The position numbers and the translations under genes are program-made. A DNA stretch of 64,000 bases from assembly GCA_003153375.1 (NCBI GenBank), contig PLYM01000219.1, positions 80,871 to 144,870 of the forward strand. The letters run 5' to 3'. Positions within the stretch are counted from its first letter, which is position 1. Every line of letters starts with the position of its first letter. Origin of the DNA: Planctomycetaceae bacterium. GTDB lineage: Bacteria > Planctomycetota > Planctomycetia > Pirellulales > PALSA-1355. Under the pieces are notes generated by a model. The model ran no database searches and had not been told where the DNA came from. It worked only from the letters and a program-made list of their open reading frames with translations. Below are positions 1 through 64,000 of this stretch, piece by piece.

Positions 1-327
1 GGCGTGGCCTATAAGAAGGACGTGGACGATCCGCGCGAGAGCCCGTCGTTCGAGTTGATGGACCTGCTGCGGGCAGGTCATGCGGTGCTCAGCTACAACG
101 ACCCGCACGTGCCGCGATTGCCGCGCATTCGCCATCACGACGTGCCCGACATGCAGAGCACGCCCTTGGATCCCAAGTTCCTGGCCAGCCAGGACTGCGT
201 GCTGATTGCCACGGATCACTCGGCGTACGATTACGACTTTATCGTGCAGCATTCGCGGCTTGTGATCGACACGCGCAATGCGACCAAGAACGTACGTTCA
301 GGCCGCGAAAAAATCCACAAGGCGTAA
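1..327 (+). CDS. UDP-sugar 6-dehydrogenase, C-terminal part (cut by window edge)
   Basis: This is the 3' end of a nucleotide-sugar dehydrogenase of the UDP-glucose / UDP-N-acetyl-hexosamine 6-dehydrogenase family; only the last 108 codons are in the window. The frame is open from base 1 and begins [16 protein letters not shown], the hallmark start of the C-terminal UDP-binding domain. That domain carries the substrate-closing Lys and Arg residues in this superfamily. The GTG at position 4 is not a plausible start because the family is about 430 residues long. UDP-xylose synthase follows 40 bp downstream on the same strand. If this enzyme makes UDP-glucuronate, the pair gives a UDP-Glc to UDP-GlcA to UDP-Xyl route. 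The missing catalytic half prevents deciding between UDP-Glc and UDP-HexNAc as substrate. Confidence 0.9.
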
Positions 328-367
328 GCACAGCTCGCCGTCGAGCCCCTCCGCACCGAAAACTCTC

Positions 368-1342
368 ATGGCATCGATCAAGCGCGTGCTGGTAACCGGC
401 GGAGCCGGGTTTCTCGGCTCTCATCTTTGCGAGCGGCTGCTCGACCGCGGACACGACGTGATCTGCCTGGACAATTTCTTCACGAGCCAGAAGACGAACG
501 TCGCTCACCTATTGGACCGGCCGAACTTTGAGCTGATTCGCCACGACATCACGCAGCCGATTTGGCTGGAAGTCGACGAGATTTTCAACCTGGCTTGCCC
601 GGCATCGCCCGGCCACTATCAGTACAACCCGATCAAGACCACAAAGACTTCGGTGTTGGGCGCGATGCACGTGCTGGGCATGGCGCGGCGCTGCAAGGCC
701 AAGGTGCTGCAAGCTTCGACCAGCGAAGTCTATGGCGACCCCGAGGTCCATCCGCAGACCGAGTCGTATCGCGGCTCGGTCAACCCCATCGGTCCGCGAG
801 CGTGCTACGACGAGGGCAAGCGGATGGCAGAAACTTTGTTCATGGATTACCACCGCATGAACCGGGTGAATATTCGCATTGTGCGGATCTTCAACACCTA
901 CGGCGAACGGATGCACCCCTACGACGGTCGCGTGGTTTCGAATTTCATTCGCCAGGCCCTGACGGGTCAGGACATCACGATCTTTGGCGAAGGGGAACAA
1001 ACCCGCTCGTTCTGCTATCGCGACGACCTGGTCGAAGGCCTGCTGCGCATGATGGACGGCCCTGACGATTTCGTTGGCCCGGTGAATCTCGGCAATCCGG
1101 GCGAGTTCACCATTCGCGAGTTGGCCAATCTGGTGATCGAACTGACGGGCACGAAATCGAAGTTGGTGCAGCGCCCACTGCCAGCCGACGATCCGACTCG
1201 GCGTCGTCCCGATATCGCACTGGCCAAACAGCGGCTCCATTGGGAACCCAAGGTTCCGCTGCGCGAAGGCCTGGCTCGAACGATTGCCTGGTTCCGTTCG
1301 ATCGACCTGTCCGACTACCGGCCGCCGACGGCGAACTATTGA
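368..1342 (+). CDS. uxs: UDP-glucuronate decarboxylase (UDP-xylose synthase)
   Basis: Extended short-chain dehydrogenase/reductase of 324 residues that converts UDP-glucuronate to UDP-xylose with NAD+. The N-terminus has the Rossmann signature [19 protein letters not shown]. The catalytic Tyr-Lys pair lies in YDEGKRMAE, and TSEVYGDP and [12 protein letters not shown] match the UXS subfamily rather than GalE or RmlB. The ATG at 368 was chosen because the longer frame from 278 only adds a basic, low-complexity leader before the conserved [12 protein letters not shown] start. It lies 40 bp after the UDP-sugar dehydrogenase and is probably co-transcribed with it for extracellular polysaccharide precursors. 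Its last 7 bp overlap the convergent VanZ-like gene. Confidence 0.93.
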
Positions 1343-1764
1343 TTCGCGCCGTCGTCAGTACCCACGGCGCTGTCATTGCGAGTGGTGCGACGCCAAAGCC
1401 ACAGCGCGGCCAGAAATATCGCCATGCCCGCGCTGCTGCCGGCCGTGTCGGCGACCCAGTCGAGAAACTCGCAGTCACGGCCGACCGGAATCTGCGTCAA
1501 TTCATCGACGACGCCATAGGCCGATCCAAGCCCCACGACCGCCAATCGCTGAGCCCAGCCGAAGGTGCCGCGGTGCAGCCAGACATTGAGCGACAGCAGG
1601 AAGGCCAGCCCGGTGTAGGCGCTAAAGTGCAGCACCTTGTCCGAAGTCTCGATTACTTGGGGCGCCTTCGAGATATGCGTGCCGGTGAACACCAGCAGCC
1701 AATAAAGGACCAACAGGACGCCGGCGCCAGCCTTGAGTGGGATTTGTCGATTGCGTTCGGGCAT
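1336..1764 (-). CDS. VanZ-like family membrane protein
   Basis: Small integral membrane protein of 142 residues resembling the VanZ-like family. Visible are hydrophobic segments near residues 11-27, 47-62, 73-90 and 112-130. The family pattern is present as [19 protein letters not shown] and [26 protein letters not shown], with conserved DK, H, DE.Q and D..D.AN-type positions. Members are widespread and mostly of unknown biochemical role; the name comes from a teicoplanin-resistance accessory gene, and resistance should not be inferred here. It is convergent with uxs, overlapping by 7 bp. Confidence 0.85.
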
Positions 1765-1888
1765 GGTCGCAGGGTCTCGGGTGCCGGGGGGCCCGCCGCT
1801 GAACTACACGGGCCCAACTGCTATAAAGGTATCCTGAGTCGAGAATCTCGCTAGCCCTGGCCGGTTCGCCAAGCGAACCGCACACGAA

Positions 1889-2680
1889 ATGAGTACACAG
1901 CATGCCTTGAGCGCGGCCGAATGGGTCGCCTACCAAGAATCCGGCTATCTGCTGAAACGCGGATTGTTTGATGCCGCGGAAATGGCCAAATTGTTGACCT
2001 TTGCGAAGACCGACGAAGCCTTGATGGCCGGCGCCACAGGCCGCAAGGACGCGAGCGGTCAGATCACGAAGCTCACGCTTTGGAACCATGCCGGCGAGGA
2101 TCTGTACAGCATGTTTTCTCGTTCGCCGCGCATCGTCGACCGCATGGAGCAATTGCTGGGAGGCGAAGTCTATCACTATCACACCAAGATGATGCTCAAA
2201 GAGCCTCTCGTCGGCGGAGCCTGGGAGTGGCATCAGGATTATGGCTACTGGTATCACAATGGCTGTTTGTTTCCCTATCTGGCCAGCTGCCTGATCGCCG
2301 TCGACCGAGCCACGCGGCAGAACGGGTGCTTGCAAGTGCTTAAAGGCTCGCATCTGATGGGCCGCATCGAGCATGGCAAGACCGGTGACCAGACGGGTGC
2401 GGATCTCGAAATCGTCGAGGCGGCGCTTGCCCGGATGGAACTGGTACACATCGAAGCCGAGCCGGGCGACGCGTTGTTCTTTCACTGCAACTTGCTGCAC
2501 CGGTCGGATCAGAATCGCTCGGCCGATCCACGGTGGTCTCTGATCTGCTGCTACAATGCGGCCCGCAACGATCCGTTCAAGGAATCGCGCCATCCACGTT
2601 ATACGCCGCTGAAGAAAGTCACGGATGAAGCGATCAGCCAGTGGCAGCCGCCGCGGGCCGCGCTGGCGGGGGAACGATGA
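1889..2680 (+). CDS. Phytanoyl-CoA dioxygenase (PhyH) family protein
   Basis: 263-residue Fe(II)/2-oxoglutarate-dependent oxygenase of the PhyH family. The metal-binding HxD appears as WEWHQDYGYWY (about residue 115), the distal His in FHCNLLHRSDQNRS (about residue 200), and an Arg for 2-oxoglutarate follows in DPRWSLICCYN. The substrate is unknown; many planctomycetes have large PhyH families. The stop overlaps the start of the next gene (ATGA), so the two are probably translationally coupled, which suggests a shared sugar or small-molecule pathway with the downstream isomerase-like protein. Confidence 0.88.
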   Translation: MSTQHALSAAEWVAYQESGYLLKRGLFDAAEMAKLLTFAKTDEALMAGATGRKDASGQITKLTLWNHAGEDLYSMFSRSPRIVDRMEQLLGGEVYHYHTKMMLKEPLVGGAWEWHQDYGYWYHNGCLFPYLASCLIAVDRATRQNGCLQVLKGSHLMGRIEHGKTGDQTGADLEIVEAALARMELVHIEAEPGDALFFHCNLLHRSDQNRSADPRWSLICCYNAARNDPFKESRHPRYTPLKKVTDEAISQWQPPRAALAGER

Positions 2681-3501
2681 AACTCGGACTGATCAATTCG
2701 GCATGGGTGCAGGCCGCGCAATCGACCGCCTTTGGGCTGCGCAAAACCAAGGAGATCGGCTTTGATTGCGTCGACGTCTTCGTCGATCCGTTGGAGATCG
2801 ACGTCAAGGAGCGGCGTCTGATCAAGGACCAGTGCGATGAATTGGGACTGCCGATCGTCTCCTTGCCTTGTGTGGCCGTCGGCCTGATCGACTTCAACGC
2901 CAGCGTGCGGGCTTTTCACGTCGATCGCGTGCGCGCGTATCTGGATCTGGCATACGAGTATCAGGCTAAGAACGTGCTACTCGTGATTGGCGAATATATC
3001 TGGAATCGCGAGGTCATTCCGCCGGCCGAGCAATGGGGGCTGGGCACCGACGCGGTGCGGCTGCTGGGACGGCTGGCGGCCGATTTGAATCTCGAGGTCG
3101 TGCTCGAGTTGGAGCCGTTTTCGTTGTCGCTCGTCAACGACGTCGACACGATGGTTCGTTTTCTGGACGACGTCGGATTGCCGAATGTGCTGGCGAATAT
3201 CGACATTTCGCACCTGGTGCTCTCCAAGGTGCCAGCCGAGCAAATCAAACGGCTGAAGGGGCGCGTCGGGCACGTGCATCTATCTGATTGCGATGGCAAG
3301 GTGCACGGCGACCTGCCGCCGGGCCGCGGCGTGGTGTCGTTTGAGCCCTATCTCGAGGAGATCAAGCGGCTCGACCTGGGACCGCGGACGGTTTCGATCG
3401 AGCTCGAATACTCGCCTGAGCCCGATCGCATTGTCGAGTGGGTCGAGGAAGCGTATCGAGAGACCGACAAACTGATGACCAAGCTCGAGCTGCGAGGCTG
3501 A
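2677..3501 (+). CDS. Sugar phosphate isomerase/epimerase-like TIM-barrel protein
   Basis: 274-residue member of the xylose-isomerase-like TIM-barrel superfamily (AP endonuclease family 2). The barrel starts [13 protein letters not shown]. Metal-binding acidic and His positions are visible in [35 protein letters not shown] and [12 protein letters not shown]. The ATG at 2677 was chosen because it opens the first beta-strand and overlaps the upstream stop as ATGA; a GTG 36 bp earlier only adds an Ala/Gly-rich extension. It is coupled to the PhyH-like gene and followed 4 bp later by tadA. The substrate cannot be told from sequence. Confidence 0.87.
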
Positions 3502-3505
3502 ACGC

Positions 3506-3964
3506 GTGCACGAACACTTCATGCGGATGGCGCTGGCCGAGGCGCAAGCGGCCCTGGAAGAAGACGAAGTGCCGGTGGGCGCCGTCATCGTGTGCGAGGG
3601 TCGCGTGTTGGCGTCGGCCCACAACCAGCGCGAGCAATTGCGCGATCCGACTGCGCACGCCGAAATGATCGCGATTACGCAAGCGGCCGAGGCTTTGGGC
3701 AGCTGGCGACTCGAGGGCTGCGCGCTCTACGTCACGCTGGAACCTTGTCCGATGTGCGCCGGAGCCATTTTGCAAGCGCGGATCCCTACCGTGGTTTACG
3801 GGGCGACCGACCCCAAGGCCGGCGCCGTGCACACACTCTATCAATTGTTGAGCGACCCGCGGCTCAATCACCGTCCGCAGACCGTGAGTGGGGTGTTGTT
3901 TGCCTCGTGCGGAGAGATCCTCACGCGTTTCTTTCAGGCGCAGCGGCGATTGGGCAAGAAGTAG
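3506..3964 (+). CDS. tadA: tRNA-specific adenosine(34) deaminase TadA
   Basis: 152-residue cytidine-deaminase-fold enzyme that converts A34 to inosine in tRNA-Arg(ACG). The zinc and catalytic residues are HAEM (His and Glu, about residues 51-53) and PCPMCAGAI (two Cys, about residues 82-85). [15 protein letters not shown] and [10 protein letters not shown] also fit TadA rather than guanine deaminase. The start is a GTG 4 bp after the previous stop. The downstream frame [14 protein letters not shown] matches the usual TadA N-terminus. Confidence 0.94.
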
Positions 3965-4111
3965 CGGTTCTCCGGCCGCGCGGGCGTTGTCCCGCTTGAC
4001 ATATCTGGCGATGGCGTGGTGGCGGTGCTGGCTCGGGGCCGCCAAACGCTTTATGATCCAGAAGCGCGCCGCGCGGCGCGCTCTTGGGCGAGCGAACCAA
4101 TTGCGGTTGCC

Positions 4112-6265
4112 ATGGACCACTCCTTCTTGCGATCGATCCTGCTGGCCGTGGTGCTGGCTCTCACGGCGGGCGGCGCGATTGCGCGGGCCGGCGGCGGGCC
4201 CGAAAACGTATTCCTGGTGGTCAATTCGGCCAGTTGGGCTTCGCAAGCGGTCGCCAATCAATTCATCGAGCTCAGGCAGATTCCGCCCGGCAACGTCCAC
4301 TACATCGAATGGACCGGGGGATGCGAGAGCGTCGATGGCGAGACGCTGCGCACCAAGATTCTGATTCCCACGCTCGACATGATCGAAAAGCGCGGGCTGC
4401 TGCAGCAGATCGACTATGTGATCTATTCGAGCGACTTTCCCTATGCGATTGACCTGTCGAAGGATTTTCCAAACGTCAAATTCGCTGATCAAGGCGTGCC
4501 GTTTTGTTCGGTGACTTCAGCCACCTATTTCTGGAATCTGGTGCTGTCCAAGATTCCCAACATCATGGAGTTGCAGTCCAACTTTTACATGCGCATGCCG
4601 GCCCACCGGTCGACCAAGGCCGCCACGCTGGGCTTTCGCAGTTGGTATGGCTGGAACGCGCAGGGCGAGTTGCTCGAGGCCGGCGGCCAGCCCTATATGC
4701 TTTCGACGATGCTGGCCGTGACGAGCGGACGCGGCAACTCGGTGCGCGAAGCGATTTCATACTTGCAGCGCAGTGCGACCGCCGATGGCACGCGTCCCAA
4801 GGGCACGGTCTACTTTTGCAAGACCGACGACATTCGTTCCACCAAGCGCGCGCCGGAGTTCAAGGCCGCGGTCGAAGAGCTGGAGAAACTGGGCGTGCGG
4901 GCGAAAGTGATCAATAACCCGATGCCCTCGAATCGCCCGGATGTGATCGGCGCCATGTTGGGCACCCCCAGTTTCTCCTGGCCCAGTTCGCACAGCAAAA
5001 TCCTGCCCGGCGCGATCTGTGAGAACTTCACCAGTTTTGGCGGCGCAATGAGCGAGGGCTCGCCGCAAACGCCGCTTTCCGAACTCCTGCGCTACGGCGC
5101 CGCCGGATCGAGCGGCACGATCATCGAGCCCTATGCGATTCAAGAGAAGTTTCCCTCGCCACAGATTCATGTGCACTATGCGCGTGGCAGCACGCTGGCC
5201 GAGGCTTTTTATCAGTCCGTTCATGGGCCGGCTCATCTGCTGCTGGTCGGCGATCCGCTCTGCCGGCCCTGGGCAGACATACCCGTCGTGCAAGTGGCGG
5301 GAGTGAAACCCAACGACAAGGTGTCGGGCACGCTGACGCTCAAGGCTACGGCCCGCTTTCCACACGGTGGAACTTCGGACCGCTTTGAGTTGTTCATCGA
5401 TGGTCGTCGCGTCGCCGCCGATCAGAGTGGCGGAGAGCTGGTCTGGGATTCCAAAAGCGAGTCCGACGGCTACCACGAGCTGCGGGTCGTGGCGATCGAA
5501 CAAGGACCCGTCCAATCGCAGGGCCGGTCGATCATTCCCATCACGGTCAACAACCACGGCCAGGGGGTGGAATTCTCCCTGACACCCCTTAAAACCGTGC
5601 GCTGGGGCGAAAGTCTAACGGCGCAGGCAAAATGCCGCGGTGCCGCCCGCATTTATCTGGTACACAACAACCGTATCCTGGGAGCGATCAACGGTGAGCA
5701 CGGCGAGGCGACGATCAATCCCCGTCAGTTGGCCACGGGTCCCGTCTCCGTTCAAGCCTTGGCGCTGCTGGCTGATAAGGGACGCGGTTACACCTCGTCG
5801 GCACCGGTCACGCTGACCGTCGAACCGCCCACACCGCTGCCGGCCCTGAAGGATGCTCCCACGAAGCTCTTGCCGGGCATGTCGCTGAAGTTGGCCGACG
5901 ACAAGGTGGTGGTGGTCGAGGAGACGCGCGAGGCCTCGTGGCCGGCCTTGGCGGGGGTCAAACCCAATACAGCGTTCCAGTTGCAGGGATTCTTTGACGT
6001 CGCGGCCGACGACATGTATCAGTTTCAGGTCTGGCACTACGGAGACTTAAAGCTGACAGTCGACAACAGCGTGCTGCTCGACGGCCACATGGGCAACTAT
6101 ACGCAAAAGTTCTTGCCCATCGCCCTGACCACCGGCCGGCACCGGCTCACGGTCAGCGGCGTGGCGGGTTCGTCGGCAAGGCTGCGAATTCTCTTCGGCG
6201 GCCCTGGCGCTATGAGTCTTAACGGGCAGACCTTCCAACATTCCGCCACACCAAGGCCGAATTAA
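4112..6265 (+). CDS. TIGR03790-family secreted protein with PA14-like C-terminus
   Basis: 717-residue exported protein. An N-terminal signal peptide (MDHSFLRSILLAVVLALTAG, cleavage near ARA-GG) precedes a TIGR03790-like region that starts ENVFLVVNSASWASQAVANQF followed by IPPGN. The middle carries beta-rich Ig-like stretches, and the C-terminal part (about residues 615-700, GFFDVAADDMYQFQVW and LLDGHMGNYTQKFLPIAL) resembles a PA14/carbohydrate-binding module. The ATG at 4112 was chosen because it puts the signal peptide at the N-terminus; the open frame extends 96 bp further upstream. The family is common in planctomycetes and Verrucomicrobia and has no established reaction. Confidence 0.8.
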   Translation: MDHSFLRSILLAVVLALTAGGAIARAGGGPENVFLVVNSASWASQAVANQFIELRQIPPGNVHYIEWTGGCESVDGETLRTKILIPTLDMIEKRGLLQQIDYVIYSSDFPYAIDLSKDFPNVKFADQGVPFCSVTSATYFWNLVLSKIPNIMELQSNFYMRMPAHRSTKAATLGFRSWYGWNAQGELLEAGGQPYMLSTMLAVTSGRGNSVREAISYLQRSATADGTRPKGTVYFCKTDDIRSTKRAPEFKAAVEELEKLGVRAKVINNPMPSNRPDVIGAMLGTPSFSWPSSHSKILPGAICENFTSFGGAMSEGSPQTPLSELLRYGAAGSSGTIIEPYAIQEKFPSPQIHVHYARGSTLAEAFYQSVHGPAHLLLVGDPLCRPWADIPVVQVAGVKPNDKVSGTLTLKATARFPHGGTSDRFELFIDGRRVAADQSGGELVWDSKSESDGYHELRVVAIEQGPVQSQGRSIIPITVNNHGQGVEFSLTPLKTVRWGESLTAQAKCRGAARIYLVHNNRILGAINGEHGEATINPRQLATGPVSVQALALLADKGRGYTSSAPVTLTVEPPTPLPALKDAPTKLLPGMSLKLADDKVVVVEETREASWPALAGVKPNTAFQLQGFFDVAADDMYQFQVWHYGDLKLTVDNSVLLDGHMGNYTQKFLPIALTTGRHRLTVSGVAGSSARLRILFGGPGAMSLNGQTFQHSATPRPN

Positions 6266-6885
6266 GCTGCCTAGCGCCGGCCGGATGGCGGCTTGAGGCT
6301 GTAGCAAGCGTTCTTTTGGGTCGATTTTTGCGAAACGAACGCGAGACTCTCAAGCTCGGTCAAATTGTGCAAGTCGCTGAACGCCTTCGGCTTGCATCAA
6401 AATCGCGCGGTCGCCCCCACCTGAGCGAAGTGTACTAAATTGCTTCGGGCAGGAAGCTTTAAGGTTGCACTCATCTGGACGCGAGGTTGGTCCGGCGCGG
6501 TTTTTAGACTGACGGCTGGGAACAGCAGCGCGAGCGAGGCGAATGGCGGCAACGGAGGCAAGGCCGCTCCGCGTATTTCAGTAATCCTGCCGAAAGTGGC
6601 CCGGGGCGCTCCCATACCGGTAATGCGCGATTGAACAAGCCAAAGCGCGTCGGCTTAGCGCCCCAACCACCATCGGCGGAGTTGTTCGGTTGACGCAACT
6701 AAACGACAACTCAGCCGCGCCAATCGCCGCGGCCGCACGAGGACCCGCAAAGGCCCCGTGCGGCCGCGCTCCGCGATCGCGCAACGTCTTCTCCAGTCCA
6801 GAACGATCTAAAGTTGGCTCCGCAGCCGGAGGACCAGCGGTGTGGAATGCAGCGGATGTAGGTGCGCCCGATCATGGACGTTTAG
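6266..6885. other. Intergenic stretch, no gene recognised
   Basis: 620 bp with no convincing coding frame. The only clear structure is an 11-bp perfect inverted repeat (GCGGCCGCACG / CGTGCGGCCGC) at 6729-6739 and 6757-6767. On the minus strand it lies about 120 bp past the end of the sigma-like gene and could form a stem in its transcript, but there is no T-run. Confidence 0.5.
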
Positions 6886-7512
6886 CTACTGCGAAATGCT
6901 CGAGCTAACACTAAGCTGGAATCGCAACCAGCTTGTTTCAAGCAGCTTGCGGAGTTGACTGATTCTTGCTGAGCTTAGTCCGTATTGCTGGGCCGCGTTT
7001 CCCGTCGTCTCGCCCATCGCCAGGAATTTGGCAATTTGGCGGTTTCTAGGGGAAAGAGAAGCCAGCCACGCTGCCACGTCGATGCGCGCAATCGCCATCT
7101 CCGCTGGAGTTGCCCGCCGATCGACGAGCAGTGCTTCCTGCCACGCGCCTTTGGTTTCGTCAAACCGATCCAGCCGTTCCACGACGATGCCCGAGGGCTG
7201 AAAACGACGCTCACTCAGGACATCGCGCAAGCGGCGTTTTGCGCCAACTTGGCGACCACTTATCACCTGACGAATCGCAAAATTCGCCAATGGCGTGGCG
7301 TAAGCGACATGGGTCTTGTCGTCGCGAACTAACGCCGCGAATGCGCAAAAGGAATTGGCGATCACCTCCTGGATCAGTTCTGCCTTCCGTTCCGGACGCG
7401 CGCGGCGAAAGGCCCGACACGCCCGTTTGCGGATTTTCGGCAGCATTTCAAGGAATTGCTCGTTTGGTCGAGCGCTTACGTCCTGACGTGATGGCTTGGC
7501 ACTTGTGATCAT
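6886..7512 (-). CDS. Sigma-70-like HTH protein (planctomycete accessory family)
   Basis: 208-residue protein that looks like a divergent extracytoplasmic-function sigma factor. Its C-terminus has a sigma-4-like HTH (SPRNRQIAKFLAMGETTGNA followed by SARISQLRKLLETSW). The N-terminal half (LPKIRKRACRAFRRARPERK, EVIANSFCAFAALV) is compatible with a sigma-2-like helical region but lacks a clear promoter-melting signature. The segment around residues 105-145 (ERLDRFDETKGAWQEALLVDR) occurs, as I recall, in many planctomycete paralogues. The start at 7512 is supported by a strong Shine-Dalgarno AAGGAGGT 7 bp upstream; an ATG 54 bp further upstream lies in a hairpin. No anti-sigma gene is adjacent, so its control is unclear. 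Confidence 0.72.
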   Translation of the reverse strand: MITSAKPSRQDVSARPNEQFLEMLPKIRKRACRAFRRARPERKAELIQEVIANSFCAFAALVRDDKTHVAYATPLANFAIRQVISGRQVGAKRRLRDVLSERRFQPSGIVVERLDRFDETKGAWQEALLVDRRATPAEMAIARIDVAAWLASLSPRNRQIAKFLAMGETTGNAAQQYGLSSARISQLRKLLETSWLRFQLSVSSSISQ

Positions 7513-7519
7513 AACTCGG

Positions 7520-7527
7520 ACCTCCTT
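7520..7527 (-). promoter_or_regulatory. Strong Shine-Dalgarno of the sigma-like gene
   Basis: Minus-strand AAGGAGGT lies 7 bp before the ATG at 7512. It is an almost perfect anti-SD match, unusual in this window, where most genes have weak sites. It decides the start of the sigma-like gene. Confidence 0.75.
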
Positions 7528-7533
7528 AAGGAA

Positions 7534-7592
7534 GACCGCCCCGAAGGGCGGTCGTGCATAAAACACAACCGCCCGGGCACGCTGCCTGGGCG
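7534..7592. repeat. Paired-hairpin (REP-like) module, copy 1
   Basis: Two adjacent inverted repeats. Stem 1 is GACCGCCC-CGAA-GGGCGGTC (7534-7553, 8 bp perfect with a tetraloop). Stem 2 is CGCCCGGGCA-CGC-TGCCTGGGCG (7570-7592, 10 bp with one wobble). The spacer is A-rich (cataaaacacaa). It lies in the 5' leader of the sigma-like gene. A similarly organised pair occurs at 11114-11158, and both are followed within about 250 bp by the string tgagaactgccc. Confidence 0.65.
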
Positions 7593-7925
7593 ATACAGAT
7601 GCGGCTCAAGCTCTGGCGTGAGCACGATGAAGGAGCCCTCTTCGCAGCCGAAAGCTGCGTGTTGAGAACTGCCCATCGGCCTGCACATTCGTCTAAACGG
7701 CTAGCCGGACCGCCAACAGATGTGCCCGAAATCGGGCTTGAATTAAGCTACGCACTGCGAGATTCGCTGCCGCAGTTTTGAGGGCCATCCGGCTGCCAAA
7801 GGCGTGCTTCGCGGTTGGCGGCGCGGCCAGGAGTTTGGGTTGCATTCATAACCGTCTAAAACTGGCAATGCGAAAGAACTCGCATCGGAGCGCTCAAGCA
7901 ACTTTCAGGCAGCATGGAGTCGCCG

Positions 7926-8497
7926 TTGACCTACGCCTTGTGGCGCTATTTCTTAACAAGAAGTTCGCGCCCATCCGTAACCACAACGACATCAACTGGG
8001 TGAGGCGTGTGCTGGACGTCGGTTGTCGGCCCGGGACCAACAGTCGCTTTTTCAAGCAAGCGACTACGTCGACATCGATATCAATCCCGCCTCTTTTGAC
8101 CGCGCGGCGGAAGAGTCACCCACATACATCGAGGCGGACGTTTGCGCGTATACGCCACCGGCTGACCAGCTTTACGATTTCATGCACTCAACAGCCTGCG
8201 GCACCACCTCGAAGACGCCAGCGTGGATCGCATTCTGCACGTCATTGGCCGGGTATTGGTCAAACGACGCCTACGGGCAGATCATCGACCGGATCTTGCC
8301 TGACAAGCCGTCAATCGCGCGGCATCGGACGCTCAACAACCGGGGGACTATCCGCGCCCCTCGGGACAAGTGAAAGGAAAAGTTCGGGCGGTCGTTCGAC
8401 ACGGTGGTCATGGAAGCGTTTCCTGTCGGCATGGCCGGGCTGTGGCAGGCGCTCTACTTCAACGGCCAGCCCAAACGTTCAACGGCCAGCCCAAACG
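7926..8497 (+). pseudogene. Decayed class I SAM-dependent methyltransferase
   Basis: Methyltransferase homology can be followed only by changing frame several times. In order: a TTG start with TYALWRYF; LNKKFAPIRNHNDINWVRR and VLDVGCRPGTNSRFF (motif I, with R replacing the usual G in GCGPG); SDYVDIDINP, then YIEADVCAYTPPADQLYDF; LRHHLEDASVDRILHVIGRV; DRILPDKPSIARH; and finally FGRSFDTVVMEAFPVGMAG to LWQALYFNGQ. At least four frameshifts separate these blocks. The 3' end carries a 20-bp tandem duplication at 8458-8497 that also breaks the frame. It lies upstream of YfhO-like and GT2 genes, suggesting it once belonged to that glycan or lipid cluster. Confidence 0.8.
8458..8497. repeat. Perfect 20-bp tandem duplication
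   Basis: The unit ttcaacggccagcccaaacg is present twice in tandem (8458-8477 and 8478-8497). It sits at the 3' end of the decayed methyltransferase. Because 20 is not a multiple of three, it shifts the reading frame. Confidence 0.95.
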
Positions 8498-8910
8498 GCA
8501 GGTCGAACGTCTTCGGACGGCGTGTACCGCGTCGCCGGCCGAGCCCGTTTTTTCCGCGGCTACTTCTTCAGGCGCTCGCCACGGCGTGCGCCCGCGGATT
8601 CCGGTTATCCGGCTTGGTTCGGCCCCGGCTGATGCCGCGACCCGGGTATGGTATACTCGGAATTTGTCGCTGTTTGGGCGGGATCCTTCCTGGCTGCCGT
8701 CGGTGCGACGCGCAGAGTCGCTTCCGGCCATCATGGCCTGCGGCTTCGCGATGCAGGCCTATTTCCCCCGTGATGCGCCGCAAGCGGCATCGCGTGGGCA
8801 CATGGCCCGCATGCCTGATTTTTTCCAGGCTCACGATCGGCGCGCCGGCTTCGCCGCCGGGGAACTACCCGAGGCGACCGCCATCACATCCAGTCTGAGG
8901 TTCGCGGAGC
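8498..8910. other. Intergenic stretch, no gene recognised
   Basis: 413 bp between the methyltransferase relic and the YfhO-like gene. Open frames here have no family resemblance. A TATACT string near 8650 could be a -10 element for the downstream gene, but no matching -35 is convincing. Confidence 0.4.
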
Positions 8911-11091
8911 ATGACGAGCAAGTCGCTGGCCGTTTTGATAGCTGTTGCGTCGGCCACGGTTTGGCTCGTGATGGCCGTGCCGCTGTTCACCGGCGAGGTA
9001 TATAGCATCTCGGACTTGTGGCGATTCTATCTGCCGCTACGGGCCCACTACGCATCGTCCTTGGCGCAGGGCGAGTGGCCCGCCTGGTTCAGCGGGCTCT
9101 ATGGCGGCTACAACGTACACGGCGCCGGGCAGTTTGGTATGTGCCATCCCTCGCAGTTTCTGCTCTACCGTTTCCTGCCCTTGAACGTGGCGCTCGACCT
9201 GGAGATTCTGCTCTCCTATCCGTTCATGTTTGCTGGCATGTACTTGTTCTTGCAGCGGTGGGAGCTGCGCCGCGACTGCGCCTTGTTCGGGGCCATGCTG
9301 TTTACGTTTTCGACGTTCAACATCATGCGGCTGATTCATCCCAACGCGCTGCAAATCGTGGGGCACTTTCCCTGGATCTTGTACTGCACCGACATCGTCG
9401 TGCGCGGCACCGAGCCCCGCGCAATCACCTGGGCCGCGGTGGGCCTGGCCTTGCTCAATACCTCGGAATTGCTGCTGGGCTACCCGCAGTACTACTGGTT
9501 CTCCGCGCTCTTGTTTGCCGCCTATGTGGCGCTGCTGCTGTGCATGCGGCTCTTGACCGTTCGTCGCCTGGCGATGTTGACGGCCGCGGTGGGGCTGGGC
9601 ATCGCGGGAGGAGCCGTGCAATTGCTGCCGACGATGGACGCTTTGGCCATTTCGGTTCGCCAGCTCTCTCCTAGCTGGCCCGAGGATATGGCCTTTGCTG
9701 GCTCGATCGATCCGCACTATCTGTTACAAGCGTTCTCGCCCTATTCGATGAACGTCTCGCACAAGCAACGGGTCTACATGGGCGCGGTCCCCTTGCTGCT
9801 GGTCGTCTGGGCCATCTTTCGTTGGAAGCAATTGCCGCTGGGTAAGCCGCTGGTGCTGGGCTGCCTGGTCATGGCGTTCTTCATGATTTGGCTGCAACTG
9901 GGCGATTTTGGCGGCCTTTATCAATTGCAAACGCACCTGCCATTTATCGCTCACTTCCGCTATCCCTCGCGGTATGTGCACTTGATGAGCGTCGGCTTAT
10001 CGATCTGCGGGGCCTTTGCGCTGGCCGACATGCTTTCGCTGCGCGAGCGCGGCTCGACAATCGGCCGTGGCCCGCTGCTGGCCGTCGCGGGCGTCGTCGT
10101 GCTCAGTGTTCTGGTCACCGCGCTCGTCTTTCGCCAAGGCACCGAACAGACCGCCGCGGCTCCGGGACACGTGATCGCCGGCACCCTGCTCGTCGCGACG
10201 GCAGCCGTGGTTATTTGGGGCACCGCGCGCGGCGCGAGCTGGGGCCTGCCGAGTCTGGTGCTGCTGGCCGCTGCCGATCCGGCCTACTATGCGATCTCGC
10301 ATTCCATTTGGGGTCAAACCAGCAATATCGAACAGCGCCTGGCCGGCGTTTCGGTGCCGCCGCAAAAATCGTCCGATCGTCTGCTCGGTGGCAATATTCA
10401 GGACATGAACAGCTTTACCCTGCTCGGCTGGCGCCGCCTCGATGGCTTCGAGGGATTGCCGCCGTTCCGCCGGCTCGACTATCGCAAGCGCAATGCGCGA
10501 CGCGTGGCCCAGGTCGGCTGGGTTTCGAACATCTCGGACGAAGTACACGGCTTCTTTGGTGACTACGCGTTTTTCGATACCAGCGACATGTCAGGGCTCA
10601 AGCCTTCATCGAGCAGCGAGTGGTTCGTGCTCGACGATCCGCTGCCGCGGGCACGGTGTGTTTCCAAGATCGTGGTGACTGACGAACCGAGCAAGGTGAT
10701 CGATGAGCTGGACGTGGTCACGACTGCGACAGTCGAAAGCCCGCTGGAACTCGAAGCGGGCGAACCTGGCGAGGCCAAAATCACGGTCGATCGCCAGGGC
10801 CAGATCGACGTTCACGTCCGCAGTCCAACCCAGCAGTTGCTCGTGGTTTCCGAGGCGCACGACCCCGGCTGGCGGATGCAGGTCGATGGGAAAACCGCGG
10901 TGTCGGCCCTGCGGGTCAACGGCGACTTCCTGGGCTGCGTCGTCGAACCGGGCGAGCACGACGTTGCTTTTCGGTTCGATCCCCCCAGTTTTCGGCGAGG
11001 ATTGATTGCATCACTTTGCAGCATGGCCTTGCTAGCCGGGTGGGCCCTCACGCCGCTGGTTTGTCGCAAGCGAACGCCGACAGATGCTTGA
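8911..11091 (+). CDS. YfhO-type polytopic membrane protein
   Basis: 726-residue integral membrane protein resembling the bacterial YfhO / GT-C fold family. The early luminal loop carries acidic and aromatic residues (YSISDLWRFYLPLRAHY) in the place where GT-C enzymes hold their acidic motif. About a dozen hydrophobic segments follow up to residue 470, then a soluble C-terminal part (about 500-690), and a last membrane segment ending in a basic tail (CRKRTPTDA). In Gram-positives YfhO glycosylates lipoteichoic acid; here the acceptor is unknown. A GT2 polyprenyl-phosphate glycosyltransferase follows 430 bp later and could supply the lipid-linked sugar donor. Confidence 0.75.
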   Translation: MTSKSLAVLIAVASATVWLVMAVPLFTGEVYSISDLWRFYLPLRAHYASSLAQGEWPAWFSGLYGGYNVHGAGQFGMCHPSQFLLYRFLPLNVALDLEILLSYPFMFAGMYLFLQRWELRRDCALFGAMLFTFSTFNIMRLIHPNALQIVGHFPWILYCTDIVVRGTEPRAITWAAVGLALLNTSELLLGYPQYYWFSALLFAAYVALLLCMRLLTVRRLAMLTAAVGLGIAGGAVQLLPTMDALAISVRQLSPSWPEDMAFAGSIDPHYLLQAFSPYSMNVSHKQRVYMGAVPLLLVVWAIFRWKQLPLGKPLVLGCLVMAFFMIWLQLGDFGGLYQLQTHLPFIAHFRYPSRYVHLMSVGLSICGAFALADMLSLRERGSTIGRGPLLAVAGVVVLSVLVTALVFRQGTEQTAAAPGHVIAGTLLVATAAVVIWGTARGASWGLPSLVLLAAADPAYYAISHSIWGQTSNIEQRLAGVSVPPQKSSDRLLGGNIQDMNSFTLLGWRRLDGFEGLPPFRRLDYRKRNARRVAQVGWVSNISDEVHGFFGDYAFFDTSDMSGLKPSSSSEWFVLDDPLPRARCVSKIVVTDEPSKVIDELDVVTTATVESPLELEAGEPGEAKITVDRQGQIDVHVRSPTQQLLVVSEAHDPGWRMQVDGKTAVSALRVNGDFLGCVVEPGEHDVAFRFDPPSFRRGLIASLCSMALLAGWALTPLVCRKRTPTDA

Positions 11092-11520
11092 GGACAATTC
11101 GGTAATTCACAGCCACGCCGTAGGCGTGAAACAACTCAGCCTAGGGCAACGCCCTGGGAAAGCGGGGATAAGGAACCATTCGAAGCCCTATTAGCGGCGA
11201 AAGGAAAGCCCAAGGAGTCGCGACACTTTCGGGGGGTTGGGCTTGTTCGCCGCACGACTGCAGGGCCGTGCCCAGAGGCAACATGTGTCACGCCAACGTA
11301 ATCGTCGAAGACAATGGACTTTACATGGAAGGCCGTGCTTCAACGCCCGGATGTCCACTGCCCACTGAGAACTGCCCGATAAGCTGAAAATAGAGCCACT
11401 TGAAATCTCGGCCGCCGTGCGAGCTAATCAAATCGCAGGCACCCACGACGCCCCCGCGGGCGAAGTCCTGTTCAAACTGATTCCCCTGATTGTCGAGATG
11501 AACCGCGAAAGACCTGAACT
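11092..11520. other. Intergenic stretch with hairpins, no gene recognised
   Basis: 429 bp between the YfhO-like and GT2 genes. It holds the second paired-hairpin module (11114-11158) and, further on, the string tgagaactgccc. No coding frame is convincing. Confidence 0.5.
11114..11158. repeat. Paired-hairpin (REP-like) module, copy 2
   Basis: Stem 1 is CACGCC-GTA-GGCGTG (11114-11128). Stem 2 is CCTAGGGC-AAC-GCCCTGGG (11140-11158) with one G-U type pair. The spacer is A-rich (aaacaactcag). The layout and spacer resemble copy 1 at 7534-7592. Confidence 0.65.
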
Positions 11521-12528
11521 ATGCGAGCTGCTGAAAACGTGATTGCCGAACCGCGAATCTCGGTCGTCATCCCCGTCTACAACGAGGAGTCGGGCATCGA
11601 GGAGTTGCTGGCGCGGTTGACTGGCGTTCTCGATCAATTGCCTGGCGGACCGCACGAGATTGTCTTTGCCGACGATGGCAGCCGCGACCGTTCTTTCGCG
11701 ATGCTCGAGCAAGCCGCCGCGCGCGATCCGCGGATCATAGTCGTGGCCCTGTCGCGCAATTTTGGTCACCAGGCGGCGCTCAGCGCGGCGTTGGACTATA
11801 CTTCGGGCGACGTGATCGTACCGATGGACGCCGACTTGCAGGACGTGCCGGAAACGATCCCCCGCTTTCTGGAAGAGTATCGCAAGGGCTACGACGTAGT
11901 CTACGCGATCCGCGTGCGCCGCAAGGAAGGCATCGTCATGCGGGCCAGCTATGCGGCCTTCTACCGGATCATGTCCTACCTGGCCAACATCAAGGTGCCC
12001 ATCAACTCAGGGGACTTTTGCTTGATGTCGCGGCGTGTCGTCGAGGAGTTGAGACACACGCCCGAGCGGCATCGCTATCTGCGCGGGTTGCGGACCTGGG
12101 TGGGTTTTCCGCAAACCGGCATCGAAGTCGAGCGTGCCGAGCGGTTTGCCGGCCAGCCGCAATATACGCTCCGCAAGTTGCTGCAACTGGCCTTCGACGG
12201 CATCTTCGCTTTTTCAGTCACGCCGCTACGGGCCGCCACGGTCGTGGGCTTTTCTGCGATGGGCCTGGCCATGCTGGTCGCTGTCTATGCCTTGTGCGTC
12301 AAGATTTTCGGCGGCGATCCTCCGCCAGGCTTCACGTCCGTGATCTTGATGAATATCTTCCTGGCCGGCGTGCAGCTATTGTTCCTGGGCATCATCGGCG
12401 AATACCTGGGCCGTATCTACGAAGAAATCAAACGCCGCCCTCACTACATCGTCCGCCAGGTCGTCGGCCGACAAGTGCTCGCAAAACCTGATCCGGAGAC
12501 GCACTACGACGTGTCGAGTCACGCGTAG
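11521..12528 (+). CDS. GT2 glycosyltransferase, polyprenyl-phosphate type (DPM1/ArnC-like)
   Basis: 335-residue family 2 glycosyltransferase. The catalytic domain starts ISVVIPVYNEESGIEELLAR, with nucleotide-binding FADDGSRDRSF and the metal-binding DAD in VPMDADLQDVPETIP. The C-terminal part has two membrane helices (about 237-262 and 274-297) and ends GEYLGRIYEEIKRRPHYIV, typical of enzymes that load a sugar onto undecaprenyl or dolichyl phosphate. It follows the YfhO-type protein and probably provides its lipid-linked donor. A strong terminator follows at 12585. Confidence 0.9.
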   Translation: MRAAENVIAEPRISVVIPVYNEESGIEELLARLTGVLDQLPGGPHEIVFADDGSRDRSFAMLEQAAARDPRIIVVALSRNFGHQAALSAALDYTSGDVIVPMDADLQDVPETIPRFLEEYRKGYDVVYAIRVRRKEGIVMRASYAAFYRIMSYLANIKVPINSGDFCLMSRRVVEELRHTPERHRYLRGLRTWVGFPQTGIEVERAERFAGQPQYTLRKLLQLAFDGIFAFSVTPLRAATVVGFSAMGLAMLVAVYALCVKIFGGDPPPGFTSVILMNIFLAGVQLLFLGIIGEYLGRIYEEIKRRPHYIVRQVVGRQVLAKPDPETHYDVSSHA

Positions 12529-12584
12529 TTGCCGGCAATCAGGCTTGATTGCCCACCTCGACCACGTTCAGCACCAGCGCATGA

Positions 12585-12617
12585 AAAACGCCCCGCGAGA
12601 CTCTCGCGGGGCGTTTT
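12585..12617. terminator. Bidirectional intrinsic terminator
   Basis: A long GC-rich inverted repeat, AAAACGCCCCGCGAG / CTCGCGGGGCGTTTT, has A-tracts on the left and T-tracts on the right. It lies between the convergent GT2 gene and the DUF1559 gene, so it can stop transcription from both sides. Confidence 0.93.
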
Positions 12618-12644
12618 GGTATCCATTGTACGACTGAAAGTTGA

Positions 12645-13766
12645 TCAGAACTCGGATTCGTTCAGCGTGTAGTTCCATTTTGCAGTCGCGGTTGTCGTGA
12701 GTGGAGTTGTCACCGGCGATTGTGTCAACATCACGCCATTTTGATTTGAAGTCATTAGTTGAGTGTAAACGTGATAGCCGATGTCTTCCGCAATGAAGCG
12801 AGCGTTTCCGCCGCAGAAGAACGCGTTCACGCCGCCCGGATGGTTTGACGAAGGCCGTGCATAGGCCAAGCCCGAGGGATTGGTTCCGGGCATAGCGTAG
12901 GGCAACATGGGAGCACCCGTCAGTGTTCTGGCCAGGGCGTTGATTTGGATACCATTAGGGTCAAATCCACTGGTCGACGTTGGAGCCGGGGCAGTGTTAT
13001 TCTGATTTTTGGTAAGATACCAGACGAAGCCAGTATTCTGCCGTAGCGCGAAATCACTCAGATACGGAGGATTCGACAGCGTTGTGTCAGTGGGATCGGT
13101 CGCCCAATTGGTCGCTTGCAAATTCTCCGACAACATCAGGGTGTAAGTGCTACCGTCATTTGTGCCGAGAAAATCCATGGTGACCTTCTTACCCAGGCGA
13201 GTCGTTGGTGGAACAGCCGCTGGGTCGGCCAATGACTGGTTGAAGAAGACGCCACTGTTGACATCATCGTTCCAAGTAGGCGAGACAGACGTCGCGGGCG
13301 TCGTCGGAGTTGGCGATGGAGTTGGAAGGTTGTCACTCGCCGAATTCGCTAGGCCTGTGTTCACGACGAACGATAGCGAGTTCGTGCCAGTTGCCGGCGC
13401 GGGATTGCTCGGGCACACCAAAACTGCCATGGGCGAATAGAAAACTTGAGTGTTCCACACCGCATTCGGGTTTTGCCAGTTTTGATACAAATCGTTGCGT
13501 TCCAGATACGGCAGGATGGGCACGACCCAGGAAGCGCGATGCACGCCGAATACATTGGCATAGCCCGGAAAATAGCGCTTGGTCGTCTCAAAGTTGCCCA
13601 GCGCTAACCCGCAGTTGCGCATGTTGTTTTGGCAGGTATTCTTGCGGCCGGCCTCGCGGGCGCTTTGGATGGCGGGCAAGAGTAGGGATACGAGCATCCC
13701 AATGATCGTGATGACGACGAGCAATTCAACCAGCGTAAAACCGCGTGTTCTTTTTGGACCAGCCAT
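12645..13766 (-). CDS. DUF1559 prepilin-like protein
   Basis: 373-residue planctomycete DUF1559 protein. The N-terminus is a type IV pilin-like signal (KRTRGFTLVELLVVITIIG, cleaved after G with F and E at +1 and +5). The usual AIQSAREAGRKNTCQNNMR block follows. The C-terminus has the DUF1559 ending with NHPGGVNAFFCGGNARFIAED, the H-x-G-G-x-N block with a conserved Gly and Asp. These proteins are thought to be exported pseudopilin-like proteins; their role is unknown. The gene stands alone between a bidirectional terminator and a 306-bp gap. Confidence 0.93.
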   Translation of the reverse strand: MAGPKRTRGFTLVELLVVITIIGMLVSLLLPAIQSAREAGRKNTCQNNMRNCGLALGNFETTKRYFPGYANVFGVHRASWVVPILPYLERNDLYQNWQNPNAVWNTQVFYSPMAVLVCPSNPAPATGTNSLSFVVNTGLANSASDNLPTPSPTPTTPATSVSPTWNDDVNSGVFFNQSLADPAAVPPTTRLGKKVTMDFLGTNDGSTYTLMLSENLQATNWATDPTDTTLSNPPYLSDFALRQNTGFVWYLTKNQNNTAPAPTSTSGFDPNGIQINALARTLTGAPMLPYAMPGTNPSGLAYARPSSNHPGGVNAFFCGGNARFIAEDIGYHVYTQLMTSNQNGVMLTQSPVTTPLTTTATAKWNYTLNESEF

Positions 13767-14072
13767 CGCCGTCCTCCTCTAATCGTTGCCTTGCGAAGCC
13801 TCTTCCCTTTGCCCGCCATTATTGTCCCTGATTCGGCGCAAACAGTCCAGTCTTTTTCGACGAAAATGCACCCCACGATCGGGTTTTGAAGTGGTTTTGG
13901 CACCCGGGAACTGGTCGATTCAATCCCTCTGGAAGACGCCAGGCCCCGGTGGATCGCTGGCCGGTCTGGGGCACTCGCGAGCGCGAATGCGTCCGACGCG
14001 TGTGGGGGGAGACTGAGGCACCTTCGGTGGCGCGTCCGATACGTGCCCGGGAAGACACGAGCCCGAAGCGGG
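13767..14072. other. Intergenic stretch, no gene recognised
   Basis: 306 bp between two minus-strand genes. It must hold the promoter of the DUF1559 gene, but no clear -35/-10 pair was found. A short stem AGCCCG-AAG-CGGGCT at 14060-14074 overlaps the stop of the LRR lipoprotein and could be its terminator. Confidence 0.4.
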
Positions 14073-14489
14073 CTAGAACCGCACGTCCGTTTCCGGCAGC
14101 GATTTTCGCAGGTCGTCGACGCCGGCCCGCGTTACGGTCGTGCGCTCGAGCGACAAGATTTTAAGCGTCGCGATGGCCTTCAGGTGTTCCAGGCCCACAT
14201 CGGTGATCCGCGTGCCTTGCAGATCGATGCTCTTCAGGTTCGCGATGTGGTGCAGGTGTTCCAGATCGCGGTCTTCGACGGCGGTCTTGGTCAGATCGAC
14301 CTTGTAGCCGCCGCCGCTGGCGATGTTCACCCGGCCGCCGATGTCCTGCAATTTCGACATCGCCGCCCGTTGTTCCGGAGAAACCTTGGTACCGCCGCAA
14401 CCCGTCACGGCCGTCAGCACGACCAGGAGGGTCCAAACAGAGCGCAACGAACGTGGCTGGCCCGATCGTCGTTCGTAGCAGTTCGACAT
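14073..14489 (-). CDS. Small leucine-rich-repeat lipoprotein
   Basis: 138-residue predicted lipoprotein. The signal peptide ends in a lipobox (LLVVLTAVTGC). The rest contains about three leucine-rich units (LEHLHHIANLKSIDLQGTRI, TDVGLEHLKAIATLKILSLE) of the planctomycete type. The ATG at 14489 was chosen because it places the lipobox Cys at residue 31; the upstream open frame adds 53 residues with no signal features. Probably a surface-anchored interaction protein. Confidence 0.78.
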   Translation of the reverse strand: MSNCYERRSGQPRSLRSVWTLLVVLTAVTGCGGTKVSPEQRAAMSKLQDIGGRVNIASGGGYKVDLTKTAVEDRDLEHLHHIANLKSIDLQGTRITDVGLEHLKAIATLKILSLERTTVTRAGVDDLRKSLPETDVRF

Positions 14490-15091
14490 CGGTCCGTTCA
14501 CGTTCCCTGCCTGTTTGCAATGAGTTCCGGCCAACCCGACCATTTGGGCAACGCCCGCGGCGAAGCGCAACGGAGCAGGCGGCATAGCCCAAACGGCAGA
14601 TGCCAGCGACGCTCTAGGCAATCTTACCAAGGGCAAACGGCCGCGCAACTATCGGCACGCACATTTTTTCCAACTTTTCGGCCCGAGCGCCCAGTCGCCC
14701 CTACCGGCGCACGCGGAGCCGGAACTTCCGCCTCCCGGCCGACGCCAGGGGCGCCCCATTCGCGGCCCTTCGGTTCGATGGCTTTTGACCTCCTGATGCG
14801 GCGCTGAGCGTGCCCGCGCCACTGGAAAACATGCAATTCTCACACAGATAAACAGGCGCCGATGTTTGACAACGGCTTACAGCTTCGTTAGCATCAGTCG
14901 CAGTTCGGAGAGCCAATGGATCGGCGTCCAACGGGCGTCACTTCGCGGCCCTTCGTTCCCCCCACCAAGCATCCCACCCGCAAACCCGCCGCCGCACCGG
15001 TGCCACGTTCCGAGTAACCGCAGCACCCGCGTCGTGGGTTTTCCGACAAGCTGGCACAGCCGCGACCGCAAGCAATAGGGAGTTCCCGAGT
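14490..15091. other. Divergent promoter region, no gene recognised
   Basis: 602 bp between the LRR lipoprotein (minus) and the DUF1501 operon (plus). Promoters for both directions are expected here. No riboswitch, tRNA or convincing short gene was seen. Confidence 0.4.
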
Positions 15092-16399
15092 ATGAGTTTG
15101 TGCCCTAATCGAACCGACCGTCGTGGTTTTTTGGCCGTTGGCGCCCTGACCGGAATGGGGCTCACGCTGGCCGATTACTTTCAAATTCAGCAGGCCCGGG
15201 CCGAGCAGAAGAACTACGACTTCATTGAGGCCAAAGCCAAGAGCGTGATTCACATCTTCCTGCCGGGCGGTATCGCCCACCAGGAGACGTTCGATCCCAA
15301 GCCCTACGCCCCCATCGAATATCGGGGCGAAATGGGTTCGATCCCGACCAAGATTCCCGGCGAGGTGTTCAGCGAGACCCTGCCGCAGACGGCGCAGATC
15401 GCCGACAAGATCACGGTCGTGCGTTCGATGTCGCACGGCGAAGCCGCCCACGAGCGCGGCACGCACAACATGTTCACCGGCTATCGCCCCAGCCCGGCCT
15501 TGGTCTTTCCGAGCATGGGCAGCGTGGTGAGCCATGAATATGGCCCCCGCAACAACCTGCCGCCGTATGTCTGCATTCCCAATCAACCCAACGAATTCGC
15601 CGGCACCGGCTATCTCAGCTCGTCGTTCGGCGCCTTCAGCCTGGGCGCCGATCCGGCCGCGGCCGGCTTTACGGTCCGCGATTTGAACCTGCCAGGCGGC
15701 ATCGACGCGGGCCGCTTCGAGCGCCGCCGCACGGCCTTGGAGGCGGTGAACAACCACTTTGCCAAGACCGAGAAGTCCGACACGATTTCGGCCATGAACA
15801 CGTTCTACGATCGGGCTTATAGCCTGATCAGCTCGCAGCAGGCTCGCGAGGCGTTCAACATCAATGCCGAGCCCGAGGCGATTCGCAACGAATATGGCCG
15901 CAACGAGGCCGGCCAGCGAATGCTGATGGCCCGTCGTTTGGTGGCCGCCGGCGTGCGGTTTGTCACCCTGACCTATGGTGGCTGGGACATGCACGTCAAC
16001 CTGACGGCCGGCATGCGGGGCGCCATGCCCGCGTTTGATCAGGCTTTTGCCGCGTTGATTCGCGATCTCGATCGCACCGGGCTGCTGAACGACACGCTGG
16101 TCATGGTTTCGAGCGAATTCGGCCGCACGCCCAAGATCAATGGCACGGCGGGCCGCGACCACTGGCCCAAGGTTTTCAGCGTGGTGCTGGCCGGCGGTGG
16201 CGTCAAGCGCGGTTCGATCTTCGGGGCTTCGAACCCCGTGGCCTCCGAACCGGAAAAGGACGAATTGGGTCCGGCCGACCTGGCCACGACCATCTACCAC
16301 CAACTGGGCATTGTGGCCGACAAGGAGCTGATGGCTCCGGGCAATCGGCCCATCGAAATCGTCGACGGTGGCAAAGTCCGCAAGGAGTTGCTGGTCTAA
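15092..16399 (+). CDS. DUF1501 exported protein
   Basis: 435-residue DUF1501 protein, a family with an alkaline-phosphatase/sulfatase-like fold that is very expanded in planctomycetes. The N-terminus TDRRGFLAVGALTGMGLTLA looks like a Tat signal, with RR followed by GF instead of the classic RRxFLK. The core holds HIFLPGGIAHQETFDPKP, MSHGEAAHERGTHNMFTGY, YGGWDMH and SSEFGRTP, giving conserved His and Asp residues that could bind metal. It is the first gene of a four-gene operon of secreted proteins. The reaction is unknown. Confidence 0.92.
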   Translation: MSLCPNRTDRRGFLAVGALTGMGLTLADYFQIQQARAEQKNYDFIEAKAKSVIHIFLPGGIAHQETFDPKPYAPIEYRGEMGSIPTKIPGEVFSETLPQTAQIADKITVVRSMSHGEAAHERGTHNMFTGYRPSPALVFPSMGSVVSHEYGPRNNLPPYVCIPNQPNEFAGTGYLSSSFGAFSLGADPAAAGFTVRDLNLPGGIDAGRFERRRTALEAVNNHFAKTEKSDTISAMNTFYDRAYSLISSQQAREAFNINAEPEAIRNEYGRNEAGQRMLMARRLVAAGVRFVTLTYGGWDMHVNLTAGMRGAMPAFDQAFAALIRDLDRTGLLNDTLVMVSSEFGRTPKINGTAGRDHWPKVFSVVLAGGGVKRGSIFGASNPVASEPEKDELGPADLATTIYHQLGIVADKELMAPGNRPIEIVDGGKVRKELLV

Positions 16400-16480
16400 A
16401 ACGCTGCCGATTCCCGCGCGCCGCACGACGTGGCGCCACCGCTGCGAAACTCGCTTCCCCTGTTTTTTCGAGGCTGTTTG

Positions 16481-18946
16481 ATGAAGACTCGATATTCGAC
16501 TCGCCGCTGCGCCTTCCGACTGACCGCGGCCTTGCTGGCGGTGTGGACAATCGGCCCTGGCGGCTCCCTGTGGGCCGCGGCGCCGCAGTTCAACGGTTCG
16601 TCCCCCTATGGCGGACAATGCGGCACCGAGGTCGAGGTGCAATTCAATGGCGACCGCTTTGGCGACGCCCAGCAGATTCTGTTCTATGAGCCCGGCATCA
16701 CGGTCGCGCACCTGGAGCCGGTCGGCACGAACGGGGTGAAGACCAAACTGGTCATCGCGGCCGATTGCCGGATTGGCCTGCATCCCGTGCGCGTCCGCAC
16801 CGCGACGGGCATCAGCAACCTGCGCACGTTCAGCGTTGGGCCCTTGCCGGAAACCAAGGAGACTGAGCCCAACAACGATTTTGCCGCTCCGCAAAAGATC
16901 GCGCTCGACACGACCGTCAACGGGGTCGTGGAAAACGAGGACGTTGACTATTTCGCCGTCGAGGCCAAGAAGGGCGAACGGATCACGGCCGAGCTCGAGG
17001 GCCTGCGGCTGGGCAATACGTTCTTCGATCCCTACGTGGCCATTTTTGACACCAAGCGGTTCGAGTTGGTGCGCTCCGACGATGCACCGCTGTTGCGTCA
17101 AGACTGCGTCTGCTCGGTCATCGCGCCCGAGGACGGCACCTACATCATTCAAGTTCGTGAAACCTCGTTCGCCGGCAACGGCGCGTGCCTTTATCGTTTG
17201 CACGCCGGCCGGTTTCCCCGGCCGACGGCCGTGCTGCCCTTGGGCGGCAAGCCGGGCGAGACGCTCGACATTCAGTGGCTGGGCGACGTGCTGGGCGCGC
17301 GGCCGCAGAAGGTGACGTTGCCCGCGGCCCTGGTCGCACCCTTTGGGTTGTTGGCCAGCGATGAACGCGGCGCCGCCCCCTCGACCAATCTGTTTCGCTT
17401 GAGCGAGTTGAACAACGTGCTCGAGGTCGAGCCCAACAACGGTTTTCCCGAGGCCACGGCCTGTGAAGCGCCGATCGCGATGAACGGCGTGATCTCGCAG
17501 GCCGGCGACGTCGACTTCTTCAAGTTCACGGCCAAGAAGGGCCAGGTCTTCGACGCCCGCGTGCTGGCCCGCACCCACGGTTCGCCGCTCGACTCGGTGC
17601 TGACCGTTTATCGCATTGGCGGCGCCGGGGTGGGTGGCAATGACGACAGCGGCGGGCCCGACAGCTATCTGCGGTTCACGATTCCCGAAGACGACACCTA
17701 TGTGGTCACGGTGCAGGACCAGTTGAAGCAGGGCGGGGCCGACTATGTGTATCGCGTCGAAGTGACGCCGGTGAAGCCGTCGCTGACCTTGGGCGTTTCG
17801 GAACGCAGCCAGTTTGTCGACATCGTGGCTCCCGTGCCGCGCGGCAATCGCATGGCGTTTTTGATCAACGCCCAACGGGCCGAATTCGGCGGCGACTTGG
17901 TACTCGATTTCAAGGACTTGCCGCCGGGGGTAACCGTCGAGACGCTGCCGATGTTGGCCAACCGCGGCGACGTGCCGGTGCTGCTGACCGCGGCGCCTGA
18001 TGCGCCGCTGGCCGGAGCCCTGGTGGACGTGGTGGGACGCCACGCGGACGCGAACCAGAAAATCGAAGGCCATCTGCGGCAGCGCACCTCGCTGGTCCGC
18101 GGCCAGAACAACGTCGAGGTCTGGAATCAGTACACCGAGCGGCTGGCCACGGCCGTGACGAACGAGGCACCGTTCAAGATCGAAATCGTCGAACCCAAGG
18201 TGCCGCTGGTTCGCGATGGGGCCATGAACCTGAAGATCGTGGCCACGCGCAAGGAGGGCTTCACCGCACCCATTGCGGTGCAGATGCTCTACAACCCGCC
18301 GGGCGTGGGCTCCTCCGGCTCGATCGCCATCCCCGAGGGCAAGACCGAAGCGATCATTCCGCTGACGGCCAACGGCAGTGCCGAGGTGCTGAAGTGGAAG
18401 ATCATCGTGCTGGGCGATGCCACGGTGGGCGATGGGCCGATCACGGTGGCTTCGCAGATGGCGACCCTGGAAGTGACCGAGCCCTACTTCGCGTTCCAAT
18501 TCCAATCGGCCGCCACCGAGCAGGGTCAGCCGACCGACGTGGTGATCAAGGTCGCCAAGCGTGTCGACTTCGAAGGGCCCGCCAAGGTCGAGTTGCTGGG
18601 CCTGCCCAACGAAGTGACCGCCGAAGTGCGCGAGATCACCAAGGACTCGACCGAGTTGGTGTTTCCGGTCAAGACCACGGCCAACTCGCCGGCCGGACGC
18701 CACAAGACCGTGATCTGCCGCGCCGTCGTGACGGCCAACGGCGAGCCGATTACGCACACGTTGGGCACGGGCGAATTGCGAATCGACACCCCCTTGCCCC
18801 CTAAAGCCAATCAACCCGCCGCAACGCCGGCCCCCGCAGCGGCGGCCGCCGCGCCGCCGGTCGAAAAGCGGCTCAGTCCCTTGGAAAAGCTCCGTCTGGA
18901 GCGTCAACAAGCTAAAGCCGCCAAACCCGCAGGAGAGGCGAAATGA
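16481..18946 (+). CDS. Secreted PPC-domain protein
   Basis: 821-residue exported protein with two bacterial pre-peptidase C-terminal (PPC-like) domains, centred near residues 120-235 (ETEPNNDFAAPQKIAL, VDYFAVEAKKGERITAELEG) and 315-430 (VEPNNGFPEATACEAPIAMN, VDFFKFTAKKGQVFDARVLA). The signal peptide is MKTRYSTRRCAFRLTAALLA. An IPT/TIG-like start (SSPYGGQCGTEVEVQFNGDR) precedes the first PPC domain. The C-terminus is Pro/Ala-rich and ends KLRLERQQAKAAKPAGEAK. Start 16481 was chosen for the signal peptide. Its stop overlaps the next start (ATGA). It probably binds partners or polymers at the cell surface. Confidence 0.87.
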   Translation: MKTRYSTRRCAFRLTAALLAVWTIGPGGSLWAAAPQFNGSSPYGGQCGTEVEVQFNGDRFGDAQQILFYEPGITVAHLEPVGTNGVKTKLVIAADCRIGLHPVRVRTATGISNLRTFSVGPLPETKETEPNNDFAAPQKIALDTTVNGVVENEDVDYFAVEAKKGERITAELEGLRLGNTFFDPYVAIFDTKRFELVRSDDAPLLRQDCVCSVIAPEDGTYIIQVRETSFAGNGACLYRLHAGRFPRPTAVLPLGGKPGETLDIQWLGDVLGARPQKVTLPAALVAPFGLLASDERGAAPSTNLFRLSELNNVLEVEPNNGFPEATACEAPIAMNGVISQAGDVDFFKFTAKKGQVFDARVLARTHGSPLDSVLTVYRIGGAGVGGNDDSGGPDSYLRFTIPEDDTYVVTVQDQLKQGGADYVYRVEVTPVKPSLTLGVSERSQFVDIVAPVPRGNRMAFLINAQRAEFGGDLVLDFKDLPPGVTVETLPMLANRGDVPVLLTAAPDAPLAGALVDVVGRHADANQKIEGHLRQRTSLVRGQNNVEVWNQYTERLATAVTNEAPFKIEIVEPKVPLVRDGAMNLKIVATRKEGFTAPIAVQMLYNPPGVGSSGSIAIPEGKTEAIIPLTANGSAEVLKWKIIVLGDATVGDGPITVASQMATLEVTEPYFAFQFQSAATEQGQPTDVVIKVAKRVDFEGPAKVELLGLPNEVTAEVREITKDSTELVFPVKTTANSPAGRHKTVICRAVVTANGEPITHTLGTGELRIDTPLPPKANQPAATPAPAAAAAAPPVEKRLSPLEKLRLERQQAKAAKPAGEAK

Positions 18947-21363
18947 AACGGATCATCACGGCATTTCTGATCTTGGCATGCACGAGCGCAGTGGTGATGG
19001 GCGATGCCCCAGCGCTGAAGCTCGATGCCTATCCGCCTGACATCGAATTGTCGACCAGCCGCGACCGGCAGCCCTTTATCGTTGTGGCCACGCGCCCCGA
19101 CGGCGTGACCGAAGACGTCACGGCCACGGCCACCGCCACGCTGGCCAACCCGGCCCTGGCCCGCATCGACGGCCACACGCTGCATCCCGTGGCCGATGGA
19201 ACGACGACGTTGGCCCTGGCTTACCAAGGTCAAACCGTCACGCTTCCCGTGACGGTCAAGTCGGCCACCGTGGACCGGCCGGTCAGCTTCAAGCTCGACG
19301 TGATGCCCGTCTTCCTGCGATCGGGCTGCAACACCGGCAGTTGCCACGGGGCGGCTCGCGGCAAGGACGGCTTCAACCTGTCGCTGTTCGGCTACGACCC
19401 CAACGGCGACTACCATCGCATCACGCACGAAATCGGCTTCCGCCGCATCAACCTGGCCCTGCCGCGCGAAAGTCTGCTGATGGAAAAGTCTGACGGCACC
19501 GTGCCCCACACGGGCGGCAAGCGGTTTGCCAACGACACCGAATACTACCAGGCGATCCTCCGCTGGCTCGAAGCCGGCGTGCCCAAGGATGCGGACGACG
19601 TTGCCACGGCGGTCAGCCTCGAGATCTATCCGCCCAAGGCCGTGCTCGAGGGAAAAGACACGAAGCAGCAGTTCATCGCCCGGGCCAAGTATTCGGACGG
19701 CACGGATCGCGACGTGACAGGTTTGGCGCTGTTTCTGACCAGCAATGACAACTCGGCTCCGATGGACGCCAACGGCCTGGTAACCGCCGCCGCGCGGGGC
19801 GAGGCCTTTGTGATGGCCCGGTTTGCCACGTTCACCGTCGGCAGCCAGGTGCTCGTGCTGCCCAAGGAGCTTCAGTATGTGGCTCCCACGACGCCACCGG
19901 CCAACTACGTCGACGAGTTGGTCAATGCCAAGCTGCAACGCGTGCGGGTGTTGCCCAGCGAACTGGCGAGCGATGAAACCTTTTTGCGACGGGTCACGAT
20001 CGACATCACCGGCCTGCTGCCCACGGTCGACGAGTACACGGCCTTCGTGGCCGACACCGATCCGGCCAAGCGGGCCAAGCTGGTCGATCGCTTGCTCGAG
20101 CGCAAGGAGTTTTCCGAGATCTGGGCCCTCAAGTGGGCCAACTTGCTGATGGTCAAGTCGACGAACACGGTCAGCTACAAGTCGGCGTTTCTCTATTCGA
20201 ATTGGTTGACCAACCAGATTTCGAGCAACGTGCGACTCGACCAGATGGTGCAGAATCTGCTCAGCGCCAGCGGCGGCACCTTCAAGACCCCGGCCACGAA
20301 CTACTTCCAGATTGAAACCGACACGCTCAAGACGGCCGAAAACGTGGCCCAGGTGTTCATGGGCATTCGCACGCAGTGCGCCCAGTGCCACAACCATCCG
20401 TTCGACCGCTGGACGATGGACGACTACTACAGCTTCGCGGCCTTCTTCGTGCAGATTGGCCGCAAGCAGGGCGAGGACTATCGCGAGACGATCGTCTTCA
20501 ATTCCGGTGGCGGCGAAGTGAAACATCCGGTGGGCGGGCGCGTGATGGCTCCCAAGTTTCTTGGCGGACCGCAGCCGGACGTCACCGGCAAGGACCGCCG
20601 CGAGGTGATGGTCAAGTGGTTGACCTCCCCCGAGAACCCGTTCTTCGCGACCAGCGTGGCCAATCGCGTCTGGGCCCATTTCTTCGGCCTGGGCATCGTC
20701 GAGCCGATCGACGATATCCGCGTCAGCAATCCGCCGAGCAACCCGGAGTTGTTCCAGGAACTGGGCAAGCGGCTGACTTCCTACAATTACGATTTCAAGC
20801 AATTGGTGCGCGACATTTGCAACTCGCAAACCTATCAGCGCTCCTCGCGAGCCAATGACTCGAACGAGGAAGACCTGAAGAATTTCTCGCACAGCCGCAT
20901 TCGCCGCATTCCGGCCGAGAGCTTGCTGGACTGTCTGACCCAGGTAACCGAGATTCAAGAAAAGTTTCAAGGCTTGCCGCTCGGTTCCCGGGCGGTGCAA
21001 ATCGCCGACGGTCAGACGAGCAACTACTTCCTGACATCGTTTGGCCGCTCGCCCCGGCAAACGGCCTGTGCCGGCGAGGCCACGACCGAGCCGACGCTTT
21101 CGCAGGCGTTGCACATGATCAACGGCGATACGCTCACTCGCAAACTGGGCGAGAGCAAGCGCATGCAGAAGTTGCTCGACGCCGGCAAAAAGCCGGCCGA
21201 GGTGGTGGAGACGATTTATATCGCTTGTCTGTCGCGCAAGCCGACGGCCGAGGAAATGCAGAAATTGGAAGGCGTGTTGGCCGCCGAGCCCAACCCGCGC
21301 AATGCCGTGGACGACATTCTGTGGGCCGTGCTCAACTCGCGCGAATACCTGTTCAATCACTAG
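18943..21363 (+). CDS. DUF1549/DUF1553 secreted protein with CxxCH motif
   Basis: 806-residue planctomycete protein. A signal peptide (MKRIITAFLILACTSAVVMG) is followed by an Ig-like/Big_2 stretch. A Cys-rich block CNTGSCHGAARGKDG lies near residue 127, and the DUF1549 domain runs from YVDELVNAKLQRVRVLP. CAQCHNHPFDRW, with a c-type heme CxxCH motif, lies near 480. The DUF1553 domain holds WLTSPENPFFATSVANRVWA and ends NSREYLFNH, as in most family members. It is coupled by ATGA to the PPC gene and followed 10 bp later by the cytochrome/WD40 gene. Confidence 0.92.
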   Translation: MKRIITAFLILACTSAVVMGDAPALKLDAYPPDIELSTSRDRQPFIVVATRPDGVTEDVTATATATLANPALARIDGHTLHPVADGTTTLALAYQGQTVTLPVTVKSATVDRPVSFKLDVMPVFLRSGCNTGSCHGAARGKDGFNLSLFGYDPNGDYHRITHEIGFRRINLALPRESLLMEKSDGTVPHTGGKRFANDTEYYQAILRWLEAGVPKDADDVATAVSLEIYPPKAVLEGKDTKQQFIARAKYSDGTDRDVTGLALFLTSNDNSAPMDANGLVTAAARGEAFVMARFATFTVGSQVLVLPKELQYVAPTTPPANYVDELVNAKLQRVRVLPSELASDETFLRRVTIDITGLLPTVDEYTAFVADTDPAKRAKLVDRLLERKEFSEIWALKWANLLMVKSTNTVSYKSAFLYSNWLTNQISSNVRLDQMVQNLLSASGGTFKTPATNYFQIETDTLKTAENVAQVFMGIRTQCAQCHNHPFDRWTMDDYYSFAAFFVQIGRKQGEDYRETIVFNSGGGEVKHPVGGRVMAPKFLGGPQPDVTGKDRREVMVKWLTSPENPFFATSVANRVWAHFFGLGIVEPIDDIRVSNPPSNPELFQELGKRLTSYNYDFKQLVRDICNSQTYQRSSRANDSNEEDLKNFSHSRIRRIPAESLLDCLTQVTEIQEKFQGLPLGSRAVQIADGQTSNYFLTSFGRSPRQTACAGEATTEPTLSQALHMINGDTLTRKLGESKRMQKLLDAGKKPAEVVETIYIACLSRKPTAEEMQKLEGVLAAEPNPRNAVDDILWAVLNSREYLFNH

Positions 21364-21373
21364 GTTGACCATC

Positions 21374-23020
21374 ATGACGAACCGAATCACGAAACTGTCG
21401 TGCGCCTTGTTCTGCGTGGCCTTGACGCTGGCGGTGTCGCCAAGCCAGGCCGCGGCCGAAGACGCCAAGCCGGCGGTCAAAATTACGTATGACGAGCACG
21501 TGCGGCCGATCTTTCGCGAGCATTGTTTCAGTTGCCACAATCAGGACACGAAGAAGAGCGACCTTTCGCTGGCGTCGTTCGCGGCGCTGACGCAGGGCGG
21601 CTCGACCGGTCAGGTTGTGCAGCCCGGCGATTCGAGCGGCTCGCGGATCTGGTCGTTGGTGTCGCACGCCGAAGAGCCCAAGATGCCGCCGAATCAGGAT
21701 AAGCTGCCGGCGGCGAAACTCGAAATGATCAAAGCCTGGATCGAAGGCGGCGCGCTCGAGAATAACGGCTCGTTGGCCAAGGTGAAAAAGCAGCCGACCG
21801 TGGATCTGGGCATGTCCGCCGGCGCCGGCAAGCCGGCCGGTCCTCCGCCGATGCCCGAGCGACTTTCGCGGCAAGCCGTGGTCTACACGCCGCGGCCCGC
21901 GGCCGTGACAGCTCTGGCGGCCAGTCCCTGGGCGCCGCTGGTGGCCGTGGCCGGACAGAAGCAGATCATGCTCTACAACACCGACAACGGTCGACTGTTG
22001 GGCGTGTTGCCGTTTCCCGAAGGGGTGGCGCATGTGCTCAAGTTCAGCCGCAGTGGTTCCCTGCTGCTGGCCGGCGGCGGCGTGGGCGGCAAGTCGGGCA
22101 GCGTCGTGGTCTATGACGTCAAGAGTGGCAAGCGGGCCTTTGAAGTGGGTGACGAGCTCGACGTCGTGTTGGCCGCCGACATCAACGAAGACAACACCCG
22201 CATCGCGCTGGGTGGTCCGGGTCGCGTGGTCCGCGTTTTCTCGACGGCCGACGGCTCGCTTTTGCACGAGATTCGCAAGCACACCGAATGGATCTATGCG
22301 TTGGAGTTCAGCCCCGACGGCGTGCTGCTGGCCACGGCCGACCGCAACGGCGGCATGTTTGTTTGGGAATCCGAGACGGCCCGTGAATTTCAAAACCTGG
22401 CCGGCCACAAGGCTGCCGTGACGGACCTCAGCTGGCGAGTTGATTCGAACGTGCTGACCAGTGCCAGCGAAGACGGCACGATCAAATTGTGGGAGATCGA
22501 AGGGGGTAAGGAGATCAAGAGTTGGGCTGCCCACGGCGGTGGCGTCACTTCGGTCGAATTCGCTCGCGATGGCAAGATCGCCTCCGTGGGGCGCGATCGA
22601 TTGACGAAAGTCTGGGACGCCAACGGGGCGGCGATTCGCGAGTTCCCCGCTTTTGCGGACCTTGCCACCGAGGTGGCCGTGACGCACGATGGGGCCCGCG
22701 TCGTGGCCGGTGATTGGCTGGGCGAAGTGCGATTGTCGGCCGTTGCCGACGGCAAGCAGGTGGCCCTACTGGCGGCCAACCCGCCGACTTTGGAGGCCTT
22801 GGTCAAAGCCCAGACGGCCGCCGCGAGCGCCGCCGCGGAAGCGGCTCAGAAGGCTGCCGCCGAGTTGGCGGCCGCCCAAGCCGTGGTGGCCGAAAAGGCC
22901 AAGGCTCACGAGGCCGCCGCCGCAGCCGCAGCCGCCGAGAAGGCCGACCTGGATAGCCTGATGGCCGAGAAGGTGGCGGCCGAACAGGCCCAATCAGCTC
23001 AGGCCTCGGCCGGCAAGTAG
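21374..23020 (+). CDS. Planctomycete cytochrome c (PSCyt1-like) and WD40-repeat fusion
   Basis: 548-residue exported protein. After a signal peptide (cut near QAAAE) comes a planctomycete cytochrome C domain with the heme motif FREHCFSCHNQD (about residue 50) and MPPNQDKLP, whose Met may be the axial ligand. Residues 170-480 carry WD40-like repeats (IYALEFSPDGVLLATADRNG, VTDLSWRVDSNVLTSASEDG TIKLW). The last 65 residues are an Ala/Lys/Glu-rich coiled coil. The start at 21374 was chosen for the signal peptide and 10-bp spacing to the upstream stop. It is the last gene of the operon, closed by the terminator at 23072. Confidence 0.9.
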   Translation: MTNRITKLSCALFCVALTLAVSPSQAAAEDAKPAVKITYDEHVRPIFREHCFSCHNQDTKKSDLSLASFAALTQGGSTGQVVQPGDSSGSRIWSLVSHAEEPKMPPNQDKLPAAKLEMIKAWIEGGALENNGSLAKVKKQPTVDLGMSAGAGKPAGPPPMPERLSRQAVVYTPRPAAVTALAASPWAPLVAVAGQKQIMLYNTDNGRLLGVLPFPEGVAHVLKFSRSGSLLLAGGGVGGKSGSVVVYDVKSGKRAFEVGDELDVVLAADINEDNTRIALGGPGRVVRVFSTADGSLLHEIRKHTEWIYALEFSPDGVLLATADRNGGMFVWESETAREFQNLAGHKAAVTDLSWRVDSNVLTSASEDGTIKLWEIEGGKEIKSWAAHGGGVTSVEFARDGKIASVGRDRLTKVWDANGAAIREFPAFADLATEVAVTHDGARVVAGDWLGEVRLSAVADGKQVALLAANPPTLEALVKAQTAAASAAAEAAQKAAAELAAAQAVVAEKAKAHEAAAAAAAAEKADLDSLMAEKVAAEQAQSAQASAGK

Positions 23021-23071
23021 CGATCCGCGCCGCATGGCGTTGTCGTGCGTGCCGGCCGTTCAGCGCAAACA

Positions 23072-23109
23072 AAAGCACATTGTCGGTCCGCGGACCGACA
23101 ATGTGCTTT
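23072..23109. terminator. Perfect 38-bp palindromic bidirectional terminator
   Basis: Two arms of 19 bp, left AAAGCACATTGTCGGTCCG, form a perfect inverted repeat without a spacer. A-rich flank on the left and T-rich flank on the right suit termination on both strands. It lies between the convergent cytochrome/WD40 gene and the small minus-strand gene at 23140. Confidence 0.9.
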
Positions 23110-23139
23110 CTTGAGACTTCCGGTTTTCATCCGGCGAGA

Positions 23140-23364
23140 TTACTCGCGGGGGCGCACCGCGCCGGTCAGGCCGCTGTAGTCCGGACGATCTTCCGGGTGC
23201 CACAGGGGCTCGCCGCGCATCACGCGCTCGGCCAGCACGTCCAACTTTTCCCGCGAGCCGGCGGGGGCTTCGGTCGGGCAAAAGGCCTCGTCCTCTTCAG
23301 GAGCAAAGTCCTCGTCGTGGCCGTACTTCAAAATCGCCTCAAAAACATTACGCATCTGCCGCAT
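23140..23364 (-). CDS. Small conserved-looking hypothetical protein
   Basis: 74-residue acidic protein, not recognised with certainty. The C-terminal part LAERVMRGEPLWHPEDRPDY is reminiscent of short planctomycete proteins of unknown role. The N-terminal MRQMRNVFEAILKYGHDEDF may be helical. It has a terminator immediately downstream on its strand (23072-23109), which supports its being expressed. No cysteine cluster or signal peptide is present apart from one Cys. Confidence 0.62.
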   Translation of the reverse strand: MRQMRNVFEAILKYGHDEDFAPEEDEAFCPTEAPAGSREKLDVLAERVMRGEPLWHPEDRPDYSGLTGAVRPRE

Positions 23365-23805
23365 CGAATCACGTCCTCCAACTAAAAAAAATACTAGCCA
23401 GCTTCAATGTAACCAAATAAGCTCACCGCGCTTAATCTTAGTAAGCGGTCAATGTGTCAGACCGGTCCATCGGTTTTTGCGATCGCATTCTCGTCGAGCG
23501 GCCAGCCATGGACCGCGGGGCCGACGAGTTAGTTGATTCGGATTGTGGTAGGTAGTAAAAATCCGATATGGCGGGGAACAAACACGTGCGAATCACCAAA
23601 ACGGCCGATTATCGCAGCCGAAAATGCAAAGTCAATCTTTTGACCGTTTTTTGCGCGAATTACTACTTTGTCGTGCAAGCATGCGGACCATTCGACAACG
23701 TTTGCCACCTTTCGCTGGGCTTGGACACACCGGACAATGTGGCGCAATGCCCGGGTTTTCCATCCTTTCAACCGGGGAGTTTGACCATTCCAACAACGTA
23801 CGTTG
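23365..23805. other. AT-richer intergenic stretch, no gene recognised
   Basis: 441 bp of lower GC than its surroundings, between divergent genes. It should hold two promoters. Overlapping short open frames on both strands have no family resemblance, so none is called. Confidence 0.4.
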
Positions 23806-24252
23806 ATGAGTACCTTTGCCATGCCTTGGTTTCAACAGACGCTACAACTTCCACCATTTCGCCGCGGATTCCATTTGATCACGTCGCACGTGCTGGCGGC
23901 GCTGCCTGAGTTGCGGCGCGTCGACGTCGGCATCTTGCACGTGTTCATTCAGCACACGTCGGCTTCGCTCACGATTAACGAAAATGCCGATCACGACGTG
24001 CCCGTCGATCTCGAAGCGTCGTTCAACGCGATCGCGCCGGAAGACTTCGACTACCGCCATACCATGGAGGGCCCAGACGACATGCCGGCCCACGTCAAGG
24101 CAGCGCTGTTGGGATCTTCGGTGACCATTCCGATCGACGATGGCCGGTTGCTGCTGGGCACCTGGCAGGGAATTTACCTTTGCGAGCACCGCAATCGGGC
24201 CAGCGGTCGCAAGCTGGTGCTCACGCTCCAAGGTCAGGCGCCCACCGACTGA
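23806..24252 (+). CDS. yjbQ: YjbQ/UPF0047 family protein
   Basis: 148-residue YjbQ (UPF0047) protein. Visible family motifs are RGFHLITSHVLAAL, LHVFIQHTSASLTINENADHD, MPAHVKAALLGSSVTIPI and GTWQGIYLCEHRN. Members have weak thiamin-phosphate synthase activity in vitro; the physiological role is not settled. Two starts are possible, ATG 23806 and ATG 23821 (MPWFQQTLQLPPF); the second fits the usual N-terminus equally well. Its last 19 bp overlap the convergent holB gene. Confidence 0.88.
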   Translation: MSTFAMPWFQQTLQLPPFRRGFHLITSHVLAALPELRRVDVGILHVFIQHTSASLTINENADHDVPVDLEASFNAIAPEDFDYRHTMEGPDDMPAHVKAALLGSSVTIPIDDGRLLLGTWQGIYLCEHRNRASGRKLVLTLQGQAPTD

Positions 24253-25304
24253 GCGGAGTCGATCGTCCGCGCCAGGTCGTCGAGCCAGCACTCGAGCAAT
24301 GTGGACTGGTGCGCGTTGCGATCGATGTGCGACAAGGCGTCGAACGAGCGCTCGATGCAGCGGGCCGCCAACTCCGTGTCGCCGGGCCACAGGCTCCCCA
24401 CGCGGTCGACGGCAACGCGGAGCGGCTCGTCCCCCGCGACTTCCAGGCCGCACAGCGATCGGAGCAATTGACGATAGAACTCGATTGCGAAGCCGATCAC
24501 CTGTCGCGCTCGATTGCGACGCAGCGTGGCCTCTTTGCCGGCGGCATCGACAAATGCCACCAGGTCGCGGGCCAGCGACACGCTCTCGATGCTCGGCGCG
24601 CCCAAGGCCCGCAGCAGTTGCAGCCGAAAGGACCAAAGCTCCTCGTCGGCCAGTTCAAGGGCCCGTTCGATGCTGCCGCCGGCAAACTCGGCAGCGCGCT
24701 CAGCCTGCTGCGGGTCGGTGATCAAGCCGCTCGCTTCGATCAATTGGGCCACGGTCTTTGTCGGCAGTCCGCCAAATCGCACGGTCTGGCAGCGCGAGCG
24801 AATCGTCGGCAATTGCTTGTCGGCGCTGGTGCCAATCAGAATCAGCACCGAGCGAGCCGGCGGCTCTTCGAGAGTCTTCAGCAGGCAGTTGGCGCTTTCC
24901 TCGCCCAGGGCGTCGGCATCGTCGATAATCGCCACCTTGCGGCCGCCCATGAAGGGCTTCATCGCAAGATCGTGGCAGAGTCCTTCACGCATGCGATGCG
25001 CGTCGTCGCCCACCAGCAGGGCGAGCGGAATCGACGAGCGATCGGCCGGCTTTTCAATAATGAACAGGTCGGGATGCGTGAGCGCGGCGACTTGCACGCA
25101 CGACGGGCACGTTCCGCACGGCTCCAACCGCTCGGCCGGCACCTGAGAGCACAACAAGGCTTGGGCCAGCTTTTCGGCAAACAGCCGTTTACCCACGCCC
25201 GCCGGCCCCACGAACAAGAACGAGCTGGCCAATCGATTCGCGGCGAGCACACGACGAAATCGTTCGACCACGTCATCCTGGCCTTCAACGCCTTGCCAAC
25301 TCAT
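24234..25304 (-). CDS. holB: DNA polymerase III subunit delta'
   Basis: 356-residue AAA+ clamp-loader subunit. Visible are GPAGVGKRLFAEKLAQALL (Walker A-type), CGTCPSCVQV (zinc-binding Cys set, CxxCxxC-type), VAIIDDADALGEESANCLLK (Walker B-like, with the D-E region) and LIGTSADKQLPTIRSRCQ (sensor 1 and the SRC motif). The start was set at MSWQGVEGQ, which begins the conserved region; six residues further upstream are possible. It lies downstream of tmk, a common holB neighbour, with a 126-bp gap. Confidence 0.92.
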   Translation of the reverse strand: MSWQGVEGQDDVVERFRRVLAANRLASSFLFVGPAGVGKRLFAEKLAQALLCSQVPAERLEPCGTCPSCVQVAALTHPDLFIIEKPADRSSIPLALLVGDDAHRMREGLCHDLAMKPFMGGRKVAIIDDADALGEESANCLLKTLEEPPARSVLILIGTSADKQLPTIRSRCQTVRFGGLPTKTVAQLIEASGLITDPQQAERAAEFAGGSIERALELADEELWSFRLQLLRALGAPSIESVSLARDLVAFVDAAGKEATLRRNRARQVIGFAIEFYRQLLRSLCGLEVAGDEPLRVAVDRVGSLWPGDTELAARCIERSFDALSHIDRNAHQSTLLECWLDDLARTIDSAQSVGA

Positions 25305-25430
25305 CGGAAGCTCCCAGTACACGAAGACACGGCGTCAGTACACGCGGGCGGTGGTGCTGCAACCGTCTCATTCTAACGGCCGGGCGTCTCCGAGCCAGGA
25401 GCCGATCGATCTGGCCGATCAACCCTTCGA

Positions 25431-26039
25431 TCAACCGGCCTTGAGCACCCGGGCCGCGGCGGCGCGAATGTCCGACTGCACGGCGTCGATGTCGCGGGCG
25501 GCGTCGATGACCACGATTCGCTGAGGGTCTTTGGCAGCTTCGGCGAGAAACCCTGCGCGCAGTCGTGCCTGATATTCAGCGCCACGGCTTTCCAATCGAT
25601 CGAGGTCCCGCGCAATGCGAGCCACGGCGGCTCGTGGCGGCATGTCGAGCACGAAGACCAGATCGGGCATCACGCCAGCGGTGGCCACGCGACCAATCTG
25701 CCAGATCGTTTCGATGTCGAGCCCGGCGGCGTGTCCCTGATAGACCGCATTGGCCAGCAAGTAGCGATCAGAAACGACCGTCTTGCTCTCGGCTAGCGCC
25801 GGGCGAATCACGTCTTCGACCAGTTGGGCCCGCGCGGCCATGAACAACAGCATTTCGCTCGTAACCGCCAGCGGCACCTGGTGGCCCAGCAGAATGCCGC
25901 GAATCGCTTCGCCCAGCGGGGTGCTGCCGGGGTCCTGGCAGGTGACCACGTCATGGCCCGCGGCGCGGAGCCACGAGAGAAACAATTCGCGTTGCGTCGT
26001 TTTGCCGACGCCGTCCAGGCCATCGAAGGAGAAGAACAT
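25431..26039 (-). CDS. tmk: Thymidylate kinase
   Basis: 202-residue dTMP kinase. It begins MFFSFDGLDGVGKTTQRELF with the P-loop. A DRY-type block follows (VVSDRYLLANAVYQGHAAGL), then PDLVFVLDMPPRAAVARI. It phosphorylates dTMP to dTDP. The LID region (RIARDLDRLESRGAEYQARLR) contains Arg residues. It is upstream of holB on the same strand and starts 6 bp after the HTH frame. Confidence 0.94.
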   Translation of the reverse strand: MFFSFDGLDGVGKTTQRELFLSWLRAAGHDVVTCQDPGSTPLGEAIRGILLGHQVPLAVTSEMLLFMAARAQLVEDVIRPALAESKTVVSDRYLLANAVYQGHAAGLDIETIWQIGRVATAGVMPDLVFVLDMPPRAAVARIARDLDRLESRGAEYQARLRAGFLAEAAKDPQRIVVIDAARDIDAVQSDIRAAAARVLKAG

Positions 26040-26045
26040 GAATCC

Positions 26046-26303
26046 TCAAACCGCAAGGCGAGCAGCAACAGGGACCAGCGCGGCGCTTCCCGCGTCGCCA
26101 TTATACATTTCGACCAGTCGTCCCGCGTGGTCGGCGATCAGGTTTCGCAGCCTGGCCGGCTTGTCGAACAACAGCGGCACGCCCGCGTTCCGCGACATCT
26201 CCAGGTCACGAAAGATCGTCCATCGGCTGACGTTGCAGATCGTGGCCAGCGTGTTGACGTTATGGTCCTTGCCCGCTTGCAGCAGTTGAATCAGGCGACG
26301 AAT
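26046..26303 (-). CDS. Short HTH protein or remnant with no canonical start
   Basis: About 85 codons with a convincing DeoR/HTH_11-type helix-turn-helix: RRLIQLLQAGKDHNVNTLAT, then CNVSRWTIFRDLEMSRNAGV. The frame remains open upstream, overlapping the 3' end of the TolC-like gene, but it holds no ATG, GTG or TTG near the conserved start. The best-placed candidate is ATT at 26303, preceded by AGCAGGAA 9-10 bp upstream. Full-length relatives continue with a WYL domain, absent here. It could be a functional mini-regulator with a rare start, or a truncated relic. It is 6 bp upstream of tmk. Confidence 0.55.
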   Translation of the reverse strand: MRRLIQLLQAGKDHNVNTLATICNVSRWTIFRDLEMSRNAGVPLLFDKPARLRNLIADHAGRLVEMYNGDAGSAALVPVAARLAV

Positions 26304-28683
26304 TCTCGATGGATTCCTGCTCGCTCGCCGTAGACCACTGTTGATGCTTGACCTTTTGAATGGTCGGGGAGCCCGACACGTCGCTCGAGCCAGCCGCGGC
26401 CGACATGGGACGTAGCGACCACCCCGCCCGACTTGCCGAACCGCCGGCGCTTTGCGTGGCGGCGACGGTCGATTTGCTGGCGGTTTGTTCGCCGGCGAGT
26501 CCCAACCCACCCCACTCGAACGTTCGCGGCGCCGTGCTGGCCGATCGCGTAGCACCTCGCGAGGCGCCCTCGACGGCGGGCGTCGGTTCGCTGCCCGGAT
26601 TCGGCAGATCCTCGGCGCCGGGTGCCTCGTGCGGAGCGCCGGTGGGCACCATTTCCGGTCCGCGGTGCGCGGGGTTGGTGCCATCCGTGTCTTGGACTAC
26701 CGCTCCCTGGCTGATCGTGCTGGGCCGCGTGAAGCCGTAGTTGATATACAGGCTGGCGTCACGCTGACGAGCCAGGCGCGTGGCGTCAAATTTGGCCTTG
26801 GCCGGCCAGGGGCCTTCGGCCAGGTACACGTTATTGTAATCAAGCAGCGAACCCTTACGGTAGTGAACCATGATGACCGCGCGCTGATAGTCCAACAGCG
26901 TGCGGAAGTAGCTGGTCTGAGCGTCAGCCTGCAATCGCTGGGCTTCCAACAACTGGTCGAGCGTGACGGTTTCGGCGTCGTATGCGGCCTGCACCGCGGC
27001 CACCTGCCGGTCGGCGGCCAACGTGCGGTTGAAGTTGGTCTCGGTCAGTTCATAGTTCAGTTCCATTTGTCGCACGGCGTCGGCCAATTGATGCGAGACT
27101 TCGAGCTCTTCGTCTTGCAGCTTGGCCCGTTCCTTGGCCAGGTTCAATTGATAGTACCGCAGCGTGGCGAGTTCCTTGCGGAAGCCCAAGCTGACCGTGG
27201 ATTGCAAGCCTAACTGCCATTCCTGGAACTGGCCGCTGCCCAATGTCGCCAACGAGCTCGAGCCGTTGAGCAGGTTGCCATTCGGGTCGGGGTTATACGC
27301 GCTGGTGCCGAAGAGCCGATCGCCGTCGCCCAGCCAGCGGTAGGTGCCGTTCATGTCCAAGCGGGGCAACAACAGATTCTTGGCGGCAATCACTTGCAGC
27401 TCCTGCTGCTTGATGCGCCACTTCTGTCGCCGCAGGTCGACGTTGCGACCCAGCGCCTCCTCGGTGATCTCGCGCCAGTCGAAGTTAACCTTGGCCACGG
27501 TGGGCTTCTCGATCGGCCGAATCAGCCGGCCGTCGGTCGTCGCCAGGCCCATCACGTAGCGCAGCCGGTTTTCGGCGCGGAAGAGTTCGTTGAGCAGCGT
27601 CTGAGTTTGACTCTTGAACTGAAAGTATTGGGCGCGAGCCTGGGCTTCCTGGTTGGCTTCACCACCCTTGGAGCCCACGACGTACAGCAAGTGGATTTTC
27701 TTCCACGTCTGGCGAGCACTCTTGAGGGCCAGGTTCGAGGTCTCCAGGTTGCGCCAAGCGAAGGCCAATTCCCAGTAAGCGTTTTCCGTATCGCTGACCA
27801 GGTTGCGGATGCCGCCCTCGAAGTCGGCCAGACCGATGTCCACGTTGATCCGGGCCAGCAGCACGCCGTCGAAGGCTGGCGAGAGCTGCGCACCGCCCGG
27901 GATGAACACAAACGGATTGTAGGGACCGGCAATGCGGTTGAATTGCGTGCCGGCACCTTGCAACAGCGGCTGATTGAACTGAATCTGGACGTTCGTGTTC
28001 CAGTCCTGCGGCGTCTGCCGCGTGGGGTTGTTGTTCATGTCGTAGACGATGTTGCTGCTGACGTTGAACTGACCGCCCTGGGCCGTCATCTTCGTGAGCT
28101 GCGAGTTGAACGTGCTGGTGTCTTCCTGGAAGACGTTCTTGAAGAACACGGTGTTGATCGGCGGCACCGGCAGAATATTCTGGGGGCGGTCGTTCTTGTT
28201 GAACGAAAAGTTGTTCTGCCACTGGGCGTCGAACGCGGCCAAGGCATACTCGACGCCTTGGAACGGCGTGGTTTCGAGAATGGCCGGATCGTAGACCGTA
28301 CGGGCGAAGTCGGGGCCGGTCGTCAAACTGTCCGGCGCGTCACCGGTTTGCGCCCGGTTGTTAAAGGCCGAACTGACGTAACGACCGCCGAGGGATTTCA
28401 TCACCTTCGAGTTGGCCAGCGAGTTTTTCATCGCTTCTTCCAGCGTCAAATCCCAATACGTGTTGAACTTCGTATTCGACAGCGTGTAGGGCGGCAGCGC
28501 TTGCTCCACTTCGGCCAAAGTCGTGGTCTCGACGTCCGGATATTCGATCTCGCTGGCCACGTCGACGTAGTGGGAGAGATCTCCGTCCTCGTGCAGGAAG
28601 AAGGGCTGTTGCGGGCGACAGCCCGTCAACGCGATCATCATGGACGTAAGAATCGCCCAGATGGTGTGGACTCGCCGGTTCAT
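26260..28683 (-). CDS. TolC-family outer-membrane efflux lipoprotein
   Basis: 807-residue predicted lipoprotein. The signal peptide ends MMIALTGC, a lipobox. The TolC-like helical barrel is visible in DLTLEEAMKNSLANSKVMKS near residue 80, in the long helical repeats (QQELQVIAAKNLLLPRLDMN and NLAKERAKLQDEELEVSHQL) and in the helix with LLEAQRLQADAQTSYFRTLL. The last 140 residues are Pro/Ser/Thr-rich and not TolC-like. No MFP or RND pump gene is adjacent, so the transport partner is unknown. The 3' end overlaps the HTH frame by 44 bp. Confidence 0.86.
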   Translation of the reverse strand: MNRRVHTIWAILTSMMIALTGCRPQQPFFLHEDGDLSHYVDVASEIEYPDVETTTLAEVEQALPPYTLSNTKFNTYWDLTLEEAMKNSLANSKVMKSLGGRYVSSAFNNRAQTGDAPDSLTTGPDFARTVYDPAILETTPFQGVEYALAAFDAQWQNNFSFNKNDRPQNILPVPPINTVFFKNVFQEDTSTFNSQLTKMTAQGGQFNVSSNIVYDMNNNPTRQTPQDWNTNVQIQFNQPLLQGAGTQFNRIAGPYNPFVFIPGGAQLSPAFDGVLLARINVDIGLADFEGGIRNLVSDTENAYWELAFAWRNLETSNLALKSARQTWKKIHLLYVVGSKGGEANQEAQARAQYFQFKSQTQTLLNELFRAENRLRYVMGLATTDGRLIRPIEKPTVAKVNFDWREITEEALGRNVDLRRQKWRIKQQELQVIAAKNLLLPRLDMNGTYRWLGDGDRLFGTSAYNPDPNGNLLNGSSSLATLGSGQFQEWQLGLQSTVSLGFRKELATLRYYQLNLAKERAKLQDEELEVSHQLADAVRQMELNYELTETNFNRTLAADRQVAAVQAAYDAETVTLDQLLEAQRLQADAQTSYFRTLLDYQRAVIMVHYRKGSLLDYNNVYLAEGPWPAKAKFDATRLARQRDASLYINYGFTRPSTISQGAVVQDTDGTNPAHRGPEMVPTGAPHEAPGAEDLPNPGSEPTPAVEGASRGATRSASTAPRTFEWGGLGLAGEQTASKSTVAATQSAGGSASRAGWSLRPMSAAAGSSDVSGSPTIQKVKHQQWSTASEQESIENSSPDSTAASGQGP

Positions 28684-29053
28684 CGATCGACCCTTGGGGG
28701 TTGGTGTCCCTGCTGCACGGTCTCTGGCCCGAATGCCGGCGCGGTTGCTTGCAGCGCGGCAAACGAACGTAACTTTGGACGCCCCCCGTCCACGCCGTCG
28801 TCTCTCCTGCCAGCGGCAAGCGCAATTCGCGCCGCTACCGGGAGCTAGAGATTTCGGCAGAGCAAGGTATCGACGGCCTAACCGTCAAACTTCGGAGAAT
28901 CTATCTAACAGGAAGATTTCCTTTAAAAGGAAATGTCGTCCAGGACTTCCTGGAATTCCCAGGGCCCCGATTGGCCCGGAGGAGCAGGGAGAATGCGAGC
29001 CCTGCAGGGCCGTCATGAACTAGATAAGGCAGCTGGCAAGCCTCTGCCGATGC
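28684..29053. other. Intergenic stretch with a dyad, no gene recognised
   Basis: 370 bp upstream of the TolC-like gene. It contains an AT-rich dyad, ATTTCCTTT-A-AAAGGAAAT at 28916-28934, about 233 bp before the start. This could be a regulator site or a transcript hairpin following the minus-strand gene at 29054. Confidence 0.4.
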
Positions 29054-29530
29054 TTACAGATACATGCCTACAAAGCCGCCACGCTCGTCGCTCTGAGCCT
29101 GGAGCTGTGCGATCCGCCGAATGGTCTGAGCCAGGTCGCCGGTGGCAATGAAGCGATTGAATTCGATCTGCACGGCCTTCGAGACCGTTTCGGCCAGCCA
29201 GGCCGACACGGGCTGCGTTAGCCAGTCGCATGTCTCCCGTACCAGTTCGACCTTCAAATCGCAAGTCAGCGTGGTCTGATCCGTCGGATCAGTCAGTGCG
29301 GTGCCATCAAAGCTGAACTGCACCATGCCAAACTCGGGCTGGTTGGTCAGATGAAATGTGCACTGGCCGTTATAGAGAAAATAGGAGTTGTGCGAGCCGT
29401 GCGTGGCCAACGCGCTCTTGATGCGCTCGCAACGGGCCCGGTATTTCGGCGAAGCGTCGATCGGGATGTCGAGCCGTCCCACGGATCGCAACGGCAGGCA
29501 GTCAAATTCGATGTCCACCAAATCGCTCAT
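29054..29530 (-). CDS. Conserved-looking hypothetical protein
   Basis: 158-residue protein of no recognised family. It looks cytoplasmic and soluble, with no signal peptide. The middle part CTFHLTNQPEFGMVQFSFDG and TTLTCDLKVELVRETCDWLT suggests a beta-sheet followed by helices. The start at 29530 (MSDLVDIEFD) was preferred to an upstream ATG because the extra 20 residues are low-complexity. It precedes the 5' region of the TolC-like gene in the same orientation, with a 370-bp gap. Confidence 0.62.
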   Translation of the reverse strand: MSDLVDIEFDCLPLRSVGRLDIPIDASPKYRARCERIKSALATHGSHNSYFLYNGQCTFHLTNQPEFGMVQFSFDGTALTDPTDQTTLTCDLKVELVRETCDWLTQPVSAWLAETVSKAVQIEFNRFIATGDLAQTIRRIAQLQAQSDERGGFVGMYL

Positions 29531-29695
29531 GCCACAACCTCGCTCGTCGGGGAGTGCGGAACAGCGCAAAGCCGGATCGGCGGCCGGCATCCGCGTGCCG
29601 GTGCCGTCAGCAGGATTTTTGGGCCTCGATCACCGGCTGCCAGGCCCCCATCGCCAACGCCTTTCATCGCGAGCCCTTGCGACCCCCCAGCCCGC

Positions 29696-31846
29696 TTATC
29701 GCGAGGCCTGGGCCGTGTCGGGCTTGCTCGGCGGTGCCGCGGGAGGTGTCGCCGGCTCGAGCCAAGCCGCAACCAGCCAACCTGAACTGGACTGCAACTG
29801 CTTGAGGTCGAGCGGGCCCACCTTTTCCCAACGGCCCGAGAGAGTCAGCTTCTCGGCCTTGATCTCCGGCTCGAATAGTTTACCAAATTTTTTCTGCAGC
29901 AGTGTCTTCAGCGTCACTTGCTGTGTCGAAAGGCGGGTTTGGCCGGGCACGAAATTCGGCGGCACGATGTGCAACTCAGCATCGCGAACCAGCTTGAACG
30001 AGTCGCCGCTGGGCTGAATCTTGTAGTCGGCTGTGACGTTCATGCCCTTGAATTCGCGATCGCCCGAGGTGTAGTGCTGGCCGCGCACCGTGATTTTGAC
30101 GCCCTTGTCCGTAAATGCGACCGTGACGGGCTTCGATTTGGCGAACGTGATCGACCACGGGTCGCGATCGGGATCGCTCTTGAGTTGTTCGGGCAACTCG
30201 CCCCGCAATTCGATAACCTTGTCCTGCACTTCCTTCTCTTTCAGGGTCACGCCGCTCAGCAAGGAGTCGGCCGCGTTGTTGACCAACGACTCGTGTACCC
30301 GCACTCCCAGATCGTGCGCGTCCTTGGGACTATCGGGCGCCCGGGGGGCTCCGAGCTGATAACTGTCGGATTGCAGCGCCGTGACAAAGATCGCATCATC
30401 CGTCGACTTGAATTTGAGCAATTGCGGAAACTCGCGCCGCCGCAGCAGCGGATTGCGGAATTTCTGCAAGTAGTTCGCATGCGCCTTGCTCAACATTTGA
30501 CCCGTCTGCGCATCTAATCGCGTTTGCGCCCGGGCCGCGGCATGGCTGCCGGCAATCTGTTCGGCGGTCGGTTTGCTCTCATAAACCCGATTCGTGGCAA
30601 CCCGCTGAGCCATATTGCCGCCGGCCGAGATTCCCGTGATTTGCGTGCTCGTCGAAGCCGTGGCCCGAGCCGGATAACTGGCGAAACCTTTTTCGTCGAT
30701 CACGATGCGCTTGGTGCCTGAGAGGTTGGTCGTGCCGCGGCTCCAGATCGTCGCCGGGCCGTTGTAGCCCACCGTGTTCGAGGCGGCGCGCGCCACCAGC
30801 TTGGTCTCGAGTTGGGCCCGGTTCTCGTCAGGCAGCAATTGGCCGGTGACCTGGCCCACGGTGTGGGCCGTGCCCGAAATGGCGGTGCCCAGGATGTTGT
30901 CGGTGACCGGCCCGACTTCATCCAGCGGCTGGTCGATGCCGGCGGCGACAAATCGCTCCGACACGTCGAGGTGCAGGTTGGGTTGCGAGAGTTTTCCGCG
31001 AATCGCGCGCAGCAGAACGGGGGCCTGGTCACGGCTTTCGAGCCAGCCCAGCAGGGTGCCGATGTCGGCGGCGGCCTCTTCCGTTTGCGCATTCGGATCC
31101 TGATACGCCTTGAGCTTCTCGCCCAATTCCTTGAGCTTCTCCGAGAACTTGCCCTTGAGCTCGTCGTTCGCGGCCGACAGCAGGTTGGTGTAGCGTTCCA
31201 AGGCCGCACCGACGTTGAAGAAAACCGGCATTTCGAGGCCGACCTGGTCGGCGGTGAACTGCTTCGAGATCGACTTCAGCGTGTCGCTCTCCGGCTTGTC
31301 GTTCTTGAGCTGTTCGAGCAGATCGCGCCAACGGAGATACTCCTTCCAGGCGGCGCCGTTCTTGCCCAGCCCGGTGAGGTACTGGTCGAGCTTCGTCAGC
31401 GTGGATTGCAATTCGCTTTTCGCCTGGCCGACTTCGGCCTCGGTGATCGGATGGAAACTCGACTCCGAGGCCGCGACTGCCTCGCTCAGGCTCGGCGCCT
31501 TGGCGATGGCCAGGTCCTGCGACCATTGTTGCAAGGCTTCGCGCAGCTGCTTGAAGTGCGGCATGTCGAGACCCGCAGCGCCACTTTGGAGTTGCTCGAG
31601 CGTCTCGCCAATCACCGCCTGGTCGGCGTTGTTTCCCTTGGCCACTTCGGGGTCAAGCGCGTCGAGCTTCAGATAGGCCCGCCAGGCCGCCCCGCTCGCG
31701 CTGTTGTTCAGCCACGTCTCAACCGCGGCCAAAGACCCTGGGACCGGCGAATTTGACTCTTCTGATTGAGCAAACCTGGGAAAAAAAATGGCGCACGAAA
31801 TCGTCGAAACTGCAGCCGCCCCGGCAATACGCGATTTGATGCTCAT
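29696..31846 (-). CDS. Exported repeat protein, planctomycete type
   Basis: 716-residue exported protein of unknown function. A signal peptide starts MSIKSRIAGAAAVSTISCAI. Two internal repeats of about 85 residues are visible: AAWRAYLKLDAL with LDMPHFKQLREAL, and AAWKEYLRWRDLLEQLKND with LEMPVFFNVGAALERYTNLL. A likely beta-rich domain follows from residue 270 and a compact C-terminal domain (KEVQDKVIELRGELP, FAKSKPVTVAFTDKGVKITV). The start at 31846 places the signal peptide correctly. No reaction can be assigned. Confidence 0.72.
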   Translation of the reverse strand: MSIKSRIAGAAAVSTISCAIFFPRFAQSEESNSPVPGSLAAVETWLNNSASGAAWRAYLKLDALDPEVAKGNNADQAVIGETLEQLQSGAAGLDMPHFKQLREALQQWSQDLAIAKAPSLSEAVAASESSFHPITEAEVGQAKSELQSTLTKLDQYLTGLGKNGAAWKEYLRWRDLLEQLKNDKPESDTLKSISKQFTADQVGLEMPVFFNVGAALERYTNLLSAANDELKGKFSEKLKELGEKLKAYQDPNAQTEEAAADIGTLLGWLESRDQAPVLLRAIRGKLSQPNLHLDVSERFVAAGIDQPLDEVGPVTDNILGTAISGTAHTVGQVTGQLLPDENRAQLETKLVARAASNTVGYNGPATIWSRGTTNLSGTKRIVIDEKGFASYPARATASTSTQITGISAGGNMAQRVATNRVYESKPTAEQIAGSHAAARAQTRLDAQTGQMLSKAHANYLQKFRNPLLRRREFPQLLKFKSTDDAIFVTALQSDSYQLGAPRAPDSPKDAHDLGVRVHESLVNNAADSLLSGVTLKEKEVQDKVIELRGELPEQLKSDPDRDPWSITFAKSKPVTVAFTDKGVKITVRGQHYTSGDREFKGMNVTADYKIQPSGDSFKLVRDAELHIVPPNFVPGQTRLSTQQVTLKTLLQKKFGKLFEPEIKAEKLTLSGRWEKVGPLDLKQLQSSSGWLVAAWLEPATPPAAPPSKPDTAQASR

Positions 31847-32243
31847 GGTCGTAACTCGTTTGGGGTAATGTGGGAAGTCTGTTTTCCAGGTGCTACTTGA
31901 TATCACAAAAAGCCTTTATCCGCTACCAGCTTAAACGTCCTGGACGCATCATCGATGGGGGTTCTTTAGAAGATTCAACTCTGGGTTTTTGCTACTAAAA
32001 AAATCAGACGCGAAAAAAATCCCCCATTTATCGAACCGACAAACCCCACCCAGTCAGCCCATTGCGGACCGCTATCACCTGTGGCAACATGGCCGGACAT
32101 TCGTTCAGACTTGTGACCGTCAAAAGCCGGCAAAACTCACGCGAGGGAGCGCTCGGAACAGCGACCCTCTCACGGCCCCCCAGCGGCCTGGACGCCGGCC
32201 TGCGACACACCTGTCGAAATCAACTGTTGAGGAGGATAGCACG
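31847..32243. other. Divergent promoter region, no gene recognised
   Basis: 397 bp between the divergent exported repeat protein and the thioredoxin/CAP-like gene. AT-rich strings occur near 31900-32030. A strong SD, GAGGAGGAT (32229-32237), precedes the ATG at 32244. Confidence 0.45.
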
Positions 32244-33392
32244 ATGGTTCGAGGATCGTACCTGGTTGTTCTAGGGCTGAGTGCCTGTTGGATGGGGGCT
32301 ACGCAAGAGGCGTACGCCGAGCACCGCGGCCTGCGACATGGACGTTCCACCAGCCGTGAAGTTTTGTCGGTCATGTCCGTAGCGGCTCAAAGCTCGGACC
32401 GTCCGTCGGCCGGCGACACGGGCGAAGCCCCGGCTCGCCAATCCGTGGCTGATATCAAGACAGCGGTCACTGACGTCATTCGCCGCGTCAATGTCCCGCC
32501 CGACGGTCAGACTCCGGCCGACCCGGCCCGGGAAACAGTCGACGAGGGGACCACCCCGCCTGCCACGCAGCAAGTGGCCGCGACGCCCGTGGAACAGGTC
32601 ATCCACACCGACTACAAAGCGGCGATGGAAGAAGCGGCCGAAGACCGGAAAATGCTGCTGATTTATTTTCATGAAGGGGATCAGAACGCGGCCCACCGGG
32701 CTTTCGAGCGCGAGACCTTGTCGCAGCTCGAAATCAAGGAGAAGTTGCGGCGCTACGTCGTCGTCAAGCTGCCCCGCGACGCCAAGATCACGCACCAGGG
32801 CAAGTCGATCGAGTTGCTCAAACACCCCGCCTTCGCCGAGATGCTGGGGCGTCAGGGAGTGGCCGTCATCGATCTGGTCCACGAGCGGGCCGAATATTAC
32901 GGCCACGTGGTCAGCACCTTTCCCTTTAGCCCAGGCCGGTTCTACCGGGCGGCAGCCCTGTCGATCATTCTCGATCTGCCACCGGGCACCCTGACGCAGC
33001 GAACCATGATCTACGCGGTGCGCATCCATCCGGAGGGTCCAGCCAGCACCCAGGGGCAGATGCACACGGCCCTGATCGACGAGGCCCGCAAGCACGCGGT
33101 CTATCAGGCCTCGATTCAGGTGCAAGGGCACCACAGTTGGGACACCCGGTTCCAACGGATCAACGCTAAATTGCCCAGCGGCGTGCTGGCGCAAGAGGTC
33201 GTGGCCGAAAGCTGGCCTCATGAGAACCTGGTCGAAGCGTGCATCGACTGCGTGCATAGCTGGCGGCAAAGCCCCGGTCACTGGGGAGCCGTGCTTTCGC
33301 GCCATCCGCTGTTCGGCTACGACATCAAACGCGGCCGCAATGGCATTTGGTATGCCACGGGCATTTTCGGCAAGCGCCGAGGCATGAATTAA
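32244..33392 (+). CDS. Exported thioredoxin-like/CAP-like protein with island-encoded C-terminus
   Basis: 382-residue secreted protein. The signal peptide MVRGSYLVVLGLSACWMG is followed by a thioredoxin-fold-like region (about 115-215: AAMEEAAEDRKMLLIYFHEG, without a CxxC pair). A CAP/SCP-like domain follows (about 250-378: LAQEVVAESWPHENLVEACI, HSWRQSPGHWGAVLSRHPLF, RGRNGIWYATGIFG). A strong SD supports the start. The last residues after GIFG are KRRGMN, read from the inserted island. The native ending GIFGRR and a stop, together with the terminator, are now at 38126-38223. The function is unknown; a surface role is likely. Confidence 0.78.
   Translation: MVRGSYLVVLGLSACWMGATQEAYAEHRGLRHGRSTSREVLSVMSVAAQSSDRPSAGDTGEAPARQSVADIKTAVTDVIRRVNVPPDGQTPADPARETVDEGTTPPATQQVAATPVEQVIHTDYKAAMEEAAEDRKMLLIYFHEGDQNAAHRAFERETLSQLEIKEKLRRYVVVKLPRDAKITHQGKSIELLKHPAFAEMLGRQGVAVIDLVHERAEYYGHVVSTFPFSPGRFYRAAALSIILDLPPGTLTQRTMIYAVRIHPEGPASTQGQMHTALIDEARKHAVYQASIQVQGHHSWDTRFQRINAKLPSGVLAQEVVAESWPHENLVEACIDCVHSWRQSPGHWGAVLSRHPLFGYDIKRGRNGIWYATGIFGKRRGMN
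33345..33371 (+). repeat. Island boundary repeat, left (attL-like core)
   Basis: 27 bp, from ATTTGGTATGCC to CATTTTCGGC, identical to 38100-38126. It lies inside the 3' end of the thioredoxin/CAP-like gene and codes for the end of IWYATGIFG. The flanks outside the repeat differ from those at the right copy. Confidence 0.92.
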
Positions 33393-33414
33393 GAACGTAT
33401 TGCAGGCAAATGGG

Positions 33415-33672
33415 TTACGTCGCTCCATTCTTGCCAGTCTCTTGGCAAGATGGAGCGGTGTCACCCAATTTGTCACCCAAAACGGCGTGATGGGCTGCCC
33501 AAAGCACATCGGCCGTCGCTTGTGCGTTGCGCCCAACGTAAAAACGCAAAGTCGTTTCCATGCTTTCATGCCGCATTAGCTCCATGAGCGTTTGGGGCAT
33601 GACGCGGCTGGCCCACCGCTCGCCAAAAGATCGACGAAGATCATGGGCACTGGCAAACTTGACCTTGTCCAT
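33415..33672 (-). pseudogene. Tyrosine recombinase (phage integrase), C-terminal relic
   Basis: The last about 85 codons of a tyrosine recombinase. Visible catalytic positions are HxLR in SAHDLRRSFG, the second conserved H (an HxxxxTxxxY arrangement) in LMRHESMETTLRFYVGRN, and the nucleophile Tyr. The N-terminal and arm-binding parts and the first catalytic Arg are gone. The homology ends at about 33666, exactly where the next gene starts on the opposite strand. It lies 44 bp inside the left island boundary. Confidence 0.85.
33460..33485 (+). repeat. Double GTCACCCAA motif, left end
   Basis: 26 bp containing GTCACCCAA twice at a 12-bp period, 88 bp inside the left boundary repeat. It matches 37975-38000 at 23 of 26 positions, in the same orientation. 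It overlaps the end of the integrase relic (reads as LGDKLGD on the minus strand). Confidence 0.75.
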
Positions 33673-34036
33673 GACCACCGCCCCTAAGCGCCGCTGGTTC
33701 AAGTTCACCTTGCGGACGCTGTTCGTGGTGGTGACGGTGTTGGGTTGTTGGTGGGGCTGGCAGCTCAACTGGATACGTCAAAGGCGCGCGGTTCGCATGC
33801 GAGAAGACGTTGTCTTTTATGAACATGCGATGGCGCCGAACCTCCCGCGATTCGGCCGAACTGCCCCACCTTGGCAACTCAGAATCTTCGGCGAGCAAGC
33901 ATTTACGAATCTGGCTGTATCACCATCAGTACCGCCGACGGAATTTAAGCGGATTGCCGCCCTTTTCCCGGAGTCGATAGTCGAGCAAAGCGAACTTGCG
34001 GATCGGCCGGAAATGAATAACCACAGGTCGCCGTAG
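33671..34036 (+). CDS. Small membrane-anchored planctomycete protein
   Basis: 121-residue protein starting with the typical planctomycete leader RRWFKFTLRTLFVVVTVLGC, a basic stretch followed by one membrane helix (about 14-32). The rest, up to PTEFKRIAALFPESIVEQSE, resembles the end of short LRR-associated relatives, with no clear catalytic features. Its ATG overlaps, on the opposite strand, the point where integrase homology stops, which suggests it arrived together with the rearrangement. Confidence 0.7.
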   Translation: MTTAPKRRWFKFTLRTLFVVVTVLGCWWGWQLNWIRQRRAVRMREDVVFYEHAMAPNLPRFGRTAPPWQLRIFGEQAFTNLAVSPSVPPTEFKRIAALFPESIVEQSELADRPEMNNHRSP

Positions 34037-34165
34037 TTAACGTAGCGGGAGCAACAATTGTCCCCGCCGTCGACCCCAGAGCAAGGCACCGGCCCCCATC
34101 GCCAGCAGCGCCCAGGTCGAGGGCTCGGGGGGATTCGCACCGGTGGTCCAGCTAGCCAGCGCTAG
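34037..34165 (-). pseudogene. Orphan PEP-CTERM C-terminal segment
   Basis: On the minus strand the frame TTGANPPEPSTWALLAMGAG with a following LLWGRRRGQ and stop is a classic PEP-CTERM sorting signal: PEP motif, hydrophobic helix, Arg cluster. The coding frame upstream has no plausible domain and only short extent, so this is the tail of a deleted exported protein. It follows the small membrane gene head to tail. Confidence 0.72.
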
Positions 34166-34349
34166 CGTTAGACGTTCGCGCAGCTTGACGCGGAAACGAG
34201 CGCGTCGGGCAAGCGCAGATTAAGGGCCGACGTGCAGCGCCAGCGCAATGATTGGAAAGCGTGGCAGGGCGAAGACTCGTTGCACGAAATGGCCTTTGGC
34301 GCGGGAGTGAAGCGGATGCGGATGGGCGATTTGGATCGGGAATGTCGGT

Positions 34350-35039
34350 TCAGCGGTGGCGACGACGAAGCGCGGTCACCGGCAGCCCGGCCGCCGCGAG
34401 AAATGCTAGGACGATCGAGCTTGGTTCGGGTATCGGGACCGTAAGGATCCCGGAAATCGCATAGAGACTCCAGAAGTCGCTACTCGGCAAGTCGCCCTGA
34501 CCGGACGCCACCCAATTTGAGCTTGTCATGTTATCCCCACCGAAAGTCGGATTGAGACTTCCAAGTGGACTGGAGGCAATCCCAGCGGCGTTCGTACCCG
34601 TCCAAATGATATTGGCAGCGGTCACCCCGAGCTCACTGGTGTTAATGGGATTGATCAGGATTCCATCCCAAAGATCGGCGTTATTGGCTGCTACCTCCGA
34701 ACCGTTGAGAGCAAAAATCGGAAATCCAGTCGCGACAAAAGGATTTGTTCCAGTGTTGTCTCGGGCATCAACCGTGGTGGTGCTGGCGATTGCAGACCAA
34801 GTCGTCGCCAACGCTGCGAGCGTCGGAGCCTTGTTCGCCGTGGAAATCGCGAACGCGTTGTAGTCAGCAATATTCGACGAAGTCGCTTTAGACTGGGAGA
34901 GAAAGTCGGTCACGAACGCTAGTCGGTACTCGGCGCCAGGCTGCAAGCCCGCAGGAATCGTGACGAGTGTCGCTGAGAGGGAGCGCGACTGAATGGCGGC
35001 GACAATCGCCAACAGAAAAACGACTCTGCATTTTCGCAT
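34350..35039 (-). CDS. PEP-CTERM exported protein
   Basis: 229-residue secreted protein. A signal peptide (MRKCRVVFLLAIVAAIQSRS, cut near SLSA) precedes a Ser/Thr/Ala-rich beta-type body. The C-terminus PIPEPSSIVLAFLAAAGLPV ends TALRRRHR, a PEP-CTERM sorting signal for exosortase. No exosortase lies in the window. A spaced direct repeat upstream (35056-35085) may control it. Its function is unknown; such proteins are generally surface or biofilm associated. Confidence 0.85.
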   Translation of the reverse strand: MRKCRVVFLLAIVAAIQSRSLSATLVTIPAGLQPGAEYRLAFVTDFLSQSKATSSNIADYNAFAISTANKAPTLAALATTWSAIASTTTVDARDNTGTNPFVATGFPIFALNGSEVAANNADLWDGILINPINTSELGVTAANIIWTGTNAAGIASSPLGSLNPTFGGDNMTSSNWVASGQGDLPSSDFWSLYAISGILTVPIPEPSSIVLAFLAAAGLPVTALRRRHR

Positions 35040-35055
35040 TAGGAATTCTCAGCGG

Positions 35056-35087
35056 TTTTGTGTACGGGATCAGTTTTTTGTGTACAC
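35056..35087. promoter_or_regulatory. Spaced direct repeat upstream of the PEP-CTERM gene
   Basis: TTTTGTGTAC occurs at 35056-35065 and 35076-35085, 20 bp apart (about two helical turns). The second copy continues into the palindrome GTGTACAC (35080-35087). It lies 17-48 bp before the ATG of the PEP-CTERM gene on the minus strand, a typical operator place. Confidence 0.45.
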
Positions 35088-35295
35088 ACTTGCAATCTAG
35101 CGCGGCGGCGAGATGCAGTCAATCACGAATCCCCAGGATTTTTCCTTGCACGCCCCTTGCCGCACGACTACGATAGGGACAATCTCTCCCCGAGCCAGGT
35201 GCCGCTAGCCAAACGATCTATTTCCGTTTGACCTTCTTCCTTGCGGTTACCCGATTGCGCCTGCGGCTCGATCCTTTTCCAGATGTGAGGCTCTT

Positions 35296-36981
35296 TTGGT
35301 GCGCGCTGCCGTGGTTCTGACTCTGCTGTTGGCCCTCGCCGCCGATGCACGTGCCGTCACGATCGCTTGGACGCCGGTCGGCAATCCGGGCAATGCCAAC
35401 GATCCAGCAACCGGCAGTCTTTATGGGGGGGTGGGTTACAACTGCAACATCGACAAGTACGACGTCACCAACAACCAATACGTCGCCTTCCTCAATGCCA
35501 AAGACCCAACCGGCGCGGACCCGTTGGGGCTCTATAGCACCGGCCCGGGTAGTGGCATCAATTACAACTCAGGCGCGGCCGTCGGCAGCATGTTTAGCGT
35601 CATTCCGGGCGCCGGCAATTATCCGGTGAATGACGTTTCATGGTACGACGCGATTCGTTTCGCCAATTGGATGAATAACGGACAAGGCAACGGCGATACG
35701 GAGACCGGCTCTTATACGCTGCTTGGCGGCACGCCGACGCCAACGAACGGGAATAGCATTACGAGGAACGCCGGCGCAACGATCTTCCTGCCTAGCGAAA
35801 ACGAGTGGTATAAGGCGGCATACTACAATCCCAAAAGCCAAACGTACTTCAAGTATCCGACAAGCAGTAACACGCCTCCTGTAGCAACCGTTCCTACGGG
35901 GGCCATCAATTCGGCGAACTACAACGGGGCCGTGGACCCGAGCAACGGCGGCAATTTCACGGACGTTGGCGCGTATACGGGGACGACGAGCCCCTACGGC
36001 GCGTTCGACATGGCGGGGAACGTCTTTCAGTGGGACGAAGCTTTGATCGGTTCTAATCGAGGCCTTCGAGGTGGTTCGGCCTTCAGCGCCACCTCCGATG
36101 AAGGCTTGGCCTCCTCGTTCAGGGGCTCATGGGAACCTGCGAACGACACTACCGACCTCCTATTCGGCTTCCGCGTGGTCATGGTTCCCGAGCCCAGCAG
36201 CAGCGCGCTCGCCGCCCTTGGCCTGATCGGCCTTGCTGCCTGGGGCTGGCGACGGAAGCGGTCTCGCCTTGCCGCAATGGCAATCTTAGTCGTGCTGGTC
36301 ACTTTTACCGCCGACGCACGTGCCGTCACGATGGCTTGGTCCCCGGTCGGCAATCCCGGCAATGCGCCGGATACGACTGTCATGACGACCGACGGAACCA
36401 GCGGATATGGCTCCGTGCCTTACGCCTACAACATCGGCACCTACGATGTCACCTACAGCCAATACGTCGCGTTCCTCAACACCAAAGACCCAACCGGAGC
36501 CAACACGCTCGGGCTGTACAACAGCAATATGAGCAACGCCGTCATAGGTGGAATCAACTACAACGCCGGCAACTCCGCCGGCAGCAAATACAGCGTCATA
36601 TCTGGCAACGGAAACCACCCCGTCAACTGCGTCACTTGGTACTCCGCGATTCGCTTCGCTAATTGGCTGAACAATGGCCAGGGCGACTGCGATACGGAGA
36701 CGGGAGCCTACAATCTCTTGGGATTCACTCCCACTCCCAGCAACGGCAACTCCATCACGCGAAACGCGGGGGCAAAGGTGTTCCTTCCCAGCGAAAACGA
36801 ATGGTACAAGGCTGCGTTCTACAACCCTGCCACCAAATCGTATTTTCAGTATCCAACCGCCACCAACAAACCCCCAACACCTAGCGATCCTACCGGGGAC
36901 ATCAATTCGGCAAACTACTCTATCACACACCGTTTGACCGATGTGGGTGCGTACACAGGGCGATTGCGTCATAAGCCGTAA
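35296..36981 (+). CDS. Fused tandem SUMF1 (FGE-like) protein with internal PEP-CTERM, truncated by a MITE
   Basis: 561 codons. Domain 1 (about 20-300) is SUMF1/FGE-like: YDVTNNQYVAFLNAKDPTG, WYDAIRFANWMNNGQGNGDT, LPSENEWYKAAYYN, YGAFDMAGNVFQWDEALIGS, RGLRGGS. It ends with a PEP-CTERM signal (VPEPSSSALAALGLIGLAAW, then RRKR). With no stop it runs on through AMAILVVLVTFTADARA, a second signal peptide, into domain 2, which stops early at GAYTGRLRHKP because of the inserted element. The start is TTG 35296 or GTG 35299, behind GAGG. The copper-binding Cys pair of true FGE is absent, so it probably has another role. Confidence 0.8.
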   Translation: MVRAAVVLTLLLALAADARAVTIAWTPVGNPGNANDPATGSLYGGVGYNCNIDKYDVTNNQYVAFLNAKDPTGADPLGLYSTGPGSGINYNSGAAVGSMFSVIPGAGNYPVNDVSWYDAIRFANWMNNGQGNGDTETGSYTLLGGTPTPTNGNSITRNAGATIFLPSENEWYKAAYYNPKSQTYFKYPTSSNTPPVATVPTGAINSANYNGAVDPSNGGNFTDVGAYTGTTSPYGAFDMAGNVFQWDEALIGSNRGLRGGSAFSATSDEGLASSFRGSWEPANDTTDLLFGFRVVMVPEPSSSALAALGLIGLAAWGWRRKRSRLAAMAILVVLVTFTADARAVTMAWSPVGNPGNAPDTTVMTTDGTSGYGSVPYAYNIGTYDVTYSQYVAFLNTKDPTGANTLGLYNSNMSNAVIGGINYNAGNSAGSKYSVISGNGNHPVNCVTWYSAIRFANWLNNGQGDCDTETGAYNLLGFTPTPSNGNSITRNAGAKVFLPSENEWYKAAFYNPATKSYFQYPTATNKPPTPSDPTGDINSANYSITHRLTDVGAYTGRLRHKP

Positions 36982-37095
36982 GGTGTTGCACCTGAATATT
37001 ATGCGGAAATCACGCTAGCTGCTGGCAAAAAATCGCAACACATTACGGCTTCGTGACTTTGGATTTACACGTGCGATTGCCCTGGGTGCGTACAC
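36945..37095. mobile_element. MITE-like insertion (127 bp) with 12-bp target duplication
   Basis: The element spans 36957-37083, with gggtgcgtacac on both sides (36945-36956, 37084-37095). Its ends are AGGGCGATTGC and, inverted, AGGGCAATCGC (9 of 11). A subterminal inverted repeat of 17 bp, AAGCCGTAAGGTGTTGC at 36973 and its inverse at 37035-37051, differs at one base. There is no coding capacity. Removing it restores the SUMF1 reading frame. Confidence 0.85.
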
Positions 37096-37306
37096 CTCCA
37101 CAAAGAGCCCCTATGGTGCCTTCGACATGGGTGGAAACGTCTTTCAATGGAACGACTCTAGGATGGGCCCTGGCCCGTTGCGAGGTAGGCGGGGCGGTTG
37201 CTTCGGGTCAGGCTTGTTTTTATTGCACGCCGCTTGCCGGGAGTACGACCTTCCAGATACCGCGTTCGCCTATCTCGGCTTCCGCGTGGCAAGTATTGCC
37301 CCTTAG
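37084..37306 (+). pseudogene. 3' remnant of the second SUMF1 domain
   Basis: Beyond the MITE-like insertion the frame continues the domain: GAYTSTKSPYGAFDMGGNVF, QWNDSRMGPGPLRG and, at the end, YLGFRVASIAP. It is cut off from its start by the insertion. The stretch between LRG and AYLGFRV is less conserved and may contain a small frameshift. No PEP-CTERM follows. Confidence 0.8.
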
Positions 37307-37974
37307 CCGATTAGCGCGAGCATGGCCCGGCGAATGGGCTCGGGCAGCGTGGGCCAAGCGGCGACGATCCACGGGCCCCAGGTCTTAGCGGGAGCGGGCC
37401 GCTAGGGCCCTTGCGGCGAGGCTAGCGAGCACGGTGCGCCTTTGGGCGCCTAGCCGGCTAGGGCCAAGATTTTATTGCGGATACGATTGGCAGCTTGGGC
37501 CAATCTCTTACCGACCAATCAAATCAATCTTGAAAAATTCCAGCGGCGTCGCCGGCGCCTCGGAGCGTCGCGCCGAAATACCGGCGCCTTTTGGTTCGGG
37601 CATGCAAACGCAAAGCGTCCTGGGGCATCGTGGGGCCATTAGGGCCATGCCTATGGCCTCGTCGCGTGCTGGCTTTTTGGCGTCAAGCGGATCGATGCGC
37701 TTAACGATATGCGGCGCGAGCCCACGAGCCCAAATGAAAAGAGGCGTCGACCATAGCCATTCCCGAGAGCCCCGCCAGGGGCGCAGTCGAATGGCACATG
37801 GCCGCCGCCGCGAAAGCGTAGCGACCACGGGGCCGCCCCCGAGAGCCCCGCCAAGGGCGCAGAAGAAACGGCCGCGCGGCCACGTCGCTAGTTGATTAGG
37901 GATAGCACCGCGCGGCCATGATCTTGGGCCCTAGGCAGCGCCGGCCCATGCGACGATAATGAGTAGCGCCGCGC
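37307..37974. other. Repeat-rich, gene-poor right part of the island
   Basis: About 670 bp without an intact gene. It carries GC-rich palindromes, including the two hairpin repeats at 37762 and 37838, and a stem GCGCCTTTTGGGCGC near 37438. Open frames here are simple Arg/Pro-rich translations of repeats and are not called. Confidence 0.5.
37762..37862. repeat. Two copies of a 25-bp palindromic repeat
   Basis: The 25-bp unit around GAGAGCCCCGCCAGGGGCGC occurs at 37762-37786 and 37838-37862 with one mismatch, 51 bp apart. Each contains a hairpin core GCCCC-GCCA-GGGGC (weakened in the second copy). REP-like in character. Confidence 0.7.
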
Positions 37975-38000
37975 GTCACCCAAAGTGTCACCCAAAGCGG
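37975..38000 (+). repeat. Double GTCACCCAA motif, right end
   Basis: 26 bp with GTCACCCAA twice at a 12-bp period, 99 bp before the right boundary repeat. Matches 33460-33485 at 23 of 26 positions. The layout fits integrase arm sites on both sides of the core in the circular form. Confidence 0.72.
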
Positions 38001-38099
38001 CCGTTTTTCGGTTGGGGACCGCCTCGATCGTTGTTTCGGAAATATCGAATTCCCCGCGATTCGCAGGCTATTCGGTACGTGTTCGCCTGTACAGTATGT

Positions 38100-38126
38100 A
38101 TTTGGTATGCCACGGGCATTTTCGGC
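38100..38126 (+). repeat. Island boundary repeat, right (attR-like core)
   Basis: 27 bp identical to 33345-33371. The reading continues CGG CGG TAG, giving GIFGRR and a stop, which is the natural end of the thioredoxin/CAP-like gene displaced by the island. Confidence 0.92.
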
Positions 38127-38170
38127 CGGCGGTAGAAGTCGGTTGCAAATTCGGCGAAATGTCCAGCGTC

Positions 38171-38223
38171 GCGCCCTGCCAGAGCGACCCCACCTGGGGA
38201 GTTCTGGCAGGGCGCATCTTTTT
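38171..38223 (+). terminator. Original terminator of the interrupted thioredoxin/CAP-like gene
   Basis: Stem GCGCCCTGCCAGA (38171-38183) / TCTGGCAGGGCGC (38203-38215), with further inner pairing, is followed by a T-run at 38219-38223. It is 35 bp past the displaced stop codon. No other plus-strand gene precedes it, so it is best read as the terminator of the gene that begins at 32244, now separated by the island. Confidence 0.85.
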
Positions 38224-38438
38224 CCGCTGGCCCCGCGCAAAGCTTCGCTCGGCAATGCATACGCCGTGCTAGCGTCGCGGCACCTGGCTGGTGCTGGCAC
38301 CGGCTTTAGCGGTCCTAGGGGGCCGGCGCCCGTGGACGGCGTTCAGAGCGTTGCAAAAATGCAACGATCCCTCGCCGAGCGTGGTACTTTTTCCATATTG
38401 AGCGATTGTTGTCGTCGCGAACTTCTCGGGTCCGTTCC

Positions 38439-40289
38439 ATGGCATTGCGCAACTGGGCCGAAGGCCGCCGCGGGTTCGCCAGGCATTGCCTGTGGCCCTG
38501 GCTGGGTTGCGCTCTGATCGTGGCCGGTTGCGCCCAACTGCCCCGTATCGACCCGAATGGCGACCGGCTTTTCATTTGGCCCGGCGAGCCAGCCCAAGGG
38601 CCCGTTCCGCCGCCCGGCGCCGTGGGCACGAGCCTGCCACCGCCTGGCGCTCTCGGGACGACCCTCGCTCCCCCGGGCGTGCCTCCCGCCACATCGATGC
38701 CTACGCGACCTGGGGCTCCCTTGCAGCTTCCTAACCCTCCCGCCGGACCGACGCCCGTCCAGGCGGCCGCTCGGCCAGTATCCAACTTGACTTTCCGGGC
38801 GACCGGCCCTTCGCAGGCTTCGGTTGGTGCGGCGTTTACCTACCACTTGGAAGTGACCAATACTTCCGACAATGCCGTGCGCGACGTCGTTGTCAAAGAA
38901 CAGGATCCCCAGGGCATCGAATTCGTCAGCAGCGAACCGGAAGCGACTCCCTCGGGAGCCAGCCAGCAATGGAGCCTGGGCGAGTTGGCGCCGCGGGCGA
39001 CTGCGACGGTTGACGTCAACTACCGCGTCAACCAAGCCGGCGAACTGCGCTATTGCGTCGAAGTGCGCTCGGCCTCGGGCGTCGCGGCCCGACAATGCGT
39101 GACCACTCGAATCGTGGCGGCCGCGCTCGACGTCTCGGTGTTGGGACCAACCGACGGCCAGGTGGGCGGCGAGGCTTCGTTCGAGATTCAGGTGATCAAC
39201 CGGGGCACCAGCACGCTCAAGGGCGTGCTGGTCACGGACCGCTTTGGCAGCGGCCTGCGCCATGCGGCGGCCTCAAGCCCGATTGAACGCGACCTGGTCG
39301 ATCTGCCGCCTGGCGGCACCGGTCGACTCGGTGTGACGTTCCAGGTCGTCGAAGCCGGACAGCTCTGTCAGGATATCGTGGTCACGGCCGATGGCGGCAT
39401 GCGCACGACGGCGCGGCACTGTTTGACGGCAGTCGAGGCACCCGCCACGGCCGAGGCGCCCGCTGCCACGCCACCGCCGGCGGGCGATCAGCCGCCAGCG
39501 AGCGATGCCAAGGTCTCGATCAAGCAGACCGTGCCGCCGCGGCAACGGATTGGCGACATGGTGCGATTTCGCGTCGACGTGACCAACAACACCGACGCGC
39601 CGCTAGCCAACGTCGAGATCGGCGATAACTTCGAAACCAGCCTCGAGCCACGCCAAGCGACCGAAGGCTCGACCTGGTTGAAAGGCGACGTGCTGGGCTG
39701 GAAGATCCCCTCGCTCGAGCCGGGCAAGAGCCTGCATCGCGAGATCGAATTCAAATGTCTCCGCGAGACCCCGCGGGCCTGCAATCGTGTCACCGTCGCG
39801 GCCGATGGCATCGACCCGGTTGCTGACGAAGCGTGTCTGGAAATCGTCGGCCAGAACGCCGCCGTACCGCCCGTCGCCAGTTCTGCCGGAGCCGCTGGGG
39901 TTGCCGCTGGCGCGGCCGCACCCGACCCGCTGAGCGTGACCGTCGCCGACACGGCCGATCCCATCAAGGTCGACGGCGAAACCACGTATCAGATCGTGCT
40001 CACCAACGAGAGCCAGCAATCGCTGTTCGACGTTGCCGTCACGGCCACTTTCAGCGAGGAAGTCAAACTGTCTGGATTGAGCGGCCCGGTCCACGGGGCC
40101 GTGCTGCCCAGCACGGTGCGCTTCGATCCGATTCGTGAAGTGAGGGCCGGCGAAAGCCCGCTGAGTTTTGAGCTGCGAGTCAAAGCGCTACGTCCCGGCA
40201 CCGCTCGGATGCGCGTCGACGTGATGAGCCGGGGACAGGCCAAGCCCGTGTCGGCGGAGCAGAGCACTGAAATCCTGCAGCCGAAATGA
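38439..40289 (+). CDS. DUF11-repeat surface lipoprotein
   Basis: 616-residue lipoprotein. The lipobox is LIVAGCAQLP. A Pro-rich linker (about residues 45-110) precedes four beta-sandwich repeats of the DUF11/CARDB kind: FTYHLEVTNTSDNAVRDVVV, ASFEIQVINRGTSTLKGVLV, VRFRVDVTNNTDAPLANVEI and TTYQIVLTNESQQSLFDVAV. Each is a typical 'XVTNTS...V' strand. The start at 38439 was chosen for the signal peptide. It is a surface structural or adhesion protein; no partner is indicated. The preceding gene is separated by the terminator. Confidence 0.88.
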   Translation: MALRNWAEGRRGFARHCLWPWLGCALIVAGCAQLPRIDPNGDRLFIWPGEPAQGPVPPPGAVGTSLPPPGALGTTLAPPGVPPATSMPTRPGAPLQLPNPPAGPTPVQAAARPVSNLTFRATGPSQASVGAAFTYHLEVTNTSDNAVRDVVVKEQDPQGIEFVSSEPEATPSGASQQWSLGELAPRATATVDVNYRVNQAGELRYCVEVRSASGVAARQCVTTRIVAAALDVSVLGPTDGQVGGEASFEIQVINRGTSTLKGVLVTDRFGSGLRHAAASSPIERDLVDLPPGGTGRLGVTFQVVEAGQLCQDIVVTADGGMRTTARHCLTAVEAPATAEAPAATPPPAGDQPPASDAKVSIKQTVPPRQRIGDMVRFRVDVTNNTDAPLANVEIGDNFETSLEPRQATEGSTWLKGDVLGWKIPSLEPGKSLHREIEFKCLRETPRACNRVTVAADGIDPVADEACLEIVGQNAAVPPVASSAGAAGVAAGAAAPDPLSVTVADTADPIKVDGETTYQIVLTNESQQSLFDVAVTATFSEEVKLSGLSGPVHGAVLPSTVRFDPIREVRAGESPLSFELRVKALRPGTARMRVDVMSRGQAKPVSAEQSTEILQPK

Positions 40290-40328
40290 TCCTGCAGCCC
40301 AACTAGCCGCGCCCGCGAGCCGAGCAAC

Positions 40329-40757
40329 TCAACTGAAGAGCTGGCCGCGGCCCACCGCTTCGAAGGCATTGCGGAAGTGTTCGATCGTGGGTCGCCGGGC
40401 GCCAGCGGGCCAGGTGACGCCCACGACGTCGAAGCGGGCCGAGCACTCCAGCAGATCGTGACGTTTGAGATAGGCCAGGGCCAGCCGGGTGAGGCGTTGC
40501 TGCTTGCCGGCGTCGACCGCTTCATCAGGACGTCCGGCCACGATCGACCGGCGCGTCTTGACCTCGACGAAGACGATCGTGCGACCATCGACGGCCACCA
40601 GGTCGATCTCGCCCAGGCGTCCGCGCTCGCGGCGGCCGACGATCTGATAGCCAAGCTTGCGCAAATAGCGCTCGGCGGCCCGTTCGCCGCGCTGGTCGAG
40701 CGAGCGATAACGGCGCCAGGCGGCACGCCACCGCAAAATGGGCGTCGAGAGATTCAC
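40329..40757 (-). CDS. yraN: YraN/UPF0102 family protein
   Basis: 142-residue UPF0102 protein with a nuclease-like (restriction-endonuclease) fold. Visible are GERAAERYLRKLGYQIVGRR and the catalytic-type block GEIDLVAVDGRTIVFVEVKT (E, D and ExK residues). Family members are proposed endonucleases of unclear role. It is the last gene of the trmD operon, 58 bp after rplS, a frequent neighbour of rplS in bacteria. Confidence 0.9.
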   Translation of the reverse strand: MNLSTPILRWRAAWRRYRSLDQRGERAAERYLRKLGYQIVGRRERGRLGEIDLVAVDGRTIVFVEVKTRRSIVAGRPDEAVDAGKQQRLTRLALAYLKRHDLLECSARFDVVGVTWPAGARRPTIEHFRNAFEAVGRGQLFS

Positions 40758-40815
40758 GGCGCTCTCGCAACGAGCAGACTAGGACGCGTCGCTCGAGGCC
40801 ACGGGGCCCCGTAAA

Positions 40816-41187
40816 CTATTGGCTGCCTTTGGGGATGTCGACGCGGCGCTCTTTGAGACGCACGGCCTTGCCCACGCGATCGCGGAGGAAGTACAGCTTG
40901 GCCCGGCGAACGATGCCGTGCCGTTTGACCTCGATCTTGGCGATCTTGGGCGAGTGCAGCGGAAACTTCCGCTCGACCCCTTCGCCGCCGACGATTCGGC
41001 GTACGACGAACGTCTCGCGGGTGCCCGAGCCGGCGCGGGCGATGACCACGCCGTTGAAGATCTGGATGCGCTCTTTCTCACCTTCGAGAATTCGCGTGTG
41101 TACGTCGACGGTGTCGCCAATGTTGAACTCGGGCACCTCGGTCTTGAGGCTGCTCTTTTCAACTAGTTCCAGGGTTTGTTGGCTCAT
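40816..41187 (-). CDS. rplS: 50S ribosomal protein L19
   Basis: 123-residue L19, located at the 30S-50S interface. Motifs are [40 protein letters not shown] and [20 protein letters not shown]. It lies 79 bp after trmD. Confidence 0.97.
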
Positions 41188-41266
41188 CGGTATCGAACCT
41201 TTCTCGTGGTTGTCGGGTCGCCCTCGCGGCTGTGCGCCGCGCGGCCGTGTTCAGTTTCCCGTGGTT

Positions 41267-42004
41267 TCATGATTCGCCCGTGGTTTCGTGATTGATTTGT
41301 TGGGCCGTTCGCGTTTGTTCCTGTTGCCACAAATCGGCCCGTTTGTGTTGGGTCGTCGAGGCGCTTCCTTGGGCGCGCCATGCGGCGATCTGTTCGTGAT
41401 TTCCGCTCAGCAAGACCTCGGGCACGCACAGTCCGCGATACTCCCGCGGGCGAGTGTATTGCGCGAATTCAAGCAGTCGTGCTTCGCCCGAAAAGGAATC
41501 CTGCCGGTGGCTCTCCTCATCTCCGATGACGCCCGGCACGAGTCGCGCCACGGCATCGATCATCACCATCGCCGCGACTTCACCGCCGCCGACGATAAAA
41601 TCTCCGATCGAAACCTCCTCGGGCTGCAGGATTTGTCGCACCCGGTCGTCAAATCCCTCGTATCGCCCACACATCAGCACCAGCCGCCGGCTGAGGGCCA
41701 GATCCTCGACCAGCGGTTGATCGAGCTTCCGCCCATGCGGCGTCAGCATGATCAATCGTCCGGCCTCGCCCGTCAGCGAGCGGACCGCCTCAACACACTC
41801 CACAACCGGCTCCGCCTTCAGCACCATGCCGGGACCGCCGCCAAACGGGCGGTCGTCCACTGTGTGGTGCTTGTCGCGCGCCCAATCGCGAATGTTGTGC
41901 AGCTGAACGTCGATCAGTCGGTTGTCGATGGCCAGCTTCAACAGGCTTTGCCCCAAGTAGCTGGGGAACATGCCCGGAAACAAGGTCAGCACATCGAACC
42001 GCAT
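41267..42004 (-). CDS. trmD: tRNA (guanine37-N1)-methyltransferase
   Basis: 245-residue SPOUT enzyme that methylates G37. It starts MRFDVLTLFPGMFPSYLGQS. Motifs include the knot segments MCGRYEGFDDRVRQ and IGDFIVGGGEVAAMVMIDAV, and LLSGNHEQIAAWR near the end. It lies between rpsP and rplS; the usual rimM is missing. The C-terminal tail is about 20 residues longer than usual and Gln/Thr-rich. Confidence 0.96.
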   Translation of the reverse strand: MRFDVLTLFPGMFPSYLGQSLLKLAIDNRLIDVQLHNIRDWARDKHHTVDDRPFGGGPGMVLKAEPVVECVEAVRSLTGEAGRLIMLTPHGRKLDQPLVEDLALSRRLVLMCGRYEGFDDRVRQILQPEEVSIGDFIVGGGEVAAMVMIDAVARLVPGVIGDEESHRQDSFSGEARLLEFAQYTRPREYRGLCVPEVLLSGNHEQIAAWRAQGSASTTQHKRADLWQQEQTRTAQQINHETTGES

Positions 42005-42061
42005 GACATTCCGCTCACATCCTGATCCGCGACTCCCCGGGGCACGAACGAACGCCTCACG

Positions 42062-42481
42062 TTACTCCGAAGCAGCGGGCTGCTCTTCCGCCGCCGGGCT
42101 GGCCGGGGCTTCGGCGGTTTCCGCCGGAGCAGCGCCTTCAGCGGGCGGCACGTACACCGGTTCGCCGGCAGCGGGCACGATCTTGGGCGCGGCCAGCCGC
42201 TCGCGAGCAGCCGTTTGCTGCGAGACGTGCGTGCCGTTCGTGCCATACTTCTTCAGCAACGTCCGCACGCGGTCCGAAGGCTGGGCGCCCACGCCAATCC
42301 AGTAGGCGATGCGCTCGGGCTTCAAGGACGTACGGGCGTCGGTCTCGTTGACCATCGGGTCGTAGGTGCCCAACTCTTCCAGCACGCGGCCATCACGCGG
42401 GTTGCGCGAGTCGATGGCACAGATGCGAAAGAAGGGGCGATGCTTGCGGCCCATCATCTTCATGCGAATTTTTACTGCCAC
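42062..42481 (-). CDS. rpsP: 30S ribosomal protein S16
   Basis: 139-residue S16. The N-terminus is VAVKIRMKMMGRKHRPFFR. The C-terminal 40 residues are Ala/Pro/Glu-rich and not part of the conserved fold. The start is the GTG at 42481, preceded by GGAG; an upstream ATG would add 16 polar residues. Longer than the usual 80-90 residues because of this tail. Downstream of ffh by 64 bp. Confidence 0.95.
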   Translation of the reverse strand: MAVKIRMKMMGRKHRPFFRICAIDSRNPRDGRVLEELGTYDPMVNETDARTSLKPERIAYWIGVGAQPSDRVRTLLKKYGTNGTHVSQQTAARERLAAPKIVPAAGEPVYVPPAEGAAPAETAEAPASPAAEEQPAASE

Positions 42482-42545
42482 GCGGTTCTCCTGGTCGTTC
42501 GATTGAGTGTGATGCGTTGTGAGATTCAATCAGTGGATGGTTCGA

Positions 42546-44024
42546 TCAGCCGTTGCCCTTCGTCTCGCGCTTGCGGCGGCGGGCTTCTTTTTCGCGATGT
42601 TTGCGCAGCTTGGCCCGCTCCTGCGAATTGAGGCGTTTGCCGGTGCCCAGCTTGGCGCGTTGCAATTGCGCGTTCGGATTCGTCAGCCCGCGCTGCAAGT
42701 CCTGCATCCGCTTGAGGCGATCGCGGACGCCCATGCCGGCCATTTCCTTCATCAGCGCCGACATGCCGTCAAACTGCTTGACGAGCTCGTTGACCTCGTG
42801 TGGCTCGACACCCGCCCCGGTGGCGATGCGCCGGCGGCGGCTCTGGTCGACGAGTTTTGAAGGATTACGGCGCTCGGCGGGCGTCATCGAGTCGATGATG
42901 CCGCCCAGGCGTTTCATGTCCCCGTCGGCGTCGACGTTGTTCAACATATCCTGCATGCCGCCCATGCCCGGCAACAGGCTCATAATCTTGTTGAGCGGGC
43001 CCAGCTTCTTGGTCTGGCCCATCATGTTGCGGAAGTCATCGAGCGTGAACTCGCCTTTCCGCAGCCGTTCTTCCTGCCGGGCCATCTCGTCCTGGTCGAA
43101 CTTTTGGTGGGCTTGTTCGACCAGGGTCAGGATGTCGCCCATGCCCAGGATACGCTGGGCCATGCGCTCGGGATGAAACTCTTGCAGTGCGTCGAGATGC
43201 TCGCCGGTGCCGATGAACTTGACCGGAACGCCGGTGACGTGCTTGACCGACAGCACGGCGCCGCCGCGAGCGTCGCCATCGAGTTTGGTCAGGATGACGC
43301 CGTCGAGCTCGAGGGCTTCGTTGAAGGCCTTGGCGCTGTTGACCGCATCCTGGCCGGTCATGCCGTCGACGACCAGATAAACTTGCTGCGGCTGAACGCG
43401 GCGATCGATCTGCTTCAGTTGCTCCATCAACTCGGCGTCGACGTGCAACCGGCCGGCCGTGTCGAGCAGCACGACATCGGCCCCGACCGTCTTGGCGTGC
43501 TTGAGTGCGTTCTGGCAGACCGCCACGGGGTCTTTGGCCCCGGACTCGGAATAGACTGCCAAGCCCAGTTGCTCGCCGATGACCTGCAATTGCTCGATGG
43601 CGGCCGGGCGCTGCAAGTCGGCAGCCACCAGCAGCGGCTTGCGCCCTCGTTCGTTGATCAGCCGGCCCAATTTGCCGCAGGTGGTCGTCTTGCCCGAGCC
43701 TTGCAGACCGCAGAGCATCAGCACCGTGACGCCGGGCTGCAGGTGCAGCGAATGATCGACCGGCCCCATCAAGTCGATCAGTTGCTGGTGAACGATGCCC
43801 ACCACTTGCTGACTCGGATCGAGGGAGCCGAGCACTTTTTCGCCGAGCGCTTCTTCGCCGACTCGGGCGATGAAATCCTTGACGACCGAGTAGCTGACGT
43901 CGGCTTCGAGCAGGGCCTTTTCGACCAGCGCCAACCCCTCACGCATGTTCGACTCACTCAACTTGCCCTTGCCGCGCAAGGTTTTGAGCGCCGAAGACAG
44001 GCCTTCTTGGAGTGATTCAAACAT
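42546..44024 (-). CDS. ffh: Signal recognition particle protein Ffh (SRP54)
   Basis: 492-residue GTPase that targets nascent membrane proteins. G-domain: [20 protein letters not shown] (P-loop), [38 protein letters not shown]. The M domain is Met-rich ([20 protein letters not shown]) with the usual [11 protein letters not shown] block. The ATG at 44024 ([20 protein letters not shown]) fits the family start; an ATG 12 bp upstream is possible. It is the first gene of the minus-strand operon ffh-rpsP-trmD-rplS-yraN. Confidence 0.96.
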
Positions 44025-44282
44025 GGTCGATGGCAATCAAACAGGAAACGGACAAACAACGGAACTGCCAAGCGAGCGGAAAAACCGCTCGCGGCAATGG
44101 ATTAGTACGCACAACTGGCCAACGCCAGGCGCATACCCTCCCCGATGGCAAAACGCCATTCTATAGCAGTGCCCCGGGCTTTGTAAATCCGTATGGTGTA
44201 GGGCAAAAGGGGACGTCGCGAGGCCAGCTCAGAGGGTGCCAGCCCGAGGCCTCAGGCCGCGGAGTTCGTGCAAGCTAAGTCG

Positions 44283-44783
44283 TCACCCGTTCGGATATTG
44301 CCGGCAAAACTCGTAGAGAGCCATCGTCGTGGCCGTGGCCACGTTATAGCTATAGGGCAGCCCATAGACCGGAATCTCGACCACGCTGTGCAGCATGGCC
44401 AGCACGTCGTCGGCCAGGCCGGCTCGTTCGTTGCCGACCACCAGAATCGTTCGCCGCTCGAAAGTAAAGCTGTGCAGGTTGTGCGAGTTGGTCGTCTGTT
44501 CCAGGCCCACCAGTTGATAGCCCTGGGTTCGGAGTTCCTTGAGCACGGGTGGCAGCGAGCGGTGAACTTCAATCTCGATCGCCTCGGCGCCGTCGCGGGC
44601 GATCTTGTCGATGACTTTGGGGGTGCCGCAAGCAATCACCTTGCCGACGCCCGAGCAACTAGCCACGCGCAGGATCCGCGCAAGATTGATGTTGCTGCGC
44701 AATGGCGCGCAGGCGACGATCAGTTCGCGCGGGCGCTGGAGTTCGGTGAGAGGTTTGTGACGCTGGTGGCGAAATTCGTTCAT
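44283..44783 (-). CDS. SpoU-family RNA 2'-O-methyltransferase
   Basis: 166-residue TrmH/SpoU-like SPOUT enzyme. Motifs: RSNINLARILRVASCSGV (motif 1), TILVVGNERAGLADDVLA (motif 2) and IPVYGLPYSYNVATATTMAL (motif 3, variant of the S-LNVSVA block with Y-N-V-A). It transfers methyl from SAM to an RNA ribose. The ATG at 44783 was preferred; one further upstream adds 19 residues. The target RNA is not identifiable. Confidence 0.88.
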   Translation of the reverse strand: MNEFRHQRHKPLTELQRPRELIVACAPLRSNINLARILRVASCSGVGKVIACGTPKVIDKIARDGAEAIEIEVHRSLPPVLKELRTQGYQLVGLEQTTNSHNLHSFTFERRTILVVGNERAGLADDVLAMLHSVVEIPVYGLPYSYNVATATTMALYEFCRQYPNG

Positions 44784-44977
44784 GCGTTGTGGTCGCTTCC
44801 GCAATTGATGGAACGAATCGTAGAACGTTGCCGGGCCCATGACAATTGCCGGCCTTGGACGGGCACTTTGACCAGCCCGCGCCGTGAGCGTTAAACTGAG
44901 TGGACACGAACGAAAACCGGCGTCGTTTAGCTGCCGTCCATGACGATTCCCCGTGAGCCAAGAGGCACGTCGATCCC

Positions 44978-45589
44978 ATGCTGCGAGCCCGTTTCCTGCT
45001 GTTGAGTTTGTGTTGCCTGGGCTGTGGCCAGGCCAAGATCAGCGAGGTTGCCCCGCCTGCAAGTTCGTCGGCCACTGCGTCAACCAAGAACGACGACGTA
45101 AAGCTGACGATCGTCAGTTACGACGGAGTTATCGAGCACATTGCGGCCAATCGTGGCAAGGTGGTGGTGATGGACGCCTGGAGCACTTCGTGTCCGCCGT
45201 GCATGAAGGAATTCCACAACCTCGTCGATCTCCATCGCCAGTACAAGCCAGAACAGCTAGCGTGCATCTCGCTCAGCTTCGACTACGAAGGCCTGGGCAA
45301 GCCCGAGGAGGTGCAGGACCGCGTGCTCGATTTCCTGCAATCGCAGAGGGCCACGCTCGATAACCTGCTTTCGAACGAAGAATCGGACGTCCTCTATCGC
45401 AAATTCAAGTTGGCGGCGGTGCCGGCTGTTTTTGTCTACGATCGCGAGGGCAAGTTGCGCCAGCGGTTTGACAACGAGCAGACCAAGACCAAGGCAGAGG
45501 CCTTTACGTACGAGCAAGTGCAGCAACTCGTCACGGAATTGCTAGCCGAAGGCGACGGCCCGAGCGCCACGGCGAAAGAAGCCAAATAG
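44978..45589 (+). CDS. TlpA-like thioredoxin lipoprotein
   Basis: 203-residue predicted lipoprotein. The signal peptide is MLRARFLLLSLCCLGC with lipobox CLGC. The thioredoxin fold has the redox pair in VVVMDAWSTSCPPCMKEF (CPPC) and a cis-Pro in LAAVPAVFVYDREG. It is typical of cell-surface thiol-disulfide proteins in the TlpA/ResA family. No cytochrome c maturation gene is adjacent. Confidence 0.9.
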   Translation: MLRARFLLLSLCCLGCGQAKISEVAPPASSSATASTKNDDVKLTIVSYDGVIEHIAANRGKVVVMDAWSTSCPPCMKEFHNLVDLHRQYKPEQLACISLSFDYEGLGKPEEVQDRVLDFLQSQRATLDNLLSNEESDVLYRKFKLAAVPAVFVYDREGKLRQRFDNEQTKTKAEAFTYEQVQQLVTELLAEGDGPSATAKEAK

Positions 45590-45630
45590 CCGTACCCCCG
45601 ACGCCTGCGCTACGGACAACCGTGCCGTCC

Positions 45631-46041
45631 TCAGACGGGCAGGTGCGACAGCAGGTAGTCTTCGAGCCGGATGCGGCGGCTTCCCTCGGGCATGGTGGCG
45701 AACAGCATATCCAAGAGCGTGGAAAATTGCTGCGTTCGCAACCCGTAATAGTTGTGCTTGCCTTCACGGCGGCGTTCGATCAGATGCGCCTCGCGCAGCA
45801 GCGCCAGGTGATGGCTGACCGCCGGCTGGCTCTCGTGCAACAACTCGCACAGCGCACGCACGTGCAATTCGCTGCGCTGCGTGAGGTAGTAAAGAATGCG
45901 CAGCCGGGTCTCGTCGGACAACAGCTTAAAAAGCCGGACCAGGTTGGTCACCAGATCCTCGGAGACAGCCAACGCGGGAGTATCGGTCTTCGGATCGGTG
46001 TCCTGTCCGTGGGCTGTTTCGTGCATGAGAACATTCACCAT
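45631..46041 (-). CDS. ArsR-family transcriptional regulator
   Basis: 136-residue winged-helix repressor-like protein. The HTH reads VRLFKLLSDETRLRILYYLT, LHVRALCELLHESQPAVSHH, LALLREAHLIERRREGKHNY. Typical ArsR Cys metal sites (CVC) are not present; CELLHE sits in the place of the helix. Candidate starts are 46041 or 46026; the N-terminus before residue 25 is poorly conserved. No transporter or metal gene adjoins it, so the signal and target are unknown. Confidence 0.87.
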   Translation of the reverse strand: MVNVLMHETAHGQDTDPKTDTPALAVSEDLVTNLVRLFKLLSDETRLRILYYLTQRSELHVRALCELLHESQPAVSHHLALLREAHLIERRREGKHNYYGLRTQQFSTLLDMLFATMPEGSRRIRLEDYLLSHLPV

Positions 46042-46692
46042 GGTCGGCCTCGCGTATGCAAATAAAACGGAGCGGACTGCCACTCAGTTTTCAGGAAGTG
46101 AAATGGAACGAACGTTGAGTACTTTTCCGCACCCTCGCATTGCGAATGGTCGGAGCATCGCATTAAAGTTTTGTCAGATCGACAGCCAAGACGGGTATCG
46201 CTCGTTCGAGCCGCGTGGTCGTTCCCACAGAACGTGGAAAAATGTGAATCGACCGTGCGAATCAAACGATTTTTAGACTGAGGCCATTCTAGCCAGCCGC
46301 CCCTGAAAAAGGAAACGGATTCCACGGTTTTTGCGGCGGATTTTGTCACTCCGACAGGCTTCGCAGTGTCGTCGTTATGAGGCGAGCCAGGGGCCAAGAA
46401 AAGATGAGCACCGCGAGGCCCCAATCCACCGGTTGCTCCCTAAGGCGTTTTCTTCTTGCTCTCCGCAGAACTTTTCCTTGGCGCGCTCGTCCGGAATCCT
46501 GGGGAATGCCAGCACTTCACTGCAGGGCGTCGGAGCGACCGTGACGTACAGTTTTCTGGGCCGCTAGCTGGCTGTCTCGGAGCGCACGTGCCTGGTGCCG
46601 ATTCCCGTTGACGCTTGGGCGGCCGGCTCCTACCATCCCGCCGCTTCGTTGCGCTGCCCGCTCTTCCCCCGGCCCCTATCGCGGTCGATATC
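46042..46692. other. Intergenic stretch, no gene recognised
   Basis: 651 bp upstream of the ArsR regulator (minus) and the hypothetical gene at 46693 (plus). It must hold promoters of both. The only possible coding signals are short low-complexity frames. No operator-like dyad was obvious. Confidence 0.4.
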
Positions 46693-47487
46693 GTGCGAAA
46701 ACGCCACAAAATCCTGGCCCTGGCGGCGACCGCAGCGCTTGCCGTAGGCGGAATTGCGTCGCTGTGGGTCTACGAGGCAGCGCAGCACGTGCCGGCGTTC
46801 TACCGCGAAGCGGTGGAGCTGGACGTCGATGACCAGGCTCCGGCGCGCGACGAATTCGTCGCCCAATTGACGGCCTTGGCCAGCGATTTGAATCATGAAG
46901 GGCCATGGCAAACTCTCTTCACCGCCGATCAGATCAACGCCTGGTTGGCCTTGGAATTGAACCGGAGCTATCCGGAAATGCTCAGCCAGGGTTTTTGCGA
47001 GCCTCGGATTTCGCTGCGCGCCAACGAGGCGACGATCGCCTGCCGCTATGAAACCGAAAAAATGTCGGCCATCGTCTCACTGACCATCGACGCATATCTG
47101 CACGAGCCGCACGTGCTGGCCCTGCGTATCCGCCGGGCCCGCGCTGGCGCCTTGCCCTTGCCGCTGGGACAGGTGCTCGACGGCGTGTCGCACGTGGCGC
47201 GTCAGCTCAACCTGCGTCTTGATTGGCGCAAGTCACATGGCGATCCGGTGGCGCTGATCACCTTGCCGCAGCCGCACGCCAGTGAGCGTGAGGCGCTCAG
47301 CCTGCAAGCCATTGAGCTGCGCGACAACGAGCTGTTTGTTTTGGGCGCCATCGGCGCGCCGCCGGCCATCGTCCGACCGTCGCGGCCAGCCGACGACGAG
47401 CGCCCGACTGCTGACATCACGACCGCTGAGATCACGGTCACTCAGCCGGTCGTTGGCGCGACCGAAAAAGAAACCCGCCAGAAATGA
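46693..47487 (+). CDS. Membrane-anchored hypothetical protein
   Basis: 264 residues, not a recognised family. The start is GTG: a membrane helix (ILALAATAALAVGGIASLWV) near the N-terminus is followed by YRE/VELDVDDQAPARDEFVAQ and a helical-beta domain containing FTADQINAWLALELNRSYPE. Similar proteins exist in planctomycetes without function. Its last 46 bp overlap the convergent 3'-phosphoesterase-like gene. Confidence 0.62.
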   Translation: MRKRHKILALAATAALAVGGIASLWVYEAAQHVPAFYREAVELDVDDQAPARDEFVAQLTALASDLNHEGPWQTLFTADQINAWLALELNRSYPEMLSQGFCEPRISLRANEATIACRYETEKMSAIVSLTIDAYLHEPHVLALRIRRARAGALPLPLGQVLDGVSHVARQLNLRLDWRKSHGDPVALITLPQPHASEREALSLQAIELRDNELFVLGAIGAPPAIVRPSRPADDERPTADITTAEITVTQPVVGATEKETRQK

Positions 47488-47840
47488 CCGGACGGTTCGG
47501 TGCGCTCCAGAGTCACGCCGCCGCTGAATCGCTGTCCGGCGAGCCTGATCTGCAAGTGGTCCACCGTCTCGCGTTCAATGCCGTATTCTCCGACATCCCA
47601 GCGCGTTACCGAGCCCCGATCGCCGGACACGGGGCCCTGATAGTCCAGGTAGGCAATGCGGTGGTCGGCCAATTGCTCGGCTTGAGTCGTGGGCTGCGAC
47701 ATGGGGTAGTCGGCTAGCGCCCAGGTGCGCAACACACCACCCGATTCGAGCATCAGGTCCCAATGCAGCGAGCGCTCCTGCCCCACGGGAAACTTCTGCC
47801 CGGCTGGAAACTCGTGCCGCAGGATGACGTAGCGTGGCAT
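47442..47840 (-). CDS. LigD 3'-phosphoesterase-like protein
   Basis: 132-residue protein resembling the phosphoesterase (PE) domain of LigD-type DNA repair enzymes (DNA polymerase ligase N-terminal family). Key positions RYVILRHEFP and HWDLMLESGGVLRTWAL carry the HxD-like metal-binding residues. It stands alone, without polymerase or ligase domains, as in several planctomycetes. Whether it acts in end repair here is an inference. It is 10 bp from the end of rph. Confidence 0.8.
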   Translation of the reverse strand: MPRYVILRHEFPAGQKFPVGQERSLHWDLMLESGGVLRTWALADYPMSQPTTQAEQLADHRIAYLDYQGPVSGDRGSVTRWDVGEYGIERETVDHLQIRLAGQRFSGGVTLERTEPSGHFWRVSFSVAPTTG

Positions 47841-47850
47841 GGATTTTGCG

Positions 47851-48576
47851 CTACTTCTTGCCGCCGAATGGCCAATGGTCGCCGAGGGCCTCTTTCTGCA
47901 GCTCGCGAATTTGGGCCAACCCGCGACGGGCCACGGCCAACAGCGCCGCGAGTTGCTCGTCGCTGAACGTGGCTTCCTCGCCGGTCCCTTGAATCTCGAC
48001 GAACTGTCCTCCGCCGGTCATGACGACATTCATGTCGACCTCGGCCTCGACGTCCTCGACGTAGTCGAGATCGAGCACCGCCTCGCCATCGACGATGCCC
48101 GCGCTAATCGCGGCCACGCTGTCGCGGAGCGGCGAACCAGCGAGATCGGGAATCGAAGCCAACGCGTCGGCCAGTGCGACCATGGCGCCGGTGATGCTGG
48201 CCGTGCGCGTGCCGCCATCGGCTTCCAGGACATCGCAATCGAGGTAAATCGAGCGCTCGCCCAGCGCGTCGAGATCGACCACCGCCCGCAGACTGCGGCC
48301 GATCAGCCGCTGAATCTCGGTCGTGCGGCCGTCGACTTTGCCGACGTCGCGCCTTTTGCGCGGGCTCGTGCTGCCGGGCAACATGCCATATTCGGCCGTC
48401 ACCCAACCGCGGCCTTTGCCGGCCATCCAGGGCGGAACCTGCAAATCGACTGAAGCGGTGCAGAGCACCGTCGTGCGGCCTGCCGTGATCAACACGCTGC
48501 CGGCCGCGGGACGAGTGAAATTCCGCTGGATCGTAATCGGGCGCAAGGCGTCGTAAGCGCGGCCGTCGTGGCGCAT
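47851..48576 (-). CDS. rph: Ribonuclease PH
   Basis: 241-residue phosphorolytic 3'-5' exonuclease that trims tRNA 3' ends. It starts [20 protein letters not shown]. Motifs: [40 protein letters not shown], and [20 protein letters not shown]. The CAT at 48574-48576 decides the start, behind argF on the same strand with a 35-bp gap. Confidence 0.96.
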
Positions 48577-48611
48577 CGGGGCTGATTCTCCGCTGTGATT
48601 GGCCGGCCGGG

Positions 48612-49529
48612 TTAGCGCTGAGCGCCAAGGATCCAAGCCAGGATTCCCTTTTGAACGTGCAAGCGATTGGCAGCCTGCTGCATGACGATGCTCTGCTGCC
48701 CGTCGATGACTTCGTCGGTCACCTCTTCGCCGCGATGAGCCGGCAAACAGTGCATGAAGAACGCGCCCGAGGGGGCCTTGCTCATCAGCTTGCCGTTGAT
48801 CTGATAGCCGTCGAAATCGCGGCGGCGCTGCTCCGACTCGCTCTCCTGGCCCATGCTGGTCCAGACGTCGGTGTAGATCGCGGTCGCCTCGCGCACGGCT
48901 GCCGCCGGGTCCGTGGTGATTTTGATGTCCAACTCCGGCGTCTCGGTCTTCAGATGCGCCAGAAACGCGTCGTCGAATTGATAGGCCTTGGGCGTGGCCA
49001 TGACAAATTTCATGCCCATCTTGCCACAGCCCTCGGCCAGGCTGCGCGCGACGTTGTTGCCGTCGCCGACGTAGGCCAGCGTATGGCCCTTCAAGCGGCC
49101 GACCAGTTCCTTCAACGTGTACAAGTCGGCCAGGGCCTGGCAGGGGTGGGCATAGTCGGTCAGGCCATTGATCACGGCGCAGGTGCAATAACGAGCCAGT
49201 TCCACGGCGGTTTGGTGGTGAAAGGCTCGCACCACGACCACGTCGACATACTGGCACAGCACGCGGCCAAAATCGGCGACGCTCTCGCGGGCGCCGAAGC
49301 CGACCTCGTCGCCCAAAAACAGGCTGCTGCCGCCCAGGTTGATCATGCCCGCCTCGAAGCTGACGCGGGTCCGCAGCGACGGCTTCTCGAACAGCAAGGC
49401 CATCACGCGGCCCGGCAGCAACGCCTCGCGCAAGCCTCGGGAATACTTCGTCTTCAAGTCTTCGGTGATCGCAAAAACGCGATCGATCTCGGCCGATTTC
49501 AAATCGGCCAGGGTCAATAGATTTCGCAT
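48612..49529 (-). CDS. argF: Ornithine carbamoyltransferase
   Basis: 305-residue enzyme that makes citrulline from ornithine and carbamoyl phosphate. The carbamoyl-phosphate loop is [20 protein letters not shown] (SLRT replacing the common STRT). Other motifs are [20 protein letters not shown] (HPCQ) and [14 protein letters not shown] (HCLP). It is the third gene of the argB-argD-argF cluster. Confidence 0.96.
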
Positions 49530-49557
49530 GGCTGGTTCACTTGTACGATGCCTGCCG

Positions 49558-50763
49558 TCAGCCGGCCTGTTCCTGAAGCACCTGGGCCAGGATGTCGCAA
49601 CCGTCGTGAACCTGCTGGGGCGCCAGGTTCATGGCGGGCAACAATCGCAGCACGGTGTTGTGCGTGCAATTCACCAACAGCTTGCGGTCCATGCAGCCCT
49701 GCACGACCCCCGTGCCGTCGATCGACAATTCGACGCCGATCATCAATCCCAACACGCGCACGTCGCGCACCAACTCGCATTTTCCCTGCAAATCGATCAA
49801 CCGCTGGCGGAAGATCTCACTCAGCGCGCGGGCGTGTTCCAGCAGACCTTCGTTCTCGATCATCTCGATCGCCGCGATGCCCGCCCGGGCCGCAATCGGA
49901 TTGCCGCCGAACGTGGCGGCGTGCATGCCCGGCCGCAAGCTGGGAGCAATCTCGGCCGTTGTCAGCAGGGCCCCGCCGGCGATTCCTCCGCAGACCGACT
50001 TGGCCAGCGTCATGATGTCGGGAGTGACGCCAAAATGCTGATAGGCGAACCACTGACCGGTACGGCCGCAGCCGGTTTGCACTTCGTCAAACACCAACAG
50101 CAGTCCGTGGTCATCGGCCAACTTCCGCAGCCCGGCCAAATAGCCCTCGGGTGGAATGTTGATGCCGCCTTCGCCTTGGATGGGCTCGATCATGATCGCG
50201 GCCGTTTCGTCGTCAATCAGCCGCTCGACGGCGGCCAGATCGCCGAACGGTGCGTAGACAAAACCGGCCATCAAGGGGCCGAGTCCTTCGTGATATTTTG
50301 GTTGGGCCGTGGCGGCCGTCGCGCCGAGAGTGCGGCCGTGGAATCCGCCTTCGAACGTGATGATCTTGTAGCGGCCCTTGGGGGCGTGCAGTCGCACCAG
50401 CTTGATCGCGGCCTCGTTGGCCTCGGTGCCGGAGTTGCAGAAAAAGGCCTGACCGCCAAAGCTCCGCTCCGAGAGCAGTTTGGCCCAGCGGCCTTGCGCT
50501 TCGGTGTACCAGGTGTTGGGCACGTGGATCAGCGTGGCCACCTGTTCCTGCACGGCCTTGACGATCGGTTCGGGGCAGTGTCCCAGCAGGTTGCATCCCC
50601 AGCCGGGAAAGAAGTCGAGATAGCGCAGGCCCTCGGCGTCCCAGACGTAGGAGCCTTCGCCACGCGCCAGGGCAATCGGATAGCGCCGGTAGTTGGGCAC
50701 CACGTATTGCTGGAATTGCTCGATGATCGACTTGGAATTCATCGTCGCCTCGGCAGTGGCCAT
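49558..50763 (-). CDS. argD: Acetylornithine aminotransferase
   Basis: 401-residue class III PLP-dependent transaminase. Motifs: [54 protein letters not shown], and PLP-Lys in [20 protein letters not shown]. It converts acetylglutamate semialdehyde and Glu to acetylornithine. It lies 118 bp after argB. Confidence 0.95.
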
Positions 50764-50881
50764 GAAAAACTCTCCATTGTGTCGGGTGGAAGCGGGGCTC
50801 CGGAGTGACGATTTTCACAAGACAGCCGCCTGAACCAGGGGGTTCAGCCTGCCAGGAAAATCGCGGCCGGCGCGAACCGGG

Positions 50882-51766
50882 TCAGTCGGGGTCCTTGATG
50901 ATTTCCGTGCCGACCCCTTTGTTGGTGTAGATTTCCAGCAGCAGCCCGTGGCGTTCGCGGCCGTCGATAATGTGGATCTTGCGCACTCCCCTGCCGAGCG
51001 TTTCCAGGCAGGCCTCGACCTTGGGAATCATGCCTTTTTCGATCGAGCCGTCGCGAATCAGCGCGCGGGCCTGGCTGGCCGTGAGCGAATTGACGAGCGA
51101 GTTGGGGTCATCCTTTTGCCTGCGCACGCCGTTGACGTCACTCATGTAAATCAGTTTTTCGGCGCCCATGGCCTGAGCCACGGCCGTGGCCGCGGTGTCG
51201 GCATTGACGTTCAACTTTTCGCCCGAGTCGCTCAAGCACATCGAGGGAATGACCGGCACGATGCCCGCGTAGCACAAGTTGCTGATCGTGCTGCGGTCAA
51301 CCCGCGTGACGCTGCCCACCGAGCCGAGATCGACCGGCCGTCCCTCGGCATCGTCGAGCAACAGGCGTTCGCCAAACAACACGTTCGTGGTGCGAAAGTT
51401 CAACGCCGCCGAACGGCCGCCTAGTTCCTCGATGCGTCCGGCCAGGAATTCGTTGGTTTCGTAGGCCAGCACGCGCTCGACGATGTCGCGCGTGGCCTCA
51501 TCGGTGTAGCGCCGGCCTTGAATGAACCGAGGCGTCAACCCGGCTTCGTCCATGGCCCGATTGATGGCCGCGCCGCCACCGTGGACCACGACCGGTCGCA
51601 TGCCGACGGTTTCCATGAAGACCACGTCGATCAGCAAGTGGCGCATCGCATCGACGTCGTCCATCAGACTGCCGCCGAGCTTGATGACCGTGACGCGATC
51701 GCGGAACTGGCGAATCCAGCCCAAGGCCTCGATCAGCACGTCGGCTTTTTGCGTGGGGGTCAGCAA
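50882..51766 (-). CDS. argB: Acetylglutamate kinase
   Basis: 294-residue amino-acid kinase that starts the arginine branch after NAG. It begins [20 protein letters not shown] (KLGGS) with [15 protein letters not shown], and ends with a nucleotide-binding block. The start is TTG 51766, preceded by GGGAG; no ATG or GTG lies in a better place. Its order argB-argD-argF is typical. Confidence 0.94.
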
Positions 51767-52057
51767 CTCGATTGCTCCCTGCTCTGTCCTGGGGCAATTG
51801 CTCGCCCGTTAGCACCCGGAAAATCGACGCGGCCCGTGGGCGGCGTCTTGGGCTTGCCAGGCCCTCCGGAGGCTCGTTCCTTGCGAAGGTCCTTGGGGAA
51901 ACTTATCATTGTAAAATGCTCGATCGCGCTGTCAACGCGGCCTGCCACCGGGTTCGGCGCCAGGGCGGCTCCGGTGTCCCCGCGTGACCGCCCCCTGGAA
52001 CGGCACGCTCGAAACGAACAAGATACCTGTTTCCCCTCCACCGAGGACGGCCGAACT

Positions 52058-52816
52058 TTGACTACAACGCTTGCGGTCGTCATGGCAGCCGGCAAGGGCA
52101 CCCGCATGAAGTCGGAGCTGCCCAAGGTGCTGGTTAACGTGTGCGGCCGCCCCATGCTCGACTATGTGTTAGACGCGCTCGACGCCGCGGATATCGACCG
52201 TACGATCGTGGTCGTGGGCTATCGGGCCGACGACGTGCGGGCTGCCGTTGTCCCTCGGCCGAACGTCGTCACGGCCCTGCAGGCCGAACAGCGCGGCACG
52301 GGGCATGCCGTGATGTGTGCCCGCGAGTATTTGGAGGGCCACCAGGGCCCGGTGCTGGTCGTGGCGGGCGATTCGCCGCTGATGCAGAGCGAATCGATCC
52401 GCACGCTGTTGGCCGAGTTCGCGCGCGACCAGCCAGCCTGTATCCTGGGAACCGGCACCAAAGACGACCCGCACGGTCTGGGGCGCATCGTACGCGACCA
52501 GGCGGGCCATTTCCGCGGTATCGTCGAAGAGAAGGATGCCACGCCCGAACAGCGACAGATTCAAGAAGTGAACTTGAGTTGCTATGTGTTCAACGGTCCC
52601 GATTTGCTCGAAGCACTCAACAAGATTCGCGCCGACAATGCCCAGGGCGAGTATTATTTGACGGATTGCCCCGGCGTGCTGCTGGCCGCGGGCAAGGACG
52701 TGCGGGCTTTGAACGTATTGCGACAGTGCGAGGCTTTAAGCATCAATAATCAGGAAGATTTGGCCGCCGTCGAGGCGGCCATGCGCGAGATGGGGATGGA
52801 CCGCCGACATTCCTGA
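52058..52816 (+). CDS. GlmU-like UTP/N-acetylglucosamine-1-P uridylyltransferase domain protein
   Basis: 252-residue nucleotidyltransferase equal to the N-terminal half of GlmU. The signature is LAVVMAAGKGTRMKSELPKV, followed by QRGTGHAVMCAREYL and VVAGDSPLMQSESI. The C-terminal left-handed beta-helix acetyltransferase domain is absent. The start is TTG 52058, preceded by GAGG. It sits 72 bp before prs, the classic glmU-prs neighbourhood. Confidence 0.88.
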   Translation: MTTTLAVVMAAGKGTRMKSELPKVLVNVCGRPMLDYVLDALDAADIDRTIVVVGYRADDVRAAVVPRPNVVTALQAEQRGTGHAVMCAREYLEGHQGPVLVVAGDSPLMQSESIRTLLAEFARDQPACILGTGTKDDPHGLGRIVRDQAGHFRGIVEEKDATPEQRQIQEVNLSCYVFNGPDLLEALNKIRADNAQGEYYLTDCPGVLLAAGKDVRALNVLRQCEALSINNQEDLAAVEAAMREMGMDRRHS

Positions 52817-52888
52817 AGGCCGGCCAGTTCGGACCGGCGCTTGTTGCGGCTCGTCTTTCACCCTCCTTCTTTTTGACGCGACTCAACG

Positions 52889-53833
52889 ATGAACGATTTG
52901 AAGATTTTCAGCGGCCGGGCCAACCCGAACCTCACCAAGAGGATCTGCGATTATCTGGGCCTGCCCATGGGCGGGATCACGATCGGCAACTTTCCCGACA
53001 GCGAAATCATCTGCAAGGTCGACGAGGATATTCGCGGCCGCGACGTGTTTCTCGTACAGCCGACCTGCCCGCCCGTCAACGAGAACCTGATGGAACTGTT
53101 GATCATGATCGAGAGCTGCAAACGGGCCAGCGCCGAACGGATCACGGCCGTCATTCCGTATTACGGATACGCCCGGCAGGATCGCAAGGACGAAGGGCGC
53201 GTGCCGATCACGGCCAAGCTCGTGGCCAACATCATCACCCGCGCCGGGGCCGACCGGGTGCTGGCGATGGACCTGCACGCCGCCCAGATCCAGGGCTTCT
53301 TTGACGTGCCCGTGGATCATTTGTATGCCGCGCCGGTACTCAATGAGTATTTTCTCGAGCTGGACATCGATCCCAAGGACATTGTCGTCGTCAGCCCGGA
53401 CGAAGGCAGCATCAAGCGTGCTTTGGGGCATGCCGAGCGGCTGGGTGGCAACCTGGCCATCGTCGACAAGCGACGGGCGGACGCCGAACACACCCGGCAG
53501 GAAAACATCATCGGGGCAGCGGTCGAAGGCAAGGTCGCGATCATGTTCGACGACATGATCAGCACGGCCGGCTCGATTTGCGGCGCCGCCGAGGTGCTGG
53601 CCCAGCGCGGCGCTCGGCGCATCCACGTGGCGGCCACGCATGGCGTGCTCTGCGGACCGGCGATCGAGCGGCTCAAGAAGTCGCCGATTTTCGAAGTGGT
53701 CATTACCGACACGATTCCGCTCAGACAAGAACAGACCTTGCCCAAGATCAAGGTGCTCAGCGTGGCTCCCCTGCTCGGGGAGGCGATCAAACGCATTCAC
53801 CGCAACGAGTCGGTGAGCCGGCTGTTTGACTAA
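52889..53833 (+). CDS. prs: Ribose-phosphate pyrophosphokinase
   Basis: 314-residue PRPP synthetase. Motifs: MNDLKIFSGRANPNLTKRIC, VIPYYGYARQDRKDEGRVPI (ATP and flexible loop), DLHAAQIQGFFDVPVDHLYA and the PRPP loop CIMFDDMISTAGSI-like block. It makes PRPP for purines, pyrimidines, His, Trp and NAD. A 7-bp stem, ACGCCGT-CTTGA-ACGGCGT, follows the stop at 53835-53853. Confidence 0.96.
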   Translation: MNDLKIFSGRANPNLTKRICDYLGLPMGGITIGNFPDSEIICKVDEDIRGRDVFLVQPTCPPVNENLMELLIMIESCKRASAERITAVIPYYGYARQDRKDEGRVPITAKLVANIITRAGADRVLAMDLHAAQIQGFFDVPVDHLYAAPVLNEYFLELDIDPKDIVVVSPDEGSIKRALGHAERLGGNLAIVDKRRADAEHTRQENIIGAAVEGKVAIMFDDMISTAGSICGAAEVLAQRGARRIHVAATHGVLCGPAIERLKKSPIFEVVITDTIPLRQEQTLPKIKVLSVAPLLGEAIKRIHRNESVSRLFD

Positions 53834-54218
53834 TACGCCGTCTTGAACGGCGTGCCGCCGCCGGCCGGTTGATCTGGAAAAGGCCTATCAGCTGCGGCGA
53901 TCTAGCAATCCTGGGTGATCTTTTCGCCTCGTCGGCTAGCCCTCCCTGGGCACCGGGAAAATGCCGCATAATTCCTGCGCGCCTGGGCTTGAAAGATTGC
54001 GAAATTCAGAGACAATAGCGCGTTTGCCTCGCTACCCATCCCCAGATAGCACGCATCGTGCGTGATCGGTCGGGGCGTGATCGCTCGGGCGACGTAATGG
54101 GGGCGTGCGGCCGGCGACCTTTGGCTCGCCCCCAAGGCGCATGGCAAAACCGAAATATTGCTGCGGTACGAAGCCGCGTGCTGTAAACTGATTAATCAAT
54201 TGGATTTGAGGTGGGTTG
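53834..54218. other. Intergenic stretch, promoter region of the rplY operon
   Basis: 385 bp between prs and rplY. A short stem right after the prs stop may be a weak terminator. No tRNA or small gene was recognised in it. The rplY leader near 54190 is AT-rich. Confidence 0.45.
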
Positions 54219-54842
54219 ATGGCGGAAGTTTTGAATGTCAAACCCCGTAAGTCACGCGGCAAGCGCGAGGCCCGTCGGATGCGCCTCGGTGGCGCGATTC
54301 CGGCGATTCTCTACGGTCACGGCGAGGCCAACCAAAGCCTGGCCGTGGGCGCCGACGAGATGGCCCTGGTCGTGCGCCGTGGCGGTCGCGTTGTCGATCT
54401 CAAGGGCGCGGTGAACGAAAAGGCCCTGATTCGCGACTTGCAGTGGGATATCTACGGCACGCACGTGCTGCACGTCGACTTTGCCCGGGTCTCCGAGCAC
54501 GAACGCATCGAGGTCAAAGTGGCGGTCGAGCTGCGTGGGCAGGCCGTCGGCGTGAAGGATGGCGGCGTGGTCGAGCACTTCGTACACGAAATCGAAATCG
54601 AGTGCGAGGCGTTGTCGATCCCCGATAAGCTCGATTTGAACATCAACGACCTGAAAGTCGGTGACTCGCTAACGGCCGCCGACGTGTCTTTGCCAGCGGG
54701 CGTGACGCTGATTTCCGATCCCGAAGCGGTTTTGGTGCATTGCGTCGAGCCGCGGGATGAGGAGGAAGGCGTTGCGGCTGGCGGAGGCGCCGAACCCGAG
54801 GTGATTGGTCGCAAGGCTGGCGAGGAGGAGGCCGAGGAGTAG
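54219..54842 (+). CDS. rplY: 50S ribosomal protein L25/general stress protein Ctc
   Basis: 207-residue Ctc-type L25 that binds 5S rRNA. The N-terminus has KSRGKREARRMRLGGAIPAI, LYGHGEANQSLAVGADEM. The C-terminal TL5/Ctc domain follows, with an acidic tail. The ATG at 54219 is preferred over the TTG at 54216. It begins the operon rplY-pth-rpsF-ssb-rplI-dnaB. Confidence 0.94.
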   Translation: MAEVLNVKPRKSRGKREARRMRLGGAIPAILYGHGEANQSLAVGADEMALVVRRGGRVVDLKGAVNEKALIRDLQWDIYGTHVLHVDFARVSEHERIEVKVAVELRGQAVGVKDGGVVEHFVHEIEIECEALSIPDKLDLNINDLKVGDSLTAADVSLPAGVTLISDPEAVLVHCVEPRDEEEGVAAGGGAEPEVIGRKAGEEEAEE

Positions 54843-54887
54843 CGTCGCGGTTGGTCCACTGGGGGCCAATGGCTGACGCGCCGGTCC

Positions 54888-55445
54888 ATGAAACTCATCG
54901 TTGGCCTGGGAAATCCCGGGCGAAAGTACGAAGGCACGCGGCATAACGTCGGCTTTCGCGTCCTGGCCGAGCTGCGGCGGATGTACGGGCGGAGCGGGCC
55001 GAAGCAAGCGTTTCAAGGAGAGATCGTTGAAGCGCTGGTGGAGGCGGAAAAGATCCTCTTGCTGACGCCGCACACGCTGATGAATTTGAGCGGTGGAAGC
55101 GTGCTGGCGGCGCGAGATTTTTATAAGATTGATGACGCGGATTTGATGGTCGTCGCCGACGACTTCAACCTGCCCTTGGGCAAGTTGCGGATGCGCAGCG
55201 GCGGATCGTCGGGCGGACAGAAAGGTTTGGAGGATATCATTCGCCGTTTGGGCACCGACCAGGTTCCCCGACTGCGGGTCGGCATCGGCAGCCCCCCAGC
55301 GGGGCGCGAGGGTGCTGACTATGTGCTCGGTCGATTTAGCAAGGCCGAGTTGCCGGAAATTGAGGTTGCGACCGGTCTGGCCGCCGATGCGGTGGTGGTC
55401 TGGATTCGCGAGGGAATGGCGGTCGCGATGAACCGTTACAATTAG
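54888..55445 (+). CDS. pth: Peptidyl-tRNA hydrolase
   Basis: 185-residue enzyme that releases peptides from tRNA. It starts MKLIVGLGNPGRKYEGTRHN (His20-type catalytic His), with LLTPHTLMNLSGGSVLAARD and GGQKGLEDIIRRLGTD. Typical Pth fold length. 45 bp after rplY. Confidence 0.96.
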   Translation: MKLIVGLGNPGRKYEGTRHNVGFRVLAELRRMYGRSGPKQAFQGEIVEALVEAEKILLLTPHTLMNLSGGSVLAARDFYKIDDADLMVVADDFNLPLGKLRMRSGGSSGGQKGLEDIIRRLGTDQVPRLRVGIGSPPAGREGADYVLGRFSKAELPEIEVATGLAADAVVVWIREGMAVAMNRYN

Positions 55446-55463
55446 AACCAGCAGGAGTTACTT

Positions 55464-55880
55464 GTGGCTGTCAACGTGTATGAAGGCATGTGCATCCTGG
55501 ATTCGAATCGCTATTCGCGCGATACCGCGGGCGTTTCGGGCCAAATTCCCGAGATGATTCAAAAGCTGGGCGGCGAGCTGCTGGCCAGCCGTTTGTGGGA
55601 AGAGCGCCGCCTGGCCTATCCCATCGACGGACACCGCAAGGGAACCTATTGGCTAACCTACTTCAAGTTGGACAGCGGCCAGTTGGTCGCCCTGAACCGG
55701 CAGTGCCAATTGAGCGAGAGCATCGTGCGGACCTTGTTCCTCAAGGTCGAGCCGCGTATCGCCGACGCGCTGGTCAGTCATGCCCTGGCTGGTCCGACGG
55801 CACAGCGTCGCGTGCGCGAAACGGTGCCCGCCGCGGCGGTGGCGGTTCCGGATGTGGATCTGGAAGCGGAAGAAGTCTAA
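55464..55880 (+). CDS. rpsF: 30S ribosomal protein S6
   Basis: 138-residue S6. The core reads VNVYEGMCILDSNRYSRDTA and WEERRLAYPIDGHRKGTYWL. The last 35 residues form a tail not part of the fold. The start is GTG, behind an AGGAG SD. Next gene ssb begins 36 bp later. Confidence 0.94.
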   Translation: MAVNVYEGMCILDSNRYSRDTAGVSGQIPEMIQKLGGELLASRLWEERRLAYPIDGHRKGTYWLTYFKLDSGQLVALNRQCQLSESIVRTLFLKVEPRIADALVSHALAGPTAQRRVRETVPAAAVAVPDVDLEAEEV

Positions 55881-55916
55881 GGGCAGTCCGGCGCGGGTGC
55901 GCGGAAGGAGCCGGTG

Positions 55917-56378
55917 ATGGCCAGTTTCAATCGTGTGATCTTGGTGGGCAACGTCACCCGCGACCCCGAGCTGCGGTACATTCCCAGCGGCTCGGCCGTC
56001 ACGGAAATCGGCCTGGCCGTCAACGATCGGCGCAAGAACGCCGCGGGCGAATGGATCGAGGAAACGACCTTCATCGACGTGACCCTCTGGGCGCGGACGG
56101 CCGAAGTCGCCAGCGAGTACCTGAGCAAGGGCTCGAGTGTGCTGATTGAAGGCCGGTTGAAGCTCGATACCTGGGAAAAGGATGGCAAGAAGAACTCAAA
56201 GCTTCGCGTGATTGGCGAGCGGATGCAAATGCTCGGCGCCCGCGGAGCTGGGGGGGGTGGCGGAGGAACTGGTGGCGGGGGTGGCCCCCGCACCGCGGCC
56301 CGGCGCGATGAAGGCGGCGGACCACCAGCTCGCGATGAGTTCGAAGGCGGACCCCCGGACGACGACATCCCGTTCTAG
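55917..56378 (+). CDS. ssb: Single-stranded DNA-binding protein
   Basis: 153-residue OB-fold protein. The N-terminus is [20 protein letters not shown]. The C-terminal tail is Gly-rich and ends in the acidic tip GPPDDDIPF, which recruits repair and replication partners. No rpsR gene lies between ssb and rplI, unlike in many bacteria. A GTG at 55914 adjoins the ATG used. Confidence 0.95.
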
Positions 56379-56443
56379 CCGGCACGCCGGCGCTCAAAAC
56401 ACAACGAATCATATAGCGATCCATTGACTTTCGGAGAAATTCC

Positions 56444-56983
56444 ATGTCCCGCGTTAAATCAGCGTCCCTCCGCACCAAGAGCAAGCGGCTTCCGCGTGGC
56501 AAGCACAACGGGGTTGAGTTGCTGCTGATTCAAGCGGTCGATCACGTCGGCGCTCAGGGCGACGTGGTGGAAGTGAAACGCGGCTATGCGATGAATTATC
56601 TGTTGCCGCAGGGCCTGGCCACGATCGCCACGGACCACCACAAACGGATGGTCGAAAAACACAAGGCCCGGTTGCAGGCGATTCAGAACGCCCGCATGGC
56701 CGGACTTCGCGAATTGGCCACCACGCTCGGCAAGCAAAGCGTCACGATCGAAGCCAACGCGAACGACGAAGGCCACCTGTACGGCTCGGTGGGCGCCCCG
56801 GAAATCGTTGCGGCCCTCAAGCGGAACGAAATCACGATCACCTCCGACCAGGTGCGACTCAAGGGTCCGCTGAAGGAATTGGGCCTGTACACGGTCAATA
56901 TCCATCTGGGCCACGACATCGAAGGCGAATTGAAGGTCTGGGTCGTGCCGACCGTGACCGAGGAAGCGCCCGAAAAGAAGTGA
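56444..56983 (+). CDS. rplI: 50S ribosomal protein L9
   Basis: 179-residue L9. It shows VEVKRGYAMNYLLPQGLATI and a C-terminal domain with FEANANDEGHLYGSVGAPEI-type residues (ANDEGHLYGSVGAPEIVAAL). The first about 20 basic residues (RVKSASLRTKSKRLPRGKHN) are an unusual extension before GVELLLIQAVDHVG. It is 65 bp after ssb. Confidence 0.93.
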   Translation: MSRVKSASLRTKSKRLPRGKHNGVELLLIQAVDHVGAQGDVVEVKRGYAMNYLLPQGLATIATDHHKRMVEKHKARLQAIQNARMAGLRELATTLGKQSVTIEANANDEGHLYGSVGAPEIVAALKRNEITITSDQVRLKGPLKELGLYTVNIHLGHDIEGELKVWVVPTVTEEAPEKK

Positions 56984-57104
56984 CCCGGCCGTAATAGTGG
57001 CTGTCCGGCCGCCAAATAGGGCGGCGGATTCGGCACGCGACACGGACGGACGTTCGCCCGGTTGCCGAAGGACGCGATGGGGATGGCACGGAGGGCGCGC
57101 AGCG

Positions 57105-58496
57105 GTGAAAGCCAACTCGGAAATTCTCGATCGGCAGCCGCCGTGTAATCTCGAGGCCGAACGCGGGGTGTTGGGCAGCATCTTGTTGCTGCCAACCATC
57201 TGCGACGACGTCGCGCTGATCCTCCGGGCCGAGGACTTCTACGACGACGCCCACCGCATTCTCTACACGCACATCCGCGAACTGCACGACGCCGGCCGGC
57301 GCATCGATACCACGCTGCTGGTCGAGCGGCTGAAAACGGCCGGTCAATACGAGGCGGTCGGCGGCGCGGCTCGTCTGGCCGAAGTGTTGCAATCCGTGCC
57401 CACGGCGGCGAATGCGACGCATTATGCCGAGATCGTCAAGGACAAGGCCACGCTCCGCGCGCTGATCCATTCGAGCACGGAGATCCTGCGAGACGCTTAC
57501 GGTGGATCGCTCGAGGCTCGCGAAATGCTCGCCAGCGCCGAGCAGAAGATTTTCGCCATTCTGGATCACCGGGGCGCGGGCCAGCTCTCGAACATTCGCG
57601 ACGTGCTGCAAGAGGCCATGGTGCGCATCGACGCCCGGATGCGCAATGAGCACGCCATCGGCGGCATTGAAACGGGTTTTCGTGATTTCGACACCCTGAC
57701 CGGCGGCCTGCACGAATCGGAGTTGATCATTCTGGCAGCGCGTCCGAGCATGGGAAAAACGGCGTTGGCCTTGAACATCGCCGAGCACGCCTCGTTCGTG
57801 CTGCGCAGCGCCACGCTGTTCGTCAGCCTGGAAATGTCGTCGGTCGAATTGGCTGACCGCATGCTTTGCTCCCTGGCCGAGGTGAATGGCCAGCGGCTGC
57901 GCAACGGCACGATCTCGAACGAGGATCGCCGCAAACTGGTCGAAAAGGCGGCCGAAATGAGCCAGGCCCCGCTGTATGTCGACGACACGCCCAGCCGCAC
58001 CGTAACCGAAATCGCCGCCGCGGCCCGCCGCCTGAAGCGCAAGGCGAACCTGGGACTGATCGTGATCGACTACTTGCAGTTGATCGATCCCGATAACCCG
58101 CGCGACCCGCGCCAGGAACAGGTGGCCAAGATCGCACGGCGACTGAAAGGTTTGGCCCGCGAGCTGAAAGTGCCCGTGTTGTGCCTGGCCCAGTTGAACC
58201 GTCAGGTGGAAGCCTCGCGCGATAACAAGCCCCGCTTGAGTCACCTGCGGGAGAGCGGCGCCATCGAGCAGGATGCCGACGTGGTGATGTTCGTGCATCG
58301 CGAGGAATATTTCATGACCGACGAGGAGGATCGGAAAAAAGTCGCCGGACAGGCCGATCTGATCGTCGCCAAACAGCGTAATGGCCCGATCGGCGACGTT
58401 AAGCTGGCCTGGATGCGGGATTTCACGCGTTTTCGCGACAGCACCCAGCGTCCGTTCGACGAATTCGAGGCCTACAACGCGGCTGAAAGCTTCTAG
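57105..58496 (+). CDS. dnaB: Replicative DNA helicase DnaB
   Basis: 463-residue RecA-fold hexameric helicase. N-terminal domain: PPCNLEAERGVLGSILLLP. Walker A is ILAARPSMGKTALALNIAEH, Walker B is LGLIVIDYLQLIDPDNP, and the Arg-finger region is LSHLRESGAIEQDADVVMFV. The start is GTG 57105, preceded by GGAGGG; the longer frame adds an Arg-rich piece. No intein is present. Confidence 0.96.
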   Translation: MKANSEILDRQPPCNLEAERGVLGSILLLPTICDDVALILRAEDFYDDAHRILYTHIRELHDAGRRIDTTLLVERLKTAGQYEAVGGAARLAEVLQSVPTAANATHYAEIVKDKATLRALIHSSTEILRDAYGGSLEAREMLASAEQKIFAILDHRGAGQLSNIRDVLQEAMVRIDARMRNEHAIGGIETGFRDFDTLTGGLHESELIILAARPSMGKTALALNIAEHASFVLRSATLFVSLEMSSVELADRMLCSLAEVNGQRLRNGTISNEDRRKLVEKAAEMSQAPLYVDDTPSRTVTEIAAAARRLKRKANLGLIVIDYLQLIDPDNPRDPRQEQVAKIARRLKGLARELKVPVLCLAQLNRQVEASRDNKPRLSHLRESGAIEQDADVVMFVHREEYFMTDEEDRKKVAGQADLIVAKQRNGPIGDVKLAWMRDFTRFRDSTQRPFDEFEAYNAAESF

Positions 58497-58749
58497 CTGC
58501 CAGCGGCGTCGGTCTTGCCCGGTTTGCCACCGTCTCGGCTTCGCACATCTCCTGACGAATTCCCCTTGTCGCGCGGGCGGCGTTTCTGTATCTCTACGCC
58601 ACTTTTGACGCCCCGAAAGTGAGCACGGACATCAGTTGCCGGGCCCCCGGGGCTAACGAAGAGTGTCGCCGCTCGCGCCGTGCGATGAGCCCGGACGTCG
58701 GCATCCCATCACGTCTCCAAGTCTTTCAACCTGTTCGGAACCGAGCTGA

Positions 58750-61700
58750 ATGGCTCTAGTTCGTTGCCACGTTCCGCTCCTGCTGCGCCTCGCCATGAGC
58801 ACGCTCGTGATCAGCCTGGTGCTGGACGCCGCGCCGCTCGCGGCGCAGAGCAAGTCGGGCGGGCAATCCAATGCGGCTGGCCCCGCGGAGTCGACCACTC
58901 CGTTGCCGGCATCGGTCGAGGAACCGGCGGCGCCCCAAGAACGGGTGCTGGATATTCGGATTGTCGGCAACAAGACGATCTCGCGCGACAAAGTGCTGGC
59001 CAACATGGGCACGCGCATCGACCGTCCCTTTGACCAGGCGACATTCGAGAAGGACATCCGCAAGCTGTCCTCGAAGAACTGGTTCGTACACGTCCACCCG
59101 CTGCCGCGCGACCACGTGGCCGGCGGCGTGATCGTTACGCTCGAAGTGGTCGAGCGCCCCGTGCAGGAGTACGTGAAATTTCTGGGCAACAAGAAAGCCA
59201 AATCGCGCGTGCTGGAAAAAGAGGCGGGCGTCAAGAAGGGCGACCCGCTGGATATCTACGCCGTGCAAGACGGCCAGCGCAAGCTCGAATCCTATTACCA
59301 GAGCAAGGGCTTCAACGACGTCAAGGTCACGATCCTCGAAGGCAGCAAGATCGGTGACCGCGGCACGATCTACCTGATCAACGAGGGCAAGGTGCAGAAG
59401 TTTTCCGCCGTGCTGTTCGAGGGTAACTCGAACGCCATTGCTCCCTCGGGCCAGTTGAAGGGCAAGGTCCAGTCACGCGTGCCGATTCTGTGGGTGTTCA
59501 AGGGCAAGGTCGATCGCAAGAAGATCGACGAGGACGTCGAAAAGCTGACCGCCTACTATCGCGGGCTGGGCTTCTTCAAGGCAACGGTCGGCCGCGACTA
59601 TGAGTACAACGACGAAGAGGACCGCGTCACGCTCAAGTTCTACATCAGCGAGGGGCCCCGCTACAAGGTCCGTAGCGTGTCGTTCATCGGCAACAAGGTC
59701 TATCCCGAGAATGCGTTGAGCTACAACCTCAAGCTCAAGGGTGGCGACTACTACGATCAGTCGAAGATGAACACCGACATCGGCACCGTGAAGGATTTGT
59801 ACGGCGCCCACGGCTACGTCTTTGCCGATTCCGTGGCCGATCTACGGTTCTTCGAAGAGCCGGGCGAATTGGATCTGATCTACAAAGTCAGCGAGGGTTC
59901 GCAGTATCGCATCGGCGACATCACGATTCAGATCAAGGGCGACAATTCGCACACGCGCTACTCGACCGTGCTCAACCGGCTGTCGATGCGGCCAGGCGAC
60001 ATTGCCGACATTCGCCAGTTCCGTTCCAGCGAGCGGCGGTTGAAGGGATCGGGTTTATATAACACCGATCCGAGCAAGGGCGAGTTGCCGAAGATCGTCT
60101 TTTCGCCGCCCGATTCGGAAGAGAACTCCATGGCTGGCAAGAAACGCGCCACTGCCAAGGCCAACAATCCGGATTCGTTCCGTGGACAGAGCCCCGATGA
60201 ATTGCCCACGTTGAATGTCAACGTCGCGGTCGCGGCACCGATCCTTGACGAGTCGCAGCAGGGTGCGGCTGAGGGTCCGGCGGCGAATCAGCCCGTCACC
60301 AGCTATCGCGTCCCGGCGCCGGCCCGCCCCTCGAATTTTCAGCCGGGCGTCAAAGTGCGCTTCCAAAGCCCCGATGGCGGCTACGGCGGCCGCGCCGTCA
60401 ATCCGATGACTCCAGGTCCGCAGCCCTATTCAGTCAATCAACCGCCCGCTACGTCACCGCCGGTCACGTCGCAACCCTATAGCGGCCAGCCGACATACGG
60501 CGCACCGCAGCCCGCTTACGGGGCACCACAGCCTGCCTATGGCGCGCCCGCACCGGCGTATGGCGCGCCGGCGCAACCCGGATATGGCGGCCAGGGGCCC
60601 AGTTTGGGCGGAACCGATGGCCCCCCTCCGAACAACCTGACGCCGCAGGTCGACACGTTCGGTCAAAACGCTGACGGCCTGCCCTCGTTGCCCGTGATCG
60701 TCACGATGAACGAGGCCCAGACGGGCAAGTTCATGTTCGGCGCCGGCGTGAACTCGAACGCGGGTCTTGTCGGCTCGATCGTATTGGACGAACAGAACTT
60801 CGACTGGCAGCGTGTGCCGACGAGTTGGGAAGACTTCCGCAGCGGCCAGGCCTTCCGTGGCGCCGGACAGAAGTTCCGCATCGAGGCCGCGCCGGGTACG
60901 CAAGTTTCGCGCTACATGGCCAACTTCACCGAGCCCTATCTGTTCGATACGGCGGTGGGCTTGGGTTTGAGCGCCTATTACTTCCAGCGGTTTTATCAGG
61001 ACTGGACCGAACAACGTGCCGGCGGCCGCGCCAGCTTGCTCTACCAGTTCACCCCCGACTTGTCGGGCAGCATGACGTTCCGGGGTGAAGAGATTCGCAT
61101 TTCGCAGCCGCGCGTTCTCGGCGTGCCGGCGTTGGATGAAGTGTTGGGCTACACGCAACTCTATAGCGGCAAGGCTCAGTTGGCGCACGACACGCGAAAC
61201 AACAGCTTCCTGCCCACCGAGGGCCACTATATCGAAGCCGACTTCGAGTACGGCTTCGGCTCGTTCAACTGGCCCCGCTTCATGGCCAACTTGCGTCAGC
61301 ACTGGCTGCTGAAGCAGCGGCCCGACGGCACCGGTCAGCACTCGTTCAGCATCTACGAGCAGTTTGGCATTTCGGGCAACAACACGCCGATATACGAACG
61401 CTTCTTTGCCGGCGGTTTCGGCACCTTGCGCGGCTTCCAGTTCCGCGGTGCCTCGCCCATGATCAATACCGTCGAAGTGGGCGGTATGTTCGAGACGCTG
61501 ACTTCGTTGGAATACATGTTCCCGATCACGGCCGACGACATGCTGCGAGGCGTGGCGTTTGTCGACTTCGGTACGGTTGAACTGACCGATACGATCAACT
61601 GGAACAACTTCCGCGTCGCCCCCGGCTTCGGCTTTCGCGTAACGATCCCGATGATCAGCATGGCGCCGATCGCGCTCGACTTTGCCGTGCCGGTGCACAA

Positions 61701-61755
61701 TGCCCCGACTGACTTGAAACAGGTCTTTAGCTTCTTCGTCGGCGTGGGGCACTAG
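58750..61755 (+). CDS. bamA: Outer-membrane protein assembly factor BamA, with an inserted repeat linker
   Basis: 1001-residue Omp85 protein. Signal peptide at about 1-37. POTRA-like domains lie in 60-460 (DIRIVGNKTISRDKVLANMG, RSVSFIGNKVYPENALSYNL). Residues about 470-640 form a low-complexity linker, including repeats of YGAPQPA (about 583-612). The C-terminal beta-barrel runs 650-1001 and holds the RGF motif region LRGFQFRGASP. It inserts beta-barrel proteins in the outer membrane. No skp gene is adjacent. Confidence 0.93.
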   Translation: MALVRCHVPLLLRLAMSTLVISLVLDAAPLAAQSKSGGQSNAAGPAESTTPLPASVEEPAAPQERVLDIRIVGNKTISRDKVLANMGTRIDRPFDQATFEKDIRKLSSKNWFVHVHPLPRDHVAGGVIVTLEVVERPVQEYVKFLGNKKAKSRVLEKEAGVKKGDPLDIYAVQDGQRKLESYYQSKGFNDVKVTILEGSKIGDRGTIYLINEGKVQKFSAVLFEGNSNAIAPSGQLKGKVQSRVPILWVFKGKVDRKKIDEDVEKLTAYYRGLGFFKATVGRDYEYNDEEDRVTLKFYISEGPRYKVRSVSFIGNKVYPENALSYNLKLKGGDYYDQSKMNTDIGTVKDLYGAHGYVFADSVADLRFFEEPGELDLIYKVSEGSQYRIGDITIQIKGDNSHTRYSTVLNRLSMRPGDIADIRQFRSSERRLKGSGLYNTDPSKGELPKIVFSPPDSEENSMAGKKRATAKANNPDSFRGQSPDELPTLNVNVAVAAPILDESQQGAAEGPAANQPVTSYRVPAPARPSNFQPGVKVRFQSPDGGYGGRAVNPMTPGPQPYSVNQPPATSPPVTSQPYSGQPTYGAPQPAYGAPQPAYGAPAPAYGAPAQPGYGGQGPSLGGTDGPPPNNLTPQVDTFGQNADGLPSLPVIVTMNEAQTGKFMFGAGVNSNAGLVGSIVLDEQNFDWQRVPTSWEDFRSGQAFRGAGQKFRIEAAPGTQVSRYMANFTEPYLFDTAVGLGLSAYYFQRFYQDWTEQRAGGRASLLYQFTPDLSGSMTFRGEEIRISQPRVLGVPALDEVLGYTQLYSGKAQLAHDTRNNSFLPTEGHYIEADFEYGFGSFNWPRFMANLRQHWLLKQRPDGTGQHSFSIYEQFGISGNNTPIYERFFAGGFGTLRGFQFRGASPMINTVEVGGMFETLTSLEYMFPITADDMLRGVAFVDFGTVELTDTINWNNFRVAPGFGFRVTIPMISMAPIALDFAVPVHNAPTDLKQVFSFFVGVGH

Positions 61756-61790
61756 TTCTTCGTGGGCGTCCGCCAATAGGCAAAACAACA

Positions 61791-61820
61791 AACGCCGCCG
61801 CGCACTTGCGCGACGGCGTT
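61791..61820. terminator. Probable bidirectional terminator
   Basis: AACGCCGCCGCGC / GCGCGACGGCGTT (61791-61803 and 61808-61820) with a 4-base loop and one mismatch, between convergent bamA and the minus-strand gene at 61858. An A-rich stretch on the left favours termination of the minus-strand gene. Confidence 0.75.
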
Positions 61821-61857
61821 CGAGTTGTTGATGCGTCTCATCCGGTTGCGGCGGCCA

Positions 61858-62214
61858 TTACCACCCGCGGCGATAGCCGTAGTAGCCTGGCGCCACATAG
61901 GGCGGATACACGCGCGGCGTAACTCCGTAATAGCCGGTGTAGGGATACGCACCGTAGTAGGCCCCATAGGCGTAGGGCCGCGCCACGACGACGGGCGCGC
62001 GATAGCCGTAATACGGGCGATAGCCGTAACGACGCCAGCCAACGGTGGTGATGGTCGGCGAGTTGTCTGTTTGTGTGGCCAAGGTCGGCGCGCTGCCACC
62101 CGTCGTATACACGGCCGGCCGAATCGTCACATCGGCAGCCAGGGCCGCGCTGGCCGAAAAGGCCAACAAGCCCAGCAGGGCTGCGGCCAACGTCAGTTTG
62201 GAAAAGCGTTTCAT
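61858..62214 (-). CDS. Small exported Tyr/Gly-rich protein
   Basis: 118-residue secreted protein. The signal peptide is MKRFSKLTLAAALLGLLAFS with a cut near ALAA. The mature part is Tyr/Gly/Pro-rich (YYGYRAPVVVARPYAYGAYY), with low complexity. Start 62214 was chosen for the signal peptide. Common as small surface proteins in planctomycetes; role unknown. Confidence 0.8.
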   Translation of the reverse strand: MKRFSKLTLAAALLGLLAFSASAALAADVTIRPAVYTTGGSAPTLATQTDNSPTITTVGWRRYGYRPYYGYRAPVVVARPYAYGAYYGAYPYTGYYGVTPRVYPPYVAPGYYGYRRGW

Positions 62215-62323
62215 GAAAGGGTCCTCCAGGCGAAAATGAATCGGGTCGCCACCAAGAATGCTACGTCTAGGAGGCGCGAAGAGCAAGAATTTGCCAAAAA
62301 TAACGATAACTCCGACCGCTAAC

Positions 62324-62836
62324 TTAATAGCGGATCAGGCTATAGGGCAGATATTTTTCCAGTCTCTGAGCGCCGCCCAGAGCGGCCAACTCGATCAAAA
62401 ACGCGCAACCCGCGACGCGGGCGCCTGACTTTTCGACGAGTCGGCAGCAGGCTTCGACCGTGCCGCCGGTTGCCAGCAGATCGTCGACCAGCAGCACGTT
62501 TTGGCCGGGAGAAATGCCGTCGGTGTGCATCTCGAGGGTGTCGGTGCCATACTCCAACTCATAGTTGAAGGTGTGCGTCTCGAAGGGTAGCTTGCCCGGC
62601 TTGCGGACGGGCACGAAGCCCACATTGAGCGCCAACGCCAAGGGCGCCGCAAAGATAAACCCACGCGCTTCGGCCGCGGCCACGACGTCGATGGGTTGCT
62701 GTCGATAGTGCTCTGCCATGGCGTCGATCGCCGCGCGAAACGCGCTGGGATTGCCGAGCAGCGGCGTAATGTCGCGAAACAGGATGCCCGGCTTGGGAAA
62801 GTCGGGGACATCGCGAATGAACTTGGTGAGATCCAT
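62324..62836 (-). CDS. apt: Adenine phosphoribosyltransferase
   Basis: 170-residue purine salvage enzyme making AMP from adenine and PRPP. Motifs: IRDVPDFPKPGILFRDITPL and the PRPP loop VLLVDDLLATGGTVEACCRL. The start was chosen at MDLTKFIRDVPDFP; a longer frame adds 32 residues with no family resemblance. Confidence 0.96.
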   Translation of the reverse strand: MDLTKFIRDVPDFPKPGILFRDITPLLGNPSAFRAAIDAMAEHYRQQPIDVVAAAEARGFIFAAPLALALNVGFVPVRKPGKLPFETHTFNYELEYGTDTLEMHTDGISPGQNVLLVDDLLATGGTVEACCRLVEKSGARVAGCAFLIELAALGGAQRLEKYLPYSLIRY

Positions 62837-62981
62837 GGCGCCAGTGCGAGCAAGCCACGGCGGGGATGTGTGCGTGCTCGACCGAAAGCCCGCGACCCAA
62901 TGGCACCCGCGCCATGGGCAGCATTCTAGCAAACGACCGGGCCCTTCGCCGAGGGGCGGGCTGGGGGAGCGCCGGAGTCGG

Positions 62982-63818
62982 CTAGTTGCCGCCTTGCAGA
63001 CTGTGAGCCAGTTTGCCGAGCGCTTCGGTTTCGATCTGGCGCACGCGCTCGCGGGTCAAACCCAGCGATTCACCGATTTCCTTGAGCGTTCGCGGCTCGT
63101 TGTCGTGCAGGCCGAACCGCATCCGCAGCACGGTCGCTTCGCGGTGGTCCATGGTATCGAGCATCTGCATGACGTGAATCAGGTTGTCGCTTTCGACCAT
63201 CTCGTCTTCGGGGCTCTTGAGCCGTTCGTCCATCACCATCTCGCCCAGCGACCAGCCGTTTTCGGCCTGGTCGGTCTGCGGGGTCGAGTTATAGATGCGA
63301 ATGGCCTTCTTGATGATCGGCAGCTTCTTCTTGGGCAAACCCAGCACGCGGGCGATTTCCTCGGGCGTGGGCGTGCGGCCCAATTCCTCGGCCAGCCGCG
63401 CGGTGGCTCGGCGCCACTTCGACAGCAGCTCCACCATGTAGGCCGGAATGCGAATGGTCTTGGCCGTGTTGATCAAGGCCCGCTTGATCGATTGCTTGAT
63501 CCAGTAACTGGCATAGGTGCTGAACCGCGTGCCCATCGCCGGATCGAATCCTTCGACGGCCCGCAACAGGCCCAGGTTGCCTTCCTCGATCAAGTCTTGC
63601 AGGCTCAGGCCCTTGCCGGTGTAGCCGCGGGCAATGTTGACCACCAGCCGCAGGTTCGCCCGCACCATCCGGTCGCGGGCGCGAATATCGCCGTTGCCGA
63701 TGGCCCTGGCCAGTTCTTGTTCGTCGCGGGCGGAAAGGAGCGAAGTCTCATTAATCTCGCGCAGGTACGTCTCCAATGGAGTCTGTACCGCTGCGAGGCG
63801 GTTGCGGGAAGTCGGCAT
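62982..63818 (-). CDS. RpoD-like sigma-70 factor (group 2-type)
   Basis: 278-residue sigma factor with regions 1.2 to 4.2. Region 1.2 is VQTPLETYLREINETSLLSA, region 2 is RLVVNIARGYTGKGLSLQDL and TRFSTYASYWIKQSIKRALI, and 4.2 is LKEIGESLGLTRERVRQIET. There is no N-terminal region 1.1, so it resembles group 2 factors more than primary RpoD. Its target regulon cannot be told. It ends near the window end on the minus strand. Confidence 0.92.
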   Translation of the reverse strand: MPTSRNRLAAVQTPLETYLREINETSLLSARDEQELARAIGNGDIRARDRMVRANLRLVVNIARGYTGKGLSLQDLIEEGNLGLLRAVEGFDPAMGTRFSTYASYWIKQSIKRALINTAKTIRIPAYMVELLSKWRRATARLAEELGRTPTPEEIARVLGLPKKKLPIIKKAIRIYNSTPQTDQAENGWSLGEMVMDERLKSPEDEMVESDNLIHVMQMLDTMDHREATVLRMRFGLHDNEPRTLKEIGESLGLTRERVRQIETEALGKLAHSLQGGN

Positions 63819-64000
63819 GGTGCTCCGCTCGTTGAAATCGATAGAGTGCTGCGAACACCATAACTATCGACCCCCGCAAGGGCTTTCTACAAAGATCGCC
63901 TGCGTAGGCAGAGTGAGACGGATGTGCGGGCCCTGTCGGCCATAGCGACCAAAACGGCTCGGCCGGTCGCACGATGCCTCCGCCGCGCGTGGCGCGGCAC

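Follow-up and report, generated by a model that had tools for sequence, protein, structure and literature searches.

Leaders with mutually exclusive helices, the last of which lies over the ribosome-binding site, are known from attenuators and translational riboswitches. In Planctomycetes, the Rhodopirellula-1 motif is likewise a candidate cis-regulatory motif; its row in the excerpted text of PMC2864571 carries no Rfam accession, and we set it beside our leader by description only. The same excerpts contain the proposal, made in 2010, of Acido-Lenti-1 as an RNA (PMC2864571). In REPtrons and TIRtrons, a gene for a tyrosine transposase lies between palindromic repeats of which further copies occur in the genome, and the excerpts of the paper describing them mention double-palindromic repeats and an acidobacterial group (PMC3733652). 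Among related enzymes, TnpA-Y1 subclass 1.2 is described, in the relevant excerpts, as generally lacking terminal structures and as occurring mostly in Cyanobacteria and Bacteroidetes (PMC6006769).

Here we compare with these systems two hairpin pairs in a 64,000-nucleotide stretch of DNA from a Planctomycetaceae bacterium (the window). We consider it probable, at roughly 0.65, that the first (module 1) belongs to a leader acting as a translational toggle and that the second (module 2) is a REP-like element of a subclass 1.2 transposase. A sequence-only reading had located the pairs at 7534–7592 and 11114–11158, and the stems and loops are present there (Table 1). No shuffle out of 200 folded as stably as 7520–7600 on either strand (z −5.1 on the plus and −4.6 on the minus strand); the single G-T of the 7570–7592 stem on the plus strand is an A-C mismatch on the transcribed strand. 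For 11100–11170, z was −3.2 on the plus strand (1/200 shuffles) and −1.4 on the minus strand (17/200). Folded alone, this region has neither drawn stem in its minimum-energy structure, the support for both coming from relatives.

Table 1. Coordinates of the features in the window.
Feature	Position	Strand	Remarks
Sigma-70-like gene P0002	6886..7512	-	208 aa, ATG at 7512
Whole leader including start codon	7501..7593	-	model R1 match, 78 bits
Segment 5	7518..7527	-	ribosome-binding site AAGGAGGTCC, hidden in helix 4:5
Segment 4	7534..7542	-	3´ side of 3:4; its end and following bases pair with segment 5
Segment 3	7546..7556	-	3´ side of 2:3 and 5´ side of 3:4
Segment 2	7561..7578	-	3´ side of 1:2 and 5´ side of 2:3
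Segment 1	7584..7593	-	5´ side of helix 1:2
Module 1, first hairpin	7534-7553		GACCGCCC/GGGCGGTC, 4-nt loop
Module 1, second hairpin	7570-7592		CGCCCGGGCA-CGC-TGCCTGGGCG, 10 bp, 3-nt loop
Upstream extension	7594..7730	-	further hairpins; holds tgagaactgccc at 7663-7674 (+); alignable among own-genome copies
Module 2, whole element	11114-11158		Rfam match on - strand
Module 2, stem 1 (outer)	11114-11128	+	CACGCC-GTA-GGCGTG, loop GTA
Module 2, spacer	11129-11139	+	AAACAACTCAG
Module 2, stem 2 (inner)	11140-11158	+	CCTAGGGC-AAC-GCCCTGGG, loop AAC
Second tgagaactgccc	11366..11377	+	judged coincidence, outside both elements

Module 1 lies in an RNA leader, about 85 nt long, that precedes a sigma-70-like gene. 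It had been suggested to form the leader of this gene and to influence its expression; the position is as proposed, and the control is probable only. Comparison of the copies shows five consecutive segments, predicted to form helices 1:2, 2:3, 3:4 and 4:5, each of which can pair and neighbours of which are mutually exclusive. The ribosome-binding site forms segment 5, a place taken by the start codon where the leader precedes another gene family. The leader resembles attenuators and translational riboswitches in its mutually exclusive helices, the last covering the ribosome-binding site, and differs from them in its five-segment chain, in having no matching family in Rfam 15 and in being a candidate without known ligand. 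The family ftsZ-DE (RF02985) was rejected as an identity for module 1 (23.4 bits versus 72.2, E 0.25). A tiny leader peptide was discarded too: many own-genome leaders show, on inspection by eye, an ATG and a stop a few codons apart, which the more distant own copies lack.

The helices were assessed in 36 leaders from 12 genomes (alignment A2), from which model R1 was built, the window copy among its rows. Alignment A2 excluded contig-end copies (L036, L041), duplicates of included rows, fragmentary sigma matches (L043, L084, L089, L100, L106) and L077 of genome G043, where no leader was seen; L030 and L069 were entered by hand. Compared with shuffle controls that ignore kinship among the copies, helix 2:3 had 94.8% of cells paired and 13 double-change cells (4.0 in shuffles), helix 3:4 had 95.4% and 7 (1.9) and helix 4:5 had 83.7% and 4 (1.4). 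Helix 1:2, in a register set by hand, reached a combined p of 1.5e-7; it was individually significant in only 9 of the 36 leaders and unconvincing in L083, L076 and L091. The 4:5 hairpin had p <= 0.05 in 24/36 leaders, with p 0.06 for the window copy. A held-out set of 23 leaders, one per genome, was drawn from 25 new genomes, the other two of which yielded no locus. In this set, helix 2:3, which lies outside the model, was 92.2% paired with 8 double changes versus 2.5 in shuffles; helices 1:2 and 3:4, to which the alignment was fitted, were together 92.9% paired with 21 versus 5.1. The 4:5 hairpin had p <= 0.05 in 12/23 held-out leaders, including four of six loci with a small frame, where the start codon is the partner. 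Mutually exclusive helices kept by compensatory change are what a translational RNA switch is expected to display, and the alignments show them.

The leader may function as a domino, in which segment 1 would govern, via the intervening segments, access to the ribosome-binding site or start codon. With 1:2 and 3:4 formed, the ribosome-binding site would be more open and the gene translated; with 2:3 and 4:5 formed, it would be hidden. The 2:3 state is computed to be the more stable in 33/36 leaders, and in the window copy the two states are equal in energy. Because the hidden state is usually the more stable, whatever holds 1:2 would be the ON switch, be it a ligand, a protein, the ribosome or the speed of transcription. 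The ribosome-binding site is mostly paired in both computed states; of 35 leaders, 20 have it freer in the 3:4 state and 5 less free, with no difference in the other 10 (including the window copy). We infer a translational toggle and predict that its switching depends on a signal.

The same helices could instead act on transcription, with 3:4 as an intrinsic terminator and 2:3 as the antiterminator. The succession 1:2, 2:3, 3:4 is that of a classical attenuator, and a tract rich in pyrimidines (on average 6.9 of 8 across the 36 leaders) comes after 3:4, itself a short, GC-rich hairpin. We nevertheless find attenuation unlikely: only 3/36 and 1/23 leaders have at least six T among the 8 nt downstream of 3:4, a rarity on which a canonical terminator was rejected, and in most copies the partner of the tract is the ribosome-binding site or, in 4/6 small-frame loci, the start codon instead. 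Less probable still is that the leader serves, as double-stranded DNA, as an operator whose three half-sites bind the sigma-like protein or some other regulator. Such an operator would account for the strong sequence conservation and for GGGCGGT occurring three times in alternating orientation. However, covariation extends beyond the half-sites, for example to the inner pairs of 1:2 and to position 46–63 of helix 2:3, which varies as GC, CG, UA and GU, and an operator does not account for the ribosome-binding-site helix.

The gene behind the leader is sigma-like, with structural matches that are weak. P0002 scores 30.8 bits against TIGR02937, below the cut-off of 42.9, and 25 of its 26 homologues match the same model at E <= 0.01. 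With its predicted structure (pLDDT 77, pTM 0.44), the best 50 Foldseek matches listed are mostly sigma chains, none at E <= 0.001 and with full-length TM-scores of about 0.3; a profile search returned FixJ, KorA-domain and WhiG, only at E 0.005–0.09. Both leader and gene are multi-copy in their own genome. Among 57 genomes searched, the gene was found in 13 (own included), the two together in 12, the gene alone in G043 and the leader alone in G018. Across the class, the leader model had matches in 32/297 genomes; copy counts are lower bounds, the best 13 candidates per genome having been scored. Most of the sigma-like protein lies behind the leader at 10 of 12 leader-bearing loci, and the other two stop at a contig end. 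In Planctomycetes the leader also precedes a family of 73–81 aa proteins and, in a single genome, a gene of TOPRIM-like type; genes that are ubiquitin-like, JAB-like, ThiF or nuclease-like occur in its loci as well. Given that it stands before several gene types in such mixed loci, the whole cluster might be under one RNA signal. Carriage of the sigma-like gene by phages or plasmids was considered and rejected: a homologue from locus L086 had no match in 50,697 phage and 72,556 plasmid records, and P0002 had none in viral contigs. Genome G008 carries three copies of the sigma-like gene with 96–98% identity over 3.4–3.6 kb, which indicates recent duplication.

Module 2 has a different set of relatives. 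It matches the entire Acido-Lenti-1 model (RF01687, positions 1–46 of 46), comprising the two stems and the spacer, at 32.3 bits and E 1.1e-4; this is short of the gathering score of 37, at which RF01687 has no match within the window. Both stems are present in homologues, and the stems of Acido-Lenti-1 homologues carry compensatory changes (in this count two shortened rows from contig C137 left stem 2 uncounted). The window's own genome holds few copies of the element. Relatives of module 2 flank a Y1_Tnp gene on another of its contigs, C137, and these have no RF01687 call at E <= 1, their kinship to module 2 coming from BLAST and alignment. In other genomes RF01687 is abundant (up to at least 38 copies, counts taken from the best 38 candidates per genome being lower bounds), some copies standing in inverted pairs or in tandem. 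Among 149 planctomycete genomes, RF01687 is present in 30 of the 31 with this transposase class and in 16 of the remaining 118. At 17/29 loci (12 without match) no more than 160 bp separate it from the transposase gene, and it adjoins the gene at 8/18 loci of relatives (10 without match). At least one copy beside the gene scores 37 bits or more at L058, L060, L175, L178, L179 and L181 and also at L190, L192, L195, L196 and L199; other loci stay below.

The linked enzymes, P0001 and its relatives, are proteins of about 150 aa with the motifs WQ, Y---Q--HH and HUH. In 10 aligned proteins H55, H57, W95, Q96, Q119, H122 and H123 are invariant and the middle HUH residue varies; Tyr115 is present in nine and replaced by Cys in the own-genome copy, which is probably inactive since this is the expected catalytic tyrosine. 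By these motifs the proteins appear to be small HUH/Y1 transposases of TnpA-Y1 subclass 1.2. They resemble the subclass as given in the excerpts of PMC6006769 in size (about 148 aa there), HUH, WQ and Y---Q--HH, and unlike it they have paired hairpins flanking the gene and occur in Planctomycetes and Verrucomicrobia as well. Transposase class 3 of the same excerpts (Planctomycetes, Acidobacteria) has Y----Q and a CnGA foot versus Y---Q--HH here, and subclass 1.2 fits better. The NCBIfam model REP_Tyr_transpos gives 19.3 bits versus a cut-off of 80, and IS200 models are also below cut-off. As in RAYT systems, the Y1 gene is flanked by inverted palindromic repeats that recur elsewhere in the genome; GNAG, as judged by eye, is frequent in the stem 1 loop region and not at a 5´ foot, the RAYT signature being GT[AG]G at the base of the REP hairpin. 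The likeness extends to the REPtrons and TIRtrons of PMC3733652, a paper that never mentions Rfam and whose acidobacterial repeats are likened to module 2 by description. The enzyme would recognise a folded single strand and copy or move the element. Module 2 is best read, from these comparisons, as a dispersed copy of the REP-like element of a transposase subclass reported without one.

Rfam types Acido-Lenti-1 as sRNA, in contrast to this reading as a DNA element beside a transposase. It is improbable that it represents a true small-RNA gene that happens to lie near Y1 transposase genes. The proposal of 2010 in PMC2864571 speaks for an RNA, as do stems with compensatory changes, though a folded DNA strand would show the same. 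Against it, copies are inverted at the two gene ends (22/25 nearest matches; 10/10 in the relatives' set), are numerous within genomes, including inverted pairs and tandems, and are specific for one enzyme class: RF01687 was found beside none of 16 other Y1 loci tested (of 30, from 8 genomes; 11 from G144 as well as L209, L217 and L224 were left out).

The idea of a single spreading paired-hairpin element behind both modules, for which a similar outline (stem, A-rich spacer, stem) and a common 12-mer spoke, can hardly be upheld, as each has separate relatives, there is no cross-match and the 12-mer is unremarkable. The modules do not find each other by BLAST in the genome, leader model R1 has no match at 11114–11158 and Acido-Lenti-1 none at 7534–7592; modules 1 and 2 are unrelated families. 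Copies with compensatory changes were indeed found, many for each module, in two families and not one. Module 2 does behave like a palindromic element that spreads, and the association with a RAYT, proposed as a check in the sequence-only reading, is seen on C137, where related copies flank a RAYT-like Y1 gene; no such gene was seen with module 1, which is a cis-regulatory leader tied to its own gene, and the notion of paired modules bracketing an accessory region is not supported. The 12-mer tgagaactgccc does follow both modules, exact at 7663, within the upstream part of the leader, and at 11366. It gives no sign of kinship, 12-mer repeats being commonplace: 567 different ones recur on the plus strand of the window, and random 300-nt pieces of it have at least 12 bases in common in 1.6% of trials. 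The 12-mer is absent from all loci examined for it except those overlapping the window, and its sharing looks coincidental.

In conclusion, the leader is a candidate regulatory RNA that no Rfam 15 family matches, and its alternative helices can be read in the sequence, such that mutants that break and restore them can be designed directly. It fronts a family of sigma-like genes and in some genomes lies beside ubiquitin-like genes. Among the matches listed from the open-access PMC literature, we found no description of a leader of this kind and no report linking Acido-Lenti-1 to a transposase. That the domino toggle is a new class of regulatory RNA and, jointly, that Acido-Lenti-1 is the DNA substrate of subclass 1.2 is a tentative proposal, for which the odds are slightly unfavourable. 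In the excerpts of a 2026 paper, Acido-Lenti-1 copies lie downstream of two Tannerella proteases, their function is called little known and regulation is suggested (PMC13298647). Annotations of Acido-Lenti-1 as ncRNA may need re-reading as mobile DNA and, if true, the link would give the orphan HUH enzymes of subclass 1.2 a likely substrate.

The two paired hairpins described by the sequence-only reading are both present in the window, and in comparisons with shuffled sequence both regions beat all or nearly all shuffles in folding, except for the second region on the minus strand. They do not form the single family that had been claimed: in searches of the window's genome (6.7 Mb, 291 contigs) neither retrieves the other. 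Module 1, which lies directly 5´ of the ribosome-binding site of a minus-strand frame (start 7512, end 6886), gives 16 matches at E < 0.01 when its own position is counted, the copies on contig C137 not being among them. Module 2, 22 bp downstream of the stop of frame 8911–11091, retrieves itself and two copies, both on C137. In Rfam, module 2 matches Acido-Lenti-1 (RF01687; 32.3 bits against a gathering threshold of 37, E 1.1e-4) and module 1 nothing better than ftsZ-DE (E 0.25), and our leader model R1 gives no match on module 2. Further copies with pair changes do exist, as two separate families, and the 12-mer tgagaactgccc held to be common to both modules is present but is one of 567 12-mers recurring on the plus strand of the window; among the fetched loci it is confined to those overlapping the window. 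Between the modules, by eye, 7780–8640 holds pieces of a methyltransferase-like protein apparently in differing frames, as in a decayed gene, and 8463–8500 contains a direct tandem repeat of roughly 19 bases, ttcaacggccagcccaaac.

Features of the two families (segments and consensus from the alignment of 36 leaders)
Feature	Position or consensus	Strand or orientation	Source
Module 1	7534–7592	leader on minus strand	window
Module 2	11114–11158		window
Module 2 relatives	C137 223–264 and 842–884	mutually opposite	genome search, E < 0.01
Y1 transposase gene	L002:342–791 (contig C137)		own genome
Segment 1	CGCCCnGGC	sense	36-leader alignment
Segment 2	GCCGGGGCGGUUGUGUUU	sense	36-leader alignment
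Segment 3	ACACGACCGCCCC	sense	36-leader alignment
Segment 4	GGGGCGGUCUC	sense	36-leader alignment
Segment 5	GGAGRUCG, ribosome-binding site, then start codon	sense	36-leader alignment

A RAYT-like transposase, which the sequence-only reading had proposed looking for, is encoded on C137, where a 150-aa Y1 gene (Y1_Tnp 1.1e-20) is flanked by two module 2 relatives; a third lies farther out (L002 95–142, by eye). These copies were identified by BLAST and alignment, and none of the three is called by the Rfam model at E ≤ 1 (locus L044). Relatives of the protein occur on 18 contigs from Planctomycetes, Verrucomicrobia, Bacteroidetes and related groups. Acido-Lenti-1 was found at E ≤ 1 in 8 of the 18 loci, each with a match about 100 bp or less from the gene, and five loci with no Rfam hit (L048, L051, L052, L055, L056) have inverted repeats on either side of the gene. 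In a further sample of 29 genomes (one transposase locus each, Acido-Lenti-1 at E ≤ 0.05), 17 loci carry the motif, all within 160 bp of the gene and eight on both sides. Placement is inverted, with the outer stem distal and the inner stem proximal to the gene, in 22 of 25 nearest matches in this sample (exceptions: left of L195, left of L178, right of L175) and in 10/10 among the 18 relatives' loci. The motif was beside none of 16 other Y1 loci in eight Acido-Lenti-1-bearing genomes (Fisher 6e-5), and it occurs in 30/31 genomes with the enzyme class versus 16/118 without it (Fisher 1e-18, genome relatedness ignored). Variation in both stems involves many pair types, and several genomes have inverted pairs about 110–160 bp apart as well as tandem copies. 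Module 2 is best described, from sequence comparison, as a putative REP-like element. Some planctomycete genomes (G200, G166, G170, G112 and others) hold at least tens of Acido-Lenti-1 copies each, with tandem copies spaced by about 66 bp on G200:C839.

Among ten Y1 homologues H55, H57, W95, Q96, Q119, H122 and H123 are invariant, and position 115 is Tyr in nine; the C137 copy has Cys there and is probably inactive. The few module 2 elements of its genome may be relics. A second Y1 gene in this genome (C185) is 41% identical and shows no such flanking repeat by eye. The enzyme motifs fit subclass 1.2 of PMC6006769; NCBIfam matches are below cut-off (transpos_IS200 44.8 of 55 bits, REP_Tyr_transpos 19.3 of 80). 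That paper describes subclass 1.2 as generally without terminal structures, whereas here Acido-Lenti-1 lies beside the gene. According to PMC3733652, REPtrons were already known, as were transposases with inverted repeats on either side, Acidobacteria included; among the results listed from the open PMC literature we found no report of Acido-Lenti-1 as a REPtron-type element or as a partner of subclass 1.2.

The role of module 1 as leader of a sigma-like gene was borne out. Among 12 module 1 loci, 10 have most of the sigma-like protein downstream, one has its first 24 residues until the contig end, and one (L025) stops within the leader. The protein has 19 matches in its own genome, fragments counted, and is present in 13 of 57 genomes, own counted, though absent from the sole same-genus genome among them. 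It is called sigma-like because its match to sigma70-ECF (TIGR02937) is under the cut-off and structural matches are weak: with the predicted model (pLDDT 77, pTM 0.44) the search returned mostly sigma factors, none at E ≤ 0.001. TIGR02937 is matched by 25/26 homologues at E ≤ 0.01. On one chromosome of G008, copies of the unit (L095, L096, L097, L099) are 94–98% identical across 2–3.6 kb, L095 having about 2.7 kb inserted relative to L096.

Other leaders have different surroundings. In G020 the leader precedes three successive frames, TOPRIM-like, sigma-like and small; the first was named by eye, with a weak PADLOC match to GajA (E 5e-4) and no Pfam family above cut-off. At L140 (G008:C1:1311248) a sigma remnant follows, consisting of just the N-terminal end of the sigma-like frame, and behind it, by eye, a reading of the group II intron reverse transcriptase type. 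The G034:C249 leader is at a contig end, and those of G046:C355 and G018:C43 have no recognised long frame downstream. Several downstream proteins are common to leader loci, L101 and L105 of G026 among them: a ubiquitin-like-looking protein (by eye; Pfam empty for the G026 copy, PADLOC empty) in sigma-led G026 and L252 and in L249, L254 and L255, led before a small frame; a conserved uncharacterised-type protein in L034, L035, L036, L072, L239 and L250, the last two of which also encode a Cas4-like PD-(D/E)XK protein after it; and, adjoining one G026 copy, a ThiF protein (Pfam E 2.5e-23) with a JAB-like protein slightly below its cut-off.

Across 36 leaders from 12 genomes, the five segments can pair in a chain in which adjacent helices have a segment in common and are therefore mutually exclusive. 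Helices 2:3 and 3:4 are paired in 94.8% and 95.4% of cells, with 13 and 7 double-change cells against 4.0 and 1.9 in shuffles. Helix 1:2, at which the alignment is out of register, was placed manually; its inner pairs include CG, GC, UA, AU and GU types, and it reaches p ≤ 0.05 against shuffled upstream sequence in 9/36 rows (combined p 1.5e-7). Helix 4:5, which joins segment 4 to the ribosome-binding site, is 83.7% paired (double-change cells 4 versus 1.4), and the local hairpin is significant in 24/36 (combined p 4e-8 with one row for each of the 12 genomes; p 0.06 for the window copy, 0.56 for L074).

Model R1, which contains helices 1:2 and 3:4 only, matched 32 of 297 genomes of the class at E ≤ 1e-4, E-values being rough owing to a shortened calibration; 25 were new, and loci of 23 served as a held-out set, with the proviso that the compared copies are related. 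A sigma-like frame follows 16 of the 23, and a family of 73–81 aa follows six of the other seven; the last (L243:1501–1589) is followed by a 77-aa frame of neither kind. Helices 1:2 and 3:4, to which the alignment was fitted, are 92.9% paired (double-change cells 21 versus 5.1), and helix 2:3, absent from R1, 92.2% (8 versus 2.5). The 4:5 hairpin is significant in 12/23 (combined p 3e-13). In four of the six small-frame loci (L250, L254, L255, L256; not significant in L249 and L253) it includes the start codon. This switch of partner with an unchanged outcome is the clearest pointer to translational control.

Sequence comparison shows that the leader has conserved, mutually exclusive helices, one of them over the ribosome-binding site or start codon. 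Transcription attenuation, in which helix 3:4 would act as a terminator, is unlikely, as at least six T in the 8 nt past this helix occur in only 3/36 and 1/23 copies. We favour a translational toggle (probability about 0.6), whose expectation for access to the ribosome-binding site is borne out in part: the site is mostly paired in both computed states, and the 3:4 state leaves it more accessible in 20 of 35 leaders, no different in 10 and less accessible in 5. On isolated strands at 37 C, forced 2:3 is lower in energy than forced 3:4 in 33/36 (mean difference 6.4 kcal/mol), the two tying in the window copy. The leader, for which Rfam 15 has no match, could correspond to the Rhodopirellula-1 motif of 2010. 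As a toggle, it would combine helices 1:2 and 3:4 in an open state and 2:3 and 4:5 in a closed one, and helix 1:2 would be the point where a signal acts.

Follow-up and report, generated by a model that had tools for sequence, protein, structure and literature searches.

A very probable trans-mobilized ISAs1-type MITE of 129 bp interrupts the second of two tandem SUMF1 domains in a Planctomycetaceae genome

A short insertion that breaks a SUMF1 reading frame in the window (the whole 64,000-nucleotide stretch of contig PLYM01000219.1 that was analyzed) is, with high confidence, a non-autonomous MITE of the ISAs1 family mobilized in trans. As mobile DNA the element is of an ordinary kind, a deleted ISAs1 relative that moves only with a borrowed ISAs1 enzyme; that an ISAs1 transposase acted on it in trans, and which copy was its parent, we infer from sequence comparison. 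The insertion is not a chance feature, as it has copies elsewhere in the genome and folds well below shuffled sequences. For the window, the gene breakage is thereby explained and the responsible mobile family is named.

Element boundaries and genomic copies

The features of the insertion are as follows.

36956..37084, + strand: 129-bp non-autonomous ISAs1-type element (MITE), CAGGGCGATTGC...GCGATTGCCCTG, with ends set by aligning the C276, C28 and C1 copies
36946..36955, no strand: left copy of the 10-bp target duplication, GGTGCGTACA, identical to 37085-37094
37085..37094, no strand: right copy of the 10-bp target duplication, GGTGCGTACA
36956..36967, + strand: left terminal repeat CAGGGCGATTGC (then GTCATAAG); the remnant left ends on C117 and C267 read CAGGGCGATTGCGCCATG
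37073..37084, - strand: right terminal repeat CAGGGCAATCGC (then ACGTGTAAATC, minus strand), resembling the resident right ends CAGGGCGATTGCACGATAAGTC (C158, C235, C284)
36973..36989, + strand: left arm of a 17-bp subterminal inverted repeat, AAGCCGTAAGGTGTTGC, 94% complementary to the right arm and paired in DNA and RNA folds
37035..37051, + strand: right arm of the same repeat, GCAACACATTACGGCTT

A blastn search of the organism's own genome recovered the element in full four times, at 93-100% identity, and a fifth time as a partial end. Besides the window copy (on C81), the full copies are C276:35707-35835 (99% identical, at a contig end), C28:21416-21545 (95% identical) and C1:18095-18224 (93% identical, reverse strand), and C259 carries a 25-bp right end of the element at the contig edge. 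The flanks on C276 and C259 have no 10-bp duplication in common, indicating separate insertions and therefore at least five in the genome. The sequence-only reading had proposed a MITE-like insertion with further copies, which these results support; the absence of such copies had been named as grounds for abandoning the proposal.

The exact repeat noted earlier on both sides of the insert is present, with 13 identical bp (TGGGTGCGTACAC) at 36944-36956 and 37083-37095. Its interpretation as a 12-bp target duplication was rejected after alignment of the genome copies. When the window, C28 and C1 copies are aligned with their flanks, the element borders are CAGGGC...GCCCTG, and the C28 and C1 copies are bounded by exact 10-bp duplications of their own (CCGAGCCAGC and CCGCATGCAT, respectively). 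All three copies with both flanks thus have exact, mutually different 10-bp duplications, so that the duplication measures 10 bp and the element itself 129 bp, rather than the 127 bp initially given for an insertion that is otherwise genuine. The 12-13 bp in the window appear duplicated because the adjacent bases by chance equal the outermost bases of the element.

The terminal inverted repeats (CAGGGCGATTGC / CAGGGCAATCGC) are imperfect, with 10 of 12 positions identical, and the subterminal inverted repeat is nearly perfect, both in agreement with the earlier description. Beyond 12 bp the two MITE ends diverge, as the resident ISAs1 ends partly do. The element encodes no ISAs1 transposase ORF and is consequently a MITE and not an autonomous IS: it is short, non-coding and multi-copy, carries terminal repeats and a target duplication, and has its ends in common with an autonomous element. 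No copy was found in 57 related genomes or in a further 396 genomes of the order, the latter covered by a looser look in which only two candidates per genome were scored.

Interrupted host gene and other insertion sites

The host gene is now divided into two parts.

35296..36981, + strand: interrupted host ORF, comprising a first SUMF1/FGE domain with PEP-CTERM followed by the 5' portion of a second SUMF1 domain
37095..37306, + strand: detached 3' portion of the second SUMF1 domain, STKSPYGAFDMGG...YLGFRVASIAP, with the stop at 37304-37306 (joined-flank translation)

The ORF presently stops inside the element, at a first in-frame stop at 36979-36981. When the flanks are joined and a single copy of the duplication is kept, the frame is restored (...DVGAYTSTKSPYGAFDMGGNVFQWND...; GDINSANYSITHRLTDVGAYTSTKSPYGAFDMGGNVFQWND...GFRVASIAP and stop), and the joined translation matches Pfam FGE-sulfatase over 9-251 (E 7.5e-23), upholding both the split SUMF1 domain and the restored frame that had been read from the letters. 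The tandem first SUMF1 domain is uninterrupted at the corresponding place (...DVGAYTGTTSPYGAFDMAGN...); this empty-site comparison uses a tandem paralog with only 68% DNA identity, as no relative with the locus empty came up in the searches of related genomes, which were made with the element. The broken SUMF1 gene has presumably lost its function.

The copy on C28 also splits an ORF, which when joined encodes a class I methyltransferase (PF13649, E 2.2e-20), and the copy on C276 falls within or next to an ORF that carries an ATP synthase delta (OSCP) domain (PF00213). Separately, the two SUMF1/FGE domains within 35296-36981 are read in the same frame without an intervening stop. A PEP-CTERM motif closes the first domain and is directly followed by an apparent second signal peptide (RLAAMAILVVLVTFTADARA), which gives the impression of two tandem genes fused through stop loss.

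Assignment to the ISAs1 family

ISAs1 elements are described with terminal repeats of 14-22 bp that start with CAGGG and with a 10-bp target duplication (PMC11946415). The element begins with CAGGG at both ends (CAGGGCGATTGC / CAGGGCAATCGC), all three doubly flanked copies have the 10-bp duplication, and ISAs1 transposase remnants with matching ends reside in the same genome. In total, three PF13808 matches and several further ISAs1 transposase pieces were detected there. The piece on C117 is the N-terminal half of an ISAs1 transposase (NCBIfam NF033564 transpos_ISAs1, E 2.6e-60; PF13808 above cut-off), with the end CAGGGCGATTGCGCCATG located ~140 bp upstream, and the same arrangement is seen on C267. 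On C158 an ISAs1 C-terminus is followed by the right end CAGGGCGATTGCACGATAAGTC, and contigs C235 and C284 break off no more than 23 bases from that right end, as is expected of a multi-copy IS in a short-read assembly.

By sequence, the left MITE end resembles the ISAs1 left end and the right MITE end the ISAs1 right end. The left end of the MITE is CAGGGCGATTGCGTCATA (CAGGGCGATTGCGTCAT vs. CAGGGCGATTGCGCCAT in the remnants), and its right end is CAGGGCAATCGCACGTGTAAATC, beside CAGGGCGATTGCACG in the resident remnants; the same asymmetry, with GCG.CAT on the left and GCACG on the right, marks the element and the resident ISAs1 pieces. Complete elements were found in two genomes of the same order: three loci in G026 (L096, L099, L101) hold ISAs1 copies of 1,261 bp with ends CAGGGCGATTGCGCCACG / CAGGGCGATTGCACGTTA and an exact 10-bp duplication, and one locus in G004 (L062) holds a copy of 1,264 bp with both end kinds and an exact 10-bp duplication. 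The element thus resembles the ISAs1 family (PF13808 plus PF01609; NF033564) in its CAGGG ends with a CAGGGCRATYGC core and in its 10-bp target duplication, but differs in having no transposase gene, in its length (129 bp vs. 1,261-1,264 bp) and in an interior unrelated to the ISAs1 sequences compared.

Within this 291-contig assembly, no intact ISAs1 with matching ends (CAGGGCGATTGCG(T/C)CAT / CAGGGCRATYGCACG) was found, the pieces being cut or at contig edges, and, by blastn, the MITE interior matched nothing in this genome apart from its copies, so that no parent with that interior was found. Two side observations concern these pieces and related loci. On C117 (L039, 860-1922), the cut ISAs1 transposase is followed, as judged by eye, by the C-terminal part of an apparently unrelated transposase, which looks like nested or deleted IS remains. 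At L045 (C1 ~14,143) and L046 (C37 ~26,420), an identical 15-bp flank CGCGGCCGAGCCGGG precedes CAGGGTAATTGCGTGTTATCGCGC, indicating a longer repeated sequence.

The other family that had been put forward, an IS4-like transposase or another long-duplication type, shares one trait with the element: IS4 members also make duplications of ~10 bp, or 8-13 bp depending on the subgroup (PMC2266710). The IS4 subgroup ends in the available text of PMC2266710 are CAT..., -AATR, CT or CW, as opposed to CAGGG here; moreover, ISAs1 elements from the same order have matching ends and a matching 10-bp duplication, and the transposase remnants with matching ends in the same genome are of ISAs1. A MITE of the IS4 family or of another long-duplication family is therefore highly improbable, and the IS4 assignment was rejected on the subgroup ends in that text and on the presence of ISAs1 elements. 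Combined, the ends, the 10-bp duplications, the resident remnants, the same-order elements and the non-matching IS4 ends place the element in ISAs1. A family first considered unidentifiable is thus named, and the search suggested at that time, for a full IS with AGGGC ends, arrives at the same name.

Proposed mobilization and alternative explanations

In the proposed mechanism, a full-length ISAs1 in the same cell would supply its DDE transposase in trans, and the transposase would recognize the CAGGGCRATYGC ends and excise or copy the element. The element would then be joined to a target whose two strands had been cut 10 bp apart, and repair of the gaps would make the 10-bp duplication. Insertion into the second domain of a tandem SUMF1/FGE-type pair truncated the reading frame.

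The hairpin potential of the element is strong enough to consider a REP/BIME-like or structural palindrome that is not mobile and serves an RNA or DNA function (terminator, attenuator or sRNA). The whole-element RNA fold lies well below shuffles (z -4.7 in one run and -5.2 in another), as do the whole-element DNA fold (z -3.6) and the interior alone (z -3.4). Exact target duplications, insertion within coding frames and transposon-type ends all speak against this explanation, and the element has no Rfam match. In the C1 copy, substitutions in both hairpin arms weaken the pairing, the aligned genome copies show no compensatory changes, and the interior hairpin recurs in some but not all of the other confirmed elements. 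Since the pairing is not preserved and the hairpin occurs in some elements only, the hairpin is more likely a by-product of the origin of the element than a selected RNA. An RNA function was rejected for want of an Rfam family and of compensatory changes, and an immobile palindrome is very unlikely. Another explanation, a domesticated switch whose reversible insertion would regulate or phase-vary the SUMF1 gene, would draw on the restoration of the SUMF1 frame by precise removal; however, any clean insertion regains the frame on precise excision, and other copies sit within a methyltransferase ORF and within or next to an ATP-synthase-delta-like ORF, which fits dispersal by parasitic insertion, so that we give such a switch hardly any credence. 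The non-autonomous ISAs1 MITE remains the preferred explanation.

Similar elements in other genomes and in the literature

A pattern scan (CAGGGCRATYGC-N88-116-GCRATYGCCCTG) over 84,980 species genomes identified at least 115 similar elements of 113-140 bp, compared with a rough chance estimate of ~1 match in random sequence of even composition; one further match came from viral contigs and is counted among the testable loci. Among the matches listed, the 10-bp duplication was exact in 36 of the 111 loci with both flanks, with one mismatch in another 13 and two mismatches in 12, and some pattern matches without a duplication resemble ordinary coding sequence. By record title, the loci with exact duplications belong to Desulfobacterota-type deltaproteobacteria, Pseudomonadota, Chloroflexota, Cyanobacteriota, Planctomycetota, Acidobacteriota and a Patescibacteria genome; the same kind of element is present in at least seven bacterial phyla. 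Since matches to the signature come from many phyla and few are expected by chance, the family can be catalogued.

PF13808 transposases were found in 15 of 25 genomes with such elements, often with matching ends; in Crocosphaera watsonii, for example, the IS end CAGGGCAATCGCATTTAATTTTTG and the MITE end are identical for 24 bases. Across nine genomes (few in number, two of them related, and with one IS chosen per genome), positions 13-18 of the MITE ends track those of the resident ISAs1, with a score of 80 vs. a permuted mean of 53.2 and only 3 of 20,000 permutations as high. This agreement within genomes provides indirect support for mobilization in trans.

This MITE family is hardly described in the open literature searched. 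The text consulted in some of the papers that a text search found to name both ISAs1 and MITEs describes no ISAs1-type MITE, and a 2024 MITE review (PMC10969869) does not mention ISAs1. The known bacterial IS-derived MITEs, such as MITEPye1 and Chunjie of Geobacter (PMC10969869), are similar to the element in being short and non-coding, with target duplications and stem-loop potential. MITEPye1 of Paracoccus yeei also has terminal repeats in common with an IS, but of a different family, IS1182 (PMC11578231). The MITEs of Anabaena 90 are called type II, without IS-related ends, in the text available on them.

Among the papers listed in a text search of the literature for the end sequences, only one looked relevant, on P. 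gingivalis (PMC3969353), most others being on Klebsiella pneumoniae by title. At the P. gingivalis capsule locus, a published 77-bp arm oligonucleotide has CAGGGCAATCGCATTTG at its start, and CAAATGCGATTGTCCTG closes the other arm (PMC3969353). The capsule repeat shares with the element an ISAs1-type terminal repeat at the arm end, but has longer arms (77 bp) and is described as a host regulatory region (PMC3969353); a text search of that paper found no transposon terms applied to it, and the repeat had no match in viral contigs. Judged from the oligonucleotides, the capsule repeat would be an ISAs1-type MITE. We lean slightly toward the broader view that ISAs1 has repeatedly given rise to stereotyped MITEs of ~113-140 bp in at least seven phyla and that some published regulatory repeats, including the 77-bp capsule-operon repeat of P. 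gingivalis, are unrecognized ISAs1-type MITEs, suggesting that some studied regulatory palindromes may be mobile-element remnants.

Crocosphaera watsonii WH 8501 holds many near-identical 127-bp elements of this class (L111, L124, L146, L163, L194, L209, L214). Several of these lie in poly-C/poly-G-like targets (TTTGGGGGGG), and a full ISAs1 of this strain has the same end.
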